Origin: Dermabacteraceae bacterium TAE3-ERU5
GTDB lineage: Bacteria; Actinomycetota; Actinomycetes; Actinomycetales; Dermabacteraceae
Assembly: GCA_019218375.1 (NCBI GenBank)
Contig: JAHUUK010000004.1
Span: 124,001 to 188,000, forward strand
DNA length: 64,000 bases
Direction of reading: 5' to 3'
Position 1 is the first letter of the stretch, and each line of letters starts with the position of its first letter. The position numbers were made by a program, and so were the translations under genes. The notes beneath the pieces were generated by a model, which did no database searches, was not told the DNA's origin, and saw nothing but the letters and a program-made list of their open reading frames with translations. Shown here in pieces: positions 1 to 64,000 of the stretch.

Positions 1-17
1 ATGGCGCACCCGCAAAC

Positions 18-46
18 GAAGGCCCCGTCTAAAAGACGGGGCCTTC
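18..46. terminator. Intrinsic terminator-like hairpin at the window edge
   Basis: A 12-bp perfect stem (18-29 with 35-46) encloses a 5-base loop and is followed on the plus strand by a T-rich stretch. It could end a plus-strand gene lying left of the window, and it also sits just past the 3' end of the minus-strand membrane-protein gene, so it may work in both directions. Confidence 0.7.
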
Positions 47-75
47 GTGTTTTAGCTATTCGTGTTTTAGCTATT
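46..75. repeat. 15-bp perfect tandem duplication
   Basis: The 15-mer CGTGTTTTAGCTATT occurs twice back to back (46-60 and 61-75). The second copy contains the stop codon of the minus-strand membrane-protein gene. It looks like a recent slippage duplication at the end of the terminator. Confidence 0.9.
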
Positions 76-397
76 GGGGAAGCTTCTGCTTGGGCTTTTT
101 CTTACCCCTGGGGCGTTTCGAGTCTTTCCACATATCCCAGGCAAAAGAAACGGCCAGGTAAATGAGCACACATACGCTGGTTGCAAAGAATGCCTTGATC
201 CCCGCCGAAGGGCCGTCTAGCACCAGATCCACCAGGGAATAAACAATCGCCGTAGGCACCACCAGAATCGCCAGCGCGATTACTAGCAGCAACCATTTGG
301 GCATGGCAATCAGAATCCTCTCCACCCTGCCCCAGCCGCTATCGGCCCGCGCCGCTTTCTTTTTGCCGGACCTAGCCTTGGTATCTACGCCGCGCAC
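71..397 (-). CDS. Small two-helix membrane protein, unknown function
   Basis: This 108-residue protein is not a family I recognise. It has a basic N-terminus rich in Lys and Arg, two hydrophobic segments (about residues 34-55 and 66-88) and a very basic Lys/Pro-rich tail, so it is probably an inner-membrane protein with both ends in the cytoplasm. The start is GTG at 397, supported by a GAGGAG ribosome-binding site (complement of 407-412) 9 bases upstream. A hairpin just beyond its 3' end can end transcription. Composition is like that of its neighbours. Function cannot be assigned from context. Confidence 0.65.
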   Translation of the reverse strand: MRGVDTKARSGKKKAARADSGWGRVERILIAMPKWLLLVIALAILVVPTAIVYSLVDLVLDGPSAGIKAFFATSVCVLIYLAVSFAWDMWKDSKRPRGKKKPKQKLPQ

Positions 398-617
398 GGG
401 AATCTACTCCTCACAATCTCCGAACCTACGGCTTCAGCAACACCGGAAAACATTTGCCGCGGCCTCAGAACCGACGCCACGGAGTGATACCGATATGCCT
501 TGTGCCTTGCATCATAGCTATCGTTTAATGCGCAAACACCCCTACTTAGGTCTACGGAAAACCGCTCTACACCTATGCCATCTATGCAACTGCAAGCAAG
601 CCGCTGCCACAAAAACC
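398..617. other. Intergenic stretch with no convincing gene
   Basis: Open frames cross this stretch on both strands, but they lack a ribosome-binding site, family resemblance and plausible composition. The stretch probably holds the promoter of the minus-strand membrane-protein gene. Nothing else was recognised. Confidence 0.5.
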
Positions 618-661
618 AAAAGCGTCGGCCCATCCTTTTTATCGGATGGGCCGACGCTTTT
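618..661 (-). terminator. Strong intrinsic terminator of the DUF1540 gene
   Basis: An 18-bp perfect stem (618-635 with 644-661) has an 8-base loop and A/T runs at both ends. It lies about 37 bases beyond the stop of the minus-strand DUF1540 gene. Confidence 0.85.
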
Positions 662-697
662 GCATTTACACCCGGCTAGGGGGTGAAACCGTGCTGC

Positions 698-979
698 TTA
701 CTCCGTGTAGGAGAGGCAGTCGGCGGCGGTGCCGCCGGAGCCAATGCGCACCTGGGTGGCGGTGCATTCCAGATTCTTGTTGAAGGCGCAGGCAACTCGC
801 TGGCAAGCGCCAACCTGGGTAACAACCTTAGAGATACCGCCCTTTACGTCGAGCGGAATGAAGGTAGCGCAGCTTGCATCCTCGCCTACGGTAACGGCGA
901 AAGCGTGGCAGCCGTTGTCGTTGAACGAGCAAGCCGAAACGGTGCAGTTGCTGACCGGGGTCATGTCGATGGCAGTCAT
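698..979 (-). CDS. Double DUF1540 cysteine-rich protein
   Basis: This 93-residue protein is two DUF1540 units in tandem. The first has cysteines C12, C17, C24 and C37; the second has C59, C64, C72 and C88, with the family pattern C-x4-C-x6/7-C followed by a distal Cys. Eight regularly spaced cysteines and no membrane segment suggest two small metal-binding or disulfide-stabilised folds. The family's function is unknown. The ATG at 979 is preceded by an AAAGAGG-like ribosome-binding site, and a strong terminator follows. The gene is monocistronic. The family assignment rests on the cysteine spacing and is fairly secure; metal binding is inferred. Confidence 0.8.
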   Translation of the reverse strand: MTAIDMTPVSNCTVSACSFNDNGCHAFAVTVGEDASCATFIPLDVKGGISKVVTQVGACQRVACAFNKNLECTATQVRIGSGGTAADCLSYTE

Positions 980-1163
980 GAGAACCTCTTTCCTAGAGTC
1001 GATGAAATTACTCTAAACAGAAAAAAGAAATGCCGCCAGGCAGGAAAGGCTGGGCAAATAAAACAAAGTTTTTCAATTAAAAAACATGCGCGTTGCATTA
1101 AAAAGTTCGGTATTCCTAAATGGGTTTAGCTACGCTTAACCTCACCGCCTTACCCCGCACGGG

Positions 1164-1169
1164 TAAACT
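1164..1169 (+). promoter_or_regulatory. -10 box of a leaderless transcript
   Basis: TAAACT lies exactly 6 bases before the ATG at 1176, and no ribosome-binding site is present. This is the layout of a leaderless mRNA starting at the A of the start codon. No good -35 box was seen. Confidence 0.6.
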
Positions 1170-1175
1170 GGGGCA

Positions 1176-1553
1176 ATGATTTCCTGCCCTTGCGGTGGCG
1201 GCAGCTACCCCGAATGCTGCAAGCCTGTGATTGCCAATCCGAGCAGCGCAGACACGCCAGAACAGATCATGCGCTCCCGCTACACCGCATACGTGCGGCG
1301 CGATCTAAAGCACCTGCTTACCACCTGGCATCCCGATACCGCCCCCGAGCGCTGCGACCTTGCCGCGTCCCTGGCCGACGGCACCGTATGGCAGGGATTA
1401 ACCGTTCATTGCGCCAGCCATACGGGAACCAGCGGGCGTGTGGAATTTACCGCCCACTATCTGACTCCCGCGGGCGGCGGCGCTCTGCGTGAGAACAGCC
1501 GTTTCGTGAAAGAGGCGGACCGCTGGCTATACCTGGACGGCAAGCACCAATGA
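1176..1553 (+). CDS. YchJ-like (UPF0225) SEC-C motif protein
   Basis: This 125-residue protein starts with the SEC-C zinc-binding signature (CPCGGG at residues 4-9, then a CC pair near 15-16). It continues with the YchJ core, including the EQIMRSRYTAYV segment and the late ENSRFVKE and WLYLDGK blocks. Length matches actinobacterial family members. The molecular function of YchJ proteins is not established; the SEC-C motif is known as a zinc ribbon that binds proteins or nucleotides. The ATG at 1176 appears leaderless. The stop overlaps the start of the next gene by 4 bases, so the two are co-transcribed and probably translationally coupled. Confidence 0.85.
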   Translation: MISCPCGGGSYPECCKPVIANPSSADTPEQIMRSRYTAYVRRDLKHLLTTWHPDTAPERCDLAASLADGTVWQGLTVHCASHTGTSGRVEFTAHYLTPAGGGALRENSRFVKEADRWLYLDGKHQ

Positions 1554-2305
1554 TCGACAATCAGGTATTGCTGACCACAGCCGTAGGCCTAGCCCTCATG
1601 TTGGCGATCATGCAGGGTGTTTTGCTCACTGCCGGGGTGAACATCGGTTGGCGTGGGGTTACCGCTACTCTGCGCGCGATAATTCAGCTCGGCATCGCCT
1701 CCCTGATTTTGAGCGGCGTTTTGAGCGTTGGCTGGACCGTGCTGCTGGTGCTGGTTTTCATGGCTACAACCGCGTCACTGACTTCTCGCAGCAGGCTGGG
1801 AAACATGCCGGGGGCTAATTCTGCGGTCTGGCTGGGCGTCATCACCGGCGCCTGGAGCATGATCGCCATAGTGTTTGCCACCGGCATGCTGGACACCGAT
1901 CCCCGCAACGTGATCGCGATAGGCGGGATCGTTACCGGTAATGCGATGAGCGCGGCCACGCTTGCCGGGCGTAATTTCCGCCTGGCGGCGGAGCATCGAC
2001 GCGGCGAGATCGAGGCCTGGTGGTCTCTCGGCGCGACCTCCCCCGTCGCTTATCGCAGCGTGGCGCAGCAGGCGGTTTTTGACGCCCTGGTGCCCTCTAT
2101 CGATCAAACCCGCTCCACGGGCATGGTCACCCTGCCCGGCGCGTTCATCGGCGCGCTGTTTGGCGGGGCCAGCCCGCTGGAAGCCGCGCGTTTCCAGGTG
2201 ATCGTTTTGGTGGCGATCATCGCTTCGCAGGCGGTCACCGCCCGGATCGTGGTCTGGCGTTTGGCTAACTCGCCGGTCCTGCCACTGGCCGCCACTAAAA
2301 AATAA
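1550..2305 (+). CDS. fetB: FetB-type ABC permease (UPF0014)
   Basis: This 251-residue, mostly hydrophobic protein has about seven predicted membrane helices. It carries the UPF0014/FetB hallmarks: GxxWRGVTATLRAIIQLG near the N-terminus, IGGIVTGNAMSA in the centre, EAWWSLGATS, and the DQTRSTGMVTLPGAFIGALFGGASP block. In E. coli FetAB exports iron and improves resistance to oxidative stress. No ATPase partner (FetA) is adjacent; the upstream co-transcribed gene is the YchJ-like protein. The ATPase may be encoded elsewhere, or the substrate may differ. The ATG overlaps the preceding stop (ATGA). Confidence 0.85.
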   Translation: MIDNQVLLTTAVGLALMLAIMQGVLLTAGVNIGWRGVTATLRAIIQLGIASLILSGVLSVGWTVLLVLVFMATTASLTSRSRLGNMPGANSAVWLGVITGAWSMIAIVFATGMLDTDPRNVIAIGGIVTGNAMSAATLAGRNFRLAAEHRRGEIEAWWSLGATSPVAYRSVAQQAVFDALVPSIDQTRSTGMVTLPGAFIGALFGGASPLEAARFQVIVLVAIIASQAVTARIVVWRLANSPVLPLAATKK

Positions 2306-2349
2306 CGGGGCGGTCCCTTCCGGTATCGCCCGGAAAACACCGCCCCGTT
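2304..2349. terminator. Bidirectional terminator between convergent genes
   Basis: A 10-bp GC-rich stem (2304-2313 with 2340-2349) has a small inner hairpin and T runs on both strands. It separates the FetB-like gene (plus) from the DUF3618 gene (minus). Confidence 0.8.
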
Positions 2350-2355
2350 TTGGGT

Positions 2356-2631
2356 CTATTTCCTGCGCTTTAGCAGGATAGCTCCGACCGCAAGGGCCGT
2401 TATGCCGACAACCGCTCCCGCCAACACCGAGATGTTCTCGGTCCGGGGGTTACCGTCATCGGCGACGAAAAAACCCGCGATCTTGTCCTTGGCTTCCTTC
2501 GTCACGCGCTGCGCCACATTCTTGGGGTTAACGCGATCGAGAAGTTCGTCGATATCAGACGCCAGGTTGTCCTGCCTGCGCAGGGCCTCCTGCTCCATCT
2601 CGTCAAGGCTCGGCTGCTTCTTTTTAGCCAC
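2356..2631 (-). CDS. DUF3618-type small membrane protein
   Basis: This 91-residue protein has a charged, helical N-terminal half (LASDIDELLDRVNPKNVAQR, typical of DUF3618) and one membrane helix near residues 68-85, followed by a short LLKRRK tail. The family is confined mainly to actinobacteria and is usually a membrane-anchored helix with unknown role. The start is GTG at 2631; a weak GAAAG-like site precedes it. It is monocistronic, convergent to fetB and divergent from the tRNA gene. Confidence 0.8.
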   Translation of the reverse strand: MAKKKQPSLDEMEQEALRRQDNLASDIDELLDRVNPKNVAQRVTKEAKDKIAGFFVADDGNPRTENISVLAGAVVGITALAVGAILLKRRK

Positions 2632-2722
2632 AGCATCTACTTTCGCTCGGAGTCGAAATTACGTACACGTACAGGCTAGGCTATATAGTGCTCTTGTGGC
2701 ACACCATAGTGTCCCGTGAGAT

Positions 2723-2804
2723 GCGCGTGTGGCGGAATTGGTAGACGCGCCAGATTTAGGTTCTGGTGTCCGAGGACGTGGGGGTTCGAGTCCCCCCTCG
2801 CGCA
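2723..2804 (+). tRNA. tRNA-Leu (UAG)
   Basis: The cloverleaf can be drawn by eye: acceptor stem 2723-2729 with 2797-2803 (one T-T mismatch), discriminator A at 2804, anticodon stem CCAGA/TCTGG with loop TTTAGGT giving anticodon UAG, a long class II variable arm, and a T arm with GGGGG/CCCCC around TTCGAGT. The CCA end is not encoded. It decodes CUN leucine codons, chiefly CUA. Confidence 0.93.
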
Positions 2805-2813
2805 CAGACAGCG

Positions 2814-2849
2814 AAAGGCTGGGCCGGATTTTATTCCGGCCCAGCCTTT
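2814..2849 (+). terminator. Terminator of tRNA-Leu
   Basis: A 15-bp perfect stem (2814-2828 with 2835-2849) with a 6-base loop is followed by a T run on the plus strand, 9 bases after the tRNA. Confidence 0.9.
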
Positions 2850-2929
2850 ACTTTTTAGCGATGTTGGCGGTGCGCCCGGCAAAACGGCTAGCTCTAAGGC
2901 ATCCCTACCGTTGCCTGCTCAGCTATCTA

Positions 2930-3673
2930 CTAGATAAGTACGGCGCCGCCGTCTACCGGCAGCACGACACCGGTCACGAAGCTGGCTTCGTCCGATAGCA
3001 GCCAGGAAACAGCCTTGGCGATGTCTTCCGGTTCACCCAGGCGCTTGAGCGGTACCCGCTGCGTCTGTTCTTCCAGCATCGCCGGCGGCAGCGTGGCCAG
3101 GGCCGCAGTCTTGATCGGACCCGGCGCCACGGCGTTAATACGAATTCCCTGCTCCGCGTAATCGAGCGCGGCAGTTTCGCTCATGCCGACCACGCCGTGC
3201 TTGGAGGCGATGTAGGGGGAAAGGAACTTGCTGGCCTGCAGGCCGCCGATGGAGGCAATGTTTACCACGTTGCCATGCCCCTGCTTGGACATCTGGTTGA
3301 GCTGCGCCCGCATGCCGTAGAACGTGCCGCGCAGGGTGACGTCGATCGCCCTATCGAAAGCAGCGTCGCTAATTTCTCCCAGCGGCTTGGGCGGCGCACC
3401 CAGGCCCGCATTATTAACCGCCGCGTCGAGTCGGCCATAAGTATCTAGGGCGTGCTTAACCAGGGCTTCGTTATCTTCTACCGAGGACGCGTCTACCTTT
3501 ATGAAGCTAGCCGTGCCTCCCTTTTCAGTGATGGCGGCTACGGTGGCTTCTCCCTTATCTACCGCAATATCGGAAACAACCACCGCGTAGCCATCGCTCG
3601 CGAGCCGTTCCGCGATAGCCCTACCGATGCCGTCACCAGCCCCCGTTACAACAGCTACTTTCTGATCTGACAT
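2930..3673 (-). CDS. Short-chain dehydrogenase/reductase (SDR)
   Basis: This 247-residue classical SDR has the nucleotide-binding TGAGDGIG motif (about residues 9-16), an acidic residue after the second strand (VSDIAV), NNAG near residue 86, the catalytic Ser in VVNIASIGG, the YIASK Tyr-Lys pair, and a PG motif (VAPGPIKT). It catalyses NAD(P)-dependent oxidation or reduction of an alcohol or ketone; the substrate cannot be read from sequence. The start was placed at ATG 3673, which follows a GGGGAAG ribosome-binding site. A longer frame up to 3727 exists but adds a low-complexity Gly/Ala/Pro stretch unlike SDRs. Monocistronic; next to biotin genes, but no link is implied. Confidence 0.88.
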   Translation of the reverse strand: MSDQKVAVVTGAGDGIGRAIAERLASDGYAVVVSDIAVDKGEATVAAITEKGGTASFIKVDASSVEDNEALVKHALDTYGRLDAAVNNAGLGAPPKPLGEISDAAFDRAIDVTLRGTFYGMRAQLNQMSKQGHGNVVNIASIGGLQASKFLSPYIASKHGVVGMSETAALDYAEQGIRINAVAPGPIKTAALATLPPAMLEEQTQRVPLKRLGEPEDIAKAVSWLLSDEASFVTGVVLPVDGGAVLI

Positions 3674-3807
3674 GGCATTAACCAACTTCCCCGGCGGGGC
3701 AGCTCCAGCGCCACCCGTGCGCCGCATCGTGCATCAGTTACCGATATTGGCAACCGGTTTCACGCTACTCTCGCAAGGGGCAAAGTCAAGGCTTGAAAAA
3801 GTGGCTA

Positions 3808-4566
3808 TCAGTAGCTAAACCCCTTTTCTCCAATCCCTTCCGGAATTCCTCCCCACAGTGGCGCTTCACAAAAATCAGCTATTTCCGCGAGGTTGGTCGC
3901 AACGGCTAAATCCGGCTTCCCTCCGGGCAGAGAACCGATGATCACTCCCCCTACTTCCAGCCCGGCGGCGCGGATCGCAGCCACCGTAAGGCGGGTGTGG
4001 TTCAGGGTTCCCAGCCCCGCCCGCGCCACCACCAGGTAACGGCAGGAGACGCCGTTTGCTACCAGCTCCCTACCGCATTCCAGCAGCCCCCGCCCCTCGT
4101 TATCGAGCGCCACCGTGATGCCTCCCGCCCCCTCTACCAGCAGCGGTCCGTCGTGCCGTGCCGACATTTCCGCCAGCTGCCGGGCAAGCTCCGGCATGGC
4201 GATCAGGGTTTTGCCCTCGCGCCTGGCCGCGCTGGCGGGAGCCAGCGGATCGCGCAGCCGCTGCAGTTCTAGCGCGTCCTCCTGCGCTACCCCGGCCAGG
4301 CGCGCGGCCAGCGCCACGTCGCCCTCCTCGCCCGGCAGCAACCCGCTCTGCGCTGGCTTCACCAGCAGGGGCCGCTCCCCCGCGCGCAGCAGGCCGCGCG
4401 CTACGGCGGCGGTGGCTATCGTCTTGCCGACCTCAGTATCTGTGCCGGTTACGAAGGTGATCCCGCGGCGGCATTCCCGCGCGGCGTGATCGTACAGGGA
4501 CCGCAGCGGGCCCGTGTGCGAAAACTTACCTACTGCTTGGTTACCTGTCTGCTCCGGTACTGTCAT
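3808..4566 (-). CDS. bioD: Dethiobiotin synthetase
   Basis: BioD closes the ureido ring of 7,8-diaminopelargonic acid with CO2 and ATP to give dethiobiotin. The 252-residue protein carries the P-loop GTDTEVGKT (about residues 39-47), the substrate-binding KPAQSG block and the VEGAGGI motif. It has about 30 extra N-terminal residues compared with E. coli BioD. The start at 4566 was chosen because a TATCCT -10 box lies 7 bases upstream, implying a leaderless or near-leaderless mRNA; an upstream start at 4620 would overlap bioB. It is divergent from bioB across only 53 bases, so the two share a control region. bioA and bioF are not in the window. Confidence 0.92.
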   Translation of the reverse strand: MTVPEQTGNQAVGKFSHTGPLRSLYDHAARECRRGITFVTGTDTEVGKTIATAAVARGLLRAGERPLLVKPAQSGLLPGEEGDVALAARLAGVAQEDALELQRLRDPLAPASAARREGKTLIAMPELARQLAEMSARHDGPLLVEGAGGITVALDNEGRGLLECGRELVANGVSCRYLVVARAGLGTLNHTRLTVAAIRAAGLEVGGVIIGSLPGGKPDLAVATNLAEIADFCEAPLWGGIPEGIGEKGFSY

Positions 4567-4573
4567 GGAATTG

Positions 4574-4579
4574 AGGATA
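4574..4579 (-). promoter_or_regulatory. -10 box upstream of bioD
   Basis: On the minus strand TATCCT lies 7 bases before the bioD ATG, giving an essentially leaderless transcript. It lies within the 53-base bioD/bioB divergent spacer, where a biotin-responsive repressor could act; no clear operator was recognised. Confidence 0.5.
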
Positions 4580-4619
4580 CGAGCACCGGGGCATGACGCG
4601 CCGGTAAGGAGAGCAGACA

Positions 4620-5849
4620 ATGTGGCTATGGGAACGCGCCCAGCAGGTAATCGCGGGGTCCCCGCTGACCCGCGAGGAAGCGCTGCGCATCCTGTCGCTA
4701 CCCGACTCTGACACGTATCCGCTGGTGGCTGCGGCCGGGAGCATCCGGCGGCACTTCTTCGGCACCAAGGTGCGCATGAACTACCTGGTGAACCTGAAAT
4801 CCGGGAAATGCCCGGAGGACTGTTTCTATTGCAGCCAGCGGCTCGGCTCGGAGGCCGAAATCCTGAAGTATTCGTGGCTGAGCACGGAGGAAGCCGTGCG
4901 GGCGGCGCAGGCCGGGATCAGCGCGGGCGCGAAGCGCGTCTGCCTGGTGGCGAGCGGGCGCGGCCCGAGCAACCGCGACGTGGATCGCGTGAGCGACATG
5001 GTGCGCGAAATCAAGGGAAGCCACCCCGAGGTGGAGGTGTGCGCCTGCCTGGGATTCCTGAAAGAAAACCAGTCCCAGAAGCTCGCTGAGGCCGGTGCCG
5101 ACGCCTACAACCACAACCTGAATACCGCCGAAAGTAACTACCAGGACATCTGCACCAGTCACGAATATTCCCAGCGGGAAGAAACCGTGACCCGCGCCAA
5201 GCAGGGCAGTCTGAGCCCCTGTTCCGGCATTATCGCGGGCATGGGGGAAACCCCGGAGGAACTGGTTGACGTGGTGTTTGCGCTGCGGGAGCTGGACGTG
5301 GATTCCGTGCCCGTGAACTTCCTGCTGCCGTTCCCCGGTACGCCGTTTGCCGACAGGCACGAACTGACCCCGCACAAGTGCCTGCGCATCCTGGCGATGG
5401 TGCGTTTCGTGCACCCGGACCGGGACGTGCGCATCGCGGCGGGACGCGAGGAGCACCTGCGCACCCTGCAACCGCTCAGCCTGGAGATCTGCAATTCGCT
5501 GTTCCTGGGCGACTACCTGACCAGCCAGGGCCAGCCGGGAGAAAAAGACCGGCAGCTGATCGCCGACGCAGGGATGAGCATCCTGGGTGGCGAAAACCTG
5601 CCGCCGCTCGATCCGCACGCGCACGTTTCCGAGCCACCGGCGGCGTCGGCCACTCCCTGCGGCGCTCACGCGGGCACCGGCGCTGGCTCCGGTTCTGGCT
5701 GCGGTGGCTGCGCGAGCGCCTGCCCGCGCCAGGAGGACCCGCGTCAGGGGGAAAGAATCATTCCTGCCGATAGCCCCACCTCCATCACGATGCCGGTGCC
5801 GGCGATCCGCCAGCGCGGGGCCGGCACGGCCCTGCCGCCGAACGCGTAA
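4620..5849 (+). CDS. bioB: Biotin synthase with Cys-rich C-terminal tail
   Basis: BioB is the radical-SAM enzyme that inserts sulfur into dethiobiotin to form biotin. The [4Fe-4S]-SAM motif is C64, C68, C71 (GKCPEDCFYCSQ). Likely ligands of the second cluster are C108, C141 or C143, C201 and R271. The YNHNLNT block is typical. At 409 residues it is longer than usual (about 330-350): after residue 335 comes a Gly/Ala/Ser-rich tail with C347, C361, C364 and C368. Such a tail might hold an extra Fe-S cluster, which is inference. The ATG at 4620 has a clear AAGGAG site upstream. It is divergent from bioD, and no bioA or bioF is nearby. Confidence 0.95.
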   Translation: MWLWERAQQVIAGSPLTREEALRILSLPDSDTYPLVAAAGSIRRHFFGTKVRMNYLVNLKSGKCPEDCFYCSQRLGSEAEILKYSWLSTEEAVRAAQAGISAGAKRVCLVASGRGPSNRDVDRVSDMVREIKGSHPEVEVCACLGFLKENQSQKLAEAGADAYNHNLNTAESNYQDICTSHEYSQREETVTRAKQGSLSPCSGIIAGMGETPEELVDVVFALRELDVDSVPVNFLLPFPGTPFADRHELTPHKCLRILAMVRFVHPDRDVRIAAGREEHLRTLQPLSLEICNSLFLGDYLTSQGQPGEKDRQLIADAGMSILGGENLPPLDPHAHVSEPPAASATPCGAHAGTGAGSGSGCGGCASACPRQEDPRQGERIIPADSPTSITMPVPAIRQRGAGTALPPNA

Positions 5850-5894
5850 GGTCAGCTCACAGCGGGCCGCGTTTCCCAGCAAGGAAGAAAGTTC

Positions 5895-5926
5895 TTGCTC
5901 GCCCCCCCCCCTGGTCGCCTTAATAT
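5895..5926 (+). promoter_or_regulatory. Candidate slippage-prone promoter with C10 tract
   Basis: A -35-like TTGCTC (5895-5900) and a good -10 TAATAT (5921-5926) are separated by 20 bases that include ten consecutive C (5902-5911). It lies about 75 bases upstream of the first lipoprotein gene. A length change in the C tract would change the spacer; loss of three C gives the optimal 17. The pair of boxes was found by eye and is not proven to be the promoter. Confidence 0.4.
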
Positions 5927-5999
5927 CTGGCTAAAGCAATATCTGCTCAATATTTGACTATTAAAAAATGCCGAGTGAAGCAAAGGGGTTTCACCTGAC

Positions 6000-6491
6000 A
6001 TGAACCTTAAGAGGATTATCGCCGCTACCTTGCTGAGCGCTGGCTCGCTGGGCCTGCTCGCGGGCTGCTCCAGCCATTCCGGCAATGCCGAGGCCTACTC
6101 CTGCCACCAGGGGGCCGACTCGCCGGAGGCCGCAGTCGCGCAGTTCGTAGAGGGCCTGCGCTCGGACGGGGGCAAGCCCGCCTGCTCCATGGTGATGAAA
6201 GAGGACGGCTGGGACCTCAACGACCCGGTCGCGCAGTCCCTGGTGGAGCGTATTACGAAGCTTGGCGGCTCCCCGCGCGGGGAAGTCGAAGTCATGCTTA
6301 ATCCGGTGAGTCCCACCCATCAGGCTCTCGTGTTCACGGCGGACACCGGCAGGCCGTTGCTGCTGCTCGACCCGGTGCAGGACGGGCGCACCGGCAAGTA
6401 CTTCGTGAGGTGGTGGCAGGATTCCCTGGCCAGCGAGGTAAACGTCCCCGAATATATGCTGGCTGAGCTCGCTAAACGCACGCAGAAGTAG
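6000..6491 (+). CDS. Lipoprotein, copy 1 of a tandem pair
   Basis: This 163-residue protein begins with a lipoprotein signal peptide (basic MNLKR, hydrophobic core, lipobox LAGC with C23), so it is predicted to be anchored to the outer face of the membrane. The mature part contains YSCHQGADSPEAAVAQFVEGL, a SMVMKEDGWDLNDP segment and a C-terminal TGKYFVRWWQDSLASE block. I do not recognise a named family; the AVAQFVEGL helix resembles the start of small mixed alpha/beta lipoproteins of actinobacteria. It is about 65% identical by eye to the next gene, so the pair arose by tandem duplication. The ATG at 6000 has only a weak ribosome-binding site. Function unknown. Confidence 0.8.
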   Translation: MNLKRIIAATLLSAGSLGLLAGCSSHSGNAEAYSCHQGADSPEAAVAQFVEGLRSDGGKPACSMVMKEDGWDLNDPVAQSLVERITKLGGSPRGEVEVMLNPVSPTHQALVFTADTGRPLLLLDPVQDGRTGKYFVRWWQDSLASEVNVPEYMLAELAKRTQK

Positions 6492-6541
6492 CGGTGCAGA
6501 TAGCTTTACATCATCTATGGACTAAGGAATAACGACCCCAA

Positions 6542-7027
6542 ATGAATATCAATAAACGTATCGCTTCTTTGCTCTGCGCCGCCGCGCTGGGCCTGCTCGC
6601 GGGCTGCTCCAACCATTCCGAAAATGCCGAGGGGTACACCTGCCACCAGGGTGCCGACTCGCCGGGCGCCGCGGTCGCGCAATTCGTGGAGGGCCTACGT
6701 AGCGGCGGAGAGCCCGCCTGCTCCGTGGTGCTGAAAAAGGACGGCTGGGACCTCAACGACCCAACCGTAAAAGCCATAGTGGAACGTATGACAGCGCTCG
6801 GAGAACCTCCGCACGAGGACGCCGCAATCATGCTGAACCCGGTGAAGCCCATCGAAGAGGCCTTCGTGTTCACGGTAGACACCGGCAGGCCGCTGCTGCT
6901 GATCCAGCCGGTGTATGACGACCACACCGGCAAGTACTTCGTGAAGTGGTCGCAGAACTCCCTGGCCAGCGAGGCCAACACTCCCGAGTACATGAAGCCC
7001 GTGCTCGCGAAACTCGCGCAGAAGTAG
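6542..7027 (+). CDS. Lipoprotein, copy 2 of a tandem pair
   Basis: This 161-residue paralogue of the preceding gene has the same layout: signal peptide, lipobox LAGC with C22, CHQGADSPGAAVAQFVEGL, a VVLKKDGWDLNDP segment and TGKYFVKWSQNSLASE. The two mature cysteines (in YTCHQG and EPACS) are conserved between copies and could form a disulfide. Divergence is spread along the length, so the duplication is not very recent. The ATG follows an AAGGA site at a loose spacing. The 50-base gap to copy 1 suggests an operon, ended by the hairpin at 7072. Function unknown. Confidence 0.8.
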   Translation: MNINKRIASLLCAAALGLLAGCSNHSENAEGYTCHQGADSPGAAVAQFVEGLRSGGEPACSVVLKKDGWDLNDPTVKAIVERMTALGEPPHEDAAIMLNPVKPIEEAFVFTVDTGRPLLLIQPVYDDHTGKYFVKWSQNSLASEANTPEYMKPVLAKLAQK

Positions 7028-7071
7028 CGGTGGCAAACAACCGTAACCAAAGCAACCGCAAACAAATACCA

Positions 7072-7126
7072 CGCCGCCCACCCCCTAGCCCCGCACGCAC
7101 GCCGGGCGTTAGCGGGGTGGGCGGCG
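7072..7126 (+). terminator. Terminator-like 13-bp GC hairpin
   Basis: A perfect 13-bp stem (7072-7084 with 7114-7126) closes a 29-base loop. It has no T run. It lies after the lipoprotein pair and directly before the next promoter, so termination is likely but not certain. Confidence 0.5.
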
Positions 7127-7127
7127 C

Positions 7128-7133
7128 TAGACT
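7128..7133 (+). promoter_or_regulatory. -10 box of a leaderless transcript
   Basis: TAGACT lies exactly 6 bases before the ATG at 7140, with no ribosome-binding site between them. The hairpin at 7072-7126 overlaps where a -35 box would be. Confidence 0.6.
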
Positions 7134-7139
7134 TGCCCC

Positions 7140-7775
7140 ATGACCGTTTTTGGCCTGGTCCGGCACGGACAGACAGACCTGAACCGCCAGCGGGTGTTCC
7201 AGGGCGTCACCGACGCTCCTCTGAACGAGGTCGGCATCGAACAGGCGCACCGCGCCCTCGACAACCTGCCGCCCACCGCCTGGGACGTAGTAGTTAGCTC
7301 GTCCATGCGCCGCGCCGAGAAAACCGGCCGCATCATCGCGGCAGACCACGGCATCGAGTTCGGCGGCACCTACCCGGAACTGGTCGAGGTCGATTGGGGC
7401 ATCGCGGAGGGCCACCCGATCGCCGAGGTCGAATCCCTCTACCCGGAACGGATCATCCCCGGCCAGGAGGACCCGCAGCAGGCCGTTGATCGGGCCTGTA
7501 AGGCACTGATGATGCTTTCGCAGCGCTACCCCGGCAAGAACGTACTGGTGGTGGTGCACGGTTCCCTAATTAGGTTCCTGAGCGCCGCGATCCTGGGCAG
7601 GCGGCTGCCCTCCATCGGCAACGCCACCCTGACCCGCCTATCCCTGACCGACGAGGGCTGGCTGCTCGATATGCTGGCCGGAAACGAACTTGACCCGCCG
7701 GTGTTCGCGCCGCGCCGGGACAGCTCACCCTACCTGCCGTTCAGTTACGATCTGGTTCCCCTCGCGAAAGGTTAG
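7140..7775 (+). CDS. Histidine phosphatase family protein
   Basis: This 211-residue protein belongs to the phosphoglycerate-mutase-like histidine phosphatase clade. The phospho-acceptor His9 lies in VRHGQTDLN, Arg57/58 in SSSMRRAEKT, the probable acid Glu83 in ELVEVDWGIAEG, and His140 in VVVHGS. It probably removes phosphate from a small metabolite; a cofactor-dependent mutase is unlikely because the family's extra insertions are absent. The C-terminal 50 residues are less typical. The ATG at 7140 seems leaderless. The following Nudix-like gene starts 2 bases after the stop, so the two form an operon. Confidence 0.85.
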   Translation: MTVFGLVRHGQTDLNRQRVFQGVTDAPLNEVGIEQAHRALDNLPPTAWDVVVSSSMRRAEKTGRIIAADHGIEFGGTYPELVEVDWGIAEGHPIAEVESLYPERIIPGQEDPQQAVDRACKALMMLSQRYPGKNVLVVVHGSLIRFLSAAILGRRLPSIGNATLTRLSLTDEGWLLDMLAGNELDPPVFAPRRDSSPYLPFSYDLVPLAKG

Positions 7776-7777
7776 CC

Positions 7778-8317
7778 ATGACCCGTACCGCGCTAGACGC
7801 AGAAAACCCCTGGTTCGATCCCGAGGACATCGCCGCGCTGCGCCGCAAGCTGCCGATACCCTACATCGACGTCATCCCCGTGCGGGTGGACGAAACCGGT
7901 GTGATTAGCGAGGTCGGCCTGCTGCTGCGGGCCTCCGGCGAGGGCTGCATCGTGCGTTCCATCGTTTCCGGCCGCGTGCTGCTGCACGAAACGCTGCGCG
8001 AAGCGATCATCCGGCACGTCGAAAAGGACCTCGGCCCGATGGCGCTGCCGATGCTGCCCGCCTGCCCCACGCCGTTCACCGTCGCGGAATACTTCCCGAC
8101 CCCGATGGTCGGGCAGCTGCACGACCCGCGCCAGCACGCCATCTCGATGGTTTACATCGTGCCGATGAAGGGCGACTGCGCCCCGCAGCAGGACGCGCTG
8201 GACCTAACCTGGTACACGGTGGAAGAAATCATCACCGGCAACGTGCTTGACGAGGCCGAACACGGGCACGACGTGCTGGTGCGCCGCGCCCTCGCGCACT
8301 GCGGCCTATTCGGTTAA
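7778..8317 (+). CDS. DUF4916 Nudix-like protein, degenerate Nudix box
   Basis: This 179-residue protein resembles the actinobacterial DUF4916 family, which has the Nudix fold. The Nudix signature G-x5-E-x7-R-E-U-x-E-E-x-G aligns at residues 65-86, but H80, K83 and D84 replace three of the Glu positions, including the metal-binding pair, so pyrophosphohydrolase activity is doubtful. Conserved outside the box are PYIDVIPVRV near the N-terminus, TVAEYFPTP, and LTWYTVEE. It might be a ligand-binding protein or a divergent enzyme. It forms an operon with the histidine phosphatase and ends at a strong terminator. Confidence 0.75.
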   Translation: MTRTALDAENPWFDPEDIAALRRKLPIPYIDVIPVRVDETGVISEVGLLLRASGEGCIVRSIVSGRVLLHETLREAIIRHVEKDLGPMALPMLPACPTPFTVAEYFPTPMVGQLHDPRQHAISMVYIVPMKGDCAPQQDALDLTWYTVEEIITGNVLDEAEHGHDVLVRRALAHCGLFG

Positions 8318-8324
8318 ACGCTTA

Positions 8325-8373
8325 AAAAGCCTCGGCCCGCTCCCCTTTTCTTCGGGTGCGGGCCGAGGCTTTT
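8325..8373. terminator. Bidirectional terminator
   Basis: A 16-bp perfect stem (8325-8340 with 8358-8373) with A/T runs on both flanks separates the convergent DUF4916 gene and rdgB. Confidence 0.9.
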
Positions 8374-8388
8374 ACGTGTGGCGCGAGG

Positions 8389-9018
8389 TTACTCGCTAAG
8401 CGCCGCCACGATCTGCGGGGCCAGCAGGCGCAGCGCCCGGGAGCGGTGCGAGATCGCGTCCTTTTCTGCGGCCGACATCTCCGCTGCCGTCTTCGGGCCC
8501 TGGCGGAAGTCCTGATCGTCGGGAACGAAGATCGGATCGTAGCCGAAACCGCCCTCGCCGCGTGCCTCGCGGGCCAGCCGTCCCGTCATTTCCCCGATCT
8601 CCACGAACTCGCGGCCATCGGGTAGCACCAGCGCTGCCGCGCACACGAAGCGGGCGCGGCGGTGCGGCGCGTTGATGTCGGAAACCTGCGCCAGCAGCAG
8701 GTCGCGGTTCGCCGCGTCATCCCCGTGCTTACCAGCCCAGCGGGCCGAGAAGATGCCGGGCGCGCCGCCCAGCACATCCACCGCGATACCGGAATCGTCG
8801 GCCACCGCGGGCATGTTCGCGCCCTGGCAGGCGGCACGAGCCTTAATCAGCGCGTTCGCGGCGAAGGTGACGCCGTCCTCGACCACGTCGGGCAGGTCCA
8901 TGTCGGCCGCCGAAACTAGCAGGCCCTCGGCCCCTCCCGGTACCATTTCGGACAGGATACGTTCCAGTTCACGCAGTTTCTTTGCGTTGTGGGTTGCTAC
9001 CACTACACGTGCGTTCAT
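8389..9018 (-). CDS. rdgB: XTP/dITP pyrophosphatase
   Basis: RdgB/HAM1 hydrolyses non-canonical purine triphosphates (dITP, XTP, ITP) to monophosphates and keeps them out of nucleic acids. The 209-residue protein shows the N-terminal [14 protein letters not shown], the [23 protein letters not shown] block, GGFGYDPIF, and the C-terminal ISHRSRAL motif, all diagnostic. Length fits. The ATG overlaps the end of rph by 4 bases, so translation is coupled. It is the last gene of the minus-strand run from murI, an order also found in mycobacteria (murI, MBL, rph, rdgB). Confidence 0.95.
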
Positions 9019-9740
9019 GCCAGTGCCTCCGCTTGTAGACGAGTAAGTTCCGCGCAGCCGGAAGCCGCCAGATCCAGCAGGCTGCCCAGTTCCGCGCGGC
9101 TAAAGGGCGCTCCCTCGGCGGTGCCCTGCACCTCGACGAAGCCGCCGCTGCCGGTCATCACGACGTTCATGTCGGTATCGGCCTTGACGTCCTCCACGTA
9201 CTCCAGATCGAGCACGGGACGGCCATCGACCACGCCCACGCTGACGGCGGCCACGGAATCGGTCAGCACGTTCGCCAGGGCGGGCAGGCTGGTGTGGCGC
9301 TTGCCCCAGGTGATCGCGTCGGCCAGGGCCACGTAGGCACCGGTGATCGCGGCCGTGCGGGTGCCGCCGTCGGCCTGGAGCACGTCGCAGTCCACCTGGA
9401 TCGTGTTTTCGCCCAGCACCGAAAGATCCACCACGGAGCGCAGGGAACGGCCGATCAGACGGGAGATTTCGTGGGTGCGCCCGCCGATCTTGCCGCGTAC
9501 GGACTCACGATCGCTGCGGGTGTGGGTGGCGCGGGGAAGCATCGCGTATTCGGCGGTGACCCAGCCGGTGCCACTGCCCTTCTTCCAGCGCGGCACGCCC
9601 TCGGTGAAAGAGGCCGCGCACAGCACACGGGTACGGCCGAATTCGACCAGCACGCTACCTTCGGCGTGATCCAGCCAGTTACGGGTTATCTTGACGTCCC
9701 TCAACGCATTCAGGGCGCGCCCAGCCGGGCGTTCAGTCAT
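9015..9740 (-). CDS. rph: Ribonuclease PH
   Basis: RNase PH trims the 3' ends of tRNA precursors using phosphate. The 241-residue protein has the family blocks: N-terminal [27 protein letters not shown], the [19 protein letters not shown] phosphate and RNA-binding stretch, [20 protein letters not shown] and the C-terminal [13 protein letters not shown]. The start at 9740 overlaps the preceding MBL gene by 8 bases and continues into rdgB with a 4-base overlap, showing a tight operon. Nothing unusual in length or residues. Confidence 0.96.
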
Positions 9741-10554
9741 TGTCGGTTCCTTCTCCGGGGTAGGCCACCTCGTAGGTGGCGAGGGTGGTGGCGAGCACGC
9801 TACGCGGGAATTCGGCGCGCGCGTCGGCCAGGGTCTGTTCGCTGTCAGTCCAGGCGGGAATATGGGTCAGGACCAGGGTGCCGACGCCCGCCTCACGCGC
9901 CGTTATCCCGGCGCGTTTGCCCGTCAGGTGGACACCGCGCAGGTGATCGTCGCGCCCCTCCAGGTAGCTGGCTTCGCTCAGGAAGATGCTTGCGCCGCGC
10001 GCCGCCTCGGTCAGGTTCGCGCAGGCGTCGGTGTCGCCCGAGAACGTCAGGTAGGCTCCCGCTTCCTCCCGTCCCGCACGCCCCACCCGGATTGCGTGGG
10101 TCTCTACCGGGTGATCCACACGGAACATGGTGAAGGAAAGCGGCCCGACGTTAAACACATCGCCGTGACTGACCGTGTTCACCTGCAGGGAAGGCTCGCT
10201 CGCACCGGGCGGGATGCCCGCCTCATCGTGGTAACAGATGGTGGTGAGCAGCTCGCGCATGCCCTGCGGGGCGTACACGGGCAGCGGCGGCATCTGCTTT
10301 TCCGGATGGTAGGTGCGGTACACCTCCAGGCCGGGCACGTCCAGGTAGTGATCGGGGTGCAGGTGAGAGATAACCACCGCGTCGAGCTCACCGGGATCGA
10401 TTACCCGCTGCAGCGTACCGAGGCTGCCGGGGCCGAGATCAAGCAGCACGTTCCAGGTCCGACCGGCCTCGTCGCGCTCCTGCAAGAGGTAGCTGGAGGG
10501 CGGCGAGTCGGGGCCTGCGTAGCTTCCTGCGCAGCCGATCACTGTGAGCTTCAT
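9733..10554 (-). CDS. MBL-fold hydrolase, Rv1339-like phosphodiesterase
   Basis: This 273-residue metallo-beta-lactamase-fold protein has the zinc motif H64-x-H66-x-D68-H69 ([10 protein letters not shown]), a later [12 protein letters not shown] block and LVLTHIPAW near the C-terminus. Its position between murI and rph matches Rv1339 of M. tuberculosis, reported as an atypical class II cAMP phosphodiesterase, and similar proteins are tRNase Z relatives. A cyclic-nucleotide phosphodiesterase is therefore the best guess, but substrate specificity is inferred from synteny and fold only. It starts 8 bases after murI. Confidence 0.85.
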
Positions 10555-10562
10555 GCTTCTCC

Positions 10563-11417
10563 CTACGGGGTGGGGGCCGACGTTTCGTGCGGCTCGGGTG
10601 GGGGGAACGCTACGGGGAGCGTGGTCGTCTTGGTGAGTCTGGGGCCGAGGAACCGCTCCGAAAGCAGCTCGAAGCGGGTCGGCGCGTCCCCGTCGTGCAC
10701 CGCCGTTTCGCTGAAAACGTGCCGGGGCGGGGTCGGGTCGGTGCGTTCCATGCCGCGCTCGCGCAGGATGCGGTAGACCTCCAGCGCAGATTCGTCGGAA
10801 CTGGACACTAGGCTGACGCTCTCCCCCATCACGTAAGAGATGGGGCCCTTCAGCAGCGGGTAGTGGGTGCAGCCAAGGATCAGGGTGTCTACGCCAGCCT
10901 CTTTGAGGGGCGCCAAGTATTCCTCTGCGGCGCGCACCACTTCGTCCCCCGAGATTTCGCCGCGTTCCACGAACTCAACGAAACGCGGGCAGGCCACGGA
11001 GGTGACTTCCAGGTGCGGCGCGGCGGCAAAGGCGTCGTCGTAGGCTCCAGCAGACACGGTAGCGCGGGTGCCGATCACACCGATGCGGCCGTTACGGGTG
11101 GTGGCTACAGCGCGGCGCACCGCGGGCTGAATTACCTCCACCACGGGCACGTCGTAGCGTTCGCGGGCGTCACGCAAAACCGCTGCGGAGGCGGAATTGC
11201 AGGCGATAACCAGCATTTTTACGCCCTGCGCCACCAGCTTGTCCATGATGTTCAGGGAAAGTTCGCGCACCTGCGCCAGCGGGCGCGGCCCGTAGGGGGT
11301 GTGGGCGCTATCGCCGATGTAAAGCACCTGTTCGTGCGGGATCTGGTCGAGCAGGGCGCGAGCCACGGTGAGGCCGCCTACCCCAGAATCGAAAATCCCA
11401 ATCGGCGCGTTGTTCAT
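10563..11417 (-). CDS. murI: Glutamate racemase
   Basis: MurI makes D-glutamate for peptidoglycan. The two catalytic cysteines are C73 (IACNSAS) and C183 (LGCTHYP), with the N-terminal [15 protein letters not shown] block including D10. The 284-residue length is normal apart from a Pro/Thr-rich C-terminal tail of about 20 residues. The ATG at 11417 lies 6 bases after a TAACCT box and lacks a ribosome-binding site, so murI appears to begin a leaderless transcript that continues into the MBL, rph and rdgB genes. Confidence 0.96.
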
Positions 11418-11423
11418 AAGCCA

Positions 11424-11429
11424 AGGTTA
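11424..11429 (-). promoter_or_regulatory. -10 box of leaderless murI transcript
   Basis: On the minus strand TAACCT is followed by 6 bases and then the murI ATG. It lies in the 43-base gap after DUF2017, suggesting that murI has its own promoter inside the longer gene run. Confidence 0.55.
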
Positions 11430-11460
11430 AGAGCCGACGCCCGGCCTTTTCGGGAGCGGA

Positions 11461-12111
11461 TCACCCTTCGGGACGATTCTCACAGATAGCCCGCAACAGG
11501 CTTTCCTGTAGCCAGGAGAAGAACTCGTAGACGGTCGCCAGGTAATCGACGCCGGGCAGTTCGTCGTCCTCCTGCGTTTCCGGCTCCACCTCCTGCTGGC
11601 AAAACATTTGCAGCATCTCGAAGTCGTCTTCGTTGCGCACCCCCATGCGTTCCGCGAGCACCAGGCGCATGTCGGTCAGGGCGCGCAGCCAGAGCAGCGC
11701 CTCTCCCCTATCGAGCATGAGTTCCACCGGGCCGTTGCCGGTGGAATCGACCACTCGGCAAACGCACGCCAGGGCATGGGTTTTGTCTTTCACCAGGTCT
11801 TGCTGGCTGAGGCGGCGATATTCCCGCGCCGCCGCCTCGTCCCCCTCGATCAGGTTGGGCAGCAGCCGTTTCACGGCGGGATCTTCCGGTTCCCGGCCCG
11901 CGCCGTCCCCCGCCATTTCCGCTTCGAGCCTGCGCAGCGGATCGCTGGATTCGCTCGCGTCGGCCAACGCCTCGGGGACCTCGCGCATGCCGAGGTCCAT
12001 CCGCATCAGGTCGATCACCTCTTGCGCTACCTGCGCCACCACGGCCTTTTCGTCGGCCTCCAGGAAACAGGAGAAGTGCCCGTCACTACCGGCCAGGAAA
12101 GCCCGCGCCAT
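11461..12111 (-). CDS. DUF2017 protein
   Basis: This 216-residue acidic, soluble protein is of the actinobacterial DUF2017 family, regularly encoded directly after clpS. Helical segments include AVVAQVAQEVIDLMRMDLGMR and the C-terminal VYEFFSWLQESLL, with a central RLLPNLIEGDEAAAREYRRLS block typical of the family. Function unknown; the constant link to ClpS suggests a role in N-end-rule proteolysis, which is inference. The start was set at ATG 12111, overlapping the clpS stop by one base (TGATG), rather than at the longer frame reaching 12240, which would lie inside clpS. Confidence 0.85.
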   Translation of the reverse strand: MARAFLAGSDGHFSCFLEADEKAVVAQVAQEVIDLMRMDLGMREVPEALADASESSDPLRRLEAEMAGDGAGREPEDPAVKRLLPNLIEGDEAAAREYRRLSQQDLVKDKTHALACVCRVVDSTGNGPVELMLDRGEALLWLRALTDMRLVLAERMGVRNEDDFEMLQMFCQQEVEPETQEDDELPGVDYLATVYEFFSWLQESLLRAICENRPEG

Positions 12112-12404
12112 CAGACGGCCTCCCCGATCTGTTCCATCGTGGCGCGCAGCCCGTAACGGTGCATCGCCAGCACGTCGGATTCGACCTGTTCGCGCGGCCC
12201 GGAGGAGACGATTGCGCGCCCCTCCTCGTGCACCTGCCACATGAGTTTTTCTGCGCGCGGGCGCGAATAGCCGAAGTGTTCGCGGAACACGAAGACCACG
12301 TAGCTCATCAGGTTCACGGGATCGTTCCAGACCACGGTTTGCCAGGCGTGCGCGTGTTCGGCGGCAGATTCCACCGCGAAAGCCTGTTCGGTTTCATGCT
12401 GCAC
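12111..12404 (-). CDS. clpS: ATP-dependent Clp protease adaptor ClpS
   Basis: ClpS delivers N-degron substrates to ClpA/ClpC with ClpP. The 97-residue protein has the signature [18 protein letters not shown] near residue 23, containing the residues that line the N-degron pocket, and the [11 protein letters not shown] segment. The start is GTG at 12404, behind an AAAGGGGTG site. It is translationally coupled to the DUF2017 gene. Length and motifs are standard for actinobacterial ClpS. Confidence 0.95.
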
Positions 12405-12448
12405 CGGCGCTCACCCCTTTCTCGGCCCGTGGCCTGCTTGCTTCTAGT

Positions 12449-14224
12449 TTATCGTTTGCCGACAAACCATCCTCGAACAACGTTAATCCGCGCACGAATC
12501 TGTTCCTCGCTGGCCTGTGGAACAGCGGGACCGCCGCAGCGTGTGCGCAAAGTGTTGTGGATCTGCCCGTGCGGCTGGGAGGTTTTCTTCGCCCAGGCCG
12601 ACACGAGGGATGACAGCTCCTTGCGCAGCTGCAGCAGCTGGCGATGGTCCACCACCGCTTCGCTTGGCGTGCTGGAGCCGCGCCGAGACATCTGCTGCTG
12701 CTGGCGCTCCTTCAGCAGGGTGGTCACCTGTTCCGGATCGAGCAGGCCGGGGATGCCCAGGAAGTCCTGTTCGTCCTCGCTGCCCACCAAACCGCCGGTG
12801 CCGTATTCGCCGCCATCGAACAGCACCCGGTCGAAAGAGGCGTCCGATTCGAGCGCCTCGAACTCGATGCCGAGCTGCTGCGCAGAGGCCTTTTCCTCCC
12901 GGTTTGCCGCCTGCATCGCGGACTCGTCCAGGCCGGTTTCCGGATCGCCCTCCTGCGGGCGGCGATCCAGCACGTGATCGCGTTCGGCCTCCAGCTGGGC
13001 TGCGAGCGCCATCAGCACGGGCACGCTGGGCAGGAAGATGCTGGCCGTTTCGCCACGCTTACGCGAACGCACGAAACGCCCCACCGCCTGCGCAAAGAAC
13101 ATGGGGGTGGAGGTTGAGGTGGCATAGACGCCGACGGCTAGGCGGGGCACGTCCACGCCCTCGCTCACCATGCGCACCGCGACCATCCAGTGCTTGTCGC
13201 TATCGGAAAATTCCTCGATCTTGCGGCCCGCCCCGGCATCGTCGGAAAGCACCACCGTGGGGGCCTCGCCGCTGATTTCTTGCAGGGTGCGGGCGTAGGC
13301 GCGCGCCGCCGTCTGATCGGTGGCGATCACCAAACCGCCCGCGTCGGGCATCTCGCGGCGCACCTTCAGCAGCCGCTGGTGGGCGGCTTTAAGCACGGAC
13401 TCGATCCATTCGCCCTTCGGGTCCAGCGCCGTGCGCCAGGCCTGCGCGGTGATGTCTTTCGTTTCCAGGCCGCCCAGCTGCGCGCTGATTTCCTCACCTT
13501 GCCGGTTACGCCACGACATGCGCCCGGAATAGGACATGAACATGACGGGCCGCACCACGTGGTCGGCGAGCGCCTGCCCGTAACCGTAGGTGTAGTCGGC
13601 GCGGGAGCGGGAGAAGCCCTCCGCATCGTCCTCGTAGGTGATGAACGGGATGCGGGAGGAATCGGAGCGGAACGGCGTGCCGGTCAGCATGAGGCGGCGC
13701 TTGGCCGGATCGAACGCTTCGCGCACGCCGTCGCCCCAGGTGAGGGAGTCGCCGGCGTGGTGGATCTCGTCGAGGATCACCAGGCTGGGCTGCGCCTCCG
13801 TGCGGGCGCGGTGCAGGCGCGGGTTCATGCCGACCTGCGCGTAGGTGACCGCTACGCCCTGGTAGGAGGCGTTCGTGCCGCCTTGCGCGTTCGTGAAGTT
13901 AGGGTCCAGCGCGATGCCTACGCGGGAGGCGGCGTCGGCCCACTGCGTTTTGAGGTGTTCGGTGGGGGCCACCACGGTGATGCGTCGCACCGTGCCGTCG
14001 CGCAGCAGCTGGGCCGCGATCTGGAGTGCGAACGTGGTTTTACCCGCGCCGGGGGTAGCGACCACGGTGAAGTCCTGCGGCTCCCTGTCCCGGTAGGCGT
14101 CAAGCGCGGCCGCCTGCCAGGCGCGCAGCTTCGCGCCGGTGCCCCACGGGGCGCGGGCGGGGAAGGCGGGCGGTAGGTTTTGGGCCGCGAACGGTGACGG
14201 TGTGAGCGGATCCTGGGCTGCCAT
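12449..14224 (-). CDS. DEAD/DEAH-type superfamily 2 helicase
   Basis: This 591-residue protein has superfamily 2 helicase motifs: the Q-like LRAWQAAALDAY, Walker A ATPGAGKTTFALQ (about residues 57-69), Walker B as DEIHHAG, motif III LTGTPFRSD, and a second RecA domain with motif V VSEGVDVPRLAVGVYAT and motif VI QAVGRFVRS. The DEIH rather than DEAD box and overall form resemble the UvrB/type III restriction ResIII group. A Gln-rich stretch near residue 520 precedes the C-terminal part. It is translationally coupled to the upstream DUF3039 gene, a pairing conserved in actinobacteria. Role unknown; DNA repair or RNA metabolism are possible. Confidence 0.88.
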   Translation of the reverse strand: MAAQDPLTPSPFAAQNLPPAFPARAPWGTGAKLRAWQAAALDAYRDREPQDFTVVATPGAGKTTFALQIAAQLLRDGTVRRITVVAPTEHLKTQWADAASRVGIALDPNFTNAQGGTNASYQGVAVTYAQVGMNPRLHRARTEAQPSLVILDEIHHAGDSLTWGDGVREAFDPAKRRLMLTGTPFRSDSSRIPFITYEDDAEGFSRSRADYTYGYGQALADHVVRPVMFMSYSGRMSWRNRQGEEISAQLGGLETKDITAQAWRTALDPKGEWIESVLKAAHQRLLKVRREMPDAGGLVIATDQTAARAYARTLQEISGEAPTVVLSDDAGAGRKIEEFSDSDKHWMVAVRMVSEGVDVPRLAVGVYATSTSTPMFFAQAVGRFVRSRKRGETASIFLPSVPVLMALAAQLEAERDHVLDRRPQEGDPETGLDESAMQAANREEKASAQQLGIEFEALESDASFDRVLFDGGEYGTGGLVGSEDEQDFLGIPGLLDPEQVTTLLKERQQQQMSRRGSSTPSEAVVDHRQLLQLRKELSSLVSAWAKKTSQPHGQIHNTLRTRCGGPAVPQASEEQIRARINVVRGWFVGKR

Positions 14225-14583
14225 CAGCGACCGAAGAACCGGCCGAAACCGCCCTTTTTGCCGCCCCCGGAGCCCCCGGAGTTATCGCCGTCGCCGTCGG
14301 CGGGATCGCGCAGCCCCTCGTAGACCTCTTTACATTCGGGGCAGACCGGATACTTTTCGGGGTCGCGCCCCGGCACCCAGACCTTGCCGCAGAGCGCGAT
14401 CACGGGGGTGCCGCCGAGGGTGGCCTGCATGATCTTGTCTTTACGCACGTAGTGCGCGAAACGGTCGTGGTCACCGGGCTCGGCGGACTGTTCCTGCACC
14501 TGTCGGTCGAGCACCGCCGTAGCGCCCGCTCCGGGCTGGCTGCTGTAGGGGTCGGTGCGATCCGGGTCGGACAGACCAGACAT
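14224..14583 (-). CDS. DUF3039 zinc-ribbon-like protein
   Basis: This 119-residue protein carries the DUF3039 core: FAHYVRKDKI, GTPVIALCGKVWVP and KYPVCPECKEVYEGL. The cysteines of CGK and CPxC could bind a zinc ion. The C-terminus is Gly/Lys/Phe-rich and probably disordered. The family is found beside the superfamily 2 helicase in many actinobacteria, and here the two overlap by one base (TGATG). This suggests that it is a helicase partner, which is inference. The ATG at 14583 has a clear AAGGAG site. Confidence 0.85.
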   Translation of the reverse strand: MSGLSDPDRTDPYSSQPGAGATAVLDRQVQEQSAEPGDHDRFAHYVRKDKIMQATLGGTPVIALCGKVWVPGRDPEKYPVCPECKEVYEGLRDPADGDGDNSGGSGGGKKGGFGRFFGR

Positions 14584-14691
14584 GCGTTCTCCTTAAAGCT
14601 TGGTGCGGGGCGCGCAAACACGCCGGGTGCGTTCGTGATCGTATCAACCGCCGCCGGGGGCGAGGCCGGTTTTGTTGCCTTATCGTCCCGT

Positions 14692-14720
14692 GGCGCTGCC
14701 CACTAGTGGCGGGCAGCGCC
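14692..14720 (-). terminator. Possible terminator after hrpA
   Basis: A 10-bp stem (14692-14701 with 14711-14720) with a 9-base loop lies 5 bases beyond the hrpA stop. It lacks a long T run, so efficiency is uncertain. Confidence 0.5.
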
Positions 14721-14725
14721 CGGTT

Positions 14726-17700
14726 TTAGTTTCCTAGTTCGGTGATCGCCTTGCGCAGGCGTTTTTCCGAAACCGTGTATTTGGTGCGCAGCTGCTGCGC
14801 GAACAGGGAGACGCGCAGTTCCTCCAGCATCCAGTAGACCTCCACGATGTCGGCGCTGTTACGGCGTTCCGGCTCGCGCTTATCGCGCGCGGCCCGCCAG
14901 AGGCGTTCCAGGTCCTCTATCTGCCAGGCGATCTGGGCGTCCCGGGCGGGGTTCTCCTGCATCTTGTCCAGCCGGATCGCGCTGGCCTGCAGGTAGCGGT
15001 CGAGGTCGGGCAGGTGCGTCACGCCGGTGCGGGAAACGAAACCATCGGAGACGAGTCCCGCCGCGTGGTCGCGGATCTGGGTGAGCTGCTGCAGCACGCT
15101 GAGGGAGGTGACGCGGCGCAGTTCCCGCTCCAGCCGGTGGTGGCGTTCGAGCGCTTTCGCGGCGTCGCGCACGGCCTCGGCCGCTACCTCGCGGTGCTGC
15201 GCGCGCACGGCCTCCTCCACCGCCTCGAAACGGTCGCGTTCCCAGATCAGTTCCTCCCCCACCAGATGCGCGGTGGCGGCGCGGGAGGCATCTTCCAGAA
15301 GCGCCTGCGTGCTCGGGTAGGGCCCGGCCGCTATCGCCATCTTGGTGGGGTTCGGCAGAGCCGACAGCACCTGCGAGGGGGCGTGCGGCAGGTTGCGGTC
15401 GATCAGGGCGCAGACGCCCTCGCGGTGCGCGGCCTCCTGCTGCGCGGGGCTGGCGTGCACGCTCAGGTCGATGCGGGCGGTGCCGTCGGCCCGTTTCCCG
15501 TTCACGGTGAGCGCCGGGTAGCCGGTCACGGTCAGTCCGGCCACGTCGCGCTTATAGGTGCGTGGGATGGTGGGCAGCGGGAAGTCGGTTACGTCGGCGC
15601 GCGTGAAATCGTCGGCCTGTTTTTTGAGGCCCTCACCCACCCGCTTCTTAAAGCGTTTTTGCAAGGCCGACAGATCGTCGCCGCGCCCCACCTCGCGGCC
15701 CTGCATGTCCACCACCCTGAAGTGCATGCGCAGGTGAGCAGGCAGCTTATCGAGCTGGAATTCGGGGCCGTAGAGCGGCAGATCGTCCGGGATACCGGGC
15801 AGCGCAACCAGTTCGTCGGCCACCACCTCCAGGAAGTCCTCCCCGCCCTCCGGGTCCTCCCCCGCGATCACCTGCGCCACGGCCTTGGCGCGTTCCGGGG
15901 CGGGCGCGAAGTGGCGGCGCAGCGGCTTGGGCAGGCTGCGGATCAGCGCGGCGATCAGTTCCTCGCGCATGCCGGGCACGAGCCAGCCGAAACCGCGCGG
16001 CGTGACCCGGTTGAGCAGGCCGAGCGGGATGGTCACGGTGACGCCGTCCAATCCTGCGCCCGTGCCGTTCGCGGACGGCGTGTAGGAGTAGCTGAGCGGC
16101 AGTTGCAGATCGCCCTGCACCCAGGTGGAGGGGAAATCGTCGGCCACGGTGCGGGCCGCGTCCGCCGCCTCTTCCGTCAGCAGCAGTTCCTCGGTGAACG
16201 TGAGCAGATCGGGCGTCTTATGCCGCTGCACCTTCCACCAGGAATCGAAGTGGCGGCCCGAAACCACCTTCGCGGGGATGCGTTCGGCGTAGAACTCGTA
16301 AAGCGCTTCCTCGTCGGCGATCAGGTCGCGGCGGCGGGCGCGATCCTCCAGTTCGGAAAGCCGCTCCAGCAGGGCGTGGTTGTCACGGAAGAAGTGGTGG
16401 CGGGTCTGCCAGTCCCCCTCGATCAGGGCATGCCGGATGAACAGTTCCCGGCTCACCTGCGGGTCGATCTTGCCGTAGGGCACCACCCTGTCGGCCACCA
16501 GGGTGACGCCGTACAGCGTCACCTTTTCGTGCGCCATCGCGCAGGCGCGCTTGCTGGACCAGAACGGTTCGCTATAGCTGCGCTTCACCACGTGCCCGCC
16601 CAGCTCCTCGGCCCACGCCGGGTCGATCTTAGCGACGGTGCGGGCGAACAGGCGGGAGGTTTCCACCAGTTCGGCGGCCATCACGTAGTCGTAGTTTTTG
16701 CGCGCCAGGCGGGAACCGGGCCAGGTCACGAAGCGGGCGCCGCGCGCGCCCTGGTAGTCGCGGCGGCGTTCATCGTACAGACCGATGTGGCTGAGCAGGC
16801 CCGACAGCAACGCCTGGTGGATGGCGAGCGGGGAGGCCGGGTTGCTGGACGCCTTCATGCCCATGTCCCGTGCCATCTCGCGCAGCTGGGAGTGCAGGTC
16901 CCACCATTCGCGGATGCGCAGGTAGTGCAGGTATTCCTCGCGCACCTCGCGGCGGAACGCACTGCCGGAAAGCTCGCGGCGGCGCTGCTCCAGGTGCTCG
17001 TACAGTTTCAGGTAGGAGAGGAAGTCGCTGGTTTCGTCCGCGAAGCGGGCGTGCAGCTGCTTGGCGCGCTCGGGGTTTTCGAGGGGGCGTTCGCGCGGGT
17101 CCTGGATCGAGATGCCGGCGACGATGATCAGCACCTCTTTGAGCGCGCCCAGCCTGTCGGCCTCGATGATCATGCGTGCCAGGCGCGGATCGAGCGGGAA
17201 GCGTGCCAGGATACGGCCGACGTCGGTCAGCCGCCTGCCGCCGGGGGCGCGCGGCGCGGACTCGATAGCACCCAGTTCTTCCAGCAGGCGCACGCCCTCC
17301 GCAACCGCGCGTTTGTCGGGCGCCTGCACGAACGGGAACGAATCGACGTTCCCCAGCCCGAGCGAGGTCATCTGCAGTACGACGGAAGCGAGCGAGGTGC
17401 GTAGGATTTCGGGTTCGGTGAACTCGGGCCGGGTCAGGAAGTCCTCTTCGGCATACAGGCGGATCGCCACACCGGGGCGAGTACGGCCCGCGCGCCCGGC
17501 GCGCTGGGTGGCGCTGGCCTGGCTGATCGGTTCGATCGGCAGGCGCTGCACCTTGGTGCGCTGCGAATAGCGGGAGATGCGGGCCAGGCCCGAATCGATC
17601 ACGTAGACGATGCCGGGGACCGTCAGGGAGGTTTCGGCGACGTTCGTGGACAGGATGACCCGGCGTACCAGGGACGAGGTGGGCGGGCTGAAAATCTTTT

Positions 17701-18568
17701 GCTGGTCGACGGCGGAGAGGCGGGAGAACAGCGGCAGGATGTCCACCCGGTCCCCGCGACGCTTCGCGTGGGCCGTGAGTTCGTCCTGCACCTCGCGGAT
17801 CTCGCGTTCGCCGGGCAGGAACACGAGCACGTCGCCGGGGCCGTCGCCACAGATTTCGTCGTAGGCGTCGAGGATCGCGCCGGTGACGTCGCGCTCTTGG
17901 GAGCGCACGTCGTCAAGGTCGTCGTCCTCCCCCAGCTCCGGCTCCAGCACGAGCGGGCGGTAACGAACCTCGACCGGGTAGGTACGCCCGCTCACCTCGA
18001 TGACGGGCGCGGGGGTGCCGTCGGGCGTGGCGAAGTGGGCGGCGAAGCGTTCCAGATCGATGGTGGCCGACGTGATGATGACCTTCAGGTCGGGGCGTTT
18101 AGGCAGGATGGTGCGCAGGTAGCCGAGGATCACGTCGATGTTGAGGCTGCGCTCGTGCGCCTCGTCGATGATCAGGGTGTCGTAGCGCTTCAGCAGCCGG
18201 TCGCGGGAGATTTCGGCCAGCAGGATGCCGTCCGTCATCAGCTTCAGGCGGGCATCCTTGTGCACCTCGGAGGTGAAGCGCACCTGGTAGCCGACGGTGC
18301 CCTCACCCAGTTTCTGACCCAGTTCCTGGGCGATGCGCTGGGCAACGCTGCGGGCCGCGATCCGGCGCGGCTGGGTGTGGCCGATCAGCTTGCCGCGCGC
18401 GCCGCGCCCCAGCTCCAGGCACATCTTGGGCAGCTGCGTGGTCTTACCGGAGCCGGTCTCGCCCGCGATCACAACCACCTGGTTGTCGCGGATCGCCGCC
18501 ATGATCTCGTCGCGCCGCTCGCTGATCGGCAGACCGGCGGGGTAGACGATGCTGAGAGAAGTATTCAT
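14726..18568 (-). CDS. hrpA: ATP-dependent RNA helicase HrpA
   Basis: HrpA is a DEAH-box RNA helicase; in E. coli it rescues stalled, collided ribosomes and acts in mRNA processing. The 1280-residue protein has Walker A GETGSGKTTQLPK, DEAH in IIDEAHERSLN, SATID as motif III, TNVAETSLTVPGI as motif V and QRAGRAGRTRPG as motif VI. HA2 and OB-fold domains follow, then the long DUF3418 C-terminal part. The ATG at 18568 was chosen; a longer frame starts at 18640 but lacks a ribosome-binding site. A TATCCT box 10 bases upstream suggests a very short leader. The upstream spacer contains an 8-bp tandem repeat. Confidence 0.95.
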   Translation of the reverse strand: MNTSLSIVYPAGLPISERRDEIMAAIRDNQVVVIAGETGSGKTTQLPKMCLELGRGARGKLIGHTQPRRIAARSVAQRIAQELGQKLGEGTVGYQVRFTSEVHKDARLKLMTDGILLAEISRDRLLKRYDTLIIDEAHERSLNIDVILGYLRTILPKRPDLKVIITSATIDLERFAAHFATPDGTPAPVIEVSGRTYPVEVRYRPLVLEPELGEDDDLDDVRSQERDVTGAILDAYDEICGDGPGDVLVFLPGEREIREVQDELTAHAKRRGDRVDILPLFSRLSAVDQQKIFSPPTSSLVRRVILSTNVAETSLTVPGIVYVIDSGLARISRYSQRTKVQRLPIEPISQASATQRAGRAGRTRPGVAIRLYAEEDFLTRPEFTEPEILRTSLASVVLQMTSLGLGNVDSFPFVQAPDKRAVAEGVRLLEELGAIESAPRAPGGRRLTDVGRILARFPLDPRLARMIIEADRLGALKEVLIIVAGISIQDPRERPLENPERAKQLHARFADETSDFLSYLKLYEHLEQRRRELSGSAFRREVREEYLHYLRIREWWDLHSQLREMARDMGMKASSNPASPLAIHQALLSGLLSHIGLYDERRRDYQGARGARFVTWPGSRLARKNYDYVMAAELVETSRLFARTVAKIDPAWAEELGGHVVKRSYSEPFWSSKRACAMAHEKVTLYGVTLVADRVVPYGKIDPQVSRELFIRHALIEGDWQTRHHFFRDNHALLERLSELEDRARRRDLIADEEALYEFYAERIPAKVVSGRHFDSWWKVQRHKTPDLLTFTEELLLTEEAADAARTVADDFPSTWVQGDLQLPLSYSYTPSANGTGAGLDGVTVTIPLGLLNRVTPRGFGWLVPGMREELIAALIRSLPKPLRRHFAPAPERAKAVAQVIAGEDPEGGEDFLEVVADELVALPGIPDDLPLYGPEFQLDKLPAHLRMHFRVVDMQGREVGRGDDLSALQKRFKKRVGEGLKKQADDFTRADVTDFPLPTIPRTYKRDVAGLTVTGYPALTVNGKRADGTARIDLSVHASPAQQEAAHREGVCALIDRNLPHAPSQVLSALPNPTKMAIAAGPYPSTQALLEDASRAATAHLVGEELIWERDRFEAVEEAVRAQHREVAAEAVRDAAKALERHHRLERELRRVTSLSVLQQLTQIRDHAAGLVSDGFVSRTGVTHLPDLDRYLQASAIRLDKMQENPARDAQIAWQIEDLERLWRAARDKREPERRNSADIVEVYWMLEELRVSLFAQQLRTKYTVSEKRLRKAITELGN

Positions 18569-18639
18569 CGTGTGTACCAGGATACCGGGGTGGGGTGGTT
18601 GGCGTCGGCACCAGCTAAATGCGGCGCTGGCCCCACGCA

Positions 18640-18701
18640 CTAAGCGCCTAAGCCCCTAAGCCCCTAAGCCCCTAAGCCCCTAAGCCCCTAAGCCCCTAAG
18701 C
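18640..18701. repeat. 8-bp tandem repeat (CTAAGCCC)n
   Basis: The unit CTAAGCCC is repeated 6.75 times without error (18648-18701), preceded by one imperfect copy CTAAGCGC (18640-18647). It lies about 72 bases upstream of the hrpA start codon. An 8-bp unit is not a multiple of three and is outside any gene, so copy-number changes would affect transcription or spacing rather than coding. Confidence 0.95.
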
Positions 18702-18771
18702 ATGTTTACACAGTTCCCATCGTGTTTGCGCTTACGCCGTTCCCGTGGCGTTTACGCTCCCCGCTCCCGTG

Positions 18772-18903
18772 ACATTTGGGTGCACTAAACGCTATTTATT
18801 CCCACCCCTTAACGTTTGGGTGCACTAACTGCTGCGAAAACGGGGTTTAACCCACCAAAAGTGCACCCAAACGTTAGCCCCAACAAAAAGTGCACCTAAA
18901 TGT
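18772..18903. repeat. Nested inverted repeats around a GTGCAC core
   Basis: Two pairs of inverted repeats are nested. The outer arms are 18772-18786 and 18889-18903 (15 bp, one mismatch that is a G-U pair in RNA). The inner arms are 18810-18826 and 18860-18876 (17 bp, perfect: TAACGTTTGGGTGCACT). All four copies share TTTGGGTGCACT, and no ORF is present. The preceding 70 bases (18703-18771) hold degenerate copies of a GTTTACGCT/GTTCCCGTG motif. Confidence 0.9.
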
Positions 18904-18934
18904 AAAAGACGTCATTAAAAGTCCCAAGGAAACG

Positions 18935-18966
18935 AAAAGCACCCTCGCAGAAGCGAAGGTGCTTTT
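18935..18966 (-). terminator. Terminator of ssrA
   Basis: A 14-bp stem with one mismatch (18935-18948 with 18953-18966) and a 4-base loop lies 8 bases beyond the tmRNA 3' end, followed on the minus strand by a T-rich stretch. Confidence 0.8.
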
Positions 18967-18974
18967 ATTAGTAA

Positions 18975-19342
18975 TGGTGGAGACGGCGGGAATCGAACCC
19001 GCGTCCGATAGTGCGAAACAGGGGCTTCTCCGGGCGCAGTCCATATAGGCGTTTTCTCAGCTACGGCGCTCTCATGGACAAGTCGCCGACTAGCTCAGTC
19101 GTCTAAGTGTTCAGACAGCCCCAACGACGAGGACTGAAAGCAGTGGCCTTCTGGATGATGGAAGGACCTGAGGCGAAGGCTAGCTCAGGGTTCCAGACTC
19201 GACTCGTTGCTCAGGCAGCGAGGGCGAAGTCAGTGCGCTTAGGTTCGGCACTTATTGTTTTCCCAGGACGTTTACGAGATGACCCGGGATTCTCGGCCCG
19301 CTTCCCCCTGTAAAACATCTACCGTCGAAACCGATCGTCCCC
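18975..19342 (-). ncRNA. ssrA: Transfer-messenger RNA (tmRNA)
   Basis: tmRNA rescues stalled ribosomes with SmpB. The 368-base gene reads right to left: the 5' acceptor strand GGGGACG begins at 19342 and pairs with CGTCTCC near 18979-18985 (one G-U). The T arm has GGGTTCGATTCCC, and the CCA end is encoded at 18975-18977. The tag reading frame is 19211-19249 and encodes AEPKRTDFALAA followed by TGA, ending in the usual proteolysis signal ALAA; with the alanine carried by tmRNA the tag is A-AEPKRTDFALAA. smpB lies 144 bases upstream in the same orientation. Confidence 0.95.
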
Positions 19343-19486
19343 TTGGTGGAACAAACGATCAACATATAGATGAAGAAACAGGTGGTTGCTTCTTCAATTG
19401 TCAATCGGGCCCGGCCGTGGCCGAACCTTCCGTTGCATAAGCCTACCGCGCCAGGCCCTCGCGGGTCTAGCCGCAGCTCTACGCCG

Positions 19487-19990
19487 TCAGCTGAGCATCT
19501 CCCGCTGGCGCATGGCACGCAGCGCCTCGCGCTTGTCCTGCTGTTCGCGCAGGGTCTGGCGCTTGTCCCATTCCTTCTTGCCGCGTGCCAGGGCGATCTC
19601 CACCTTGACGTGGCTGCCCACGAAATACATCTTCAAAGGCACGATCGTGAAGCCCTTTTCGCGGGTCTTGCCCGTCAGCTTCAAGATCTCGGCCTTGTGC
19701 AGCAGCAGCTTGCGCTTGCGGCGCGGGGCGTGATTAGTCCAGGTTCCCTGCGCATATTCGGGGATGTGCACGGCATCCAGCCAGATCTCCCCGTTTTCGA
19801 TGAAGCAGTAGCCGTCCAGCAGCGAAACCCTGCCGGTGCGCACCGACTTTACTTCGGTGCCGGTCAAAACGATGCCGGCCTCCCAGGTGTGGTCGATGTG
19901 GTAGTCGTGCAGCGCCTTCTTGTTGCTGGAAACCAGCACCCGGCCGTCGTCGGCCTTCTTGGGGCGGGCCCCGCCGCGCTTCGCAGACAT
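19487..19990 (-). CDS. smpB: SsrA-binding protein SmpB
   Basis: SmpB binds tmRNA and brings it into stalled ribosomes. The 167-residue protein has the core LVSSNKKALHDYHIDHTWEAGIVLTGTEVKSVR, the KRKLLLHKAEI block, GLTIVPLK-like residues and the basic C-terminal tail (RGKKEWDKRQTLREQQDKRE) that reaches into the mRNA channel. The ATG at 19990 was preferred to an upstream frame start (20029) because GGAAGGAG lies just before it. It lies between the LytM-ftsX-ftsE genes and ssrA. Confidence 0.96.
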   Translation of the reverse strand: MSAKRGGARPKKADDGRVLVSSNKKALHDYHIDHTWEAGIVLTGTEVKSVRTGRVSLLDGYCFIENGEIWLDAVHIPEYAQGTWTNHAPRRKRKLLLHKAEILKLTGKTREKGFTIVPLKMYFVGSHVKVEIALARGKKEWDKRQTLREQQDKREALRAMRQREMLS

Positions 19991-20076
19991 GCGCGTCTCC
20001 TTCCTACAAACAAAGATCTTTAACTGCACAAGTCTAAAGGCAAAACATCGCCTCCGGACAGCAGCAAAACAAAAAA

Positions 20077-20115
20077 CGAGGGGCGGCCCCGGAAAATCCA
20101 GGATGCCGCCCCTCG
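20077..20115 (-). terminator. Terminator of the ftsEX-LytM operon
   Basis: An 11-bp stem (20077-20087 with 20105-20115), with an inner hairpin, is followed on the minus strand by a long T run. It lies 15 bases beyond the peptidase stop and separates it from smpB. Confidence 0.88.
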
Positions 20116-20130
20116 CCGTAAGCCCTTGGG

Positions 20131-21525
20131 CTACAGGTACTTCATCGCGTTGACGGGCGAGCCGTCCTCGTGAATCTCGAAGTGCAGGTGGCAGCCGGTG
20201 GAGGAACCGGTGGTGCCGATCCAGCCCACTACCTGCCCCTGGCTTACCTGCTGGCCCGAGCTAACCGCGAAGCCCTGCAGGTGGTGGTAGGAGCTGGTGA
20301 TAAGCCTGCCGTTTACGATGCCGTGCACCAGCATCACCTTGCGGCCCGCCGCACCGTTAAAGCGCGCATACAGCACCCTGCCGGAACGGGTTGCCCGCAC
20401 CGGGGTGCCGCAGCTTCCCGCGAAGTCGGTGCCCGCGTGCAGCTTCATGCGGTGGTAGATCGGGTGGAAACGGTAGCCGAACGAAGAACTGATCGGGGCA
20501 TTCGAGGGTCGGATGAAACCGCCCGAGGAACTACCGGAGTACGAGGAACCAGAGCTGCTCTTACGCTTGGGGCGCGCCGGGGCGGGGCGTCCCGCCTTGC
20601 GTGCCGCTTCTTCAGCCCGGCGCTGTTCGCGTTCCAGGCGTTCCTGTTCCGCCCGCTCGCGCGCCAGACGCTCTTCTTCGCGCTTCTTTTCTTCGGCCAG
20701 CAAACGCTGAATGTCACGATCCAGCGCCGCAGATTCGCTCTGCAGCTGATCCTCGCGCGCCTGGTACTGCGCTTTACGGGATTCGAGATCCCCCGCCTGG
20801 CTGCGCTGATTCGCGTACAGGGCGTCCAGTTCCTGCCTGGCCTGCTCCGCCTCCTGCTGCGCGGCGGTACGCTGCCTAACGGATTCCTCAGACTCCCGCT
20901 TCAGGCGCGCGATATCGTTTTCGACCGCCGCAAGCCTGCTCGAGCTGCTGCGGGAGATCGATTCCTGGGTGCGGTGAATACCCAGCTGCTCGGACTGGGT
21001 CTGCAGAGCAAGCTGATAGTTCTTGCTGCGATCCAGCGCCTCGGCCGGGTCGGAAATACCCACGAACACGCTCGCGGCGCTCGGCAGACCGCCGCCCTTA
21101 TAGGCAGCAAGCGCGATCTTGTCGCGGTTTTCAGAAACCCGGTTCGCGGCGTCGGACGCCTTCTGCGTCTCGCCTTCCAGGCGCTGTTTTTCGTCCTGCG
21201 CGGTCTGTAGGCGTTCGCCGGTGACGCGGTCCTTTTCCTCCGCCGCACGCAGGTCACGCTGCGCCGCGTTCAGGCGCTCCTGCGCCTGCGGAATCATCGC
21301 CTCGGTTTCCGCCAGTTTGATGTAGGCATTACTGAGGTCGGCTTCCGTCTCGGAAAGGTCCTGGCGCAGCTGATTGATCTGGCTTTCCACGGTCTGCTTG
21401 CGGCGTTCCTTATCGCCGCGCTCGTCCGCGTGAGCGGCGGGAACCAGCACGCCCATTGCCAGGGTCGCGGCCGCGATCCCCGCGCAAAGGCGTTTCAGGA
21501 AAGGCTTCTTGTCACTCACACGCAT
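20131..21525 (-). CDS. LytM/M23 peptidase with coiled coil (EnvC-like)
   Basis: This 464-residue secreted protein has a signal peptide (about 1-33, cut after AHA), a long coiled coil (about 40-300, very rich in Glu, Arg and Gln), a Ser/Gly/Lys-rich linker, and a C-terminal M23 domain. Zinc ligands look intact: H363 and D367 (HAGTD) and H448 of H446-L-H448, with YHHLQ between. So it is probably an active peptidoglycan endopeptidase, unlike E. coli EnvC, which only activates amidases. Coupling to ftsX by a 1-base overlap suggests that FtsEX controls it during cell separation. The start ATG 21525 avoids a longer frame that lies inside ftsX. Confidence 0.92.
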   Translation of the reverse strand: MRVSDKKPFLKRLCAGIAAATLAMGVLVPAAHADERGDKERRKQTVESQINQLRQDLSETEADLSNAYIKLAETEAMIPQAQERLNAAQRDLRAAEEKDRVTGERLQTAQDEKQRLEGETQKASDAANRVSENRDKIALAAYKGGGLPSAASVFVGISDPAEALDRSKNYQLALQTQSEQLGIHRTQESISRSSSSRLAAVENDIARLKRESEESVRQRTAAQQEAEQARQELDALYANQRSQAGDLESRKAQYQAREDQLQSESAALDRDIQRLLAEEKKREEERLARERAEQERLEREQRRAEEAARKAGRPAPARPKRKSSSGSSYSGSSSGGFIRPSNAPISSSFGYRFHPIYHRMKLHAGTDFAGSCGTPVRATRSGRVLYARFNGAAGRKVMLVHGIVNGRLITSSYHHLQGFAVSSGQQVSQGQVVGWIGTTGSSTGCHLHFEIHEDGSPVNAMKYL

Positions 21526-22442
21526 CACACTTTCAGGTATCGGTGCAGCGAAACAATCGAGGAAACGACCGCCAGTCCGACGCCGATCAAAATCAGGAAC
21601 GGAGCGATCACCAGCGCGTCGGTCGGACCAACCCGCACCAGTTCGCCGCCAATAACCGGCTTCAGCCAGTCGGTAATTACGTACTTGGTGGTCAGCCACA
21701 GTAGGGCCGACGCAATCGTGGAACCGATCAGGGCGGCCACCGCTCCCTCCAGCAGGAACGGCAGGCGGATAAACACGTTGGAGGCACCCACCAGGCGCAT
21801 GATCGCTACCTCGCGGCGGCGGTTAGCGGCAGACATGCGGATGGTGGTGCCGATCAGCAGCCAGGCCGCCACCATCATTACGCCGGCCAGGCCGACGGTG
21901 AGCAGCGTGGACTGGTTGAGCGCATCAATCAGGGGCTGGTAGGCGGAAAGGAGGTCTTTCACCTCATCGACGCCCTCGCGGCCCGAGAAGTACTCCACCA
22001 CCGCGTCGGAACGGGAAGGATCCTTGAGGGTGATGTGGTACGAAATCGGCATGTCGGCAGCGGTGAAGTCTTGCGCGAAGCCCTCCCCCGCGAATTGGCG
22101 CTGGTATATTTCGAGCGCCTGTTCCTGGCTGCGTTTCGTGTAGGAATCGACGTATTCGGAAAGCGCCGGGCCGTCTAGAGCACCCACCACCTCGGCCTGC
22201 TGCGCCTCCGTGGCGGGGGCGCCGCTGCAGGTGACGGCCGTGGAATGCTTAGAGCACATGTAGACGGTGATCTGCGATTCCCGCACCAGGTTGTCCTTCA
22301 TCGCGGAGATCTGGTGCTGGCTCAAAATACCCAGGCCAACGAAGGTCAGCGAAACGGCGGTAACGATGATTACCGAGATAACCATGGCGATGTTGCGCCA
22401 CATCCCGGTGAAGATTTCACCGGCAACAAAACGTATTCTCAC
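21525..22442 (-). CDS. ftsX: Cell division protein FtsX
   Basis: FtsX is the membrane half of the FtsEX complex, which transmits ATP hydrolysis to periplasmic cell-wall hydrolases. The 305-residue protein has four membrane helices (near 18-40, 177-200, 228-250 and 275-298) and a large extracellular loop (about 45-175) that would bind the hydrolase partner. A pair of cysteines in that loop (VYMCSKHSTAVTCSG) could form a disulfide. The start is GTG at 22442, overlapping the ftsE stop by 4 bases. The LytM gene is coupled downstream. Confidence 0.95.
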   Translation of the reverse strand: MRIRFVAGEIFTGMWRNIAMVISVIIVTAVSLTFVGLGILSQHQISAMKDNLVRESQITVYMCSKHSTAVTCSGAPATEAQQAEVVGALDGPALSEYVDSYTKRSQEQALEIYQRQFAGEGFAQDFTAADMPISYHITLKDPSRSDAVVEYFSGREGVDEVKDLLSAYQPLIDALNQSTLLTVGLAGVMMVAAWLLIGTTIRMSAANRRREVAIMRLVGASNVFIRLPFLLEGAVAALIGSTIASALLWLTTKYVITDWLKPVIGGELVRVGPTDALVIAPFLILIGVGLAVVSSIVSLHRYLKV

Positions 22443-23341
22443 CGGGCATCACCAAATTCGTCGTCCTGCGCAAAGGCGCTGTCGGAATCGAAGCGTTCCC
22501 CGCGCCGAATCCGCTCCGCAGCGGGCTTGAACCGCGCGCGCGGCTTTTCGGGAGCCGACGGAAGCGCTACCACCGGGGCCTCGCTAACGGTATTTTCCTG
22601 CTGAGCTTCGTCCACTCGCACCACGGGAATTTCGGAGGTTTCGCTCCTGCCGGGGCCGAGCGGGGAATAGAACGCGTTTTCCTGGTCGCGCACAATATTG
22701 CCGCCGATAAGTTCCACCACGCGGCGCTGTTCGGCATCCACCAGGGAGCGGTCATGCGTGGCCATTACGACGGTGGTGCCGCGCTCGTTGATCTCGCTGA
22801 GCAGCTTCATGATTTCCACGCTGGTCACCGGATCGAGGTTGCCGGTCGGCTCGTCGGCCAAAAGAATGCTGGGGCGATTCACGTACGCACGCGCTACCGC
22901 CACGCGCTGCTGTTCGCCGCCGGAAAGTTCGTGCGGGTAACGCTTGCCCTTGCCCTGCAGGCCCACCAGTTCGATCATTTCCGGCACCATGGTTTTCACC
23001 TTGCGACGAGAGGCACCGATCACCTGCAGCGCGAACTCGATGTTCTGGTAGACGGTTTTCGAGGGTAGCAAGCGGAAGTCCTGGAACACCATGCCGATCT
23101 GCCGACGCAGCTCGGGGACGCGGCGCGTCGGAATCCGGGAAAGGTCACGCCCAGCTACGTAAACGTGGCCGCGAGTCGGCACTGTCTCCTTCAAAACCAG
23201 GCGCATGAGCGTGGATTTACCGGAGCCGGATGCACCGATCAGGAAGATGAACTCTCCCTTTTCGATATCCAGCGTGACCCCGTTTAGGGCAGGATCGACC
23301 CCAGGCTGGTAGGTCTTGGTGACATTATCGAAACGGATCAC
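22439..23341 (-). CDS. ftsE: Cell division ATP-binding protein FtsE
   Basis: FtsE is the ABC ATPase of FtsEX. Walker A is GASGSGKST (about residues 36-44), the signature LSGGEQQRVAVARA and Walker B ILLADEPTGNLD follow. The ABC core ends near residue 222, but the protein runs to 300 residues: the last 75 or so are Pro/Glu/Arg-rich and probably disordered, longer than in most FtsE proteins. The start is GTG at 23341 behind a GGGA site. It is the first gene of ftsE-ftsX-lytM. Confidence 0.95.
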   Translation of the reverse strand: MIRFDNVTKTYQPGVDPALNGVTLDIEKGEFIFLIGASGSGKSTLMRLVLKETVPTRGHVYVAGRDLSRIPTRRVPELRRQIGMVFQDFRLLPSKTVYQNIEFALQVIGASRRKVKTMVPEMIELVGLQGKGKRYPHELSGGEQQRVAVARAYVNRPSILLADEPTGNLDPVTSVEIMKLLSEINERGTTVVMATHDRSLVDAEQRRVVELIGGNIVRDQENAFYSPLGPGRSETSEIPVVRVDEAQQENTVSEAPVVALPSAPEKPRARFKPAAERIRRGERFDSDSAFAQDDEFGDAR

Positions 23342-23440
23342 TTTATTCCCGATGACAGATGGACAGGGATACTGCCACGTTACACACAGGCAGTGGCTGA
23401 ATGTAGCTTTGCCGCCAAAGCTAACAGGCCAGGCGGCGTG

Positions 23441-24565
23441 TTACTCCGCCGCTTCCGCCGCGTCTCGCGCCTGGCCGACGCGCCAACGGATACCCGCTTC
23501 AAGCAGCGCATCGATGTCGCCGTCGAACACCGCAGAAGGGTTACCTTCGGTATGTTCGGTGCGCAGATCCTTCACCATCTGGTACGGGTTCAGCACGTAG
23601 GAACGCATCTGATCGCCCCAGGACGCCTTGACGTCCCCGGCCAGTTCCTTGCGCTTGGCGTCCTCTTCCTGCTTCTTCAGCAGCAGCAGGCGGGACTGCA
23701 GCACGCGCAGGGCCGCGGCACGGTTTTGGATCTGGGACTTTTCGTCCTGCATCGAAACCACGATGCCGGTGGGGATGTGCGTCATGCGCACCGCCGAGTC
23801 GGTGGTGTTAACCGACTGACCGCCGGGACCGGACGAACGGAAGACATCTACCTTCAGTTCGTTTTCGGGGATCTCGATGGAGTCGGTCGATTCGATCAAC
23901 GGAATCACCTCGACCGCCGCGAACGAGGTCTGGCGGCGGCCCTGGTTATCGAACGGCGAGATACGCACCAGGCGGTGCGTGCCGCCCTCTACTGAAAGGG
24001 TGCCGTATGCGTAGGGTGCGGCCACCTCGAAAGTGACCGACTTCAGGCCGGCTTCTTCCGCGTAGGAGGTATCCATGACCTTGGTCGGGTAGCCCTTGCG
24101 TTCCGCCCAGCGCAGGTACATGCGCAGCAGCATCTCCGCGAAGTCGGCCGCGTCCACGCCGCCCGCACCGGAACGGATCGTGACCACCGCGTTGCGTTCG
24201 TCGTATTCGCCCGACAGCAGGGTGCGCACCTCCAGTTCGTCGAGCGCCTTACGGATCGAATTGCATTCGTTTTCCGCTTCGGTCTCGGCGTCCTGGTCGC
24301 CCTCCGCCTCGGCCAGCTCGACCATGATTTCCAGGTCGTCGATTCGGCTGGAGAGCTCGGAGATGCGGCGCATTTCGGCCTGGGCGTGCGACAGCGCGCT
24401 GGTCACCTTCTGGGCCGCGTCGGTGTCGTCCCACAAATCGGGAGCCGACGCCTGCTGTTCCAGGTCAGCGATCCGGGCAGCCAGCTTGTCCAGGTCGGTG
24501 ACCTTCTCGATGGAGGTCAGCGTCTGGCGCAGTTGCGGGATAACAGAAGAAAAGTCGTAGCTCAC
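23441..24565 (-). CDS. prfB: Peptide chain release factor 2
   Basis: RF2 terminates translation at UGA and UAA. The 374-residue protein has the SPF stop-codon motif at 203-205 and the catalytic GGQ at 248-250 ([10 protein letters not shown]). The frame is uninterrupted: there is no in-frame UGA near codon 25, so the autoregulatory frameshift of E. coli is absent. The start is GTG at 24565, with TAGACT 8 bases upstream and no clear ribosome-binding site, suggesting a near-leaderless mRNA. It lies upstream of ftsE in the same direction with a 99-base gap, as in many actinobacteria. Confidence 0.96.
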
Positions 24566-24573
24566 GGTTCACC

Positions 24574-24579
24574 AGTCTA
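24574..24579 (-). promoter_or_regulatory. -10 box upstream of prfB
   Basis: On the minus strand TAGACT ends 8 bases before the GTG start of prfB, consistent with a transcript with at most 1-2 leader bases. Confidence 0.5.
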
Positions 24580-24644
24580 CGCGCAGACCTCCCCTTTACA
24601 CCCGGTACACGGCTGTAAGTAGAGGTAACCTCACGCTAGTACCC

Positions 24645-25136
24645 CTATCGGTATGCGCGGCCAACCACCTCGATCCGCCAACTCAATCCGGTTGCGTGCA
24701 GAAACCAGCCGGTCAGCGGCGGCGCGATGTCGGCACTAACCCTCACACTCACCCCGCGCGCATCGGGAGTTAGCACCGCAGGGGAAACACTCACCCCGCT
24801 TATCCCTCCCCGCAGCACGACCTCCTGCTGGGAATAGGCCTTCGCCTGCCGCGTTGCCGCTTCTCTTCCCAGCAAAGCCGCATTGCCGCCGTACACGCGC
24901 GTATCTGAAACAGATTTAGCGGCCGCCAACGCAACCCCATCGGCATAACCTTGCAGACTATTTCGCTGCAGGTAGGCTCCCGTGATCGCGGTTACCGCCG
25001 CGAGCAGCAGCATGATTACCAGCAGGTATCCGATCAGCAAAACGCTCGCGTTCCCGGCCTCATCCCGTAGCCGCGCCGCCCGTTTCCGCCCATGCGCCGC
25101 CCTACGAATCAAAGGCATGTTCACAACCGCCTTCAC
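24645..25136 (-). CDS. TadG/Rv3654c-like pilus-locus protein
   Basis: This 163-residue protein has a basic N-terminus, one membrane helix (about 29-53, after DEAGNASVLLIGYLL) and an extracellular domain of about 110 residues. The helix-first architecture with a G-x-A/S motif resembles TadE/TadG minor pilins, and its place at the end of the cluster corresponds to Rv3654c. The DGVALAAAKSV segment is typical for this group. The start is GTG at 25136, overlapping the previous stop by 4 bases. It probably helps to assemble or anchor the Flp pilus; a direct role is inferred from context. Confidence 0.78.
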   Translation of the reverse strand: MKAVVNMPLIRRAAHGRKRAARLRDEAGNASVLLIGYLLVIMLLLAAVTAITGAYLQRNSLQGYADGVALAAAKSVSDTRVYGGNAALLGREAATRQAKAYSQQEVVLRGGISGVSVSPAVLTPDARGVSVRVSADIAPPLTGWFLHATGLSWRIEVVGRAYR

Positions 25137-25603
25137 TGTTTCTTCCCCCGGCTTTCCAACACCGCAATGCTTTCCGCATTGACGGTGAGCAGCTGCGGAC
25201 CGTGCGGGAGCAGCGGCAGGGTGACGGGAACGCTTGCGCGCACCCGCAGATAGCCCCCTTCCCGGAAGCAGTCGTTTTCCAGGCAGTCGTAGCTAAGGCG
25301 CACGCTTTCTTCTCGCAGCCGATAGTCCTGCCCGGCTAACCGCCGGTTTTCTTCTATCAGCAGCTGCGCGCTTTCCAGATCGGGAGCTACGGCAAGGATG
25401 CGCGCACTATCGCGCGCGAGCAGATCGGCGGCAAAGGCCGCCCGCTGCACCTGCCCGATGCTCACCACCAGGTAGACGCTGGGAATCAGCAGTACCAGGG
25501 CAAGCGCCACGAATTCCACCAGTGCGCTGCCGCGCGAATCAGAGATTCTTCGCGCTGCGCAGCGCACCGGCCCCCAGCGAAGAACCTTTCGCCCAAAACT
25601 CAC
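25133..25603 (-). CDS. TadE-like pilus assembly protein
   Basis: This 156-residue protein has a basic N-terminus and a TadE-like helix beginning RGSALVEFVALALVLLIPSVYLVV (about 24-49), with the characteristic Glu at position 5 of the helix. Its extracellular part has a Cys pair (DCLENDC) that could form a disulfide. It corresponds in position to the second TadE-like gene of actinobacterial tad clusters. The start is GTG at 25603 in a GTGA overlap with the upstream gene, and it overlaps the next gene in the same way, so the three are translated together. Confidence 0.8.
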   Translation of the reverse strand: MSFGRKVLRWGPVRCAARRISDSRGSALVEFVALALVLLIPSVYLVVSIGQVQRAAFAADLLARDSARILAVAPDLESAQLLIEENRRLAGQDYRLREESVRLSYDCLENDCFREGGYLRVRASVPVTLPLLPHGPQLLTVNAESIAVLESRGKKQ

Positions 25604-26043
25604 GGCGTGCCTCGCTCTCGGCCCTCATCCCCTTTTCGCAGGCGCGGTTGCAACGCCCGCTCAGAGATCGCGTTTCCGTGCACAACCAGCGTTTCCGGCG
25701 GCCCAAACACGGCAATTAGCGGCACGCTGCCGTAGAGGGTCACCTGTACCCTGCCCTGCTGGTCCTCGCTCGCTTCGGCGCGGGCAGTCAGGGCCGACGG
25801 TAGGCGTGCACGCACTATTTCTTCCGCGCGATTAGCGCCGTCCTCGGGGCTGTTTCCCACCTGCGCCGCAAAACGCGCCCCCTGTGAGGCGGCATCGAGC
25901 AGACAGTTATGGGTGTGTACCACCAGGCAGAGTTGCATAACAAATAGGGCTACGAAGCTAACCAAGATGGCTACGAGCGGATACTCCACCACTGCCGCAC
26001 CGGTTTCCTCACGTGCCCTCCGCTGCCAGTTCAGCTTGCGCAC
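25600..26043 (-). CDS. TadE-family minor pilin
   Basis: This protein of about 147 residues has a TadE-type helix, GAAVVEYPLVAILVSFVALFVMQLCLVV, with Glu at position 5 of the pilin-like segment, and a following segment rich in small residues (HNCLLDAASQGARFAAQ). TadE pseudopilins take part in Flp pilus biogenesis. The start is uncertain: GTG at 26043 was chosen because the frame upstream (to 26127) overlaps the pilin gene. A weak G-rich site lies further upstream. It is translationally coupled to the next gene. Confidence 0.75.
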   Translation of the reverse strand: MRKLNWQRRAREETGAAVVEYPLVAILVSFVALFVMQLCLVVHTHNCLLDAASQGARFAAQVGNSPEDGANRAEEIVRARLPSALTARAEASEDQQGRVQVTLYGSVPLIAVFGPPETLVVHGNAISERALQPRLRKGDEGRERGTP

Positions 26044-26054
26044 GGCGCAGGTCG

Positions 26055-26270
26055 CTATCCGCCCTTGACCACCGAATCCATCGCCCGTTGGAACATGCCC
26101 ACGATCGCTTCTTCCGCGACAGCCCACAAAACCACCACGATGCCAGCGGTCATGAGCGTAACCATCACCCAGCCGGGGACGTCCCCGCGTTCATCATCCC
26201 GGACCCTGCGTAGCAAGCTTTCGCTGGCGTTTTCCAAGGCGGCCAGCATCTTTATCCCTACCTGCAACAT
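26055..26270 (-). CDS. DUF4244 Flp-like pilin
   Basis: This 71-residue protein has the size and shape of a Flp pilin: a charged N-terminal leader (about 1-30), then GDVPGWVMVTLMTAGIVVVLWAVAEEAIVG as the hydrophobic helix. The DERGD site before the helix is the likely prepilin peptidase cleavage region. It matches DUF4244, the pilin-like family of actinobacterial tad loci (Rv3656c). The ATG at 26270 has an AAAGGAAA site, and a small GC hairpin lies 15 bases upstream. No prepilin peptidase gene is in this window. Confidence 0.82.
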   Translation of the reverse strand: MLQVGIKMLAALENASESLLRRVRDDERGDVPGWVMVTLMTAGIVVVLWAVAEEAIVGMFQRAMDSVVKGG

Positions 26271-26284
26271 TATTTTTCCTTTCC

Positions 26285-26300
26285 GCGGCTCCTTCGCCGC
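26285..26300 (-). promoter_or_regulatory. Small hairpin ahead of the pilin gene
   Basis: GCGGC and GCCGC arms (26285-26289 and 26296-26300) form a short hairpin in the 77-base gap between tadC and the pilin gene. Such a stem could shield pilin mRNA from decay and allow higher expression than the upstream genes. A TAGCTAGCTAG run lies nearby (about 26326-26336). Confidence 0.35.
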
Positions 26301-26347
26301 TTTTATCTATCCCTATCCAGGTTTCTAGCTAGCTAGTTAGCGTTTAT

Positions 26348-27265
26348 CTAAGGCCCGATCCGCAGCACTGCTATGGCCGGGAAAATCGCGTAAATAACCA
26401 CCAGCGGCAAAATGCAGAAGACCACGGGGACCAGCATGTAAATCTCGCGTTTACCGGCGGTTTCCATGAGTTCCCGCTGCGCCGCTTCACGCACGTCTTT
26501 CGCCTGCGCACGCAGCACCGCGGCCAGCGGCGTGCCCCGTTCAAGAGAAATCGCCACCCCCTGAGCAAAGCGGGCGAAGGTCTCCAAAGGGGTTCTGTCG
26601 GCCAGTTCCGCGAGCGCCCGCCCAACCGGATCACCCGCCTGCACCCTGGCCAGTACGTGAGAGAACTCGTCTACCAAAGTTCCCCGACAGATCCTGGTCA
26701 GCCTTTCCATGGCGGCAATCGGAGTTTCTCCCGCAGCTACGGCGAGCGCCAGCATGTCCACCAGCGCGGGAAATTCACGCAGCATTTGTCTGCTGCGGCG
26801 TTGAATTTGTGCGCTGAGCAGCCACTCCCGCAAAAGTGCTCCGCCTAGGCAGAAGCAGAAAACCAGCGCGGCGCTGCGTGTGAAGCCGATGCCGCGGGTG
26901 AGTGCGAGTAGCAGCGCTAGCAGCGTGCCGCAGGCCAGTCCTGCCCCGGCGGTGATTAGCTGGGTGCGGCGAAATTGCTCCGGGGTGAGCGGGCTTCCCG
27001 CAAGGCGGAGGCGTTTTTCTAGGTGCGTCCTGTCTCCTATAGCTCCGGCATACCAGTTGCGTACTCGGGTAAGCCACGGTTCTAAGAGCACGCGCAGGTT
27101 CGCGCCCAGTCCCTCCCCCGCAACCGGTTTCGTACGCCGTTTCACGTAGGGGTCTATCCGTAGCACCGGGTCTGGCCGACGGTTCCAGGGCGATGCCTGC
27201 AGGCAGAGCAGCATGCCGCAGGCTAGGGCCGTAAAGATCAAGAAGGACGCCAGGTAGTGGGTCAT
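26348..27265 (-). CDS. tadC: TadC-like pilus platform protein (T2SSF family)
   Basis: This 305-residue membrane protein has a type II secretion F domain. Features include an N-terminal helix (about 4-22), two helices near 105-150, the FPALVDMLALAVAAGETPIAAMERL block typical of TadB/C, LERGTPLAAVLRAQAKDVREAAQRELMETAGKREI, and a final helix VPVVFCILPLVVIYAIFPAI. With TadB it should form the inner-membrane platform around which TadA drives pilus assembly. The ATG at 27265 overlaps the tadB stop by 4 bases; the longer frame to 27436 is inside tadB and was not used. Confidence 0.87.
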   Translation of the reverse strand: MTHYLASFLIFTALACGMLLCLQASPWNRRPDPVLRIDPYVKRRTKPVAGEGLGANLRVLLEPWLTRVRNWYAGAIGDRTHLEKRLRLAGSPLTPEQFRRTQLITAGAGLACGTLLALLLALTRGIGFTRSAALVFCFCLGGALLREWLLSAQIQRRSRQMLREFPALVDMLALAVAAGETPIAAMERLTRICRGTLVDEFSHVLARVQAGDPVGRALAELADRTPLETFARFAQGVAISLERGTPLAAVLRAQAKDVREAAQRELMETAGKREIYMLVPVVFCILPLVVIYAIFPAIAVLRIGP

Positions 27266-28134
27266 GCGAATACCCTTTCGTCCCTGGGAAGTCTGGCTAT
27301 CGCCAGCATGACCCGGTAGGCGAACAGGGAAATGCCCGCTCCCGCGACCATGAGTAGCGCGCCGGAGGGCGAGTTGTAGGCAATCCGGGCCGGTTCCCGT
27401 GTGCTCATCAGCATCAGCACCAGCCAGGGCGCGCACAGAGCCAGCCTGGCCGCGTTTACGGTCCAGCTTTGCCTAGCGGCAAGTTCCCCGCGAAGCTTGA
27501 GATCGTCGCGCAGGAAACCGGACAGTGTGGCTAACAGGGTTCCGATATCACTCCCGCCCACCTCCCTGGTGAGGCGCAGTGCTTCCAACACGCGATCCGC
27601 TACCGGATCGGCAAGGCGTTCCTTTAAGCGGAAGAGGCAGTGGGTGAAATCGCCGCTTGCTTGGAAGTCTCTGCTGAAGCCCCGGAAGGGCTCGCGTAGC
27701 GGCAGGGGGCCTTTCTCCCCCACCTGGATGAGCGCTTCGGGCAGGGAAAGCCCCGCGCGTAGCGCCGATGCGATGTGGTCTACCACCTCGGGCCAAACGG
27801 CACGCAGGGCGTCGGCGCGGCGGCGCGCAAGGATTCGTAGCAACAGCAGTGGTGTGCAGGCGGCGGCCAGTCCCAATATCAGGGCGAGCACGGGGACCCC
27901 GCTCAGCGCCAGGGAAAATATTCCGGTTAGCAGGAAAGCGACCGTGCAGGCGCACAGCGCATGCCAGGGTTTTAGTCCGGGCAGCCCGGCACTGCGTGCC
28001 AGCGCACGCAGCCAATCACCAGCCCTGTTTCTGCGTTTTCGCGCGGGGTTTTGAGACGGCCAGAAGGCAAACCAGATGCTGCACAGTCCCGCGCCCAGGC
28101 AGCTTCCTAGGAGGATTCCCACCATGTAGCTCAC
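27262..28134 (-). CDS. tadB: TadB-like pilus platform protein
   Basis: This 290-residue membrane protein has N-terminal helices (about 4-24, 60-100), a cytoplasmic domain with the T2SSF pattern (VVDHIASALRAGLSLPEALIQVGEKGP, then REVGGSDIGTLLATLSGFLRDDLKLRGELAARQSW), and C-terminal helices. It is the partner of TadC in the inner-membrane platform of the Flp pilus. It overlaps tadA upstream and tadC downstream by 4 bases each, so the three are translationally coupled. Confidence 0.87.
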   Translation of the reverse strand: MSYMVGILLGSCLGAGLCSIWFAFWPSQNPARKRRNRAGDWLRALARSAGLPGLKPWHALCACTVAFLLTGIFSLALSGVPVLALILGLAAACTPLLLLRILARRRADALRAVWPEVVDHIASALRAGLSLPEALIQVGEKGPLPLREPFRGFSRDFQASGDFTHCLFRLKERLADPVADRVLEALRLTREVGGSDIGTLLATLSGFLRDDLKLRGELAARQSWTVNAARLALCAPWLVLMLMSTREPARIAYNSPSGALLMVAGAGISLFAYRVMLAIARLPRDERVFA

Positions 28135-29345
28135 CCTCCCAGTAGCTCGGAAAGGGAAAACCCGGCCGCGGCAAAGCGTTCCGCGTGCGGCGGGTAGGCC
28201 CCGCCTCTTAGCAAGGCGCCGCCCCTGCGTTCAAATAGGGTGCCGACCTCTACCACGCCGTTTTCCACCCTGCCCGATAGCGCGCAAATTTCCGCTACGC
28301 GCCGCTGCCCGTCGCCGCTCATTTCTAGGTGCACCACCACATCTATGCAGTTAGCGACCGTCGGCACCACGAATTTTTGGCTGACGTTCTCTCCCGCCAG
28401 CAGCGGCAGGGTGCAAAGTTTTGTGACCGCGTCCCGCGCGCTGTTCGCGTGCAGGCTGGACATCGCTGGCACGCCAGCGTTCATCGCCACCAGCATGTCC
28501 AGGCTTTCCGCCTCGCGTACCTCCCCCACCACGATTCTGCCGGGGCGCATACGCAGCGATTCGCGCACCAGTCGGCGCATACTGATTTCTCCGCTGCCCT
28601 CCAGGTTTACCTGGCGGCATTGCATTGCCACCACGTCCCGCAGCGGCAGCTGCAGCTCGAACACTTCCTCTATGGTGACCACCCGTTCGCGGGGGTTGAT
28701 CGCCCCGCCCAGGCAGTTCAGGAAGGTGGTTTTTCCGACGCCGGTAGCGCCGCTCACCAAAAAATTCAGCCCGCTCTTAACCGCTGCATCTAGGAAGCGG
28801 GCCGTCTGGGCGGTTAATGACCCTAGCGGCACCAGATCATCCAGGCATTGCGCCCTGGCAATGAACTTGCGGATATTTAACGCCCAGTGGCGGCGGGTGA
28901 CGGGAGGAATAACGGCGTGCAATCGGCTCCCGTCCGGCAGCATGGCATCAACGAACGGGCTGGACAGGTCCAGTCTGCGGCCAGTGGCCGCGAGCATGCG
29001 CTCCACGAGCGCCCGCACTTCGTCCTCGCTCAGCACCGTGGCCGTTAGCTCTGGCCTGCCCCGCCGGGCGCAAAATAGTTCGCCCGGCGAATTTAGCCAA
29101 ATTTCCTCCACCTCGGGATCGTCCAGGTACGCCTGCAGCTGACCAAAACCACCGATACGCGAAGCTATTGCGAAAACCAGACCGTCCAGGCTTTCTCCGG
29201 TGCGGACAGCGCTCATGCCCGTGCGCGCTTCGTAATCAGCCACGGCCTCACGCACCAGCGGTTCCAGCCCCGCACCCGAGGCGTCGAAACCGCGCCTACG
29301 GATAAGTTCCCGCACGTCATCTTCAATTACCGTAGCCAGAGCCAT
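28131..29345 (-). CDS. tadA: TadA/CpaF pilus assembly ATPase
   Basis: This 404-residue secretion ATPase powers Flp pilus assembly. It has the N-terminal IASRIGGFGQLQAYLDDPEVEEIWLNSP segment, Walker A VSGATGVGKTTFLN (about residues 200-213), the Asp box TIEEVFELQL, Walker B RIVVGEVREAES, and the His box SLHANS. All catalytic motifs look intact. The ATG at 29345 has an unusually strong AAGGAGGAGG site, so this is the operon start. No CpaE-like gene lies upstream, although that is its usual place; a CpaE-like gene occurs at 39-40 kb instead. Confidence 0.92.
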   Translation of the reverse strand: MALATVIEDDVRELIRRRGFDASGAGLEPLVREAVADYEARTGMSAVRTGESLDGLVFAIASRIGGFGQLQAYLDDPEVEEIWLNSPGELFCARRGRPELTATVLSEDEVRALVERMLAATGRRLDLSSPFVDAMLPDGSRLHAVIPPVTRRHWALNIRKFIARAQCLDDLVPLGSLTAQTARFLDAAVKSGLNFLVSGATGVGKTTFLNCLGGAINPRERVVTIEEVFELQLPLRDVVAMQCRQVNLEGSGEISMRRLVRESLRMRPGRIVVGEVREAESLDMLVAMNAGVPAMSSLHANSARDAVTKLCTLPLLAGENVSQKFVVPTVANCIDVVVHLEMSGDGQRRVAEICALSGRVENGVVEVGTLFERRGGALLRGGAYPPHAERFAAAGFSLSELLGG

Positions 29346-29499
29346 CGCGCCTCCTCCTTGAGCCGCAGACTTTAAAATGGTTTTGTCTTAGGTATTAGCC
29401 ACATTAGCCGCTACCCAGGCTTTAGAATAGAGAGCTTTTTCTGCCAGGATTGGCCAGTGTGGATAACTTCCACCGCACACCGGAAACGTTAGGGAACCA

Positions 29500-30552
29500 A
29501 TGACGCCTACGCGCGCACCGAAGCTGCACGAACTGCCCTGGAAATACATCATGCGTCGCTCGCTGCACGAATTTACGCGCAACGACTGCATGGATCTAGC
29601 AGCGGGCCTCACCTATTACGCCGTGCTTTCCCTAGTCCCCGGCCTACTGGCCGTCGTCTCCGTGCTGGGCTTGGTCGGCCAGGCGGCCGACTCCCAGGAA
29701 GCCATGCTCGGCGTGGTGCAGCAGTTCGTGCCGGGCGAGGCGGGCAAGACCGCCACGCAGATTATTTCCGGGCTGTCGGCCACCGGCGGCAGCGGCATCA
29801 CGTTGATCATCGGTATCGTTACCGCCCTCTGGTCGGCCTCCGGCTACGTGGGTGCTTTCGGCCGCGCCGGTAACCGCCTCTACGGTGTGCGCGAGGGCCG
29901 CCCGTTCTACGTGCTCAAGCCCGTGCTGCTGATCGTGACCTTCTTCCTCGTGCTGTGCGTCGTGCTGATTATCTTCATGGCCGCGCTTTCCGGCAGCATC
30001 GCGCAAACCGTCGGTTCCTTCATCGGCCTCGGTCCCGAAGCCGCGCAGATCTGGGACCTGGCGAAACTACCCGCGGTAATCCTGCTGGCGATCCTGATGG
30101 TCGGCCTGCTTTACCACTTCACCCCGAACATTAAGCACGCCCGTTTCCGCCTGCTCTCCCCCGGCGCGGCCTTCGCTTTCTTTGCGATGGTGCTTGCCTC
30201 CGTGGGCTTCGGGTTCTACGTCGCCTACTTCAGCAAGTACCCGAACACCTATGGCGCACTCGCAGGCGTGATCGTCATGCTGCTGTGGATCTGGATCATC
30301 AACAACACCCTGCTGCTCGGCCTGGCGCTCGACGCCGAGGTAACGCGCGGCCGCCAGCTGGAGCGCGGAATCGACGCGGAAAAGGAAATCCGCCTGCCCG
30401 CGCGCAGCGACAAGATGATCGCGAAACTGGACGAAGCGCAGGAAACGCTGATCAGCGAGGCACGCGAAATCCGCCTGCGCCCCCTGCACGAGGAGCACAG
30501 CGTTAAGGTGGCGAACCTTCCCGCCAGCGCCTCTTCCGCAACGACTGACTAA
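29500..30552 (+). CDS. YihY/BrkB-family membrane protein
   Basis: This 350-residue protein has the YihY/BrkB domain with six membrane helices. Typical blocks are DCMDLAAGLTYYAVLSLVPGLLAVVSVLG, SASGYVGAFGRAGNRLYGVREGRPFY, TPNIKHARFRLLSPGAAFAF and the NTYGALAGVIVMLLWIWI helix. The C-terminal 60 residues are charged and cytoplasmic. The family was once called ribonuclease BN, a name now known to be wrong; it may be a transporter. The ATG at 29500 follows an AGGGA site. The histidine kinase gene starts 26 bases downstream. Confidence 0.88.
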   Translation: MTPTRAPKLHELPWKYIMRRSLHEFTRNDCMDLAAGLTYYAVLSLVPGLLAVVSVLGLVGQAADSQEAMLGVVQQFVPGEAGKTATQIISGLSATGGSGITLIIGIVTALWSASGYVGAFGRAGNRLYGVREGRPFYVLKPVLLIVTFFLVLCVVLIIFMAALSGSIAQTVGSFIGLGPEAAQIWDLAKLPAVILLAILMVGLLYHFTPNIKHARFRLLSPGAAFAFFAMVLASVGFGFYVAYFSKYPNTYGALAGVIVMLLWIWIINNTLLLGLALDAEVTRGRQLERGIDAEKEIRLPARSDKMIAKLDEAQETLISEAREIRLRPLHEEHSVKVANLPASASSATTD

Positions 30553-30578
30553 GCAGCACGGAAAACAGGGGTAATACC

Positions 30579-31886
30579 GTGGGGGCACCGCGTATCGCAA
30601 ACCTGCTACCTAAGGGTGATGCGCCGCCGCAATCGCGCCCGTACCGTAGGGGCGTGGAGAGGCAGCAACGCGGAACAGACCCGTTTCGCTGGCTGGTAGA
30701 GCACCCCCTCGTCACCGACGCGGTGGTGTTCGGCCTGGTCGGTCAGGTAGCGATTTTCAGCCTGACGCTGCTACTCGGGGTTACCTCCGAAAGGCACGCT
30801 ATCTTTTACGTGCTCTACAACTGCCTGATGGTTGCCTGCGCTATTCCGCTGCGTAAATATCCGGTCCAGGCAACGCTAGTAATCGCCCTCCTTGCGCTCA
30901 TACATTTGCTTTGGGATTCCCTGATCCCTGGCGATGCCATGATTTTTTACGCCCTCTACTGCGCGATCGTTTACGGCAGCGAACGCTTTGGCCGTTTCGC
31001 GGTAAAGCTGGCAATTTTCGGCATGCTAATTCAGGTGGTAGTGAGCATGAGCCGGGTAGCGCGTTTTTACTCCTACGAACTACCGCTCATCGCTAATCCC
31101 GGCTCTGTGCGCATCGTTAGCGTGCTCGTTTTCGGCTCCCTGCTGATCTTCGCTACCTGGGCGTATGCGAAGTTTCAGCGGGCGAAGCGCTCCCAGCTAG
31201 TGCTTGCAGAGGAGCGCGCGAAGCAGGCGGAACGCGAACGCAGCCAGTCGGCCGAACTCGCGGTGGCTGCGGAACGCAGCCGGATCGCCAGGGAAATGCA
31301 CGATGTGGTGGCGCATTCCCTTTCGGTAATCATTGCGCAGGCCGACGGCGGCATCTACGCCGCCGCCTACAAACCGGAAAAGGCCACGCAGGCGCTGCAA
31401 ACCATCGCCGACACGGGGCGGGAGGCGCTTTCCGACATGCGCGGCCTGCTCGGTATCCTGCGCCAAAACGAAGAAACCAGCTACGGTCCGCAACCGGGCC
31501 TGGAAACCCTGCCGGAACTCATAGAGCGGGTGCGCGCCGCCGGTGTGCCGACGCAGCTGCGGCTACAGGGCGATCCCGCGACGGTGCCGCAGGCGCTGGC
31601 GCTGTCGGCCTTCCGCGTCTGCCAAGAAGCGCTCACAAACGTTATGAAGCACGCCGGAGAGGGCGCGAGTGCGCTGGTAGAGGTAGATATAGCGGCAGAT
31701 ACCCTAACCATTATCGTGACCGACGACGGCCAGGGGTATGACCCCCACAGCGACGGGCGCGGGCACGGCCTGAACGGGGTGCGCGAGCGCCTCAGCGCCT
31801 ACGGTGGCACACTGGAAACGGGGCCGCTGCCGCGCGGCGGCTTTAGGGTGCGGGCGCTGTTCCCGCTGCAGCAAGGAGAACACTGA
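30579..31886 (+). CDS. NarL-type sensor histidine kinase
   Basis: This 435-residue protein has five membrane helices within about residues 45-205 with short loops, then a coiled coil (AKQAERERSQSAELAVAAERS) and a HisKA_3 domain with the phospho-acceptor H241 (REMHDVVAHSLSV). The HATPase domain has the N-box EALTNVMKHA and D382 in DDGQGYD. The multi-helix input without a large sensor loop suggests sensing within the membrane, as in LiaS/DesK-like kinases for envelope stress. The start is GTG at 30579 with a weak CAGGGG site. The response regulator overlaps by one base. Confidence 0.9.
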   Translation: MGAPRIANLLPKGDAPPQSRPYRRGVERQQRGTDPFRWLVEHPLVTDAVVFGLVGQVAIFSLTLLLGVTSERHAIFYVLYNCLMVACAIPLRKYPVQATLVIALLALIHLLWDSLIPGDAMIFYALYCAIVYGSERFGRFAVKLAIFGMLIQVVVSMSRVARFYSYELPLIANPGSVRIVSVLVFGSLLIFATWAYAKFQRAKRSQLVLAEERAKQAERERSQSAELAVAAERSRIAREMHDVVAHSLSVIIAQADGGIYAAAYKPEKATQALQTIADTGREALSDMRGLLGILRQNEETSYGPQPGLETLPELIERVRAAGVPTQLRLQGDPATVPQALALSAFRVCQEALTNVMKHAGEGASALVEVDIAADTLTIIVTDDGQGYDPHSDGRGHGLNGVRERLSAYGGTLETGPLPRGGFRVRALFPLQQGEH

Positions 31887-32554
31887 TGAGCGAGCAGATC
31901 CGCGTTTTACTCGTGGACGATCAGCCCCTGATTAGGGCCGGTTTCTCCATGGTTATCGACTCCCAGCCCGACATGGAGGTTATCGGTCAGGCCTGTGACG
32001 GCATAGAGGCCCTAGCTTTCGCGCGGGCGCACCGCTGCGACATCGTGCTGATGGACGTGCGCATGCCCCGCATGGACGGCATAGAAGCCGCCGCCGCACT
32101 CACCGCGGAAGGCAGCGACGGCCCGCGCATCATCATGCTCACCACGTTCGACCTCGACGAATACGTCATGCGGGCTATCCGCTGCGGCGCCAGCGGCTTC
32201 CTGCTGAAAGACGCCAAACCGGAAGATCTGCTGTCGGCCATTCGCACCGTGCACAGCGGAGACGCGGTTATCGCACCCTCCGCCACCCGGCGGCTCATGG
32301 AGCACATGGCGGCAAGCGGCCCGCTCGCAGAGGTAGACACAAAACGCCTAGAGACGCTAACCGAGCGCGAACGTGAAGTGCTCACTCTGATCGCCAAGGG
32401 GCGTTCCAACCAGGAAATCGCGGACGAACTCTTCGTGGCCGAAGCAACCGTAAAAACGCACGTCGGCAGGATTCTCGCCAAACTGGATGCGCGCGACCGC
32501 GTGCAGGCCGTGATCGCCGCCTACGATTGCGGTCTTGTCCGCGCGGGCAAATAG
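31886..32554 (+). CDS. NarL/FixJ-family response regulator
   Basis: This 222-residue protein has a receiver domain (phospho-acceptor D57 in VLMDVRMPRMDG, a DDQ acidic triad near residue 12, Lys in FLLKDAKPE) and a LuxR-type HTH (about 155-215: LTEREREVLTLIAKGRSNQEIADELFVAEATVKTHVGRILAKLDARDRVQAV). It is co-transcribed with the kinase and probably switches on the ABC transporter just downstream. The ATG overlaps the kinase stop by one base. Confidence 0.93.
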   Translation: MSEQIRVLLVDDQPLIRAGFSMVIDSQPDMEVIGQACDGIEALAFARAHRCDIVLMDVRMPRMDGIEAAAALTAEGSDGPRIIMLTTFDLDEYVMRAIRCGASGFLLKDAKPEDLLSAIRTVHSGDAVIAPSATRRLMEHMAASGPLAEVDTKRLETLTEREREVLTLIAKGRSNQEIADELFVAEATVKTHVGRILAKLDARDRVQAVIAAYDCGLVRAGK

Positions 32555-32626
32555 TCATACTTGGGTAGCACCCCGACTATTCCTCGGGAGGATGTTTCCC
32601 CGCATACACGGTGACATGCTGCGGGT

Positions 32627-33316
32627 ATGAACGAAATAGCCATCAGCGCACGCAATCTGGTTAAGACCTACGGCAGCGGCGAAGCCGCCGTCAGGGCGGT
32701 AGACGATATCAGCCTGGACATTACGCAAGGCACGTTCACCTCCATCATGGGGCCGTCCGGCTCCGGCAAATCCACCCTGATGCACCTGCTCGCCGGGCTG
32801 GACAGCCTCGATTCGGGCAGCATCGTTATCTCCGGCACCGACATCAGCACGCTCTCCGACAACGCCCTCACCAAGTTCCGGCGAGACAACATCGGCTTCA
32901 TCTTCCAGCGCTTCAACCTGCTCCCCATGCTGAGCGCGAAGCAGAACATTTTGCTGCCACTGGATCTGGCGGGCAGGAAGCCGCAGCGCGGCAAGCTCGA
33001 AGAACTGGCGGCCACGCTCGGCCTCACCGAACGCCTGGGCCACCTGCCCTCGCAGCTTTCCGGCGGCCAGATTCAGCGCGTCGCGATTGCCCGCGCCCTC
33101 ATTACCTCACCCTCCGTTATTTTTGCCGACGAACCCACGGGCAACCTGGATACCTCCAGCGGCAGCGAGGTGCTGCGCCTGCTACGCATGGCGGTGGACG
33201 AGCTGGGCCAGACGGTAGTGATGGTCACCCACGAACCCGATGCCGCCGCCGTCGGTGATCGCGTGCTCACCCTGGTAGACGGCAAGATCGCACAGGATGC
33301 GGGGACAGCGCGATGA
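32627..33316 (+). CDS. MacB/LolD-type ABC transporter ATPase
   Basis: This 229-residue ABC ATPase has Walker A GPSGSGKSTLMHL (about residues 42-54), the signature LSGGQIQRVAIARA, Walker B VIFADEPTGNLDTSSG and a switch His in VMVTHEPD. These features place it in the MacB/LolD/BceA group, whose partners export peptides or lipoproteins or remove antibiotics. The ATG lies 6 bases after a CATGCT box, so the mRNA may be leaderless, though the box is a weaker match. It overlaps the permease by 4 bases. Confidence 0.92.
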   Translation: MNEIAISARNLVKTYGSGEAAVRAVDDISLDITQGTFTSIMGPSGSGKSTLMHLLAGLDSLDSGSIVISGTDISTLSDNALTKFRRDNIGFIFQRFNLLPMLSAKQNILLPLDLAGRKPQRGKLEELAATLGLTERLGHLPSQLSGGQIQRVAIARALITSPSVIFADEPTGNLDTSSGSEVLRLLRMAVDELGQTVVMVTHEPDAAAVGDRVLTLVDGKIAQDAGTAR

Positions 33317-35757
33317 GCCGTATCAAGATCACTCCCCTGCGCAGGCACCTGGCGGCTATCGTCACGATCATGCTGGCCTCGGCCTTCGCCACCGCCATGA
33401 TCCTGGGCGGCAACGTGATGCGCGCCTACACGGAAAACTTCCTGCACGGCACCACCCACGATGCCGACATCGTATTCTCGCTCCCCCAGGGAGAACACGG
33501 CCAGATCCCGCCGGGCGTACTTAGCGAGTCCTGGCCCGCCAAACTGTTTTACGTAAACCTCGGGGAAAAACATCACGATACAAACCTGCTACTGACGGCA
33601 ACCCCGCAGGGCCGTTCCCTGCCGCAGGTAGTGGACGGGACCCTGCCGCGTAAAAGCGGCGAAATCGCGCTCACTACCGACGCCGCCGCGCAAGCGAACG
33701 TAAAGGTCGGCGAAACGATAGACGTCGGCTCCACAATCCCGCTGCGGGTAAGCGGCATAGTGCGGCCCTTCACCGGTTCCTCTACCGGCCCGACAGCCGT
33801 TACCACCCCCGGCACCTTCGACGAGGTAGGCGCGTCCACTAACATTCCCGACACCTACTACGCGCTTAGCAAGCTGCCTCCCCAAGAAGCGGTTAAGAAG
33901 CTGTCCCAGATTCCCGGCGTCAGCTACGCAAAGACCATCGCAGAGCACGCAAAGAGTCAGAAGGAAATGTTCTCCGGCTTCTTCGCCGCGATCGGCACAA
34001 TCGGCCTGATCTTCACGGGGATCGCGGTAGTTACCGGCATCGTGGTTGTCGGCAACACCTTCGCGGTGACCGTGGCCCAGCAGATTCGCAGCCTTGCCAT
34101 GCTGCGCCTGGTGGGGGCGTCCCGCGCCAGGGTGCGCCGCGTCATCCTGCGCGATTCGCTGCTGGTCGGCCTGCTCGGGGCGGTACTCGGTGCCGTTATC
34201 GCGAACCTGATCGGATACGGGCTGATCACCGCTTTCCAGCAGAATCTGCGCATCGAATATAGTTCCGTGGTTGATCCGGTGAGCCTGGCCCTGCCGTTCC
34301 TGCTCGGCCTCGGCATGTCCCTGCTGGGCGGACTGATCCCGGCGCGCGCCGCGACCAGGGTAACCCCGCTGGAAGCGCTGCGTCCGCGCGAGGCCACGAG
34401 TGGCTTTGGCGGCGGCAGGCTGCGTGCCGCGTTCACGCTGCTGCTGCTTATTTCCGGCGTCTCCCTCATCGCAGCGGGCTACTACCTAACGAGCCGGGAT
34501 AACGCGCTGGAGAGCTCCCTCCTGTTGCCGGTTGGCGCGGCCACCCTGGGTGGCGCGCTGGTATTTATCGGCGCGTTCCTCGGCACCATTTTCTTGATCC
34601 GCCCAATCGCGGCGCTGCTGGGTGCGGTACTCCCCCGTACCGGCACGCTCTCGCTGCGGCTCGCGGTCAAGAACCTGGCCCGCTACCCGCGCCGCAGCGC
34701 GGCCACCGTGTCGGCGGTCTTGATCGCCTCGGTAATCATGGTGACCCTCGCGGTGGGTGCCTCCACCGCTACCGCTTCGCTGGAAGGGCAGGTAGAAACG
34801 AAACGTCCGTTCGACGTCATCGCGCGTGGCGAAAACGTATCCGGCCTGGATAAGTCATTCGCTTCCCTGGCCGACACGCGCGCCAGCGCGGTATTTCCCG
34901 CGGGCGACATCGAGCTTTCCAAGGACGTACAGACCATGACGCTCTTTGGTGCTTCCCCCGCTCAGGTGCGCGAAACCACCAACCTGGAAAACGTGGCCGC
35001 TGCCATCGCCGACAACACCGTGGTGCTCGGCGCAGACCGTGCCAAGAGTTTCAAGGTGCAAGACGGACAGGTGCGCGAACTGCCCGGCAAGTCCGGCCCT
35101 GTGAAGCTCACTTTCAAGGTGGTGGGAGATAGCAACTATTCGTTCACCACCGCGCAGACCCTGGAAAGCCTGAAACTGACCAGGCCGGAACAGGTGCTGA
35201 TAGTTTCCCTCAAGCCCCTGGAACAGCGGGAGCTGAAAAACAGGGAAATCCAGGCGAAAGTAGATAAGTGGGGTGCGGAAAACAGCTCTGGTGTGCGCAC
35301 CATCGAACTGCCTTTCACCGAAAAAGCCACCTATCAGGAAACCATCAATAACGTGCTGCGGGTAGCGATAGTGCTGCTCGGGGCGGCCATCGCCGTGGCG
35401 ATTGTGGGCGTGGCTAACACCCTTTCGCTCTCGGTAGTCGAACGCACCGGCGAAAACGCCCTCCTACGGGCGCTGGGCACCAGCCGCGCACAGCTAAGGG
35501 CGGTTCTGGCCTGGGAAGGCATCCTGCTATCGGTACTGGGGGCGGGCCTGGGTTGCCTGCTGGGTAGCGCCCTAGGGTTTGCCGGAGTGTCGGTGCTGCT
35601 CGCTCCGCTCGTACCCATCGTGCCGGCATTCCCGTACCTGCAGATGGCCGGGCTGATCGGCTGCGCCGTCGTGGCGGGCCTGACAGCATCAGTTATTCCC
35701 GGCTGGCGTGCTTCCCGCGTGCAACCGGCAACGGCGCTCGCGAACGAAGACGCCTAG
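33313..35757 (+). CDS. FtsX-like ABC transporter permease (MacB family)
   Basis: This 814-residue permease has two FtsX-type domains. Helix 1 is near 17-40 and is followed by a long extracellular region; a three-helix FtsX domain lies near 225-345 (IRSLAMLRLVGASRARVRRVILRDSLLVG), then a pair of central helices, a second extracellular region, and a second FtsX domain (about 680-805). Such duplicated permeases work with one ATPase, here the coupled upstream gene. The substrate is unknown; control by the adjacent two-component system suggests a role in envelope stress or resistance. Its stop overlaps the next, convergent gene by 4 bases. Confidence 0.9.
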   Translation: MSRIKITPLRRHLAAIVTIMLASAFATAMILGGNVMRAYTENFLHGTTHDADIVFSLPQGEHGQIPPGVLSESWPAKLFYVNLGEKHHDTNLLLTATPQGRSLPQVVDGTLPRKSGEIALTTDAAAQANVKVGETIDVGSTIPLRVSGIVRPFTGSSTGPTAVTTPGTFDEVGASTNIPDTYYALSKLPPQEAVKKLSQIPGVSYAKTIAEHAKSQKEMFSGFFAAIGTIGLIFTGIAVVTGIVVVGNTFAVTVAQQIRSLAMLRLVGASRARVRRVILRDSLLVGLLGAVLGAVIANLIGYGLITAFQQNLRIEYSSVVDPVSLALPFLLGLGMSLLGGLIPARAATRVTPLEALRPREATSGFGGGRLRAAFTLLLLISGVSLIAAGYYLTSRDNALESSLLLPVGAATLGGALVFIGAFLGTIFLIRPIAALLGAVLPRTGTLSLRLAVKNLARYPRRSAATVSAVLIASVIMVTLAVGASTATASLEGQVETKRPFDVIARGENVSGLDKSFASLADTRASAVFPAGDIELSKDVQTMTLFGASPAQVRETTNLENVAAAIADNTVVLGADRAKSFKVQDGQVRELPGKSGPVKLTFKVVGDSNYSFTTAQTLESLKLTRPEQVLIVSLKPLEQRELKNREIQAKVDKWGAENSSGVRTIELPFTEKATYQETINNVLRVAIVLLGAAIAVAIVGVANTLSLSVVERTGENALLRALGTSRAQLRAVLAWEGILLSVLGAGLGCLLGSALGFAGVSVLLAPLVPIVPAFPYLQMAGLIGCAVVAGLTASVIPGWRASRVQPATALANEDA

Positions 35758-36170
35758 AAGCGGTAACGGGAGGCAAGTAAAACCAGTGCCGGGAGGGCGC
35801 AGGCTACCAGGGCGGTAAACACAATGCCGAACCACCAGCCAGCGCTCCCCGGCACCTGGTATCGCAGCAGCGTAAAAGCTGCTAGGGCCAAGAACAGGTG
35901 CCAGGTGATGCCGTAGGTGATGCCGAAGCGGGTGCGCCTTAGTAGGCTGCGCACGGCGAAGCCGAGCAGCACCGCGCACGCACCGTAGGTGAGTGCTTCT
36001 CCGAGCAAAACCCGCTGCAGGCTCCCCGCCTGCAAAAGCCGTATCAGGCTGTAAACGGCCACCCCCGCCAGCCCCAGGGTCTGTGCCCCCAGTAGGGCGA
36101 TAGCGATCTGGCGAGCGCGCGAAGGCACGCCCGGATTGGGGTCGTTCACATCCTGAGTTCGGGTAGGCAT
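35754..36170 (-). CDS. Four-helix membrane protein, unknown function
   Basis: This 138-residue protein has four predicted helices (about 21-45, 56-74, 86-105 and 112-133) and a polar N-terminus of about 18 residues. I cannot assign a family with certainty; actinobacteria often have such small integral membrane proteins near envelope genes. The ATG is at 36170, with a GCTTTTATGCC context and no strong ribosome-binding site. It converges on the ABC permease and shares the CTAG at the overlapping stops. Confidence 0.7.
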   Translation of the reverse strand: MPTRTQDVNDPNPGVPSRARQIAIALLGAQTLGLAGVAVYSLIRLLQAGSLQRVLLGEALTYGACAVLLGFAVRSLLRRTRFGITYGITWHLFLALAAFTLLRYQVPGSAGWWFGIVFTALVACALPALVLLASRYRF

Positions 36171-36329
36171 AAAAGCATTCTAGCGAGCAGAAAAAGGCCG
36201 CTAACGGCGGTAAAAATATCTAACTCTTCGTGTGGGAAGTACCACGAGATACGCGCTCCATTTCCCTTGTGGCGGCTTAACTGGGAGGGCAAGATTGATT
36301 GATGACCACGAGACCCCCTGATCTTTTGG

Positions 36330-36409
36330 GTCACGTGACGTATGTGTAGTGCGTCGATTTAACGACCAAGAACGACGCTACGGGCTCCCCCAAAGGTGAG
36401 CCGGTAGCG
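36330..36409 (+). promoter_or_regulatory. whiB1 upstream region: palindrome and leader hairpin
   Basis: The 265-base gap before whiB1 holds a perfect 10-bp palindrome GTCACGTGAC (36330-36339), possible -10 boxes just after it (TATGTG at 36341-36346), and a hairpin in the likely leader: CGCTAC plus GGCTC (36376-36381, 36383-36387) pairing with GAGCC plus GTAGCG (36398-36402, 36404-36409). The palindrome could be an operator; the regulator is unknown. Confidence 0.4.
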
Positions 36410-36435
36410 CCGGAAGCAGAAAGCGAGCAGTACTC

Positions 36436-36684
36436 ATGGACTGGCGGCATAAGGCTGAGTGCCTGACGGAAGACCCCGAGCTGTTCTTCCCCGTAGGCAA
36501 CACGGGCCCTGCGATCACACAGATCCAGGAAGCAAAAACGGTGTGCCAGCGCTGCGATGTGATGAGCGTCTGCCTTAAATGGGCCCTCGAGACCGGGCAG
36601 GATGCCGGCGTCTGGGGAGGCCTTTCCGAGGACGAGCGCCGCTCCCTTAAGCGGCGCAATGCTCGCGCGCGACGCGCAAGCTGA
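36436..36684 (+). CDS. whiB1: WhiB1-type iron-sulfur regulator
   Basis: WhiB1 is an essential [4Fe-4S] protein that binds the housekeeping sigma factor and responds to nitric oxide. The 82-residue protein has the four cluster cysteines (C9, C37, C40 and C46, with CQRCDVMSVC), the GVWGGLSEDERR turn and a basic DNA-binding tail (SLKRRNARARRAS). The opening MDWRHKA is as in mycobacterial WhiB1. The gene has a long upstream region with a palindrome and a hairpin. The next gene is pdtaS on the opposite strand, the same neighbour pair as in M. tuberculosis. Confidence 0.96.
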   Translation: MDWRHKAECLTEDPELFFPVGNTGPAITQIQEAKTVCQRCDVMSVCLKWALETGQDAGVWGGLSEDERRSLKRRNARARRAS

Positions 36685-36714
36685 ATAATCGTTTAGGTTT
36701 TTATTCAGATACTT

Positions 36715-36759
36715 AATAAAAGGGGGGTTGTCCGGAAAACCGGGCAACCCCCTTTTATT
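36715..36759. terminator. Bidirectional terminator between whiB1 and pdtaS
   Basis: A stem of about 20 bp with one bulge and one G-T pair (36715-36735 with 36740-36759) has A/T runs on both sides. Confidence 0.88.
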
Positions 36760-36777
36760 TTGTTTTCTAGCTTTTAA

Positions 36778-38283
36778 TTAGGACATTATCGGGTCCAGGT
36801 AGACGTCGATCACGGCGCTAGTTCCGCCGCCGGGGCGGTCTTCCCAGAACAGGACGCCGCCCAGTTCCCCCGAAACCAGGGTTTGCGCGATGGTGGTGCC
36901 GAGTCCCTCCGGCTTACGCCCCTTCATGCCTTCGCCGTCGTCCTCAATCCTGAGCACCAGGTGCGAGCCCTTACGTTCGCAGCGCACGGTGAGGGTTCCG
37001 CCCGTCTCCGCCAGGCCGTGCTCAACCGCATTGGTGGCCAGTTCCGTCACGACGAGCGCGAGCGAGGTGGCTTCCTCCGCGCGAATCACGCCGACCTTAC
37101 CGATCTTTTCGGTCGCCACGGTGACCTGTTCCCCGCCGAGCCTGCCCGGCGCGGAATCCCTATGCCGCACCCCGGCGGCAGCAACGTCTACCGCGAGGGT
37201 GAGGCAGCGGTCGATCACGTCATCGAACGTCACAGTTTCGTCGGTCCCCTGCAAAAGCGCCTCGTGTACGAGCGCAATCGTGGAGACGCGGCGCATGGCC
37301 TCGCTCAGCGCAAGCCGCGCTTCGTCGGACTTCATACGGCGGGACTGCATGCGCAGCAGGGCCGCGACGGTCTGCAGGTTGTTTTTCACCCGGTGATGCA
37401 CTTCCCGGATGGTGGCTTCCTTGGTGATTAGCTCCCGTTCACGCCTGCGCAGTTCGGTCACGTCACGCACCAGCACGATGGCGCTATCGCGCGCCCCCGC
37501 CGCGTCCGTCAGCGGCAGCGCCCGCAGCGAAAGCGTGCCACCGCGCGCCTGCATGTCGGAGCGCCAGGCCGCCCGGCCGGTCAGCACCAACGGCAAAGAT
37601 TCATCTACCGGGGAACGGCTTTGCAGCACCTGCGTGGAAAGCTCCGCGAGGGTCATACCGAGCATGTCCCCTTCCACCCCGAACCGGTGGAACGCGCTCA
37701 GCGCATTCGGGGACGCCCACTGCACCACGCCGTCACGGTCCAGCTGCACGATGCCGTCACCCACGCGCGGGGCGCCCCTGCGCGGCGGGATCGGCGCTCC
37801 AACGATCGGGAAATCACCGCGCGCCACCATCTGCAGCAGTTTTTCCCCCAGCAGGTGCAGCTGTATCTCCGTGGCCGACAGCGGATCGGTCGGCCTACGC
37901 AGGTTGCGCTCCACCGCGATCACCGCGATTACTTCCTCGCCCCGGCGCACGGGCACGAGCACGCAGTCGGCGGTGCGGTCTTCGCGCTCCACGGTGAAGG
38001 GAGTCAGGTTCAGTTTGCCCGTGCGGGATACCTCGCACAGCGCCTGCCAGTGATCGGCAGCGATCTCCAGCCCCACCGGGTCTTCGTAGTAAACGGTGGC
38101 TGCCGTGGCGGGGCGGCAGTGCGCGAGGGTCGTGAACATGTCGTCGTGGCGCAGCCAGAGCAGCAGATCGGCCTGCATGAGGTCAGCGATCACCTGCCAG
38201 TCGCCGATCAATAGTTGCAGCCATTCCGCGACCGAGTCGCTGATGTAGGGCCTGCCGGTCTGGAATTTGCTGAACGTAGACAT
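36778..38283 (-). CDS. pdtaS: PdtaS-type sensor histidine kinase
   Basis: PdtaS is a soluble, twin-domain kinase that phosphorylates the RNA-binding antiterminator PdtaR; in M. tuberculosis it responds to copper and nitric oxide. The 501-residue protein has a GAF domain (about 1-150), a PAS-like domain (about 165-280), and an HWE/HisKA_2 core with EVHHRVKNNLQT around H296/H297. The ATPase part has ELATNAVEHG (N-box) and EDDGEGM. The ATG at 38283 was chosen because the frame extends upstream into the divergent DUF2505 gene. No pdtaR gene lies in the window. Confidence 0.93.
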   Translation of the reverse strand: MSTFSKFQTGRPYISDSVAEWLQLLIGDWQVIADLMQADLLLWLRHDDMFTTLAHCRPATAATVYYEDPVGLEIAADHWQALCEVSRTGKLNLTPFTVEREDRTADCVLVPVRRGEEVIAVIAVERNLRRPTDPLSATEIQLHLLGEKLLQMVARGDFPIVGAPIPPRRGAPRVGDGIVQLDRDGVVQWASPNALSAFHRFGVEGDMLGMTLAELSTQVLQSRSPVDESLPLVLTGRAAWRSDMQARGGTLSLRALPLTDAAGARDSAIVLVRDVTELRRRERELITKEATIREVHHRVKNNLQTVAALLRMQSRRMKSDEARLALSEAMRRVSTIALVHEALLQGTDETVTFDDVIDRCLTLAVDVAAAGVRHRDSAPGRLGGEQVTVATEKIGKVGVIRAEEATSLALVVTELATNAVEHGLAETGGTLTVRCERKGSHLVLRIEDDGEGMKGRKPEGLGTTIAQTLVSGELGGVLFWEDRPGGGTSAVIDVYLDPIMS

Positions 38284-38352
38284 ACCCCTATCGTAGAAGC
38301 TAGCGGCGGGGCCCCAAAGAGCAGCCCCGCGACTTTTCGGAAAGGGCACACG

Positions 38353-38850
38353 ATGAAGTTCTCCGCCACCATGCACCTGAACGGAACCCCGCAGCAGGTA
38401 GCCGCCATGTACGCGGATCCCGAATACCACCTGCAGCGCAGCAATCTGGTTGGGGTTAAGGAAACCGAAACCGAGGTGACGGGCGAACTCGCACACGCCT
38501 TCACCGTGCGCAGCACGCGCGGCGTGGATACGTCTGCGCTGCCCGCTCCCGCCGCCCAGTTCCTCGGTTCTCATCTGCGCGTAGTAGAAACGCAGGAATG
38601 GTATGAGCCGGAGGCCGACGGTAGCCGCCGTACCATCATGAGCTACGAGGTGGGCGGTGCTCCCGTAAAGATCCGTTCCGACGTCATACTGAAGCCTCAG
38701 GGAGAAAGCACCCTGGTAGAGGTAACCGGCGAGTTTAAGGTAGCCATTCCCCTGCTCGGCGGGAAAATCGAAAAGGCCGCAGCCGAGCACACGCAGAAGC
38801 TTTTCGCGCGCGAAGAGGCCTGCGCAAACGAATACCTAGCCAAGGCGTAA
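38353..38850 (+). CDS. DUF2505 (SRPBCC-like) protein
   Basis: This 165-residue protein resembles the DUF2505 family: MKFSATMHLNGTPQQVAAMYADPEYHLQR at the N-terminus, an internal DVILKPQGESTLVEVTGEFKVAIPLLGGKIEKAAAEH, and an aromatic core. The fold is likely SRPBCC/START-like, a cavity that binds lipids or other hydrophobic ligands, which is known for the superfamily rather than seen here. The ATG at 38353 follows a GGAAAGGG site; an upstream frame from 38215 was rejected because it overlaps pdtaS. Monocistronic, followed by a hairpin. Confidence 0.87.
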   Translation: MKFSATMHLNGTPQQVAAMYADPEYHLQRSNLVGVKETETEVTGELAHAFTVRSTRGVDTSALPAPAAQFLGSHLRVVETQEWYEPEADGSRRTIMSYEVGGAPVKIRSDVILKPQGESTLVEVTGEFKVAIPLLGGKIEKAAAEHTQKLFAREEACANEYLAKA

Positions 38851-38863
38851 TGCCATAACGCAT

Positions 38864-38888
38864 CGGGGCGGCGTAAAACGCCGCCCCG
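38864..38888. terminator. Terminator-like GC hairpin
   Basis: A 10-bp stem CGGGGCGGCG (38864-38873) pairs with 38879-38888 around a TAAAA loop. It separates the convergent DUF2505 gene and the small hypothetical gene; the T run is short. Confidence 0.7.
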
Positions 38889-38911
38889 GCAGGCTGTTTC
38901 TTGCGCCGCGG

Positions 38912-39307
38912 CTAAGAAAGCGCGGCGCGCAGCAGCGCTATTTCTTGCGGGGCGTACCAGAGCAGTTCCGGGTCCTCCCCGGCAGCTTCGATCTCTTTGC
39001 CCGTCAGTTCACTCAGGTGGTAGGAAGCTATCCGCGCGTTTCCCGCCGCGGTGACGCTGCGAATATTTGGCAGTTCTACGCCCGGCACCGGGGACAGCGC
39101 CACGCCAGTATCTGCCGAAACCAGCACCACCCTTTCTTCCGGGGTGTCCAGCGCCTGCGCCCAAACCGCATCCAGCTGGGCTTCGTATTCCGCCTCTTCG
39201 CCGGCTTCGTCGGGGCACCAGACGATCTCTCCCGCACGTAGCGTGAGCGCACCGCCTGCGGGAAGTTCCTTCGCCTTGGCAGCCGGGAGCGGCAGATAGA
39301 TACGCAT
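38912..39307 (-). CDS. Small acidic protein, perhaps DUF6912
   Basis: This 131-residue soluble protein opens MRIYLPLPAAKAKEL and ends with ASYHLSELTGKEIE and a leucine-rich helix. The opening resembles an actinobacterial family that I believe is DUF6912, but this is from memory and uncertain. The middle part is acidic (DEAGEEAEYEAQLDAVW). The ATG at 39307 has a GAAAGGA site and lies 19 bases after the CpaE-like gene, so it is the third gene of that transcript. Function unknown. Confidence 0.65.
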   Translation of the reverse strand: MRIYLPLPAAKAKELPAGGALTLRAGEIVWCPDEAGEEAEYEAQLDAVWAQALDTPEERVVLVSADTGVALSPVPGVELPNIRSVTAAGNARIASYHLSELTGKEIEAAGEDPELLWYAPQEIALLRAALS

Positions 39308-39326
39308 GTGCGCTGAGTCCTTTCGT

Positions 39327-40574
39327 CTACGAGCGCCGACGGCGACGCCTGCCGCGGCCCTCAGTCTCATTTTGCACCACGCCAGCACTTTCTTGGGCAT
39401 CAACTTCCGCCCCGCCCCTTTCCGGGCTCATTGCTAGCGCGATCTCGCGAACCTTTTCCCGCAGCGCGCTCCGTGGCGCGGCTTCCGCCAGAAAAGCCCC
39501 ATCCCAGGCACAGCGCTGAACCGTGTGCGTATCCACGGGCAACGTGCGCACGCTCTGGCAAGCGATTCTTTCCCGCACCATCGCTTCGGCCTGCCCTGGG
39601 CTGAGCGGAGCCTGAAGGCGGTTCACCACCACGTGCAGATTGCTAACGCCGAGTTCGGCCAAAAGCTCCGTTTCCCGAATTAACCGGGTCAGGGAAATCG
39701 GATTGGCATCTACCACGGCGAACACCGTATCGGCGGCCGCCAGAGTCTGCCTGCCTACCGTGTTTCGCTGCGGAGCGAGCGGATCGTAGTCATCTAATTC
39801 ATCCGCAATGCCGGGGGCGATGTCGAGCACCGTGAGGCGGGCGCACTCGCGCAGACACAGCAGCACCTGTTCATAGGCGGCTTCCCTGATTTCGCTCCAA
39901 TGGGTCCCCAAACCGATTCCGGGCAGCAGGCGCAGGTGTTCTCCCAGGCGCTCGCTCAGCCCGGCGAGCTCTGTGGCCCCGAGGCAATCGCGTGCGGCCA
40001 GCCTGCAAGCGGTTAATAGCGCCGCGTTTTCCTCTACCACCCCGGCAAACTGGGCCAGGCAGGGAGCCCGCGTATCGGCATCCACCAGCAGGGTGTCCAC
40101 CCGTTGCAGATGCATTTCGTAGGCCAGGTTTGCCGCGAAAAACGAACGCCCCGGACCGCCCTCCGGGCCCCACACCGCCACCAGTTTCCCCTCTCCCGGC
40201 GGCTGCGCCGCGGCCGGAGCAGGGGCCTTATCTTCGGCGGCAGCGCAGGCCGTTTCCAGCAGGGAAACGATTTCTTCGGCCGTGGCTTCGCGGGCTAACA
40301 GATACCGCAGACCGTAGGGAGGTTCGCTTACGCCGCCCAGCCCTATCACGGCCACGCCCGCCGCCTGCAGGTCAGAAACAGTGCCCCTATCCAGGCCGCG
40401 TGTTTCCAGGTCAAGCAGCACCGCGTCTACCGGCCCGGCATGGGCGCAGGCGATCGTTTCCGCAAGGTCAGCGCAGCGGCGGGTAACGCTGACCCGGTCC
40501 GCGTAGCGCGTGGCCAGATCGTGCACGATCCGCACCTCATCACTGCCGCTAACGCATATTAAAAGCGAAATCAC
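39327..40574 (-). CDS. CpaE-like MinD-family protein, degenerate Walker A
   Basis: This 415-residue protein has an N-terminal receiver-like domain (about 1-110), a linker rich in Ala/Pro, and a MinD/ParA-like domain (from 130) with LVDADTRAPCLAQFAGV and a LTVLDIAPGIADEL block. The deviant Walker A is altered: GPEGGPGRS at 136-144 has Glu and Arg in place of the two lysines. This matches the actinobacterial CpaE-like group (Rv3660c) whose genes usually precede tadA. It may place or regulate the pilus machine without normal ATPase activity. The tail is Arg-rich. It overlaps the CpaB-like gene by 4 bases. Confidence 0.82.
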   Translation of the reverse strand: MISLLICVSGSDEVRIVHDLATRYADRVSVTRRCADLAETIACAHAGPVDAVLLDLETRGLDRGTVSDLQAAGVAVIGLGGVSEPPYGLRYLLAREATAEEIVSLLETACAAAEDKAPAPAAAQPPGEGKLVAVWGPEGGPGRSFFAANLAYEMHLQRVDTLLVDADTRAPCLAQFAGVVEENAALLTACRLAARDCLGATELAGLSERLGEHLRLLPGIGLGTHWSEIREAAYEQVLLCLRECARLTVLDIAPGIADELDDYDPLAPQRNTVGRQTLAAADTVFAVVDANPISLTRLIRETELLAELGVSNLHVVVNRLQAPLSPGQAEAMVRERIACQSVRTLPVDTHTVQRCAWDGAFLAEAAPRSALREKVREIALAMSPERGGAEVDAQESAGVVQNETEGRGRRRRRRS

Positions 40575-41206
40575 GGCTTCTCCCCCACGCTTGCCGGGAC
40601 CGCGATAACGTCCACCCGCCCCTTCCCCGCCAACGCCGTCAACACCTGGGGTAGTTGCTCCTTGGGCAGCATGATCTCTACCGTTGCGCCGCGCGCCCCT
40701 ATCCCCTGAGCCGCAGAAACGTTGCTGACGCTAGCGTTTTCCACCAGCAGGCGCGCTCCCGCCTCGCCTTCCTGGCTGTACCAAAGCTCCACCCGCGCCC
40801 CCTTGCGCACCGATTCCGCCACCGGGCCGTCTACCCGCACCGCTACCGGGCGCAGATTAAGCCGTTCAAAGGTGGCAACGGCGCTGCGCGGCAGCAGTTC
40901 CCCAGGGCCGACAGGCACAGTCAATACCGCGCCTGCGGGGATATCGGCATATGCGGGGAAATAGTTATCCGCGCTGTCGGACAGGCGCAGCTCTTTTACC
41001 GAGAACGACTCGGCGCTCGGCTCTTCCCCGACGGCAAGCTGCCTATTGGCAACCAGCACGGGAGCGGTGCTAGCAACCTGCCGCGCGTAGAAAACCCCGC
41101 CGATAATGCTGACCAGCACGAGGGCGATGCCTATTAGCAAACGCGGATCCCGCCAGCCGGGCGGGGTAAGCCTTTTCGCCAGCGCGTCCTTATGAAAACT
41201 TCCCAT
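40571..41206 (-). CDS. CpaB/SAF-domain pilus protein
   Basis: This 211-residue protein has a cytoplasmic basic N-terminus, one membrane helix (about 22-42) and a SAF domain (about 50-115: APVLVANRQLAVGEEPSAESFSVKELRL, then AVLTVPVGPGELLPRSAV), followed by a beta-rich C-terminal domain. CpaB/RcpC proteins work with Flp/Tad pili, so it probably belongs to the tad system. The ATG at 41206 follows an AAAGG site. The CpaE-like gene is translationally coupled. Confidence 0.8.
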   Translation of the reverse strand: MGSFHKDALAKRLTPPGWRDPRLLIGIALVLVSIIGGVFYARQVASTAPVLVANRQLAVGEEPSAESFSVKELRLSDSADNYFPAYADIPAGAVLTVPVGPGELLPRSAVATFERLNLRPVAVRVDGPVAESVRKGARVELWYSQEGEAGARLLVENASVSNVSAAQGIGARGATVEIMLPKEQLPQVLTALAGKGRVDVIAVPASVGEKP

Positions 41207-41321
41207 GATCGCGGGGCCTTTCGCGTGATGCAGGGGTTATCTAGCTGGCGCCATTTTGCCACGCCAAAGCACAGCAAAGGAACACTATCCCCACGACATG
41301 TGCATAAACTTCAGCAAACGC

Positions 41322-41344
41322 TATGATGAACGGGTAAATACCCG
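41322..41344 (+). promoter_or_regulatory. Promoter with inverted repeat over the start site
   Basis: A strong -10 TATGAT (41322-41327) is followed by an inverted repeat CGGGTA-AA-TACCCG (41331-41344) that covers the expected transcription start. The arrangement suggests a repressor site, possibly for the encoded BldC-like protein itself. The -35 (TGTGCA at 41299-41304) is poor. Confidence 0.45.
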
Positions 41345-41371
41345 GATTGCGCGCACCCGCTTAGGAGGAAC

Positions 41372-41614
41372 ATGGCATCGCCACGCTTTATTCCGCTCGC
41401 AGATGTTGCAGAAAGCCTGTCCATCAGCGCTTCGCAGGCGTATGCGCTAGTGCGCTCCGGCGAACTACGCGCCATCAAGGTGGGCGGCCGCGGCCAGTGG
41501 CGGGTCGAGGTATCGGAGCTGGAGGACTACATTCAGCGCATGTACCGGCAGACCGACGAATTCGTCGCCCAAGAAAACGCCGCGCAGGAACGCGGCAGCG
41601 TTTCCGCTAACTAG
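41372..41614 (+). CDS. BldC-like MerR-type DNA-binding protein
   Basis: This 80-residue protein has a winged-helix MerR/excisionase domain: FIPLADVAESLSISASQAYALVRSGELRAIKVGGRGQWRVEVSELEDYIQRMY. Length and sequence match BldC, a small regulator of development in Streptomyces that binds DNA cooperatively at direct repeats. The ATG at 41372 has an AGGAGG site. The C-terminus is acidic and Gln-rich. It converges, stop codon to stop codon, with the neighbouring hypothetical gene. Targets in this organism are unknown; the adjacent CpaB/CpaE-like operon starts about 165 bases away on the other strand. Confidence 0.87.
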   Translation: MASPRFIPLADVAESLSISASQAYALVRSGELRAIKVGGRGQWRVEVSELEDYIQRMYRQTDEFVAQENAAQERGSVSAN

Positions 41615-42130
41615 CTAATCAATTAGCACCAGGGTCAAGCAGCCGTAGGGCAGGGTAAGTCGCCTGCCACCGGCTACACGCAGCTCAACGAAATCTTTTC
41701 CGACGCCCAGCACCGACCCCACCGCTTGACCATCGCGCCAGTGCACGCGTAGCGGACGCCTTTCGGCAGCGAGCGCACGCAGCACTCCCCCGAGCGAAAG
41801 CGTAAATATGGGTGTTTCTTCCACGGGGCGCGAGGTCAGGTCGTAGAAGACCACACTGGCCAGATTCGGCACCAGATAGCAGCGCCCCGCACCATCGCGC
41901 TGCCCCAGAAGCAGCCAGTCCGGGCCAACCTCCCCCAGCACACCGGTAATCACCTGGCCCGCATCAACCTGCAGGGACACCTCTTTCCCCACGGCTGCGC
42001 GCAGGCGCTGCAAAACGCTTACGTCAGCCCGCTGCGCCGAGATCAGCTCCCGGCCACTGTTACGCGCTTCAAGCGATTCCTGCTGCACCATCTGCGCAGA
42101 CAGGCTAACCAGCAAACGATCCCAATCCAT
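41615..42130 (-). CDS. Conserved actinobacterial protein of unknown function
   Basis: This 171-residue soluble protein opens MDWDRLLVSLSAQMVQQESLEARNS, a helix, then a beta-rich domain with two Sm-like repeats (QVITGVLGEVGPDWLLLGQ and QAVGSVLGVGKDFVELRVAGGRRLTLPYGCL). Such proteins near secA are sometimes wrongly called Fis-family regulators; no DNA-binding helix is visible. The start was placed at ATG 42130 because TACCCT lies 6 bases upstream, giving a leaderless transcript; a longer frame reaches 42172. Function unknown. Confidence 0.72.
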   Translation of the reverse strand: MDWDRLLVSLSAQMVQQESLEARNSGRELISAQRADVSVLQRLRAAVGKEVSLQVDAGQVITGVLGEVGPDWLLLGQRDGAGRCYLVPNLASVVFYDLTSRPVEETPIFTLSLGGVLRALAAERRPLRVHWRDGQAVGSVLGVGKDFVELRVAGGRRLTLPYGCLTLVLID

Positions 42131-42136
42131 GCCATC

Positions 42137-42142
42137 AGGGTA
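42137..42142 (-). promoter_or_regulatory. -10 box of a leaderless transcript
   Basis: On the minus strand TACCCT is followed by 6 bases and the ATG at 42130. Confidence 0.5.
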
Positions 42143-42250
42143 TAACGAGAGGGAACTCTTGCCTAGAGACAAACTAAACCGCTATATTCACAACAAAACA
42201 CAGCAAACTACATCAAATAAACATAAAGCTAGTGTTTTGAAGGAGATCCG

Positions 42251-42627
42251 ATGCGCAGCGTAGCGACAAAACAGATAGCCCCGGCGAATCCGCGCAGCAG
42301 CGAATACGCACGCCAGCTAGCCCCTGTGCTGGCTCGGGTGACGGTGGAAACCATGCGTGGCATGCGTGCGCCCACCCTGCTTAGGCAGTACGCGGTCCCG
42401 GACGTGCTTGCCGACGTTGAACGGCGCGCTTCGCTCAGCCTGCGCCTGCGGCTCGGAAAACAGCCACCAAATAGTGCCGTGCGGGTAGGAACCGTACGCA
42501 CCTGCCAGGTTTCGGATACTGCGCTCGAAGCAAGCGCGGTAGTGCAAGAGCCCTACCGCGCCCGCTGCCTAGCATTCCGCCTAGAACTTAGGCATAGTGG
42601 CTGGCGCATGACAGCGCTAGAAGTCGG

Positions 42628-42631
<4 letters not shown>
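42251..42631 (+). CDS. Rv3235-family protein
   Basis: This 126-residue protein resembles the Rv3235 family, encoded near secA in actinobacteria. The N-terminal third is polar and probably flexible; the rest has [44 protein letters not shown] and a C-terminal beta part with [31 protein letters not shown]. The family's function is not known; a role with SecA is suggested by position only. The ATG at 42251 follows a perfect GAAGGAG site. It overlaps the convergent secA stop by 4 bases. Confidence 0.82.
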
Positions 42632-45318
<2,687 letters not shown>

Positions 45319-45415
45319 CGGATTCTCCCTAGCGTTCGCTTCAGCTTCCAGGCGCGCGCAGCGCACGCGCCAACTCCACCAGTTTATGCGTTTGTGACCT
45401 GAAAACGCGCATAAA

Positions 45416-45444
45416 GGCGGGGTGGCTCATGTAGCCACCCCGCC
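45416..45444 (-). terminator. Terminator of hpf
   Basis: A 12-bp perfect stem (45416-45427 with 45433-45444) with a 5-base loop lies 10 bases beyond the hpf stop. Confidence 0.8.
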
Positions 45445-45454
45445 CGGTAAGAGG

Positions 45455-46090
45455 CTATTCGCCCTCAACCTCCAGCTCAATCACGCCGTAGCTCCAGCCC
45501 TTGCGGCGGTAGACCACGCGATGCCTGCGAGTTTCGCTATCCACGAAAAGGTAGAAATCGTGGCCGACGAGCTCCATTTGGTAGAGCGCATCATCGACGC
45601 TCATGGGAACGGCAGAGTGGCTCTTTTCGCGAATCACGATGGGGCTTTCTCCCAGATCCACGCTATCTTCTGCCGCCTGTTCGCCTTCTTCGGTGAGCAC
45701 CACTTCGTCATCGGCCAGCGGAACCTCGACGGCGGGCATCGTGCGCAGGCTTTCCGGAGTCTCATGGCTGCGGCTCTTGCCCCGGCGATGGTCCTTGTGC
45801 CGGTCACGGGCACGCCGCAGCCGCTCCAGCAGTTTGCCGTAGGCCACATCGAACGCGGCGTAGAGGTCATCCGCGCGGGCTTCCGAACGAATCACCGCCC
45901 CCGCATCGCGCACCGTGAGCTCAACGCGATCGGCCTGTTCGCTTCTACGCGGGTTGTTCTCATGGGAGATCTCTACCGCAATGAGCTGCGCCCGCGGAGC
46001 AAACTGGGAAACCTTCTCCAGCTTGTCCTCAATGTGCCGCCTGAAGCGATCCGGGACGTCCATTCGCCGACCAACAACGTTGATTTCCAT
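45455..46090 (-). CDS. hpf: Long-form ribosome hibernation promoting factor
   Basis: Long HPF dimerises 70S ribosomes into inactive 100S particles in stationary phase. The 211-residue protein has the N-terminal ribosome-binding domain (MEINVVGRRMDVPDRFRRHIEDKLEKVSQF... YAAFDVAYGKLLERLRRARDR) and the C-terminal dimerisation domain (SVDDALYQMELVGHDFYLFVDSETRRHRVVYRRKGWSYGVIEL). The start is ATG 46090, behind an AAGGAGG site; an earlier in-frame codon at 46108 is less likely. The linker is acidic. It precedes secA as in mycobacteria. Confidence 0.95.
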   Translation of the reverse strand: MEINVVGRRMDVPDRFRRHIEDKLEKVSQFAPRAQLIAVEISHENNPRRSEQADRVELTVRDAGAVIRSEARADDLYAAFDVAYGKLLERLRRARDRHKDHRRGKSRSHETPESLRTMPAVEVPLADDEVVLTEEGEQAAEDSVDLGESPIVIREKSHSAVPMSVDDALYQMELVGHDFYLFVDSETRRHRVVYRRKGWSYGVIELEVEGE

Positions 46091-46183
46091 TTGATCCTCC
46101 TTGAACATTCAGTGGTACGCCCAATCGGGCCGGGAGAGCTTCGTTACCACCCCTTCACCTGTGCGGAGTCAGCCACGACATCA

Positions 46184-46960
46184 TTACCTGTGGCTTGTGT
46201 CACTAGAATAGTCTTCGCGGGGAGGATTCTCCAGTCCCGGGAAAGCGGCCGCCAGGCAAAGCGCACCCAATACCCTCACCCCGGCCTCCGCCAAGGCCCT
46301 GTGCGCATCCGCCAGGGTCGCGCCCGTGGTGAGCACATCATCCACCAAAACAACTCCCGGTGAGCGCTCTTTGTCGGCCCGCGAAAGTCCCATAACCCGC
46401 ATGCTGCCACGCCTGTTGCCGCGCCTTTCCCGGGCGCGTTTTCCCCTGCCACTGACGCCCCGGTTCACCAATCGAAACGGGGCCAGGCTACTTCCCGTTT
46501 CCCGCGCCAAGAGCCTGCTCAGGGCAAGCACCTGGTCTTCTCCGCGCCTGAACACGTTTTGCGGGCGCGAGGGAATGGGCAGCAGAAAGAACTCCCCTTC
46601 ATCGCGCCAGGTTTCTTGCAACTCGCTTAGTGCGGGGGCCAGTGCGTGCGCAAAGCCATCGAGGAGGGCCCACTGCCTACCGTTCTTTGCGGCCAGAACC
46701 GCCCTGCGCAGCCTGCCCGTGTAAGCCCCCAGAACAGATACGGGAAAGAGCGGCGCGGTAACTACAGCGCACTCCCTTATCCGCGCCGAGACCACTACGT
46801 TCAATGCGGGAGCGGCCGCTTCTGCGCGCAGCGGCGGCCCGCTGCACGCGGCCAGGCACGCGGGGCAAAGCAAACTGGTAGGTTCCCCGCAAGGGCAAAA
46901 GCGCGGAAGCACTATTTGCCGCAGGGAAAGCAGCGCGGTGGCGATGGGGGCGGAAGTCAC
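46184..46960 (-). CDS. comF: ComF-family phosphoribosyltransferase
   Basis: This protein of about 258 residues has an N-terminal zinc finger (RFCPCGEPTSLLCPACLAAC) and a type I phosphoribosyltransferase domain with the PRPP loop VVLVDDVLTTGATLADA. ComF proteins take part in DNA uptake in competent bacteria, but many non-competent actinobacteria carry one and its substrate is unknown. The start is uncertain: GTG at 46960 was chosen because AGAGGA lies 7 bases upstream; a TTG at 46990 also opens the frame. It lies between lpqB and hpf, a common actinobacterial order. Confidence 0.88.
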   Translation of the reverse strand: MTSAPIATALLSLRQIVLPRFCPCGEPTSLLCPACLAACSGPPLRAEAAAPALNVVVSARIRECAVVTAPLFPVSVLGAYTGRLRRAVLAAKNGRQWALLDGFAHALAPALSELQETWRDEGEFFLLPIPSRPQNVFRRGEDQVLALSRLLARETGSSLAPFRLVNRGVSGRGKRARERRGNRRGSMRVMGLSRADKERSPGVVLVDDVLTTGATLADAHRALAEAGVRVLGALCLAAAFPGLENPPREDYSSDTSHR

Positions 46961-47080
46961 CGTTACATCCTCTGCCGCGGCTTTTCTCAAGGCTCCCGCC
47001 TGTGGGTAAGCGTGCTGCTTCCCCGGCTGTGCACAGTCCGTGTCGTTCGCCGTGCGCCCGTGCCGCGAAAAACCGCTCTG

Positions 47081-48766
47081 CTAGTAGAAAGCCGGTTCCC
47101 AGCCCTGCAGGCCCAGTTTTACCCAGCCCACCTGACCGGCCTGGTAGAGCGATCCCGATACCCCCTGCAAAAGGGTCAAACCGGCCACGTTTGAGCCAGC
47201 TAAATGCAAAGAGTCGCCGGGCGGGGTCGGCAGTATGCTCACCTGCTGGCTGCCGCTGATAGTGCGCGCCTGCAACTCGCCGCTCAGGCTGACACGGCCC
47301 AGGGCGATGATTCCCGTTTCCGCATACCAGCTGGCGCTGATCAGTTCGGTTAGCCCGGTAAAGATCTGCACCGGGTCCGTTAAGGCACGCGGCGAACCGT
47401 CCCGGTTGCGCACAATATTCACGAGGTCTACCCGGTTGTCGCCCTCCGGCGCGGAAGAAGTCAAAAGCAGCCTTACGCCGTCGCTGGCAAGGGAAGCCTC
47501 TTTCACGGTGCGTCCGGCCAGCCAGGGAACCGCCATTTTGTTCGTGCCGCCCCTGCCGTCCACCACCAGCATGGCGGCGGGGTTTTCCCGGGCCAGCAAC
47601 AGCACGTACCCGAACTGATCTAGCAGCGGCCTGTTGTACGCAGAGCCCAGCGCCATCACGGTGGGAGCTTCCCCGTGCAAAGAAAGCAGCAGATTCGCCC
47701 GATCCGGCGTAAGCGCGCAATTTATGGGGCCCTCACGGTAAGCAGGCCCGCGCAACACCTGGTTTTTCAATCCGGCAGCAAGCTGCTTTCCTCCGGAGAT
47801 GACATCTTCGAGGGGCGTCACGATCCCCTTCTCCCCCGCCACGTAGGGGCGGTGACCGGGAAGTGGCCGAGGAATACGGTCGCTGTCGGTAGGAACCAAA
47901 TTATTGCGCGAGGTAATTTCTACCCGTGACACCCCAGGCAAGGATTGCAGGGTCGCGGTTAGCTGGGAAATTACCGCCTGCAATTCGCTAAGCGTGTACC
48001 CCTTAACGTCCCTTTCCAGGGAAACCTGTGCCAGACCGCCCGTCCCCAGCTTCACCTCAAACTCACCCGGAGCAAGCAGATTAGCTATCGGGTTATCCAC
48101 CGCCAGTTGCATTTGCGCCCCGGCCCCCTGGGCAAGTAGCGCCAGGGCACTAGACGCGGCGCGCTGCACCGGCACGAAACGCACCTCAGGGACCAGGCTC
48201 TTCCTCGCCTTATCTATGAAGAACAGCGTGGCCGGCACGAAAAGCAACCGGAATACGGAATCGGAAAGAAATATGCCGTCCGGCGCCTGCGCAATCCGCC
48301 ATTCACCGGCCACTTTTTCTACCGCAAAGTTAATGGTTATCGGCAGATCAGAAAGGTTACGGCGGAACGTGCCGTCGGCAGAAACCTCACCGGGAGAACT
48401 AAACGCGGCGTGGATGCGGGAATCCTTGCCCAGCGAAACCAGCACGTCCTCGCGCCCGGAATACAGAGTCACGGTTTCACGGGGACGCCAACGCTGCGCC
48501 ATCTCAGGCGTCAGATAGCGGCGCGCCACCGCGTAGTCATCGTCCCCGTCCACCCCGGCTTGCAAGAAACCGAGCAGCACCTGCTCCGGGGTGTCGCCGT
48601 CGGCAGGGGGGCGCGGCCGCAGATACGGCGCGTTTCCTTCGCCCGGTCCGAGCGCCGGGCTGCTGTGCACGTCGGAACGCGTAGGGATATTGGAACAGGC
48701 GGTGGTTGCGGCGAGCGCTGCCGCCGCCAGCAGCACGCGCCTGCTGTGCTTGGGTAAGGCGCTCAT
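47081..48766 (-). CDS. lpqB: Lipoprotein LpqB (MtrAB partner)
   Basis: LpqB is a lipoprotein that binds the extracellular domain of the sensor kinase MtrB and affects its signalling. The 561-residue protein has a lipoprotein signal with C24 in the lipobox TTAC, a GerMN-type region (about residues 200-300) and a C-terminal beta-propeller-like part. The ATG overlaps the mtrB stop by 4 bases, so mtrA, mtrB and lpqB form one unit. The length matches mycobacterial LpqB. Confidence 0.94.
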   Translation of the reverse strand: MSALPKHSRRVLLAAAALAATTACSNIPTRSDVHSSPALGPGEGNAPYLRPRPPADGDTPEQVLLGFLQAGVDGDDDYAVARRYLTPEMAQRWRPRETVTLYSGREDVLVSLGKDSRIHAAFSSPGEVSADGTFRRNLSDLPITINFAVEKVAGEWRIAQAPDGIFLSDSVFRLLFVPATLFFIDKARKSLVPEVRFVPVQRAASSALALLAQGAGAQMQLAVDNPIANLLAPGEFEVKLGTGGLAQVSLERDVKGYTLSELQAVISQLTATLQSLPGVSRVEITSRNNLVPTDSDRIPRPLPGHRPYVAGEKGIVTPLEDVISGGKQLAAGLKNQVLRGPAYREGPINCALTPDRANLLLSLHGEAPTVMALGSAYNRPLLDQFGYVLLLARENPAAMLVVDGRGGTNKMAVPWLAGRTVKEASLASDGVRLLLTSSAPEGDNRVDLVNIVRNRDGSPRALTDPVQIFTGLTELISASWYAETGIIALGRVSLSGELQARTISGSQQVSILPTPPGDSLHLAGSNVAGLTLLQGVSGSLYQAGQVGWVKLGLQGWEPAFY

Positions 48767-50427
48767 TCCGCTCCCCCTCTGAAGCCAAACAGAGTGGGTA
48801 GGTCAGCTGGTCCGGTCTGCGTGGGAGTGCTGTTTTGCGGGCAGGAAAGGGAATTTAGTATTTCTTTCGGATCTTCCCAGCCGCGCTCTAGCGGCAGGGG
48901 CGAATCGCGCAGGGTGCCCTTTTCTTCGCGCGGCAGGGTGAGGCGAAATACCGCGCCCCGGCCCTCTTTACCCCAGGCCTGCAACCAACCCCCGTGTAGG
49001 TGCGCGTCGGTAAGCGAGATGGAAAGTCCCAGGCCGCTGCCGCCCAGTGTGCGGGCGCGCGAGGGATCGGCACGCCAGAAACGATCGAAAACGCGCTGCG
49101 CCGCTTCCGGGCTGAGGCCGTAACCGTTATCTTGCACGCTGATGCAGACCGCCTCTTCGGACGCCCCCAAATGTACCCAGATGGGTGCTCCCTGCCCGTG
49201 TTCTATCGCATTCACCAGCAGGTTACGCAGGATCCTGTCTATCCGGCGCGAATCCACGCAGGCGTGCATATCGCAGTCCAGCGCATACACCTGCACTTCG
49301 CAGCCGCGCTCCTTCGCGAGCGGGCGAATGTTTTCGATGGCAAGCTCCACCAGCTCGCGCAGGTCTTCCCTTTTAGCGTTCAGCTGCGCGGCCCCGGCAT
49401 CGAAGCGCGAAATTTCCAGCAGGTCCGACAGCAGCCGGTCGAAGCGCCTTACCTGCGTAGTCATTAGCTCAGCCGAACGCCTGACATCGCTCGGGAAGGT
49501 GTCTTTCGCTCCGTCAATCACGGAGCTAGCCATGCGGATTGTGGTCAGCGGGGTGCGCAGTTCGTGGGAAACGTCGGACACGAAACGCTGCTGCATGTGG
49601 GACAGGGTGGCCAGGCCCTCCACTTTTTCCTGCAGGGCCGTGGCCATCGCATTAAAGCTTTGCCCCAGCCGGGAGAGTTCGTCCGACCCCGACACCTCAA
49701 TGCGTGTCTCCAGTTCGCCCGCGGCCAGGCGTTCCGAAGCCGCGGCGGTCTCCCGGATCGGCACACTCACGAAGCGTCCCACCACCAGGGCGATACCCAG
49801 CAACGAAAGCAGCAGGGTGATACCGCCCGCGGCCATCATTTGCTGCACGAAATCTAGCGTTTCCTGCTCGTTGCCGAGCGGATAAAGAATGAAAAGGTCG
49901 TAGCTTCCCGCGCCGGGAACCATCACCCTGGTGCCGACCACGATGGCAGGCACTTTGTGCGTCCCCTCCCGCCACAGCACGGACTGCCAGAGCAGGCCGT
50001 CGCTACGCGATACCCGCTCGCGCATATCCGCCGACACCACGTCCAAAAGGGCCCTGTCGGTGGTGATCAGGGTCAGGGTGTCGCTCGAATCTACCGGCAG
50101 TAACGCCACCTGGCGGCCATCGTCTGTGGCCGAGGATTTGAACGACTGCACGAATACGGTCGCGGCTTCCTGCTGCTGAATAGCGGAAGAATCCTTAACG
50201 GAGTCGAGCGCGGTTCCCAGCTCGGAGCGTGCCTCGCGCGATTCAATCAGCACCCGGTCGCGGCGCTGCTCGAAAAGGCCGTGCGCGATAGTGGAGGAAA
50301 GCGAAGCCCCCACGATCACCACGGCAACGGTGCTGAGCGCTACCGTAACTATGACGATTCGGCTGGTTAGGGTCCAGCCGCGCCGGTCGAAACGACGGGC
50401 GAGCCGCGCCAGCAGGGAATCGTCCAC
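48763..50427 (-). CDS. mtrB: Sensor histidine kinase MtrB
   Basis: MtrB is the membrane kinase of the MtrAB system, which links cell-wall growth and division. The 554-residue protein has helix 1 (about 23-48), an extracellular domain (about 50-198), helix 2 (about 200-219), a HAMP domain (about 220-275), a HisKA domain with H288 (VSDVSHELRTPLTT), and an HATPase domain with VNAIEHG and QDNGYGLSPEA. A Pro/Gln/Thr-rich tail of about 50 residues follows. The start is GTG at 50427, one base after the mtrA stop. Confidence 0.96.
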   Translation of the reverse strand: MDDSLLARLARRFDRRGWTLTSRIVIVTVALSTVAVVIVGASLSSTIAHGLFEQRRDRVLIESREARSELGTALDSVKDSSAIQQQEAATVFVQSFKSSATDDGRQVALLPVDSSDTLTLITTDRALLDVVSADMRERVSRSDGLLWQSVLWREGTHKVPAIVVGTRVMVPGAGSYDLFILYPLGNEQETLDFVQQMMAAGGITLLLSLLGIALVVGRFVSVPIRETAAASERLAAGELETRIEVSGSDELSRLGQSFNAMATALQEKVEGLATLSHMQQRFVSDVSHELRTPLTTIRMASSVIDGAKDTFPSDVRRSAELMTTQVRRFDRLLSDLLEISRFDAGAAQLNAKREDLRELVELAIENIRPLAKERGCEVQVYALDCDMHACVDSRRIDRILRNLLVNAIEHGQGAPIWVHLGASEEAVCISVQDNGYGLSPEAAQRVFDRFWRADPSRARTLGGSGLGLSISLTDAHLHGGWLQAWGKEGRGAVFRLTLPREEKGTLRDSPLPLERGWEDPKEILNSLSCPQNSTPTQTGPADLPTLFGFRGGAE

Positions 50428-50428
50428 G

Positions 50429-51109
50429 TTAGCGTTGCGCGGCCCGGTATCCGATGCCGCGCACGGTCTGCACGATTACCGGGTTATCCGGGTCCTTTTC
50501 CACCTTGGCGCGCAGGCGCTGCACGTGCACGTTTACCAGTCGGGTATCGGCGGGTTCGCTGTATCCCCAAACTTCGCGCAGGATCTGTTCCCTGGTAAAC
50601 ACCTGCCAGGGTTTGCGCACCAGGGTGAGCAGCAGATCGAACTCGATCGGGGTGAGCGGGATATCCACTCCGTCGCGGCTGACCACATGCGCATTAACGT
50701 CGATCACGATGTCGGAAACGTTGTAGCGTTCCAGGCTCGGCACATCCTGGCGGCGCACGCGCGCCTTAATACGTGCCACCAGTTCCTCCGGTTCGAAAGG
50801 CTTGGTCAGGTAGTCGTCGGCTCCCGCTTCCAGTCCCTCAACCACGTCGGCAGTGTCGGTCAGGGCAGTCAGCATGATGATCGGCACCAGCGATTGCTGA
50901 CGGATGCGGCGGCAAACCTCCACCCCGTTCATTCCCGGCAGCATGACGTCGAGCAGGATCAGATCGGGCTCGTAGTCGGCAAAGGAATCGAGTGCTTCCA
51001 GGCCGTCACCGCAGACGCGCGACTCGTACCCCTTGGTACGCAAAACGATACTTACCATCTCCGCAATAGCGGCGTCGTCATCAACCACCAGCACCCGTGC
51101 ATTACTCAT
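50429..51109 (-). CDS. mtrA: Response regulator MtrA
   Basis: MtrA is an OmpR-family regulator, essential in M. tuberculosis, that controls genes for cell-wall enzymes and division. The 226-residue protein has the receiver domain (acidic VVDDD near residue 10, phospho-acceptor D54 in LILLDVMLPGMNG, K in LTKPFEPEELVAR) and a winged helix ending RLVNVHVQRLRAKVEKDPDNPVIVQTVRGIGYRA. The start ATG 51109 was chosen; an ATG three codons upstream (51118) is equally possible. It is divergent from the large membrane-protein cluster, 145 bases away. Confidence 0.96.
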   Translation of the reverse strand: MSNARVLVVDDDAAIAEMVSIVLRTKGYESRVCGDGLEALDSFADYEPDLILLDVMLPGMNGVEVCRRIRQQSLVPIIMLTALTDTADVVEGLEAGADDYLTKPFEPEELVARIKARVRRQDVPSLERYNVSDIVIDVNAHVVSRDGVDIPLTPIEFDLLLTLVRKPWQVFTREQILREVWGYSEPADTRLVNVHVQRLRAKVEKDPDNPVIVQTVRGIGYRAAQR

Positions 51110-51254
51110 GACTCCCATTGTGCCATTAGCAACGCCTAGCCGTTTAGCGCAGACATTTTCGACCATCGTCTAATGGCTACGCGAAGATAAGCCAATACGG
51201 TAGTGGATGTCAGGAATTTTTAAGTATCACTTAAAGCGAACTTTGGAGGCGCAC

Positions 51255-52403
51255 ATGTCCTCACCGAACGAACCTACCGGACAGGCTCCGCAGTACCCTT
51301 GGGCAAACCCGTCGGGGGCCTCTTCTCCCGACAGCGCTGCCGCCAAGGAACGCCCCAGTTACGGGCTGCCCGATCCGAACGCCGCGCAGCAGCCCGCGCC
51401 CGCACCCGAGACCGCAGCGGCGCAGCGCTCGCTTCCCGAAGCGGATCAGTTCATGCCGCTGCGTCCCCTCGGCCTCGGGGACATCCTGGGCTGCGGCATA
51501 CGGTTTTCCCGCGTCAAACCAAAGGTTATTTTCGGCGTTTCGCTAGTTTTCTATACCTTTGCATTCCTGGTTGCAACGATCGTTACCTCGTTTACTTCCC
51601 AGCGTTACTTCGCCAGCACGTTCTCCCCCACCACCGGCATCGACAGCAACGAGATCGTTCCCGACGGAACGTTCGAATACCTGATCGGTTCCCTGAGTAG
51701 CGGCGTAGTCACGGGCATAGTGACCATCCTGCTATCCGTGGCCATAACCCCGCTGGTGCACGCCGCAGTTACGGGGCGGGAACTGAAATTCGAGGCAGCG
51801 ATCGCGTCCGTGCGTAAGCACACCTGGCAGGTTTTCCTGCTCATGGTCTTGTACTTTGCGGCAATCGTGGCCGTGCCTGTGCTTATCGGTTCCCTGTTCG
51901 TAGGCCTCGGGTTCCTGCTGCGCGAATACACCGCGGCAATCGTCGTAATTGGCATCCTGGGTGCGCTCGCAAGCCTGTTTGGCCTGCTCTTCGTTTTTAC
52001 CCGGTTCCTGTTTTCGCCCTACGCGCTCGTGCTGGAAAACCTCAGTGCGGTAGCCGCGATGAAGCGTTCCTGGCAGCTCACCTCGGGCCGTGCCTTCTGG
52101 CGTATCCTCGGCATCTCACTGCTGACCATGATCATTTACTCGCTGCTGCAGCAGGTGCTGACCATTCTGCCCAGTATCGTCGCCGGTATTACGGCCGCGA
52201 TTTTGGTCTTGGCTTTCCCCGGCCACCCCGTGATGCTCGGCATCATCATGACAGCCATGATCATGCTCGTCGCCTTCTTCGTGGTGGCGCTGACCCAGCC
52301 GCTGCTGACGGCAAGCTACATCGCGCTGTTTTACGACACCAAGATTCGCCGCGAGGGCTACGACGTGCAGCTACAGCAGGAACTGCATGAGAGCCGCAGC
52401 TAA
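51255..52403 (+). CDS. Multi-helix membrane protein (GDPD membrane-domain-like)
   Basis: This 382-residue protein has a Pro/Ala/Ser-rich cytoplasmic tail (1-60), then a MPLRPLGLGDILGCGIRFSR motif and about seven membrane helices. The motif and helix pattern resemble the membrane part found in some glycerophosphodiester phosphodiesterases and DUF7847-type proteins; there is no catalytic domain. It corresponds in position to Rv3689. The ATG at 51255 has a GGAGG site; an upstream frame start (51207) is not preceded by one. It is the first gene of a five-gene operon and may work with the MoxR/DUF58 proteins. Confidence 0.82.
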   Translation: MSSPNEPTGQAPQYPWANPSGASSPDSAAAKERPSYGLPDPNAAQQPAPAPETAAAQRSLPEADQFMPLRPLGLGDILGCGIRFSRVKPKVIFGVSLVFYTFAFLVATIVTSFTSQRYFASTFSPTTGIDSNEIVPDGTFEYLIGSLSSGVVTGIVTILLSVAITPLVHAAVTGRELKFEAAIASVRKHTWQVFLLMVLYFAAIVAVPVLIGSLFVGLGFLLREYTAAIVVIGILGALASLFGLLFVFTRFLFSPYALVLENLSAVAAMKRSWQLTSGRAFWRILGISLLTMIIYSLLQQVLTILPSIVAGITAAILVLAFPGHPVMLGIIMTAMIMLVAFFVVALTQPLLTASYIALFYDTKIRREGYDVQLQQELHESRS

Positions 52404-53035
52404 TGCTTCCCTTTGACGGCCAGTTCGATCCCGACGGGGCCCGCGAGCTAGTAGAAAAGGAGCTCGCGGACCCCCGTTACCGGGATTCCCCGAACATCGT
52501 GGAGGAATTCTTCGCTGCGGTACGCCGCTACCTGAACGGGCTGAAGTTAGATGAAGCGCTGGGTGGAAACCTGACCTATCTGCTACTTGCCGTGGTTTTG
52601 CTGTGCATCGCTGCGCTGGTCATTTTCCTTTTCCTGCGCTCGGGTGGCTTCACCGCCGAAGCGCGGGCGCGCAAGGCCGTCAGCCTTTCCTCCGATTCCG
52701 GGCTCAGCGCCTTGGAGCTGCGTAACCAAGCCAGCAGCGACCTAAAAAACCAGGCATATCGCGAAGCCACGCTAACCGGTATGCGCGCCCTGGTTAAAGA
52801 CATGGAAGAACGTACGCTCTTGCACGTCAAGGAAGGCACCACCGCGCATGAGGCGAGCACGGAAATAGCGCGCTTTTTCCCTGCCCTTGCCACGCAGCTG
52901 CAGCGCGCGGCGCAAAGCTTTGATCGGGCTGCCTATTCGGAGCGACCAATCAGCGCGGACGACGCCACCAAAATGGTGCAGCTAGCCAAATACCTGCACG
53001 AAAGCCAAGCGGAGGTGAAAGAAGATGAGCAGTAG
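52403..53035 (+). CDS. DUF4129-domain membrane protein
   Basis: This 210-residue protein has a cytoplasmic or extracellular N-terminal part (MLPFDGQFDPDGARELVEKELADPRYRDSP), one membrane helix (about 60-77) and a C-terminal DUF4129 domain (about 105-200, with LALRNQASSDLKNQAYREATLTGMRALVK and TAHEASTEIARFFP). The domain is regularly encoded in MoxR/DUF58 clusters and in transglutaminase-like proteins; its role is unknown. The ATG overlaps the previous stop by one base (TAATG), and the stop overlaps the next gene by 11 bases. Confidence 0.85.
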   Translation: MLPFDGQFDPDGARELVEKELADPRYRDSPNIVEEFFAAVRRYLNGLKLDEALGGNLTYLLLAVVLLCIAALVIFLFLRSGGFTAEARARKAVSLSSDSGLSALELRNQASSDLKNQAYREATLTGMRALVKDMEERTLLHVKEGTTAHEASTEIARFFPALATQLQRAAQSFDRAAYSERPISADDATKMVQLAKYLHESQAEVKEDEQ

Positions 53036-54200
53036 GAAAAAAGTCCTCATCATTACCGCCGCAAGCCTTTTCTTGCTGCTTTCCATAATTTGGATACTCC
53101 TGCGCGGTTTTTATATTTCGGGGCATTTGGAACCTTCCTCGCCCGAACCGCAGGGTTCCCGCGCACTTGTTACCGTGCTGCGGGAAAACGGTACGGAGGT
53201 TGTAGTACGCCGTAGCGTGGGCGGAGCCGTCAAAGACCTAGAGCGGGGAAACACCCTCCTCATCACAGACCCGTCCTCCCTTTCCCGTAAACAGCTCGCA
53301 TTCCTGGAACAGCATCTGCAGCCCGACAACGCGGCAAGGGGACGGATAGTGCTGGTTAGCCCTAACCAGCAGGTGCTGAGCATCATGGCGCCAGATATTT
53401 GGCCCGCGGCCACCGTCGGCACCCCCGCAGCTACCGCCAAGGGCGAGCAGTGCGCGCTAAATACCCGCGCCCGCAGCATTGCCGCTGGGACCCCTACCAG
53501 CAGCCGGAAGAGCCTGCAGAAAAAATTAATCGAAGAGCATCCCGGCGTACTTTTTAGCGTGCACGGCTCAGCTAGCGCCTGTTTCCTGCACGATTCTCAG
53601 GTGAGCGTTGCTAAACAGGGCAGGGTGGTAGCGGTAGGTTCTTCCGCTCCCTTCACTAACCGTTTCCTAGCAGAACAAGACAACGCCGCTTTCGCCCTTA
53701 ACCTGCTTTCTCAGGGAAAGCCCGTCACCTGGTATCTGCCTAGCCCCGACGACCCCAGCTCGGATCCGGAGAGCAGCGTCGTGGACTATCTGCCCTCCGC
53801 TATTAACCCCTTTGTAGACGGCCTGACATTGCCTGTCTTGCTGCTGCTCATCGCGAGTTGGCACCGGCTTGGCCCCGTTGTCAGGGAGCCGCTGCCCGTC
53901 ACCGTTCCCGCAGCTGAACTAACCCGTTCCCGGGCACAGCTCATGATGCGTTTTCGCCAGCGAGAACGCGCAGCCCACGAACTCCGCGCCAAGACTCGAC
54001 GCGAACTGGTCGCGCTGCTCGGGGGGCCTGCCTCGGCCGGCAGCGAAGAGCAGATTGCTTTCCTGCAAAAAGCATCTCCCAAAAACTCAGGCAGGTTACG
54101 CGAGCTGCTCACAGACTCCCCGATCAAGAACAACAGCGCGCTACGCCAGCTAGCCGAAGACCTCATCCACCTCGAAAAGGAGACCCGCCGTGACCGTTAG
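53025..54200 (+). CDS. DUF4350-domain membrane protein
   Basis: This 391-residue protein has an N-terminal helix (about 7-30), an extracellular domain of about 230 residues (with LVTVLRENGTEVVVRRSV and LLITDPSSLSRKQLAFLEQHLQ, typical of DUF4350), a second helix (about 267-284) and a cytoplasmic helical tail. The domain resembles a periplasmic Rossmann-like fold of the type also found in ABC gliding proteins. It corresponds in position to Rv3691. It overlaps its neighbours by 11 bases on each side. Role unknown, probably in the envelope. Confidence 0.85.
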   Translation: MSSRKKVLIITAASLFLLLSIIWILLRGFYISGHLEPSSPEPQGSRALVTVLRENGTEVVVRRSVGGAVKDLERGNTLLITDPSSLSRKQLAFLEQHLQPDNAARGRIVLVSPNQQVLSIMAPDIWPAATVGTPAATAKGEQCALNTRARSIAAGTPTSSRKSLQKKLIEEHPGVLFSVHGSASACFLHDSQVSVAKQGRVVAVGSSAPFTNRFLAEQDNAAFALNLLSQGKPVTWYLPSPDDPSSDPESSVVDYLPSAINPFVDGLTLPVLLLLIASWHRLGPVVREPLPVTVPAAELTRSRAQLMMRFRQRERAAHELRAKTRRELVALLGGPASAGSEEQIAFLQKASPKNSGRLRELLTDSPIKNNSALRQLAEDLIHLEKETRRDR

Positions 54201-55143
54201 CCCACGCGAACAGCTAACCCAGATCAGCCACGAAATCCATAAGTCCGTGGTGGGGCAGGACGCCGCCGTAACCGGCCTGGTCGTCGCGCTCCTCAGCCGG
54301 GGGCATGTCCTGCTAGAGGGCGTCCCCGGCGTCGCCAAAACCCTTTTGGTGCGTTCCCTGGCCGCCGCCCTGGACGTAGAGATGAGGCGCGTTCAGTTCA
54401 CCCCCGACATGATGCCGGGCGACGTCACCGGCTCCCTGATCTACGACGCGGCCACTTCTAATCTGGTCTTCCGTGAGGGACCGGTATTCACCAACCTGCT
54501 GCTGGCCGACGAAATCAACCGCACACCCCCGAAGACGCAGTCAGCGCTGCTGGAAGCCATGGAAGAGCGGCAGGTAAGCGTCGACGGTGCCGCACGTAAG
54601 CTACCCGTCCCGTTCATGGTGGTGGCCACGCAGAACCCGATCGAATTTGACGGCACCTACACTCTTCCGGAGGCTCAGCTCGACCGCTTCCTCCTCAAGA
54701 TCAACCTGCCGCTGCCCGGTAGGGAGGAAGAGATAGACGTGCTTAGCCGGCACGCCGCAGGATTCGATACCTCTGACCTGGCCGCAGCGGGGCTACGCGC
54801 GGTAGCCACCCCCGAGAGTCTGGCGGCTGCCCAGGAAGAGGTAAACCGGGTCACGGTAGAAAAGCCCATCACGGAGTACATAGTCGATATCTGCCGGGCC
54901 ACCCGGCAGTCTCCCAGCGTCGCCATGGGAGTTTCTCCTCGCGGCGCTATCGCCCTCATGCGCTGCGCCCGTTCGTGGGCGTACCTGACCGGCCGCGACT
55001 TCGTTACCCCAGACGACGTAAAGGCTCTGGCCGCCCCGGTTCTCAGCCACCGCATGAAACTGACCACCGAAGCGCAACTGGACGGAGTCAACCTCGCCGG
55101 GGTGCTCTCCACCGTGCTCTCCACCGTTCCGGTGCCGCGCTAG
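54190..55143 (+). CDS. MoxR-family AAA ATPase
   Basis: This 317-residue AAA+ ATPase has Walker A GVPGVAKTLLVRS (about residues 45-57), Walker B LLADEINRTPPKTQSALLEAMEERQVSV, and VATQNPIEFDGTYTLPEAQLDRFLLK as the sensor 1 and Arg finger region. MoxR proteins are chaperone-like ATPases that mature or remodel protein complexes and are paired with DUF58/VWA proteins. It corresponds to Rv3692. The start is GTG at 54190, overlapping the DUF4350 gene by 11 bases. The DUF58 gene begins 2 bases after the stop. Confidence 0.94.
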   Translation: MTVSPREQLTQISHEIHKSVVGQDAAVTGLVVALLSRGHVLLEGVPGVAKTLLVRSLAAALDVEMRRVQFTPDMMPGDVTGSLIYDAATSNLVFREGPVFTNLLLADEINRTPPKTQSALLEAMEERQVSVDGAARKLPVPFMVVATQNPIEFDGTYTLPEAQLDRFLLKINLPLPGREEEIDVLSRHAAGFDTSDLAAAGLRAVATPESLAAAQEEVNRVTVEKPITEYIVDICRATRQSPSVAMGVSPRGAIALMRCARSWAYLTGRDFVTPDDVKALAAPVLSHRMKLTTEAQLDGVNLAGVLSTVLSTVPVPR

Positions 55144-55145
55144 CC

Positions 55146-56438
55146 ATGGCCCTGACCCGACGTCCCGCTTGGCTCGGGATAATCAGCCTATTTTCCCTGC
55201 TCTGGTTTCCCAATCTACCGGTTGTTCTGCTGTGGGCAGCGCTGCTGCTATTCATCCTGCTCGATTTCCTCCTCACCCCCTCGGCAAAAAAACTGCGGAT
55301 AACGCGTGAACTGGGAGAACAGGTAAGGCTGGGGGAAACGCTGGACGGCAGGCTGCTCGTAACCAATCCCTATCGGCGCACCATCAAAGTCGTTTTACGG
55401 GATGCCTTTAACCCCTCCGCGGGCCTCGCGGCTAACCAGCGCTTCAAGCTACGCCTTCCCGGCAGGGAAAGACGCGCCGCAGAGGAAACCTTCGTACCTA
55501 CCCGGCGCGGCCGACACTACAGCCGGGGCGTATGGGTAGAGGTATTTGGCCCCCTCGGGTTCGTTAGTAAGACTGCCCGGCTTGAGGCGCCCGGTGAGTT
55601 CAATGCGCTCCACCCGTTTGCCGCTCGCAAATACCTGCCCTCACGACTACGCAGATTGCAGGAGATCGAGGGCGGCAGCGTGGTCCTCACCCGCGGACAG
55701 GGCAGCGAGTTCGATTCGCTGCGTGACTTCGTGGACGGTGACGACGTGCGTTCGATCGACTGGCGAGCTACCGCCCGCCGTAAAGAGCTGGTAGTACGCA
55801 CCTGGCGTCCCGAACGCGACCGACAGGTGCTGATAGTCCTGGACACCTCGCGCACCAGCGCTATTCGTATCGGCGAGGGCACCCGCCTCGACTACGCGAT
55901 TGACGCGGCGCTGCTGCTCGGCGCGCTCGCCTCACGGGCCGGGGATAGGGTTGACCTGCTCTGCATTGATCGCGTACCTCACGCCCGCCTAGCCGGGGAG
56001 GCTCCGAATAACCTGTTGCCCGCCATGATCGACACAACCTCCGCGCTGTTCCCCGCCCTCGTAGAAACCGACCACAAACGCCTGGTGAAAGAGGTTATGT
56101 CCTGCGCCAAGAAAGGTTCCCTGGTGGTCTTGCTCAGCTCTCTGGATGAGGGATCGCTAGAAAACGGGCTGCTGCCGGTGGCTTCCCAACTGACGGCGGA
56201 CTACAACCTGCTGGTGGCTTCCGTGAGCGACCCGCTGCTCCCGGAGATGCAGGAGAAGCACGGCAACGTGCGCGAAGTGTACGAGGCCGCCTCCGCCTCG
56301 CAGACGCTCGTACAGCAGCATCGCGCGGCAGAGATGCTCCACCGCAGCGGAGCACTGGTGGTGGACGCTCCCTCAGATAGTCTGGCTCCCAAACTTAGCG
56401 ACACCTACCTGGCTCTCAAGGCAGCGGGCAAGCTCTAG
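55146..56438 (+). CDS. DUF58-domain protein
   Basis: This 430-residue protein has two N-terminal helices (about 8-45), a beta-rich region, and the DUF58 core GSEFDSLRDFVDGDDVRSIDWRATARRKELVVRTWRPERDRQVLIVLDTSRTSA (about 190-245), which leads into a von Willebrand A-like domain with a metal-binding DTSRTS motif. DUF58 proteins act with MoxR ATPases, probably in envelope assembly. The ATG at 55146 was chosen; a longer frame starts inside moxR. It is the last gene of the operon and ends at a long hairpin. Confidence 0.9.
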   Translation: MALTRRPAWLGIISLFSLLWFPNLPVVLLWAALLLFILLDFLLTPSAKKLRITRELGEQVRLGETLDGRLLVTNPYRRTIKVVLRDAFNPSAGLAANQRFKLRLPGRERRAAEETFVPTRRGRHYSRGVWVEVFGPLGFVSKTARLEAPGEFNALHPFAARKYLPSRLRRLQEIEGGSVVLTRGQGSEFDSLRDFVDGDDVRSIDWRATARRKELVVRTWRPERDRQVLIVLDTSRTSAIRIGEGTRLDYAIDAALLLGALASRAGDRVDLLCIDRVPHARLAGEAPNNLLPAMIDTTSALFPALVETDHKRLVKEVMSCAKKGSLVVLLSSLDEGSLENGLLPVASQLTADYNLLVASVSDPLLPEMQEKHGNVREVYEAASASQTLVQQHRAAEMLHRSGALVVDAPSDSLAPKLSDTYLALKAAGKL

Positions 56439-56457
56439 CGGCTATCTCCGCTGAGAG

Positions 56458-56503
56458 GACGGTTGCGGGGCGGATGCTTGTAAGCATCCGCCCCGCAACC
56501 GTC
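56458..56503. terminator. 22-bp perfect hairpin between convergent genes
   Basis: A perfect 22-bp stem (56458-56479 with 56482-56503) has only a 2-base centre. It lies between the DUF58 gene (plus) and the SpoIIM-like gene (minus). It probably ends both transcripts, although the T run is weak. Confidence 0.75.
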
Positions 56504-56584
56504 TGTTCCGCTAAACCGAATTTAGAGGACTGGCGGCAATAAGAGAAACCCGAATTAGGCAGCTTGGTAAGGGCGCAGCGAGAG

Positions 56585-57580
56585 TTACCCCGCTACCTCG
56601 TCTTCGTAACCGACGACCTCGGGCGGCAGATCGCCGTCCACTCCCCTGGCCACGGCGCGCGGCCCAAAGCGCACAACGTAAGCGATAAATAGCAGCCAGA
56701 CTGCGGCGCCAATGGCGATTCTGGCCCAGGCAGGAAGCGCCGACGGAGTCACGTAGCCCTCCAGGAAGCCGGCCACCAGCAGTGTCGGCACCAGGCCCAG
56801 CGCAATCGTCATCATCGAACGTGCGGCGCTGGCAAGCGAACGCATCCTGCCCAGCGGGCCGGGGGAAATCCACGACCAAAACAGGAAAAGCCCCGCCCCG
56901 CAGGCGATAAACACCGAAGTTAATTCGAGCAGTCCGTGCGGCAGGATATAGGTGAAGAAAGTATCGAGTTGCCCGTAGGCGGCAAGCACACCGCCGCTCA
57001 CGCCAACGTTAATGGCGTTAGCGCTCATGACGAAAAGGACATATAAGCCGGTAACCCCGAACACCACGGCCTGCACGGAAACCCAGGCGTTGTTCGTAAA
57101 TACGCGCGCCATGAAATCGCCATTGGAAGACGCGAAGTAATATCCGACAAAATCGCGGCTTACCAACTGGCGCTGCTGTCCGGGGGTAAGCAGGGCGTCA
57201 CGCAGACCGTCACCGGTGGCAACCAGGTATCCGGTTACGGACGCTATCAGCAGACTGGCCAGGGTGCAGCCGAGCACCCAATAGCGCACCCGCCAAATAG
57301 CTCCCGGATATTCGTTGAGAAAGAAGTTCTTTACCGCCCCCAGCGTGCCGATCCTGGTACCGGTGATGCGCAGCCGGGCGCGGTTAATCAAGAGCGAAAG
57401 CCGCGCCGACAGCTCCGCATCCGGGTTTTGGGACATGAGCTGCGACAGGTGCGTGCAGGACGCCTGGTAGTCGGCCAGCAGGGTATCTATTTCTGCCGCA
57501 CTGAGCCTGCGTTTACGCGTAAGCTGCTTCAGCCGCTTCCAGGTCGGCTCGTGCACGGCTACAAAAGCTGCAATATCCAC
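56585..57580 (-). CDS. SpoIIM-like membrane protein
   Basis: This 331-residue protein belongs to the SpoIIM/stage II sporulation M family. It has a cytoplasmic helical N-terminus (1-95), then five or six helices, with the family blocks NAWVSVQAVVFGVTGLYVLFVMSANAINVG and YILPHGLLELTSVFIACGAGL. In Bacillus SpoIIM helps cell-wall remodelling in sporulation; here, without sporulation, it is expected to act in the MoxR/DUF58 envelope cluster, as at Rv3694c. The start is GTG at 57580, 6 bases after TACCCT, so it appears leaderless. Confidence 0.9.
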   Translation of the reverse strand: MDIAAFVAVHEPTWKRLKQLTRKRRLSAAEIDTLLADYQASCTHLSQLMSQNPDAELSARLSLLINRARLRITGTRIGTLGAVKNFFLNEYPGAIWRVRYWVLGCTLASLLIASVTGYLVATGDGLRDALLTPGQQRQLVSRDFVGYYFASSNGDFMARVFTNNAWVSVQAVVFGVTGLYVLFVMSANAINVGVSGGVLAAYGQLDTFFTYILPHGLLELTSVFIACGAGLFLFWSWISPGPLGRMRSLASAARSMMTIALGLVPTLLVAGFLEGYVTPSALPAWARIAIGAAVWLLFIAYVVRFGPRAVARGVDGDLPPEVVGYEDEVAG

Positions 57581-57586
57581 CCCCTC

Positions 57587-57592
57587 AGGGTA
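57587..57592 (-). promoter_or_regulatory. -10 box of a leaderless transcript
   Basis: On the minus strand TACCCT is followed by 6 bases and the GTG start of the SpoIIM-like gene. Confidence 0.55.
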
Positions 57593-57686
57593 TGCAATTC
57601 CCGTGCTTAAATGCAGCTACCGAGGGTGGGGAAGAAACATACTAAAGGCGTAACTAAAGGCCTGCGAATCTTGGCATGATGGGGCT

Positions 57687-58478
57687 ATGGCTGGCAAGAA
57701 CACGATCATTACCTCCACCGCGGTGAAGCTTGATATTCGCACAGCCAGTACGCTCGGCCGCGCTGTTTCCGCGATAATCGATCTGTTACTCACCCTGCTG
57801 GTGGGTTTAGGCTGCATCGTGGCGTCCGTCGTGATTGGGCCCACCAGTACCGCACGCGCCACCCTGGTTTTCAGCTCGATAGTTTTCGCCTTCGGCATTT
57901 TTCCGGTGCTGCTTGAATATCTAACGCAGGGCCGTTCTTTAGGGCGTTACATCATGGGCAGCCGGGTGGTGCGTGGCGATGGTGGCCCGGTGCACCTACG
58001 TCAGTCCCTGCTGCGCGCTATCGCATCGGTGGGGGAAATCTGGATGACCAGCGGCTGCCTGGCCTTGACGGTTTCCCTGGTTGATCCGCAGAGTAGACGC
58101 ATCGGAGACCTGCTCGCGGGCACGCTAGTTGTCCAGGAACGCACGCCGAAATATCGCGCTAACGCGTTAGAAATGCCCGCCGCGCTCAGCGATTGGGCAC
58201 GGAATGCCGACATGGCCAGCCTGCCCCTAAGCCTGTCGCGCAACATTCACCGCTTCATCGCCCGCGGCCACCAGCTAACCGAGGAAAGCCAGCACAGGTT
58301 AGGCAACCAGCTCCTCTACGAGACCCTCAGCTATGTTTCTCCCCCGCCGCCTCCCGGCACCCGGCCCGAACTTTTCCTACGCGCCGTGGCGGCGGAACGC
58401 GCCCGGCGCGATGAAGCCCGCCTGCGTGCGGAAAGCGAACGGGTGGCTTCCCTGCGCGAACGGGTGCGCTCCGTTTGA
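57687..58478 (+). CDS. RDD-family membrane protein
   Basis: This 263-residue protein has an RDD domain with three helices (about 25-55, 60-85 and 105-135) and the GRSLGRYIMGSRVVRGDGGPVHLRQSLLRAI block. The C-terminal 110 residues are soluble and basic. It matches the Rv3695 position beside the SpoIIM-like gene and MoxR/DUF58. RDD proteins may be ion transporters, but most are uncharacterised. The ATG at 57687 lies 6 bases after a CATGAT box, a weaker leaderless promoter. Divergent from the SpoIIM-like gene. Confidence 0.88.
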   Translation: MAGKNTIITSTAVKLDIRTASTLGRAVSAIIDLLLTLLVGLGCIVASVVIGPTSTARATLVFSSIVFAFGIFPVLLEYLTQGRSLGRYIMGSRVVRGDGGPVHLRQSLLRAIASVGEIWMTSGCLALTVSLVDPQSRRIGDLLAGTLVVQERTPKYRANALEMPAALSDWARNADMASLPLSLSRNIHRFIARGHQLTEESQHRLGNQLLYETLSYVSPPPPPGTRPELFLRAVAAERARRDEARLRAESERVASLRERVRSV

Positions 58479-58524
58479 GGCGCAGCAAAAACTAACCCGG
58501 TAAGGGCGGTTAAGCCCGAGAAAA

Positions 58525-58567
58525 CAACTGTGGGGTGGTACTCGTAACGAGTACCACCCCACAGTTG
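58525..58567. terminator. 21-bp perfect hairpin between convergent genes
   Basis: Two 21-base arms (58525-58545 and 58547-58567) form a perfect stem with a single central base. It separates the RDD gene and manB. Termination of both is likely; no long T run is visible. Confidence 0.75.
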
Positions 58568-58583
58568 CTTGGCTGTTGGCCGA

Positions 58584-59996
58584 CTAGGCCGCGAACTTAC
58601 CGATGATCTCCAGCGCGCGGTCGCGTACCCGCGCCATGGTTTCGGGGTCTACCGCTTCTACGTTCAGGCGCAGCATCGGCTCGGTGTTCGAGGGGCGCAG
58701 GGAGAACCACCACTGATCGGCGGTTTCGTAGCCTTCCCAGTGCACGACGCTCACGCCGTCCAGGCGGTCGCATTCACTGCCCGCGGAAAACTCAGCCACG
58801 ACCGCCTCGGTAGCGTCGGCCACGGAGGTTACGCGGCGGTTGATCTCGCCGCTGGCGGCGTAGGGCTGGTGTTCGCCCACGAGCTGCGACAGGGTGCCGT
58901 CGGTTTCGCTCAGCGCGGCAACCACGTGCAGCGCGGCGAGCATGCCGGAATCGGCGAAGAAGAAGTCACGGAAGTAGTAGTGCGCGCTGTGTTCGCCACC
59001 GAACACGGCATTTTCGCGCGCCATCAGGCCCTTGATTAGGGAGTGGCCGACCTTGGAGCGCACGTACTTACCGCCGGAGGCGTCGATTGCGTCCTTTACG
59101 TGACGGGAGGAAACCACGTTTGCCACGATGGCGGGCTGGGTTTCGCCTTCCGCACGGGTGCGGGCGATCTCGCGGGTGGCGATCAGCGCGGTGATGGCCG
59201 ACGCGGAAACCGCCTGGCCGCGTTCGTCTACCACGAAGCAGCGGTCAGCATCACCGTCGAACGCCAGGCCGAGGTCGGCGCCCTCGCGCTGCACGGCGGC
59301 TTCGAGATCGCGCAGGTTCTCGGGGTCAAGCGGGTTCGCCTCGTGGTTCGGGAAGGTGCCGTCCAGCTCGAAGTAGAGCGGCACGATTTCGATGCCAGGC
59401 AGCTGCTTAGCAACGGCGGGCATAGTGAAACCAGCCATCGCGTTTGCGGCATCGACAACGATCTTGAGGGGACGGCGGCGCGCGAACGGCACGAGCGAAA
59501 CTACCCGCTCGGTGTATTCCCCGAGCAGATCCACCTTTTCGCGGCTGCCTCCCGGCACCTCGGGGATTTCTCCGGCAGCCAGATACGCCTCCGCGCGTTC
59601 CTGCATCGCGGCCAGTCCGGTCTCACGGGAAATCGGGCGGGCGCCGCTGCGGCAGAACTTCATGCCGTTATCGCCCGCCGGGTTGTGGCTAGCGGTAATC
59701 ATGGCGCCTGCGGCGGAGTGAATACCGCTGGCGCAGTAGAGGCCGTCGGTGGAGCAAAGCCCCAGCTCCAGCACGTGCGCGCCGCGCAGCATCGCGCCCT
59801 GCGCAAAAGCGTCCGCGAACTCCGGCGAAGAAACACGCATATCGTGACCGACTACGATCTCCTTTTCCCCGGTCTCATCAACCAGGGCGGCGGCTAGGGC
59901 ACGCACCATGTCTACGGTCAGGTCTACGTGTTCGCGTCCGCGTACGTCGTATGCCTTAACTACCGTGTCAAAAGGGGGATGGGAGATAGCAGCCAT
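58584..59996 (-). CDS. manB: Phosphomannomutase/phosphoglucomutase
   Basis: ManB interconverts mannose-6-phosphate and mannose-1-phosphate (or the glucose forms), supplying GDP-mannose for glycolipids and glycans. The 470-residue protein has the catalytic phosphoserine S103 (TASHNPAGDNG), the metal-binding DGDADR loop, the sugar-binding GGEHSAHYY and the phosphate-binding RPSNTEPMLR motif. Length and order are typical. The start is ATG 59996, overlapping the DUF3499 stop by one base. It corresponds to Rv3257c. Confidence 0.94.
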   Translation of the reverse strand: MAAISHPPFDTVVKAYDVRGREHVDLTVDMVRALAAALVDETGEKEIVVGHDMRVSSPEFADAFAQGAMLRGAHVLELGLCSTDGLYCASGIHSAAGAMITASHNPAGDNGMKFCRSGARPISRETGLAAMQERAEAYLAAGEIPEVPGGSREKVDLLGEYTERVVSLVPFARRRPLKIVVDAANAMAGFTMPAVAKQLPGIEIVPLYFELDGTFPNHEANPLDPENLRDLEAAVQREGADLGLAFDGDADRCFVVDERGQAVSASAITALIATREIARTRAEGETQPAIVANVVSSRHVKDAIDASGGKYVRSKVGHSLIKGLMARENAVFGGEHSAHYYFRDFFFADSGMLAALHVVAALSETDGTLSQLVGEHQPYAASGEINRRVTSVADATEAVVAEFSAGSECDRLDGVSVVHWEGYETADQWWFSLRPSNTEPMLRLNVEAVDPETMARVRDRALEIIGKFAA

Positions 59997-60280
59997 TAAG
60001 AATTTCCTTCATCATCTTTAGGGGCCGGCACCAAACGAAGATGACGCACAGGCTTGCCCTGTTTGTTTTCTTCCATGCCGGGAAGCGGCCGACGCTCTAT
60101 TGTCCAGCCGCGGGGTAAAGTTAGCTTTTCGCAGTGGTGTGCGCACAGATCGTATGCGTGCGGATCAGCCTCGCGCGTGAGCGGCCCGAGCGTTGCCCGC
60201 GATGCGGCATGCACGAAAGTTAAGGTTGCCACCGCAGGCCTACCGCAGGCTACGCGGGAACATTCTCGGCTAACACTCAC
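59996..60280 (-). CDS. DUF3499 protein
   Basis: This 94-residue protein has the DUF3499 core: ECSRVACGRPAVATLTFVHA at the N-terminus (Cys pairs that could bind zinc with the later YDLCAHHCEKL), and a RGWTIERRPLP segment. It lies between manB and the divergent metallopeptidase-family gene, the order of Rv3257c to Rv3259 in M. tuberculosis. The start was placed at GTG 60280 because TACAGT lies 6 bases upstream, giving a leaderless transcript; the frame upstream lacks family similarity. Function unknown. Confidence 0.83.
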   Translation of the reverse strand: MSVSRECSRVACGRPAVATLTFVHAASRATLGPLTREADPHAYDLCAHHCEKLTLPRGWTIERRPLPGMEENKQGKPVRHLRLVPAPKDDEGNS

Positions 60281-60286
60281 CCCAAC

Positions 60287-60292
60287 ACTGTA
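60287..60292 (-). promoter_or_regulatory. -10 box of leaderless DUF3499-manB transcript
   Basis: On the minus strand TACAGT is followed by 6 bases and the GTG start. It is 64 bases from the divergent -10 box at 60356-60361. Confidence 0.55.
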
Positions 60293-60355
60293 AACCGCAC
60301 GGGCGCAGATAACTAATACATCCGCTGGGAGATGCGGCACCTTCCGCCCTGCGGA

Positions 60356-60361
60356 TAAAGT
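60356..60361 (+). promoter_or_regulatory. -10 box of a leaderless transcript
   Basis: TAAAGT is followed by 6 bases and the ATG at 60368, with no ribosome-binding site. Confidence 0.6.
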
Positions 60362-60367
60362 TCCCCC

Positions 60368-60784
60368 ATGAGCAGAAAACGCGACCGGCACGGCAGGGGC
60401 TTTCGCGGCATCCTGCCGCCGCCGCACACCCCCGGCTATCGCACGCGCCGTCAGCGCTTCGATGACCTGGTGGTGGACGCGGCGCGGGCGTTGCTCGAAA
60501 AGTATCCCCGCAGGCTCGCTAACCTGCACGTTAGTGTGCAGGAAACGCCGGGAAGCGATCCGGCTCCGTGGGAAGAACAGCGGGTGCCGCTCGGCAGGTT
60601 TTTCCCCGCAGATAGGGAGACTCCCCCCACCCTGGTTATCTATCGCAGGCCGATAGTGACGCGCAGCAACGACTGGGAGGATACGAAACTGCTCGTGCGT
60701 CAGGCCCTCAGCCAGCAGCTTTCCGGAATGATCGGTAAAGCTCCCGAGGAAATAGACCCGCAGGCCTGGCCGGAAGATTTTTAG
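60368..60784 (+). CDS. Metallopeptidase-family protein lacking HExxH
   Basis: This 138-residue protein matches the actinobacterial minimal zincin-like metallopeptidase family (Rv3259 position): basic N-terminus, RQRFDDLVVDAARALLEKYPRRLANLHVSVQETP, and IVLFRKPI-like TLVIYRRPIVTR. The catalytic helix, normally containing HExxH, reads LLVRQALSQQLSGMIGKAPEEIDP, with no His or Glu at the expected positions. So it is probably not a protease. The fold may be kept for binding. It is divergent from DUF3499 and appears leaderless. Confidence 0.8.
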   Translation: MSRKRDRHGRGFRGILPPPHTPGYRTRRQRFDDLVVDAARALLEKYPRRLANLHVSVQETPGSDPAPWEEQRVPLGRFFPADRETPPTLVIYRRPIVTRSNDWEDTKLLVRQALSQQLSGMIGKAPEEIDPQAWPEDF

Positions 60785-60812
60785 CTTCGCCGGCTGGCCG
60801 TGCTTTGCCGTT

Positions 60813-62372
60813 TCAGGGGCGGGTGTAGGTTACCGGCGCGGTATCGGAATTGGTGGCCGACGATACCAGGGGATAACTAGACAGCATGGGGCCATCCGGT
60901 GCGTTCGGACGGTGCAACACGGAACCGCGCAGCCTGCCCTCTCCGCCCGGCAGCACTACGAGCGCTACCGCGTCGGGTTCGGCCAGCTGCGCGATGTCGG
61001 TGGCAGCCACGCCGTCGGCAGGCACCGCGATCTGCTTGTCGCTTCCCGCGCTGCCGTCGGGCCGCACCGAAATTACCCGCGCCTGCGCCGCGCCGCCCTG
61101 TGCGTGCAACACCAGGGAATCCGCCGCGTGATCGGGCACCAGCGGCACGAGCGAGGCACCGACCAGCACTTCTTGCGGGCTGACCGAGGCGATCTCGCGG
61201 GCGGGGCCGCGCCCCGGACCTGCGGGGGCACCAGACTGCACGCTGGAGGTAACGCTCATCCTGACGGGAGTGTTCGCTTCCGCCTGCACCGCCCAGATCC
61301 CCGCGGGCAGGGAGCTGGCCGGAACCAGCGATACCTGGTTCGGGGAAACCTCTACCGGCCCGCCCAAGGAAACCTTGCCAGCCGGGCCAACCGCCGTCAG
61401 TTCCACCTTTGCGGGGGTAGCGGTGTCGTTAAACAGGTAGACGACCGGCTCCGGTGCGCCATCCACCCGCAGCACACCCGCCGCGATCAGCGAGTTACCG
61501 GCTTTGCTTACCCCCGCCAGGGTTTCGCTGCCGCCGGGGGTGATGCCTTCCAGACGCGACAGTTCCACGTACGCGGAAACCGGCGCCCCTGCCGCGCTAA
61601 CGCTAAGCGCAAGGGCATCCCTGTCCGGGTGGATGGATTCAATCAGCACGTCTTCCCTGCCGTGCGGGGCGATACGCACGGTGCCGCGCCCCGCCGCATC
61701 CAGCGCGCCTTCGCTGCCGAAAAGGCGCAGCGAAACGGTAACCGCGCGTCCGGACGGGTTTTGCAGCACCAGCCTGGCGCTGCTTCCCGGCAGCGTGTCG
61801 ATCCCGGTAAACACGTGGTTTACCGCCGTGTTATCGCAGTTGAACGTGTTCGCCCCGCGCATATCGCCGCTGTCGGTACGGTTGCTGCTGAGAATGGCCG
61901 ACGCTGCCGTGGCGGGTGCCGACACGAGCAGGGACTCTTTGCTTTCCCCGGCAAGCAGCGTATCCACGAGAGGCCCCTGGGTCAGCGGCACCTGCACGGG
62001 GTCTGCGGCCAGGTTAGAAACTCGCAGCGCGGGCGGCTGCGCCTTGTCACCGACCACTCCCCCCGTGGTGTTTGCGGTGGTGGCGCCGTAGAGCAACGGG
62101 GATTCGCTGGCCAGGGAAATTCCGCGCAGCTGCGCAATCGGCGAGGGCGGCACGGCCTGGTAGGAGGCGTCCGTGCTCTGCGCCAAGTTTTCACGGGGAG
62201 TAAACGGGCCGGGGCAGACCAGGTTTATTCCTCCCGCTCCCCCGCTTACCTTTTCACGCTGCTGGCTGGCGAGATCGGCCACCGGTAGCTCGAGCGTGAG
62301 AGCCACGACCGCAGCGGCGGGAATCAGCGCGGCGGTGCCCAGGAGGAGCCTACGGGTAGCGGTGCGAATCAT
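60813..62372 (-). CDS. DUF5719 secreted or membrane-anchored protein
   Basis: This 519-residue protein has an N-terminal signal or anchor helix (about 7-30) and a beta-rich, extracellular part with repeated stretches such as VSLRLFGSEGALDAAGRGTVRIAPHGREDVLIESI, typical of DUF5719. It is regularly encoded after the large membrane glycosyltransferase-like gene of this locus. Function unknown, but envelope location is clear. The ATG overlaps the upstream stop by 4 bases, so the two are translationally coupled. Confidence 0.82.
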   Translation of the reverse strand: MIRTATRRLLLGTAALIPAAAVVALTLELPVADLASQQREKVSGGAGGINLVCPGPFTPRENLAQSTDASYQAVPPSPIAQLRGISLASESPLLYGATTANTTGGVVGDKAQPPALRVSNLAADPVQVPLTQGPLVDTLLAGESKESLLVSAPATAASAILSSNRTDSGDMRGANTFNCDNTAVNHVFTGIDTLPGSSARLVLQNPSGRAVTVSLRLFGSEGALDAAGRGTVRIAPHGREDVLIESIHPDRDALALSVSAAGAPVSAYVELSRLEGITPGGSETLAGVSKAGNSLIAAGVLRVDGAPEPVVYLFNDTATPAKVELTAVGPAGKVSLGGPVEVSPNQVSLVPASSLPAGIWAVQAEANTPVRMSVTSSVQSGAPAGPGRGPAREIASVSPQEVLVGASLVPLVPDHAADSLVLHAQGGAAQARVISVRPDGSAGSDKQIAVPADGVAATDIAQLAEPDAVALVVLPGGEGRLRGSVLHRPNAPDGPMLSSYPLVSSATNSDTAPVTYTRP

Positions 62373-64000
62373 GCGTGGTCCTCCTCGTGGGAGCGGCGTA
62401 GCGGCAGCGCCACCAAGACGCTAACCAGCCAGATCAGGTAGGCGGCGAAAGCGGTTAGGGTCGCGCCCGTCTCGTAACGCCCGATGCTTACCTCTCCCCC
62501 GACTCCTGCGGGGAGGGTGAATCCCTGCGCCCAACCCGCAACCGTGACCGGCTGCAGCTTGGTCTTACCCGCGTAGGCGTACCAGCCGTCGTCGGCGCGC
62601 GTCGAAACACGCACAACGCGTTCGTTAGCATGCGCTTCAACCTTGCCACGGGCCTCGATGCCACCGGGCGAAACGGGAATGATGACGGGCGATTCTGCAC
62701 CCTCCACCTGGGCGTAACCGCTCGGTTTCGCTACTCGCCAAAGGCCGAAGTTTTCTCCCAGCGCCACCTTTTGCAGCGCGGGCACGGTATCCAGCCGGGT
62801 CCCCAGTTCCTGCCCACCGGCCACGTTTCCGTTTACCACCACATAGCCGATGTTGAGCTGCGCCAGCGCGCCCTCCAGTTCCTCGTCGCGCCCGCCCACA
62901 AGTGCCGCCACGGTGCTGCTAAAAGCCTTATCCGCGGCGTCTTCCGGGCTGCGCCCCACGACCCGCCAGCTGCCGTCTATGCGCTTGGCGGCCAGATCGG
63001 CATTAACGTCGGCCGCATCCTTCTTTCCGGTGTAGAGGCTCGCGTGCAAAGAGCCGTCCTGCCCCACCGTGATAACCAGGCTGCGCTGCTTTTCGGGGAG
63101 CTGCTGCGCGTGTGCGGAAGCCGCCGGGATAGCCAGCTGCGCGGCCTGCGAAGTAGCGAGCGGCACCAGCTGCCAGGCCCAGACCACACCGGTCGCGGCC
63201 ACCAGGAAAGCGGCCGTGAAGCGTACCGCTCGCCGCCAAAGCAGTTGCAGACGGCCCGTCACGCTCGGGTAGGGACGGATCGTATCGATGGTGGCAGCCG
63301 CAGCGGCGAGCAACCCCAGCATGGTGAAACCGAGCAGAACGGTGGGGACGCCGGTCAGGTTTCCCGCATCGCTAACCCCGACCACGGTGCGCGCCGTAAG
63401 CAGCGCCAGCGCCATAAACAGGGCGCTCGCAACCCAGCTGACGCGCGCCAGCGAACCGGCGGCGCGGGGAAGGAAAACAGCCACCAGCGCGAAAATCGCT
63501 ACGGGGATCATGCCTCCGCCGAGCATCAGCAGCTGCGGCAGCGGCGCACCGCTGGCTATCTGCGGCATTCCCTGGGGCCAGAGCAGCAAAATTTCACGCA
63601 GCCGCGCCGGGGTGTCGGTCCCGAGAACAGCACCGGAAGCGGCGAGCGTGCGCGGGTTTTCCCACCAGGAGGAGAAGTTACCCACCAGGAGCGGCAGGGA
63701 GGGTACGAACAGCCACAGCAGCCGCAGCCTGCGGCCCGGCACGAAAGGCAGCATGACCAGGGAAAGCAGCAGCAGAGCAAAGACCGTGGCGGGGAAAGCG
63801 GCAATTACCGGCACCAGCAGCAGACCGCAGGTAGCCGCGGCCGACAGACTGGGCCTGCGCGGCGGCCGCCCCATGGCGCGCGCCAGCGACCAGGCGGCCC
63901 AGGCCAGCAGGGTCAGCGCGAGCGCGTCTGCCCAGCGCCCAGCCATCAGGGAGGAAAGCATCGGCGGGGAAAGGGCGTAGCTCAGCGCCAGCAGCACGCG
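62369..64000 (-). CDS. Large membrane protein, 5' end outside the window
   Basis: The frame stays open to the window edge at 64000, so the N-terminus is missing. At least 543 residues are visible: about eight helices in the first 260 residues, a soluble part of about 190 residues with FGLWRVAKPSGYAQV, and a final helix near the C-terminus with an RRSHEEDHA tail. Position before DUF5719 and the helix pattern fit the membrane portion of the actinobacterial GT2-family membrane glycosyltransferases of the manB region. The catalytic domain, if present, lies beyond the window, so the assignment is tentative. Confidence 0.7.
   Translation of the reverse strand, partial: RVLLALSYALSPPMLSSLMAGRWADALALTLLAWAAWSLARAMGRPPRRPSLSAAATCGLLLVPVIAAFPATVFALLLLSLVMLPFVPGRRLRLLWLFVPSLPLLVGNFSSWWENPRTLAASGAVLGTDTPARLREILLLWPQGMPQIASGAPLPQLLMLGGGMIPVAIFALVAVFLPRAAGSLARVSWVASALFMALALLTARTVVGVSDAGNLTGVPTVLLGFTMLGLLAAAAATIDTIRPYPSVTGRLQLLWRRAVRFTAAFLVAATGVVWAWQLVPLATSQAAQLAIPAASAHAQQLPEKQRSLVITVGQDGSLHASLYTGKKDAADVNADLAAKRIDGSWRVVGRSPEDAADKAFSSTVAALVGGRDEELEGALAQLNIGYVVVNGNVAGGQELGTRLDTVPALQKVALGENFGLWRVAKPSGYAQVEGAESPVIIPVSPGGIEARGKVEAHANERVVRVSTRADDGWYAYAGKTKLQPVTVAGWAQGFTLPAGVGGEVSIGRYETGATLTAFAAYLIWLVSVLVALPLRRSHEEDHA

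Follow-up and report, generated by a model that had tools for sequence, protein, structure and literature searches.

A four-site intergenic repeat family shared by two Dermabacteraceae species, with core letters constrained since the species split

Introduction

Bacterial intergenic palindromic repeats are often taken as spent mobile DNA or as hairpins. ERIC, also called IRU or RU-1, is an enterobacterial intergenic inverted repeat of 127 bp, present in tens of copies or more according to the excerpts of the two sources used here (PMC10969869, PMC2229807); 7-bp terminal repeats, a target-site duplication (TSD) and TA ends are described for it in the excerpt of PMC2229807. The Correia or NEMIS elements of Neisseria are inverted-repeat elements of 107-155 bp with a 24-bp terminal inverted repeat, a TSD and TA ends, and the 155-bp type, almost always found between genes, has a site for the IHF protein (PMC2229807, PMC10969869, in part). 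In the same excerpts the CcrM-associated intergenic repeat (CIR) of Caulobacter contains a putative methyltransferase site (PMC10969869, PMC2229807). REPINs and REP sequences, as described in the part of PMC3116915 used here, are foldable, extragenic inverted pairs of a short motif with preferred spacing, and compensatory changes are common in REPINs.

Here we describe a repeat found in a 64,000-nucleotide stretch of Dermabacteraceae bacterium TAE3-ERU5, called the window below. The window's own genome is labelled G000, and G001 is a sister species of the same genus (Dermabacteraceae actinobacterium). Like ERIC in size and habit, the repeat is of similar length (138 bp here, about 127 bp in ERIC), mainly intergenic and confined to related hosts (PMC10969869, PMC2229807, in part). 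Unlike ERIC, which we compare by its description in these excerpts, it has four sites of 17 bp, lacks both a TA end and a family-wide TSD, and carries an 8-base core that has been constrained since two species split. Like REPINs it contains an inverted pair of a motif, but it has four sites, no Y1_Tnp gene in G000 and no compensatory changes above shuffles. It resembles the Correia elements, as far as the excerpts describe them, in being an intergenic inverted-repeat element, with a protein site in the 155-bp type, and differs in its motif and in having neither a family-wide TSD nor a TA end. Like CIR as described there, it is an intergenic repeat with a DNA motif proposed to be recognised by a protein; unlike CIR, its motif is longer and fourfold, and GTGCAC occurs at the expected number in the window. 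Because no family-wide TSD, no mobilizer among the transposase families searched and no compensatory change above shuffles were found, we file the repeat under neither MITE nor REPIN. Among the papers listed in a literature search, none was about this repeat.

Results

Architecture of the window copy and its neighbours

The whole element (model positions 1-138 in alignment A2 of 45 copies) lies at 18769..18906 on the + strand of the window, which is 142769-142906 of G000 contig C6. The covariance model R1, built from the same 45 copies, matches it with 151.7 bits (E 4.2e-30). Site 1, the outer left 17-mer TGACATTTGGGTGCACT, is located at 18770..18786 (+; core 18775-18786). Site 2, the inner left 17-mer TAACGTTTGGGTGCACT, is located at 18810..18826 (+; core 18815-18826), with its core starting 40 bases after that of site 1. 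The inner spacer of 33 bases (18827..18859, given without strand) is followed by two inverted sites, the inner right 17-mer, site 3 (18860..18876, -; core 18860-18871), and the outer right 17-mer, site 4 (18889..18905, -; core 18889-18900), whose core starts 29 bases after that of site 3. The preliminary description of this locus had the cores in the order direct, direct, inverted, inverted, which is what the core positions give (18775 and 18815 on +, 18860 and 18889 on -). It also had both pairs of arms free of mismatch. This is right for the inner arms (18810-18826 and 18860-18876), which are complementary at 17 of 17 bases; the outer arms (18772-18786 and 18889-18903) do pair over 15 bases, but with one G opposite T (ACATTTGGGTGCACT against ACATTTAGGTGCACT). 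The core TTTGGGTGCACT is exact in three of the four sites, and the site 4 core reads TTTAGGTGCACT.

The neighbours named earlier, hrpA and ssrA, were confirmed. hrpA (14726..18568, -; TIGR01967, 1581.8 bits) has its ATG at 18568, which places the window copy some 200 bases upstream. The tmRNA gene ssrA (18975..19342, -) was found by ARAGORN and Rfam; its 3' end at 18975 is 72 bases beyond 18903, within the 75 bases given before. A terminator-like hairpin follows ssrA at 18935..18966 (-), outside the element, and smpB, encoded on the same strand, is located upstream of ssrA. Upstream of hrpA, window 18640-18702 also contains a tandem 8-base repeat, CTAAGCCC, of about seven or eight units.

Copies, range and shared plan

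A search for the core had been proposed, together with one for the full element. In the whole 1.9-Mb G000 genome TTTRGGTGCACT occurred 162 times (73 + 89) with at most one mismatch, compared with 5 times (3 + 2) for the reversed pattern, so the window cores are far above chance. The covariance model gave 93 matches on both strands of G000 and 78 in G001, which correspond, by a hand count among the matches listed, to at least 46 and at least 40 distinct places, respectively. Two further places in G000 were found from core pairs (L032, L036), which makes at least 48. The core is thus neither unique to this locus nor absent from relatives, since it is spread genome-wide and is common to the sister species.

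Among 47 genomes of the family Dermabacteraceae only G000 and G001 matched the element; the 45 others gave no match under stricter filters. Exact cores were present in 3 of 39 genomes (a set that includes G000 and G001 and overlaps the 47), namely its own, the sister and a third with a single hit. In a scan of public genomes that may omit those belonging to the window's source, TAE3-ERU27 alone matched. The repeat is a genus-restricted, dispersed, intergenic family.

The copies share one layout, two direct sites followed by two inverted ones, in which the core starts are separated by 40, 45 and 29 bases, or the reverse. All four sites were recognised in 62 of the 76 elements of both genomes, and the common motif at all four is the 17-bp TNACRYYYRGGTGCACT. 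Beyond the core there are five patterned positions (TNACG) and nothing clear further out. The inner cores start 45 bases apart in 83 of 84 inverted pairs, after exclusion of five closer hits (13 and 4 bases) taken to be chance. A count per element gives a right spacing of 29 in 62 of 66 and a left spacing of 40 in 51 of 66. The inner spacer is the longest and has the fewest length changes (P 2e-5 against the left, P 0.17 against the right). Fetched DNA, comprising stretches of G000, one contig of G001 and the window, holds 170 strong cores (score at least 11). Of these, 168 have another core nearby and lie in elements, and one of the other two is half of an element split by an insert.

CTGCTG and ACCAAA are common to the inner and outer units, and the interior lengths fit a unit within a unit (102 - 33 = 69 = 57 + 12). 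From these likenesses one unit may have been nested inside another. At one locus in both species (L048:2944 and L085:3868) the 33-base inner spacer runs in the opposite direction to that of other copies; since it is found at the same place in both, this inversion is probably older than the species split.

Divergence between the two species

We compared 32 ortholog pairs of elements between G000 and G001. Six of the 96 modules, in which the core had at least five changes, were dropped as lost. With these dropped, GGTGCACT had diverged at 20 of 976 positions (2.0%), compared with 276/2133 (12.9%) in the spacers, 63/610 (10.3%) in TNACG and 67/488 (13.7%; 59 transitions and 8 transversions) in YYYR, and each of the four cores was at 5.1-6.5%. 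Four-fold sites had diverged at 2854/19287 (14.8%). The spacers are near this rate when nothing is dropped (P 0.16) and slightly lower with the modules dropped (P 0.02). The flanks were 36.9% diverged, a value raised by non-homologous stretches.

With nothing dropped, the 32 pairs gave 127/1512 (8.4%) for the core compared with 392/2840 (13.8%) for the spacers (P 1e-7). In the first 26 pairs, before dropping, the outer right core was at 13.8%, because whole ends were lost in some pairs. Most ortholog pairs were identified by way of their cores, a procedure biased towards conserved cores. In the six pairs without an exact core in G001 the core was at 25/288 (8.7%) and the spacer at 73/540 (13.5%; P 0.04). 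A neutral simulation with the finder's thresholds, which limits this bias and does not remove it, gave 12.4%, or 10.3% if one exact core was demanded, compared with the 8.4% seen; 8.4% or less was reached in 0 and 0.28% of 5000 samples, respectively. Core divergence being below the neutral simulation, both species have retained the cores in place since they split, and GGTGCACT has been under strong constraint over that time. No single copy is essential, given the loss of 6 of the 96 modules and the absence or breakage of several elements in one species or the other (L055/L095, L042:377/L093, L090/L102, L071/L100).

Tests of mobility

The repeat has the traits of a MITE in being short, non-coding and dispersed, with terminal inverted repeats. 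A MITE- or REP-like mobile element was the first reading offered in the preliminary description. What stands of it is a dispersed, multicopy intergenic repeat with at least 46 places in G000; its mobility found no support in a family-wide TSD, a clean empty site or a hit to three transposase families. In the TSD check on 63 elements (best over offsets) no family-wide duplication was found. Matches at k = 2, 3, 5 and 6 were within shuffles, nine elements matched at k = 4 (P 0.037) beside a conserved end, and one element matched at k = 8 and 9 (P 0.053 and 0.013). Y1_Tnp, the RAYT transposase, had no hit in G000, rve and DDE_Tnp_1 had none in G000 or G001, and no cores at transposon distance were found in fetched DNA. 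Viral contigs gave no match to a paired pattern, and phage and plasmid records gave none to the element. There are two tyrosine recombinases in G000 and three in G001, the third G001 match being C12:513021-513590.

For 32 of the 45 G000 elements examined, the sister has an alignable copy at the corresponding position. No clean empty site was seen among the loci compared between G000 and G001; the species without a copy had remnants at L092 and L102 and different sequence at L093 and L095, and at L100 the G000 counterpart of the sister copy is broken by an insert. L031 and L036 (no sister stretch) and L063 (unaligned) were left out of this comparison, and C5:18126 and C5:67214 gave only gaps. 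Local changes included 40 bases lost between direct cores (L062 against L091), 28-base tandem copies (L049) and a lost end (L050 against L087).

These results bear on the reading that ranks next after a protein-binding array, namely that the family is a MITE now dead or dormant. On this reading it is a non-autonomous transposon, its arms being the ends bound by a transposase, and it decays without host function. Multi-site transposon ends have two sites per end, with the ends inverted. The family is likewise multicopy, palindromic and intergenic with two sites per end; its outer and inner units, with CTGCTG and ACCAAA in common, look related, as they would after nesting, and its conserved spacers show common descent. 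Neither TSD, empty site, transposase nor cores at transposon distance speak for it, and the strongest counterpoint is that the cores have been constrained after the split, which a dead element would not show. We regard the dead MITE as rather doubtful.

Folding and base pairing

A structured RNA had also been suggested. Positions 18770-18907 do fold strongly, with z of -6.2 on the + strand and -4.9 on the - strand (0 of 200 shuffles as low), and eight other copies fold too (z -4.8 to -10.5). None of five measures of the nested pairing was above shuffles, however, as covariation would have required. Paired cells amounted to 84.8% in both the data and the shuffles, pairs changed on both sides to 12 (12.9 in shuffles), double-change cells to 23 (26.6), further types to 38 (36.9) and the score to 0.100 (0.102). 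Slid pairings fell below the named structure (23-43% paired, score 0.025-0.068), as they must when the arms are built from one motif. RNAalifold kept 22 pairs, 4 of them with some sequence changed on both sides, and its covariation term was -0.53 of -24.57 kcal/mol. Arm identity within an element was not above that between elements (z -0.96 for arms 1-4, 0.16 for arms 2-3). Departures from YYYR, summed over four positions and four arms, comprised 128 transitions and 8 transversions. At gathering score Rfam matched only tRNA and tmRNA in the window and nothing at the element, and no terminator-like site was found inside the window copy. The structured RNA is therefore unsupported.

A related reading takes the long hairpin of nested arms as the functional form, active as a single strand, either as DNA for a RAYT or as RNA in mRNA stability or termination, in the manner of REPINs. 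The strong folding, the four RNAalifold pairs with change on both sides and a slight excess of 3' gene ends facing the elements (53 of 89 G000 flanks, P 0.09) are in its favour. Covariation is nonetheless not above shuffles, whereas REPINs commonly show compensatory changes in the part of PMC3116915 used here; G000 has no Y1 transposase, and the window copy contains no terminator-like site. Strand preference is likewise absent, 8 of the 17 oriented G000 copies between tandem genes lying with the genes and 9 against (counted by eye). A functional hairpin of this kind is improbable. As far as the counts can tell, the hairpin is not what selection keeps, with the invariant core letters silent on pairing. 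These letters would suit reading by a protein and pairing alike, so the eight core bases may also act in a hairpin.

Genomic placement

Seventy-three of the 76 elements of the two genomes touch no called gene, and three overlap one by 11-17 bases; the calls are from a codon-usage caller, and one of the three overlaps is that of the window copy with a spurious small frame. The elements lie in 28 convergent and 10 divergent stretches out of 76, compared with 44 and 50 of 196 intergenic stretches (P 0.007), where the 196 are those over 80 bases, element-bearing ones included, and orthologs count twice in the 76. Pfam families were found in 19 of 20 neighbours scanned, one having none, and their functions are mixed, including PNPase, GroEL, ketopantoate reductase, UDP-GlcNAc epimerase, prenyltransferase and GH42.

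The preliminary description had further considered a multi-site operator around GTGCAC. An array of sites is the closest of its proposals, given the independent variation of the arms and the constraint on GGTGCACT, but an operator at a promoter does not fit the preference of the copies for convergent rather than divergent gene pairs. The operator of a single regulon, in which a transcription factor would control the flanking genes through four sites, could account for a multi-site motif with fixed spacing and for the position of the window copy upstream of hrpA; the under-use of divergent and over-use of convergent stretches, the mixed functions of the neighbours and the presence of just two weak cases of isolated sites outside elements in fetched DNA make it very unlikely.

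Copies are crowded around dnaA. In G001, 10 of 40 copies, among the matches listed, lie within 55 kb of dnaA (P 5e-5), and in G000 the region C5:1-80000, which holds dnaA, has 11 of 48 (P 4e-6), figures that are inflated by local duplicates and partly reflect more intergenic DNA there. The density per 10 kb of intergenic DNA, likewise raised by local duplicates, is 8.1 and 9.5 copies near dnaA in G000, where C8 is placed adjoining C5 from the sister genome, compared with 1.9 in the window, and 5.3 near dnaA in G001 compared with 2.5. The parS consensus is a TGTTTCACGTGAAACA-type palindrome. Ten near-consensus parS palindromes (1-2 mismatches) lie within 1.1 kb at G000 C5:36393-37479, and a two-site copy of the repeat lies at C5:37677, about 200 bases from this array. 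Sites for chromosome segregation or replication (parS-like, KOPS-like or DnaA-related) would suit the crowding and this neighbouring copy, but are the least likely of the readings considered, because the elements hold no parS-type palindrome and a separate parS-like array exists, so that they are not the centromere, and because their orientation does not follow the replication arm (best strands on G001 C1: 5+/5- left of dnaA, 7+/8- right).

Inserts at the elements

Four inserts of about 1-4 kb were observed in or beside elements. At the sister counterpart of the window copy, 3.47 kb (G001 C12:541574-545044; L083 4076-7544) with HSP70, DnaJ-TPR and GrpE-like genes is inserted between the element end and the ssrA hairpin, which corresponds to window 18903-18935. 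In G000 C7 (L049 3016-5352) an NgoMIV-type restriction enzyme and a C5 cytosine methyltransferase adjoin an element and are absent from the sister stretch L086. In G000 C5 (L100 7853-12013) an insert within an element breaks the second core; it is a pair matching the PADLOC PD-Lambda-5 models, a D12 methyltransferase and a 502-aa protein. In G001 C1 (L073 4304-5390) a glycosyltransferase gene (PF05637) lies within an element, with the inner unit on both sides. The junctions vary, lying inside core 2, after site 4, beyond the element or at an inner unit on both sides. As they differ, we do not claim an attachment site for mobile cassettes.

Gaps between the species occur in 10 of 16 element-bearing intergenic stretches and in 6 of 63 others (P 3e-5), a count that omits the 3.47-kb insert at the window copy, whose stretch was cut by the spurious small frame. 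An indel hot spot was rejected, since elements sit in long stretches and the length-controlled excess was not significant (10 against 8.9 expected, P 0.26). A methylation or restriction target was rejected as well, with 27 GTGCAC in the window (4 in the element) against 23.9 expected. DNA uptake sequences were discounted, the sites being almost confined to four-site elements.

Discussion

A multi-site protein-binding array fits the family best, because variation around the single motif is independent from arm to arm and GGTGCACT has been constrained after the split. The elements combine, as such an array would, one motif at all sites, independent variation, constraint and fixed spacing. We consider it moderately probable, from sequence comparison, that this repeat, formerly of a mobile type, no longer moves and that its cores persist as binding sites for a putative protein.

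Such a protein would read TNACRYYYRGGTGCACT in double-stranded DNA in a sequence-specific manner. Two copies of it may bind the inner inverted pair, for which the fixed 45-bp spacing would be required, and two more may bind the outer sites. Together they would form a compact intergenic complex of DNA and protein, a node that is architectural or blocks transcription; we infer such a node from the under-use of divergent stretches and from the lack of any visible regulon logic. The family may have arisen by MITE-like spread, perhaps of one unit nested in another, with movement ending before the two species split and copies being kept afterwards for the bound protein. More tentatively, on the same kind of comparison, the elements could be chromosome-wide arrays of an undescribed DNA-architecture protein of the genus, with a two-fold symmetric inner pair, densest near dnaA and derived from a domesticated mobile repeat.

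With 32 repeats fixed in place in two species, an intergenic repeat family can be compared copy by copy. What has been conserved is a set of four short DNA sites, and there is no indication that base pairing itself was conserved. The 17-mer is a ready search bait for the binding protein. If a protein is found on these sites, the family would be a clear case of a mobile-type repeat that became chromosome-wide binding arrays.
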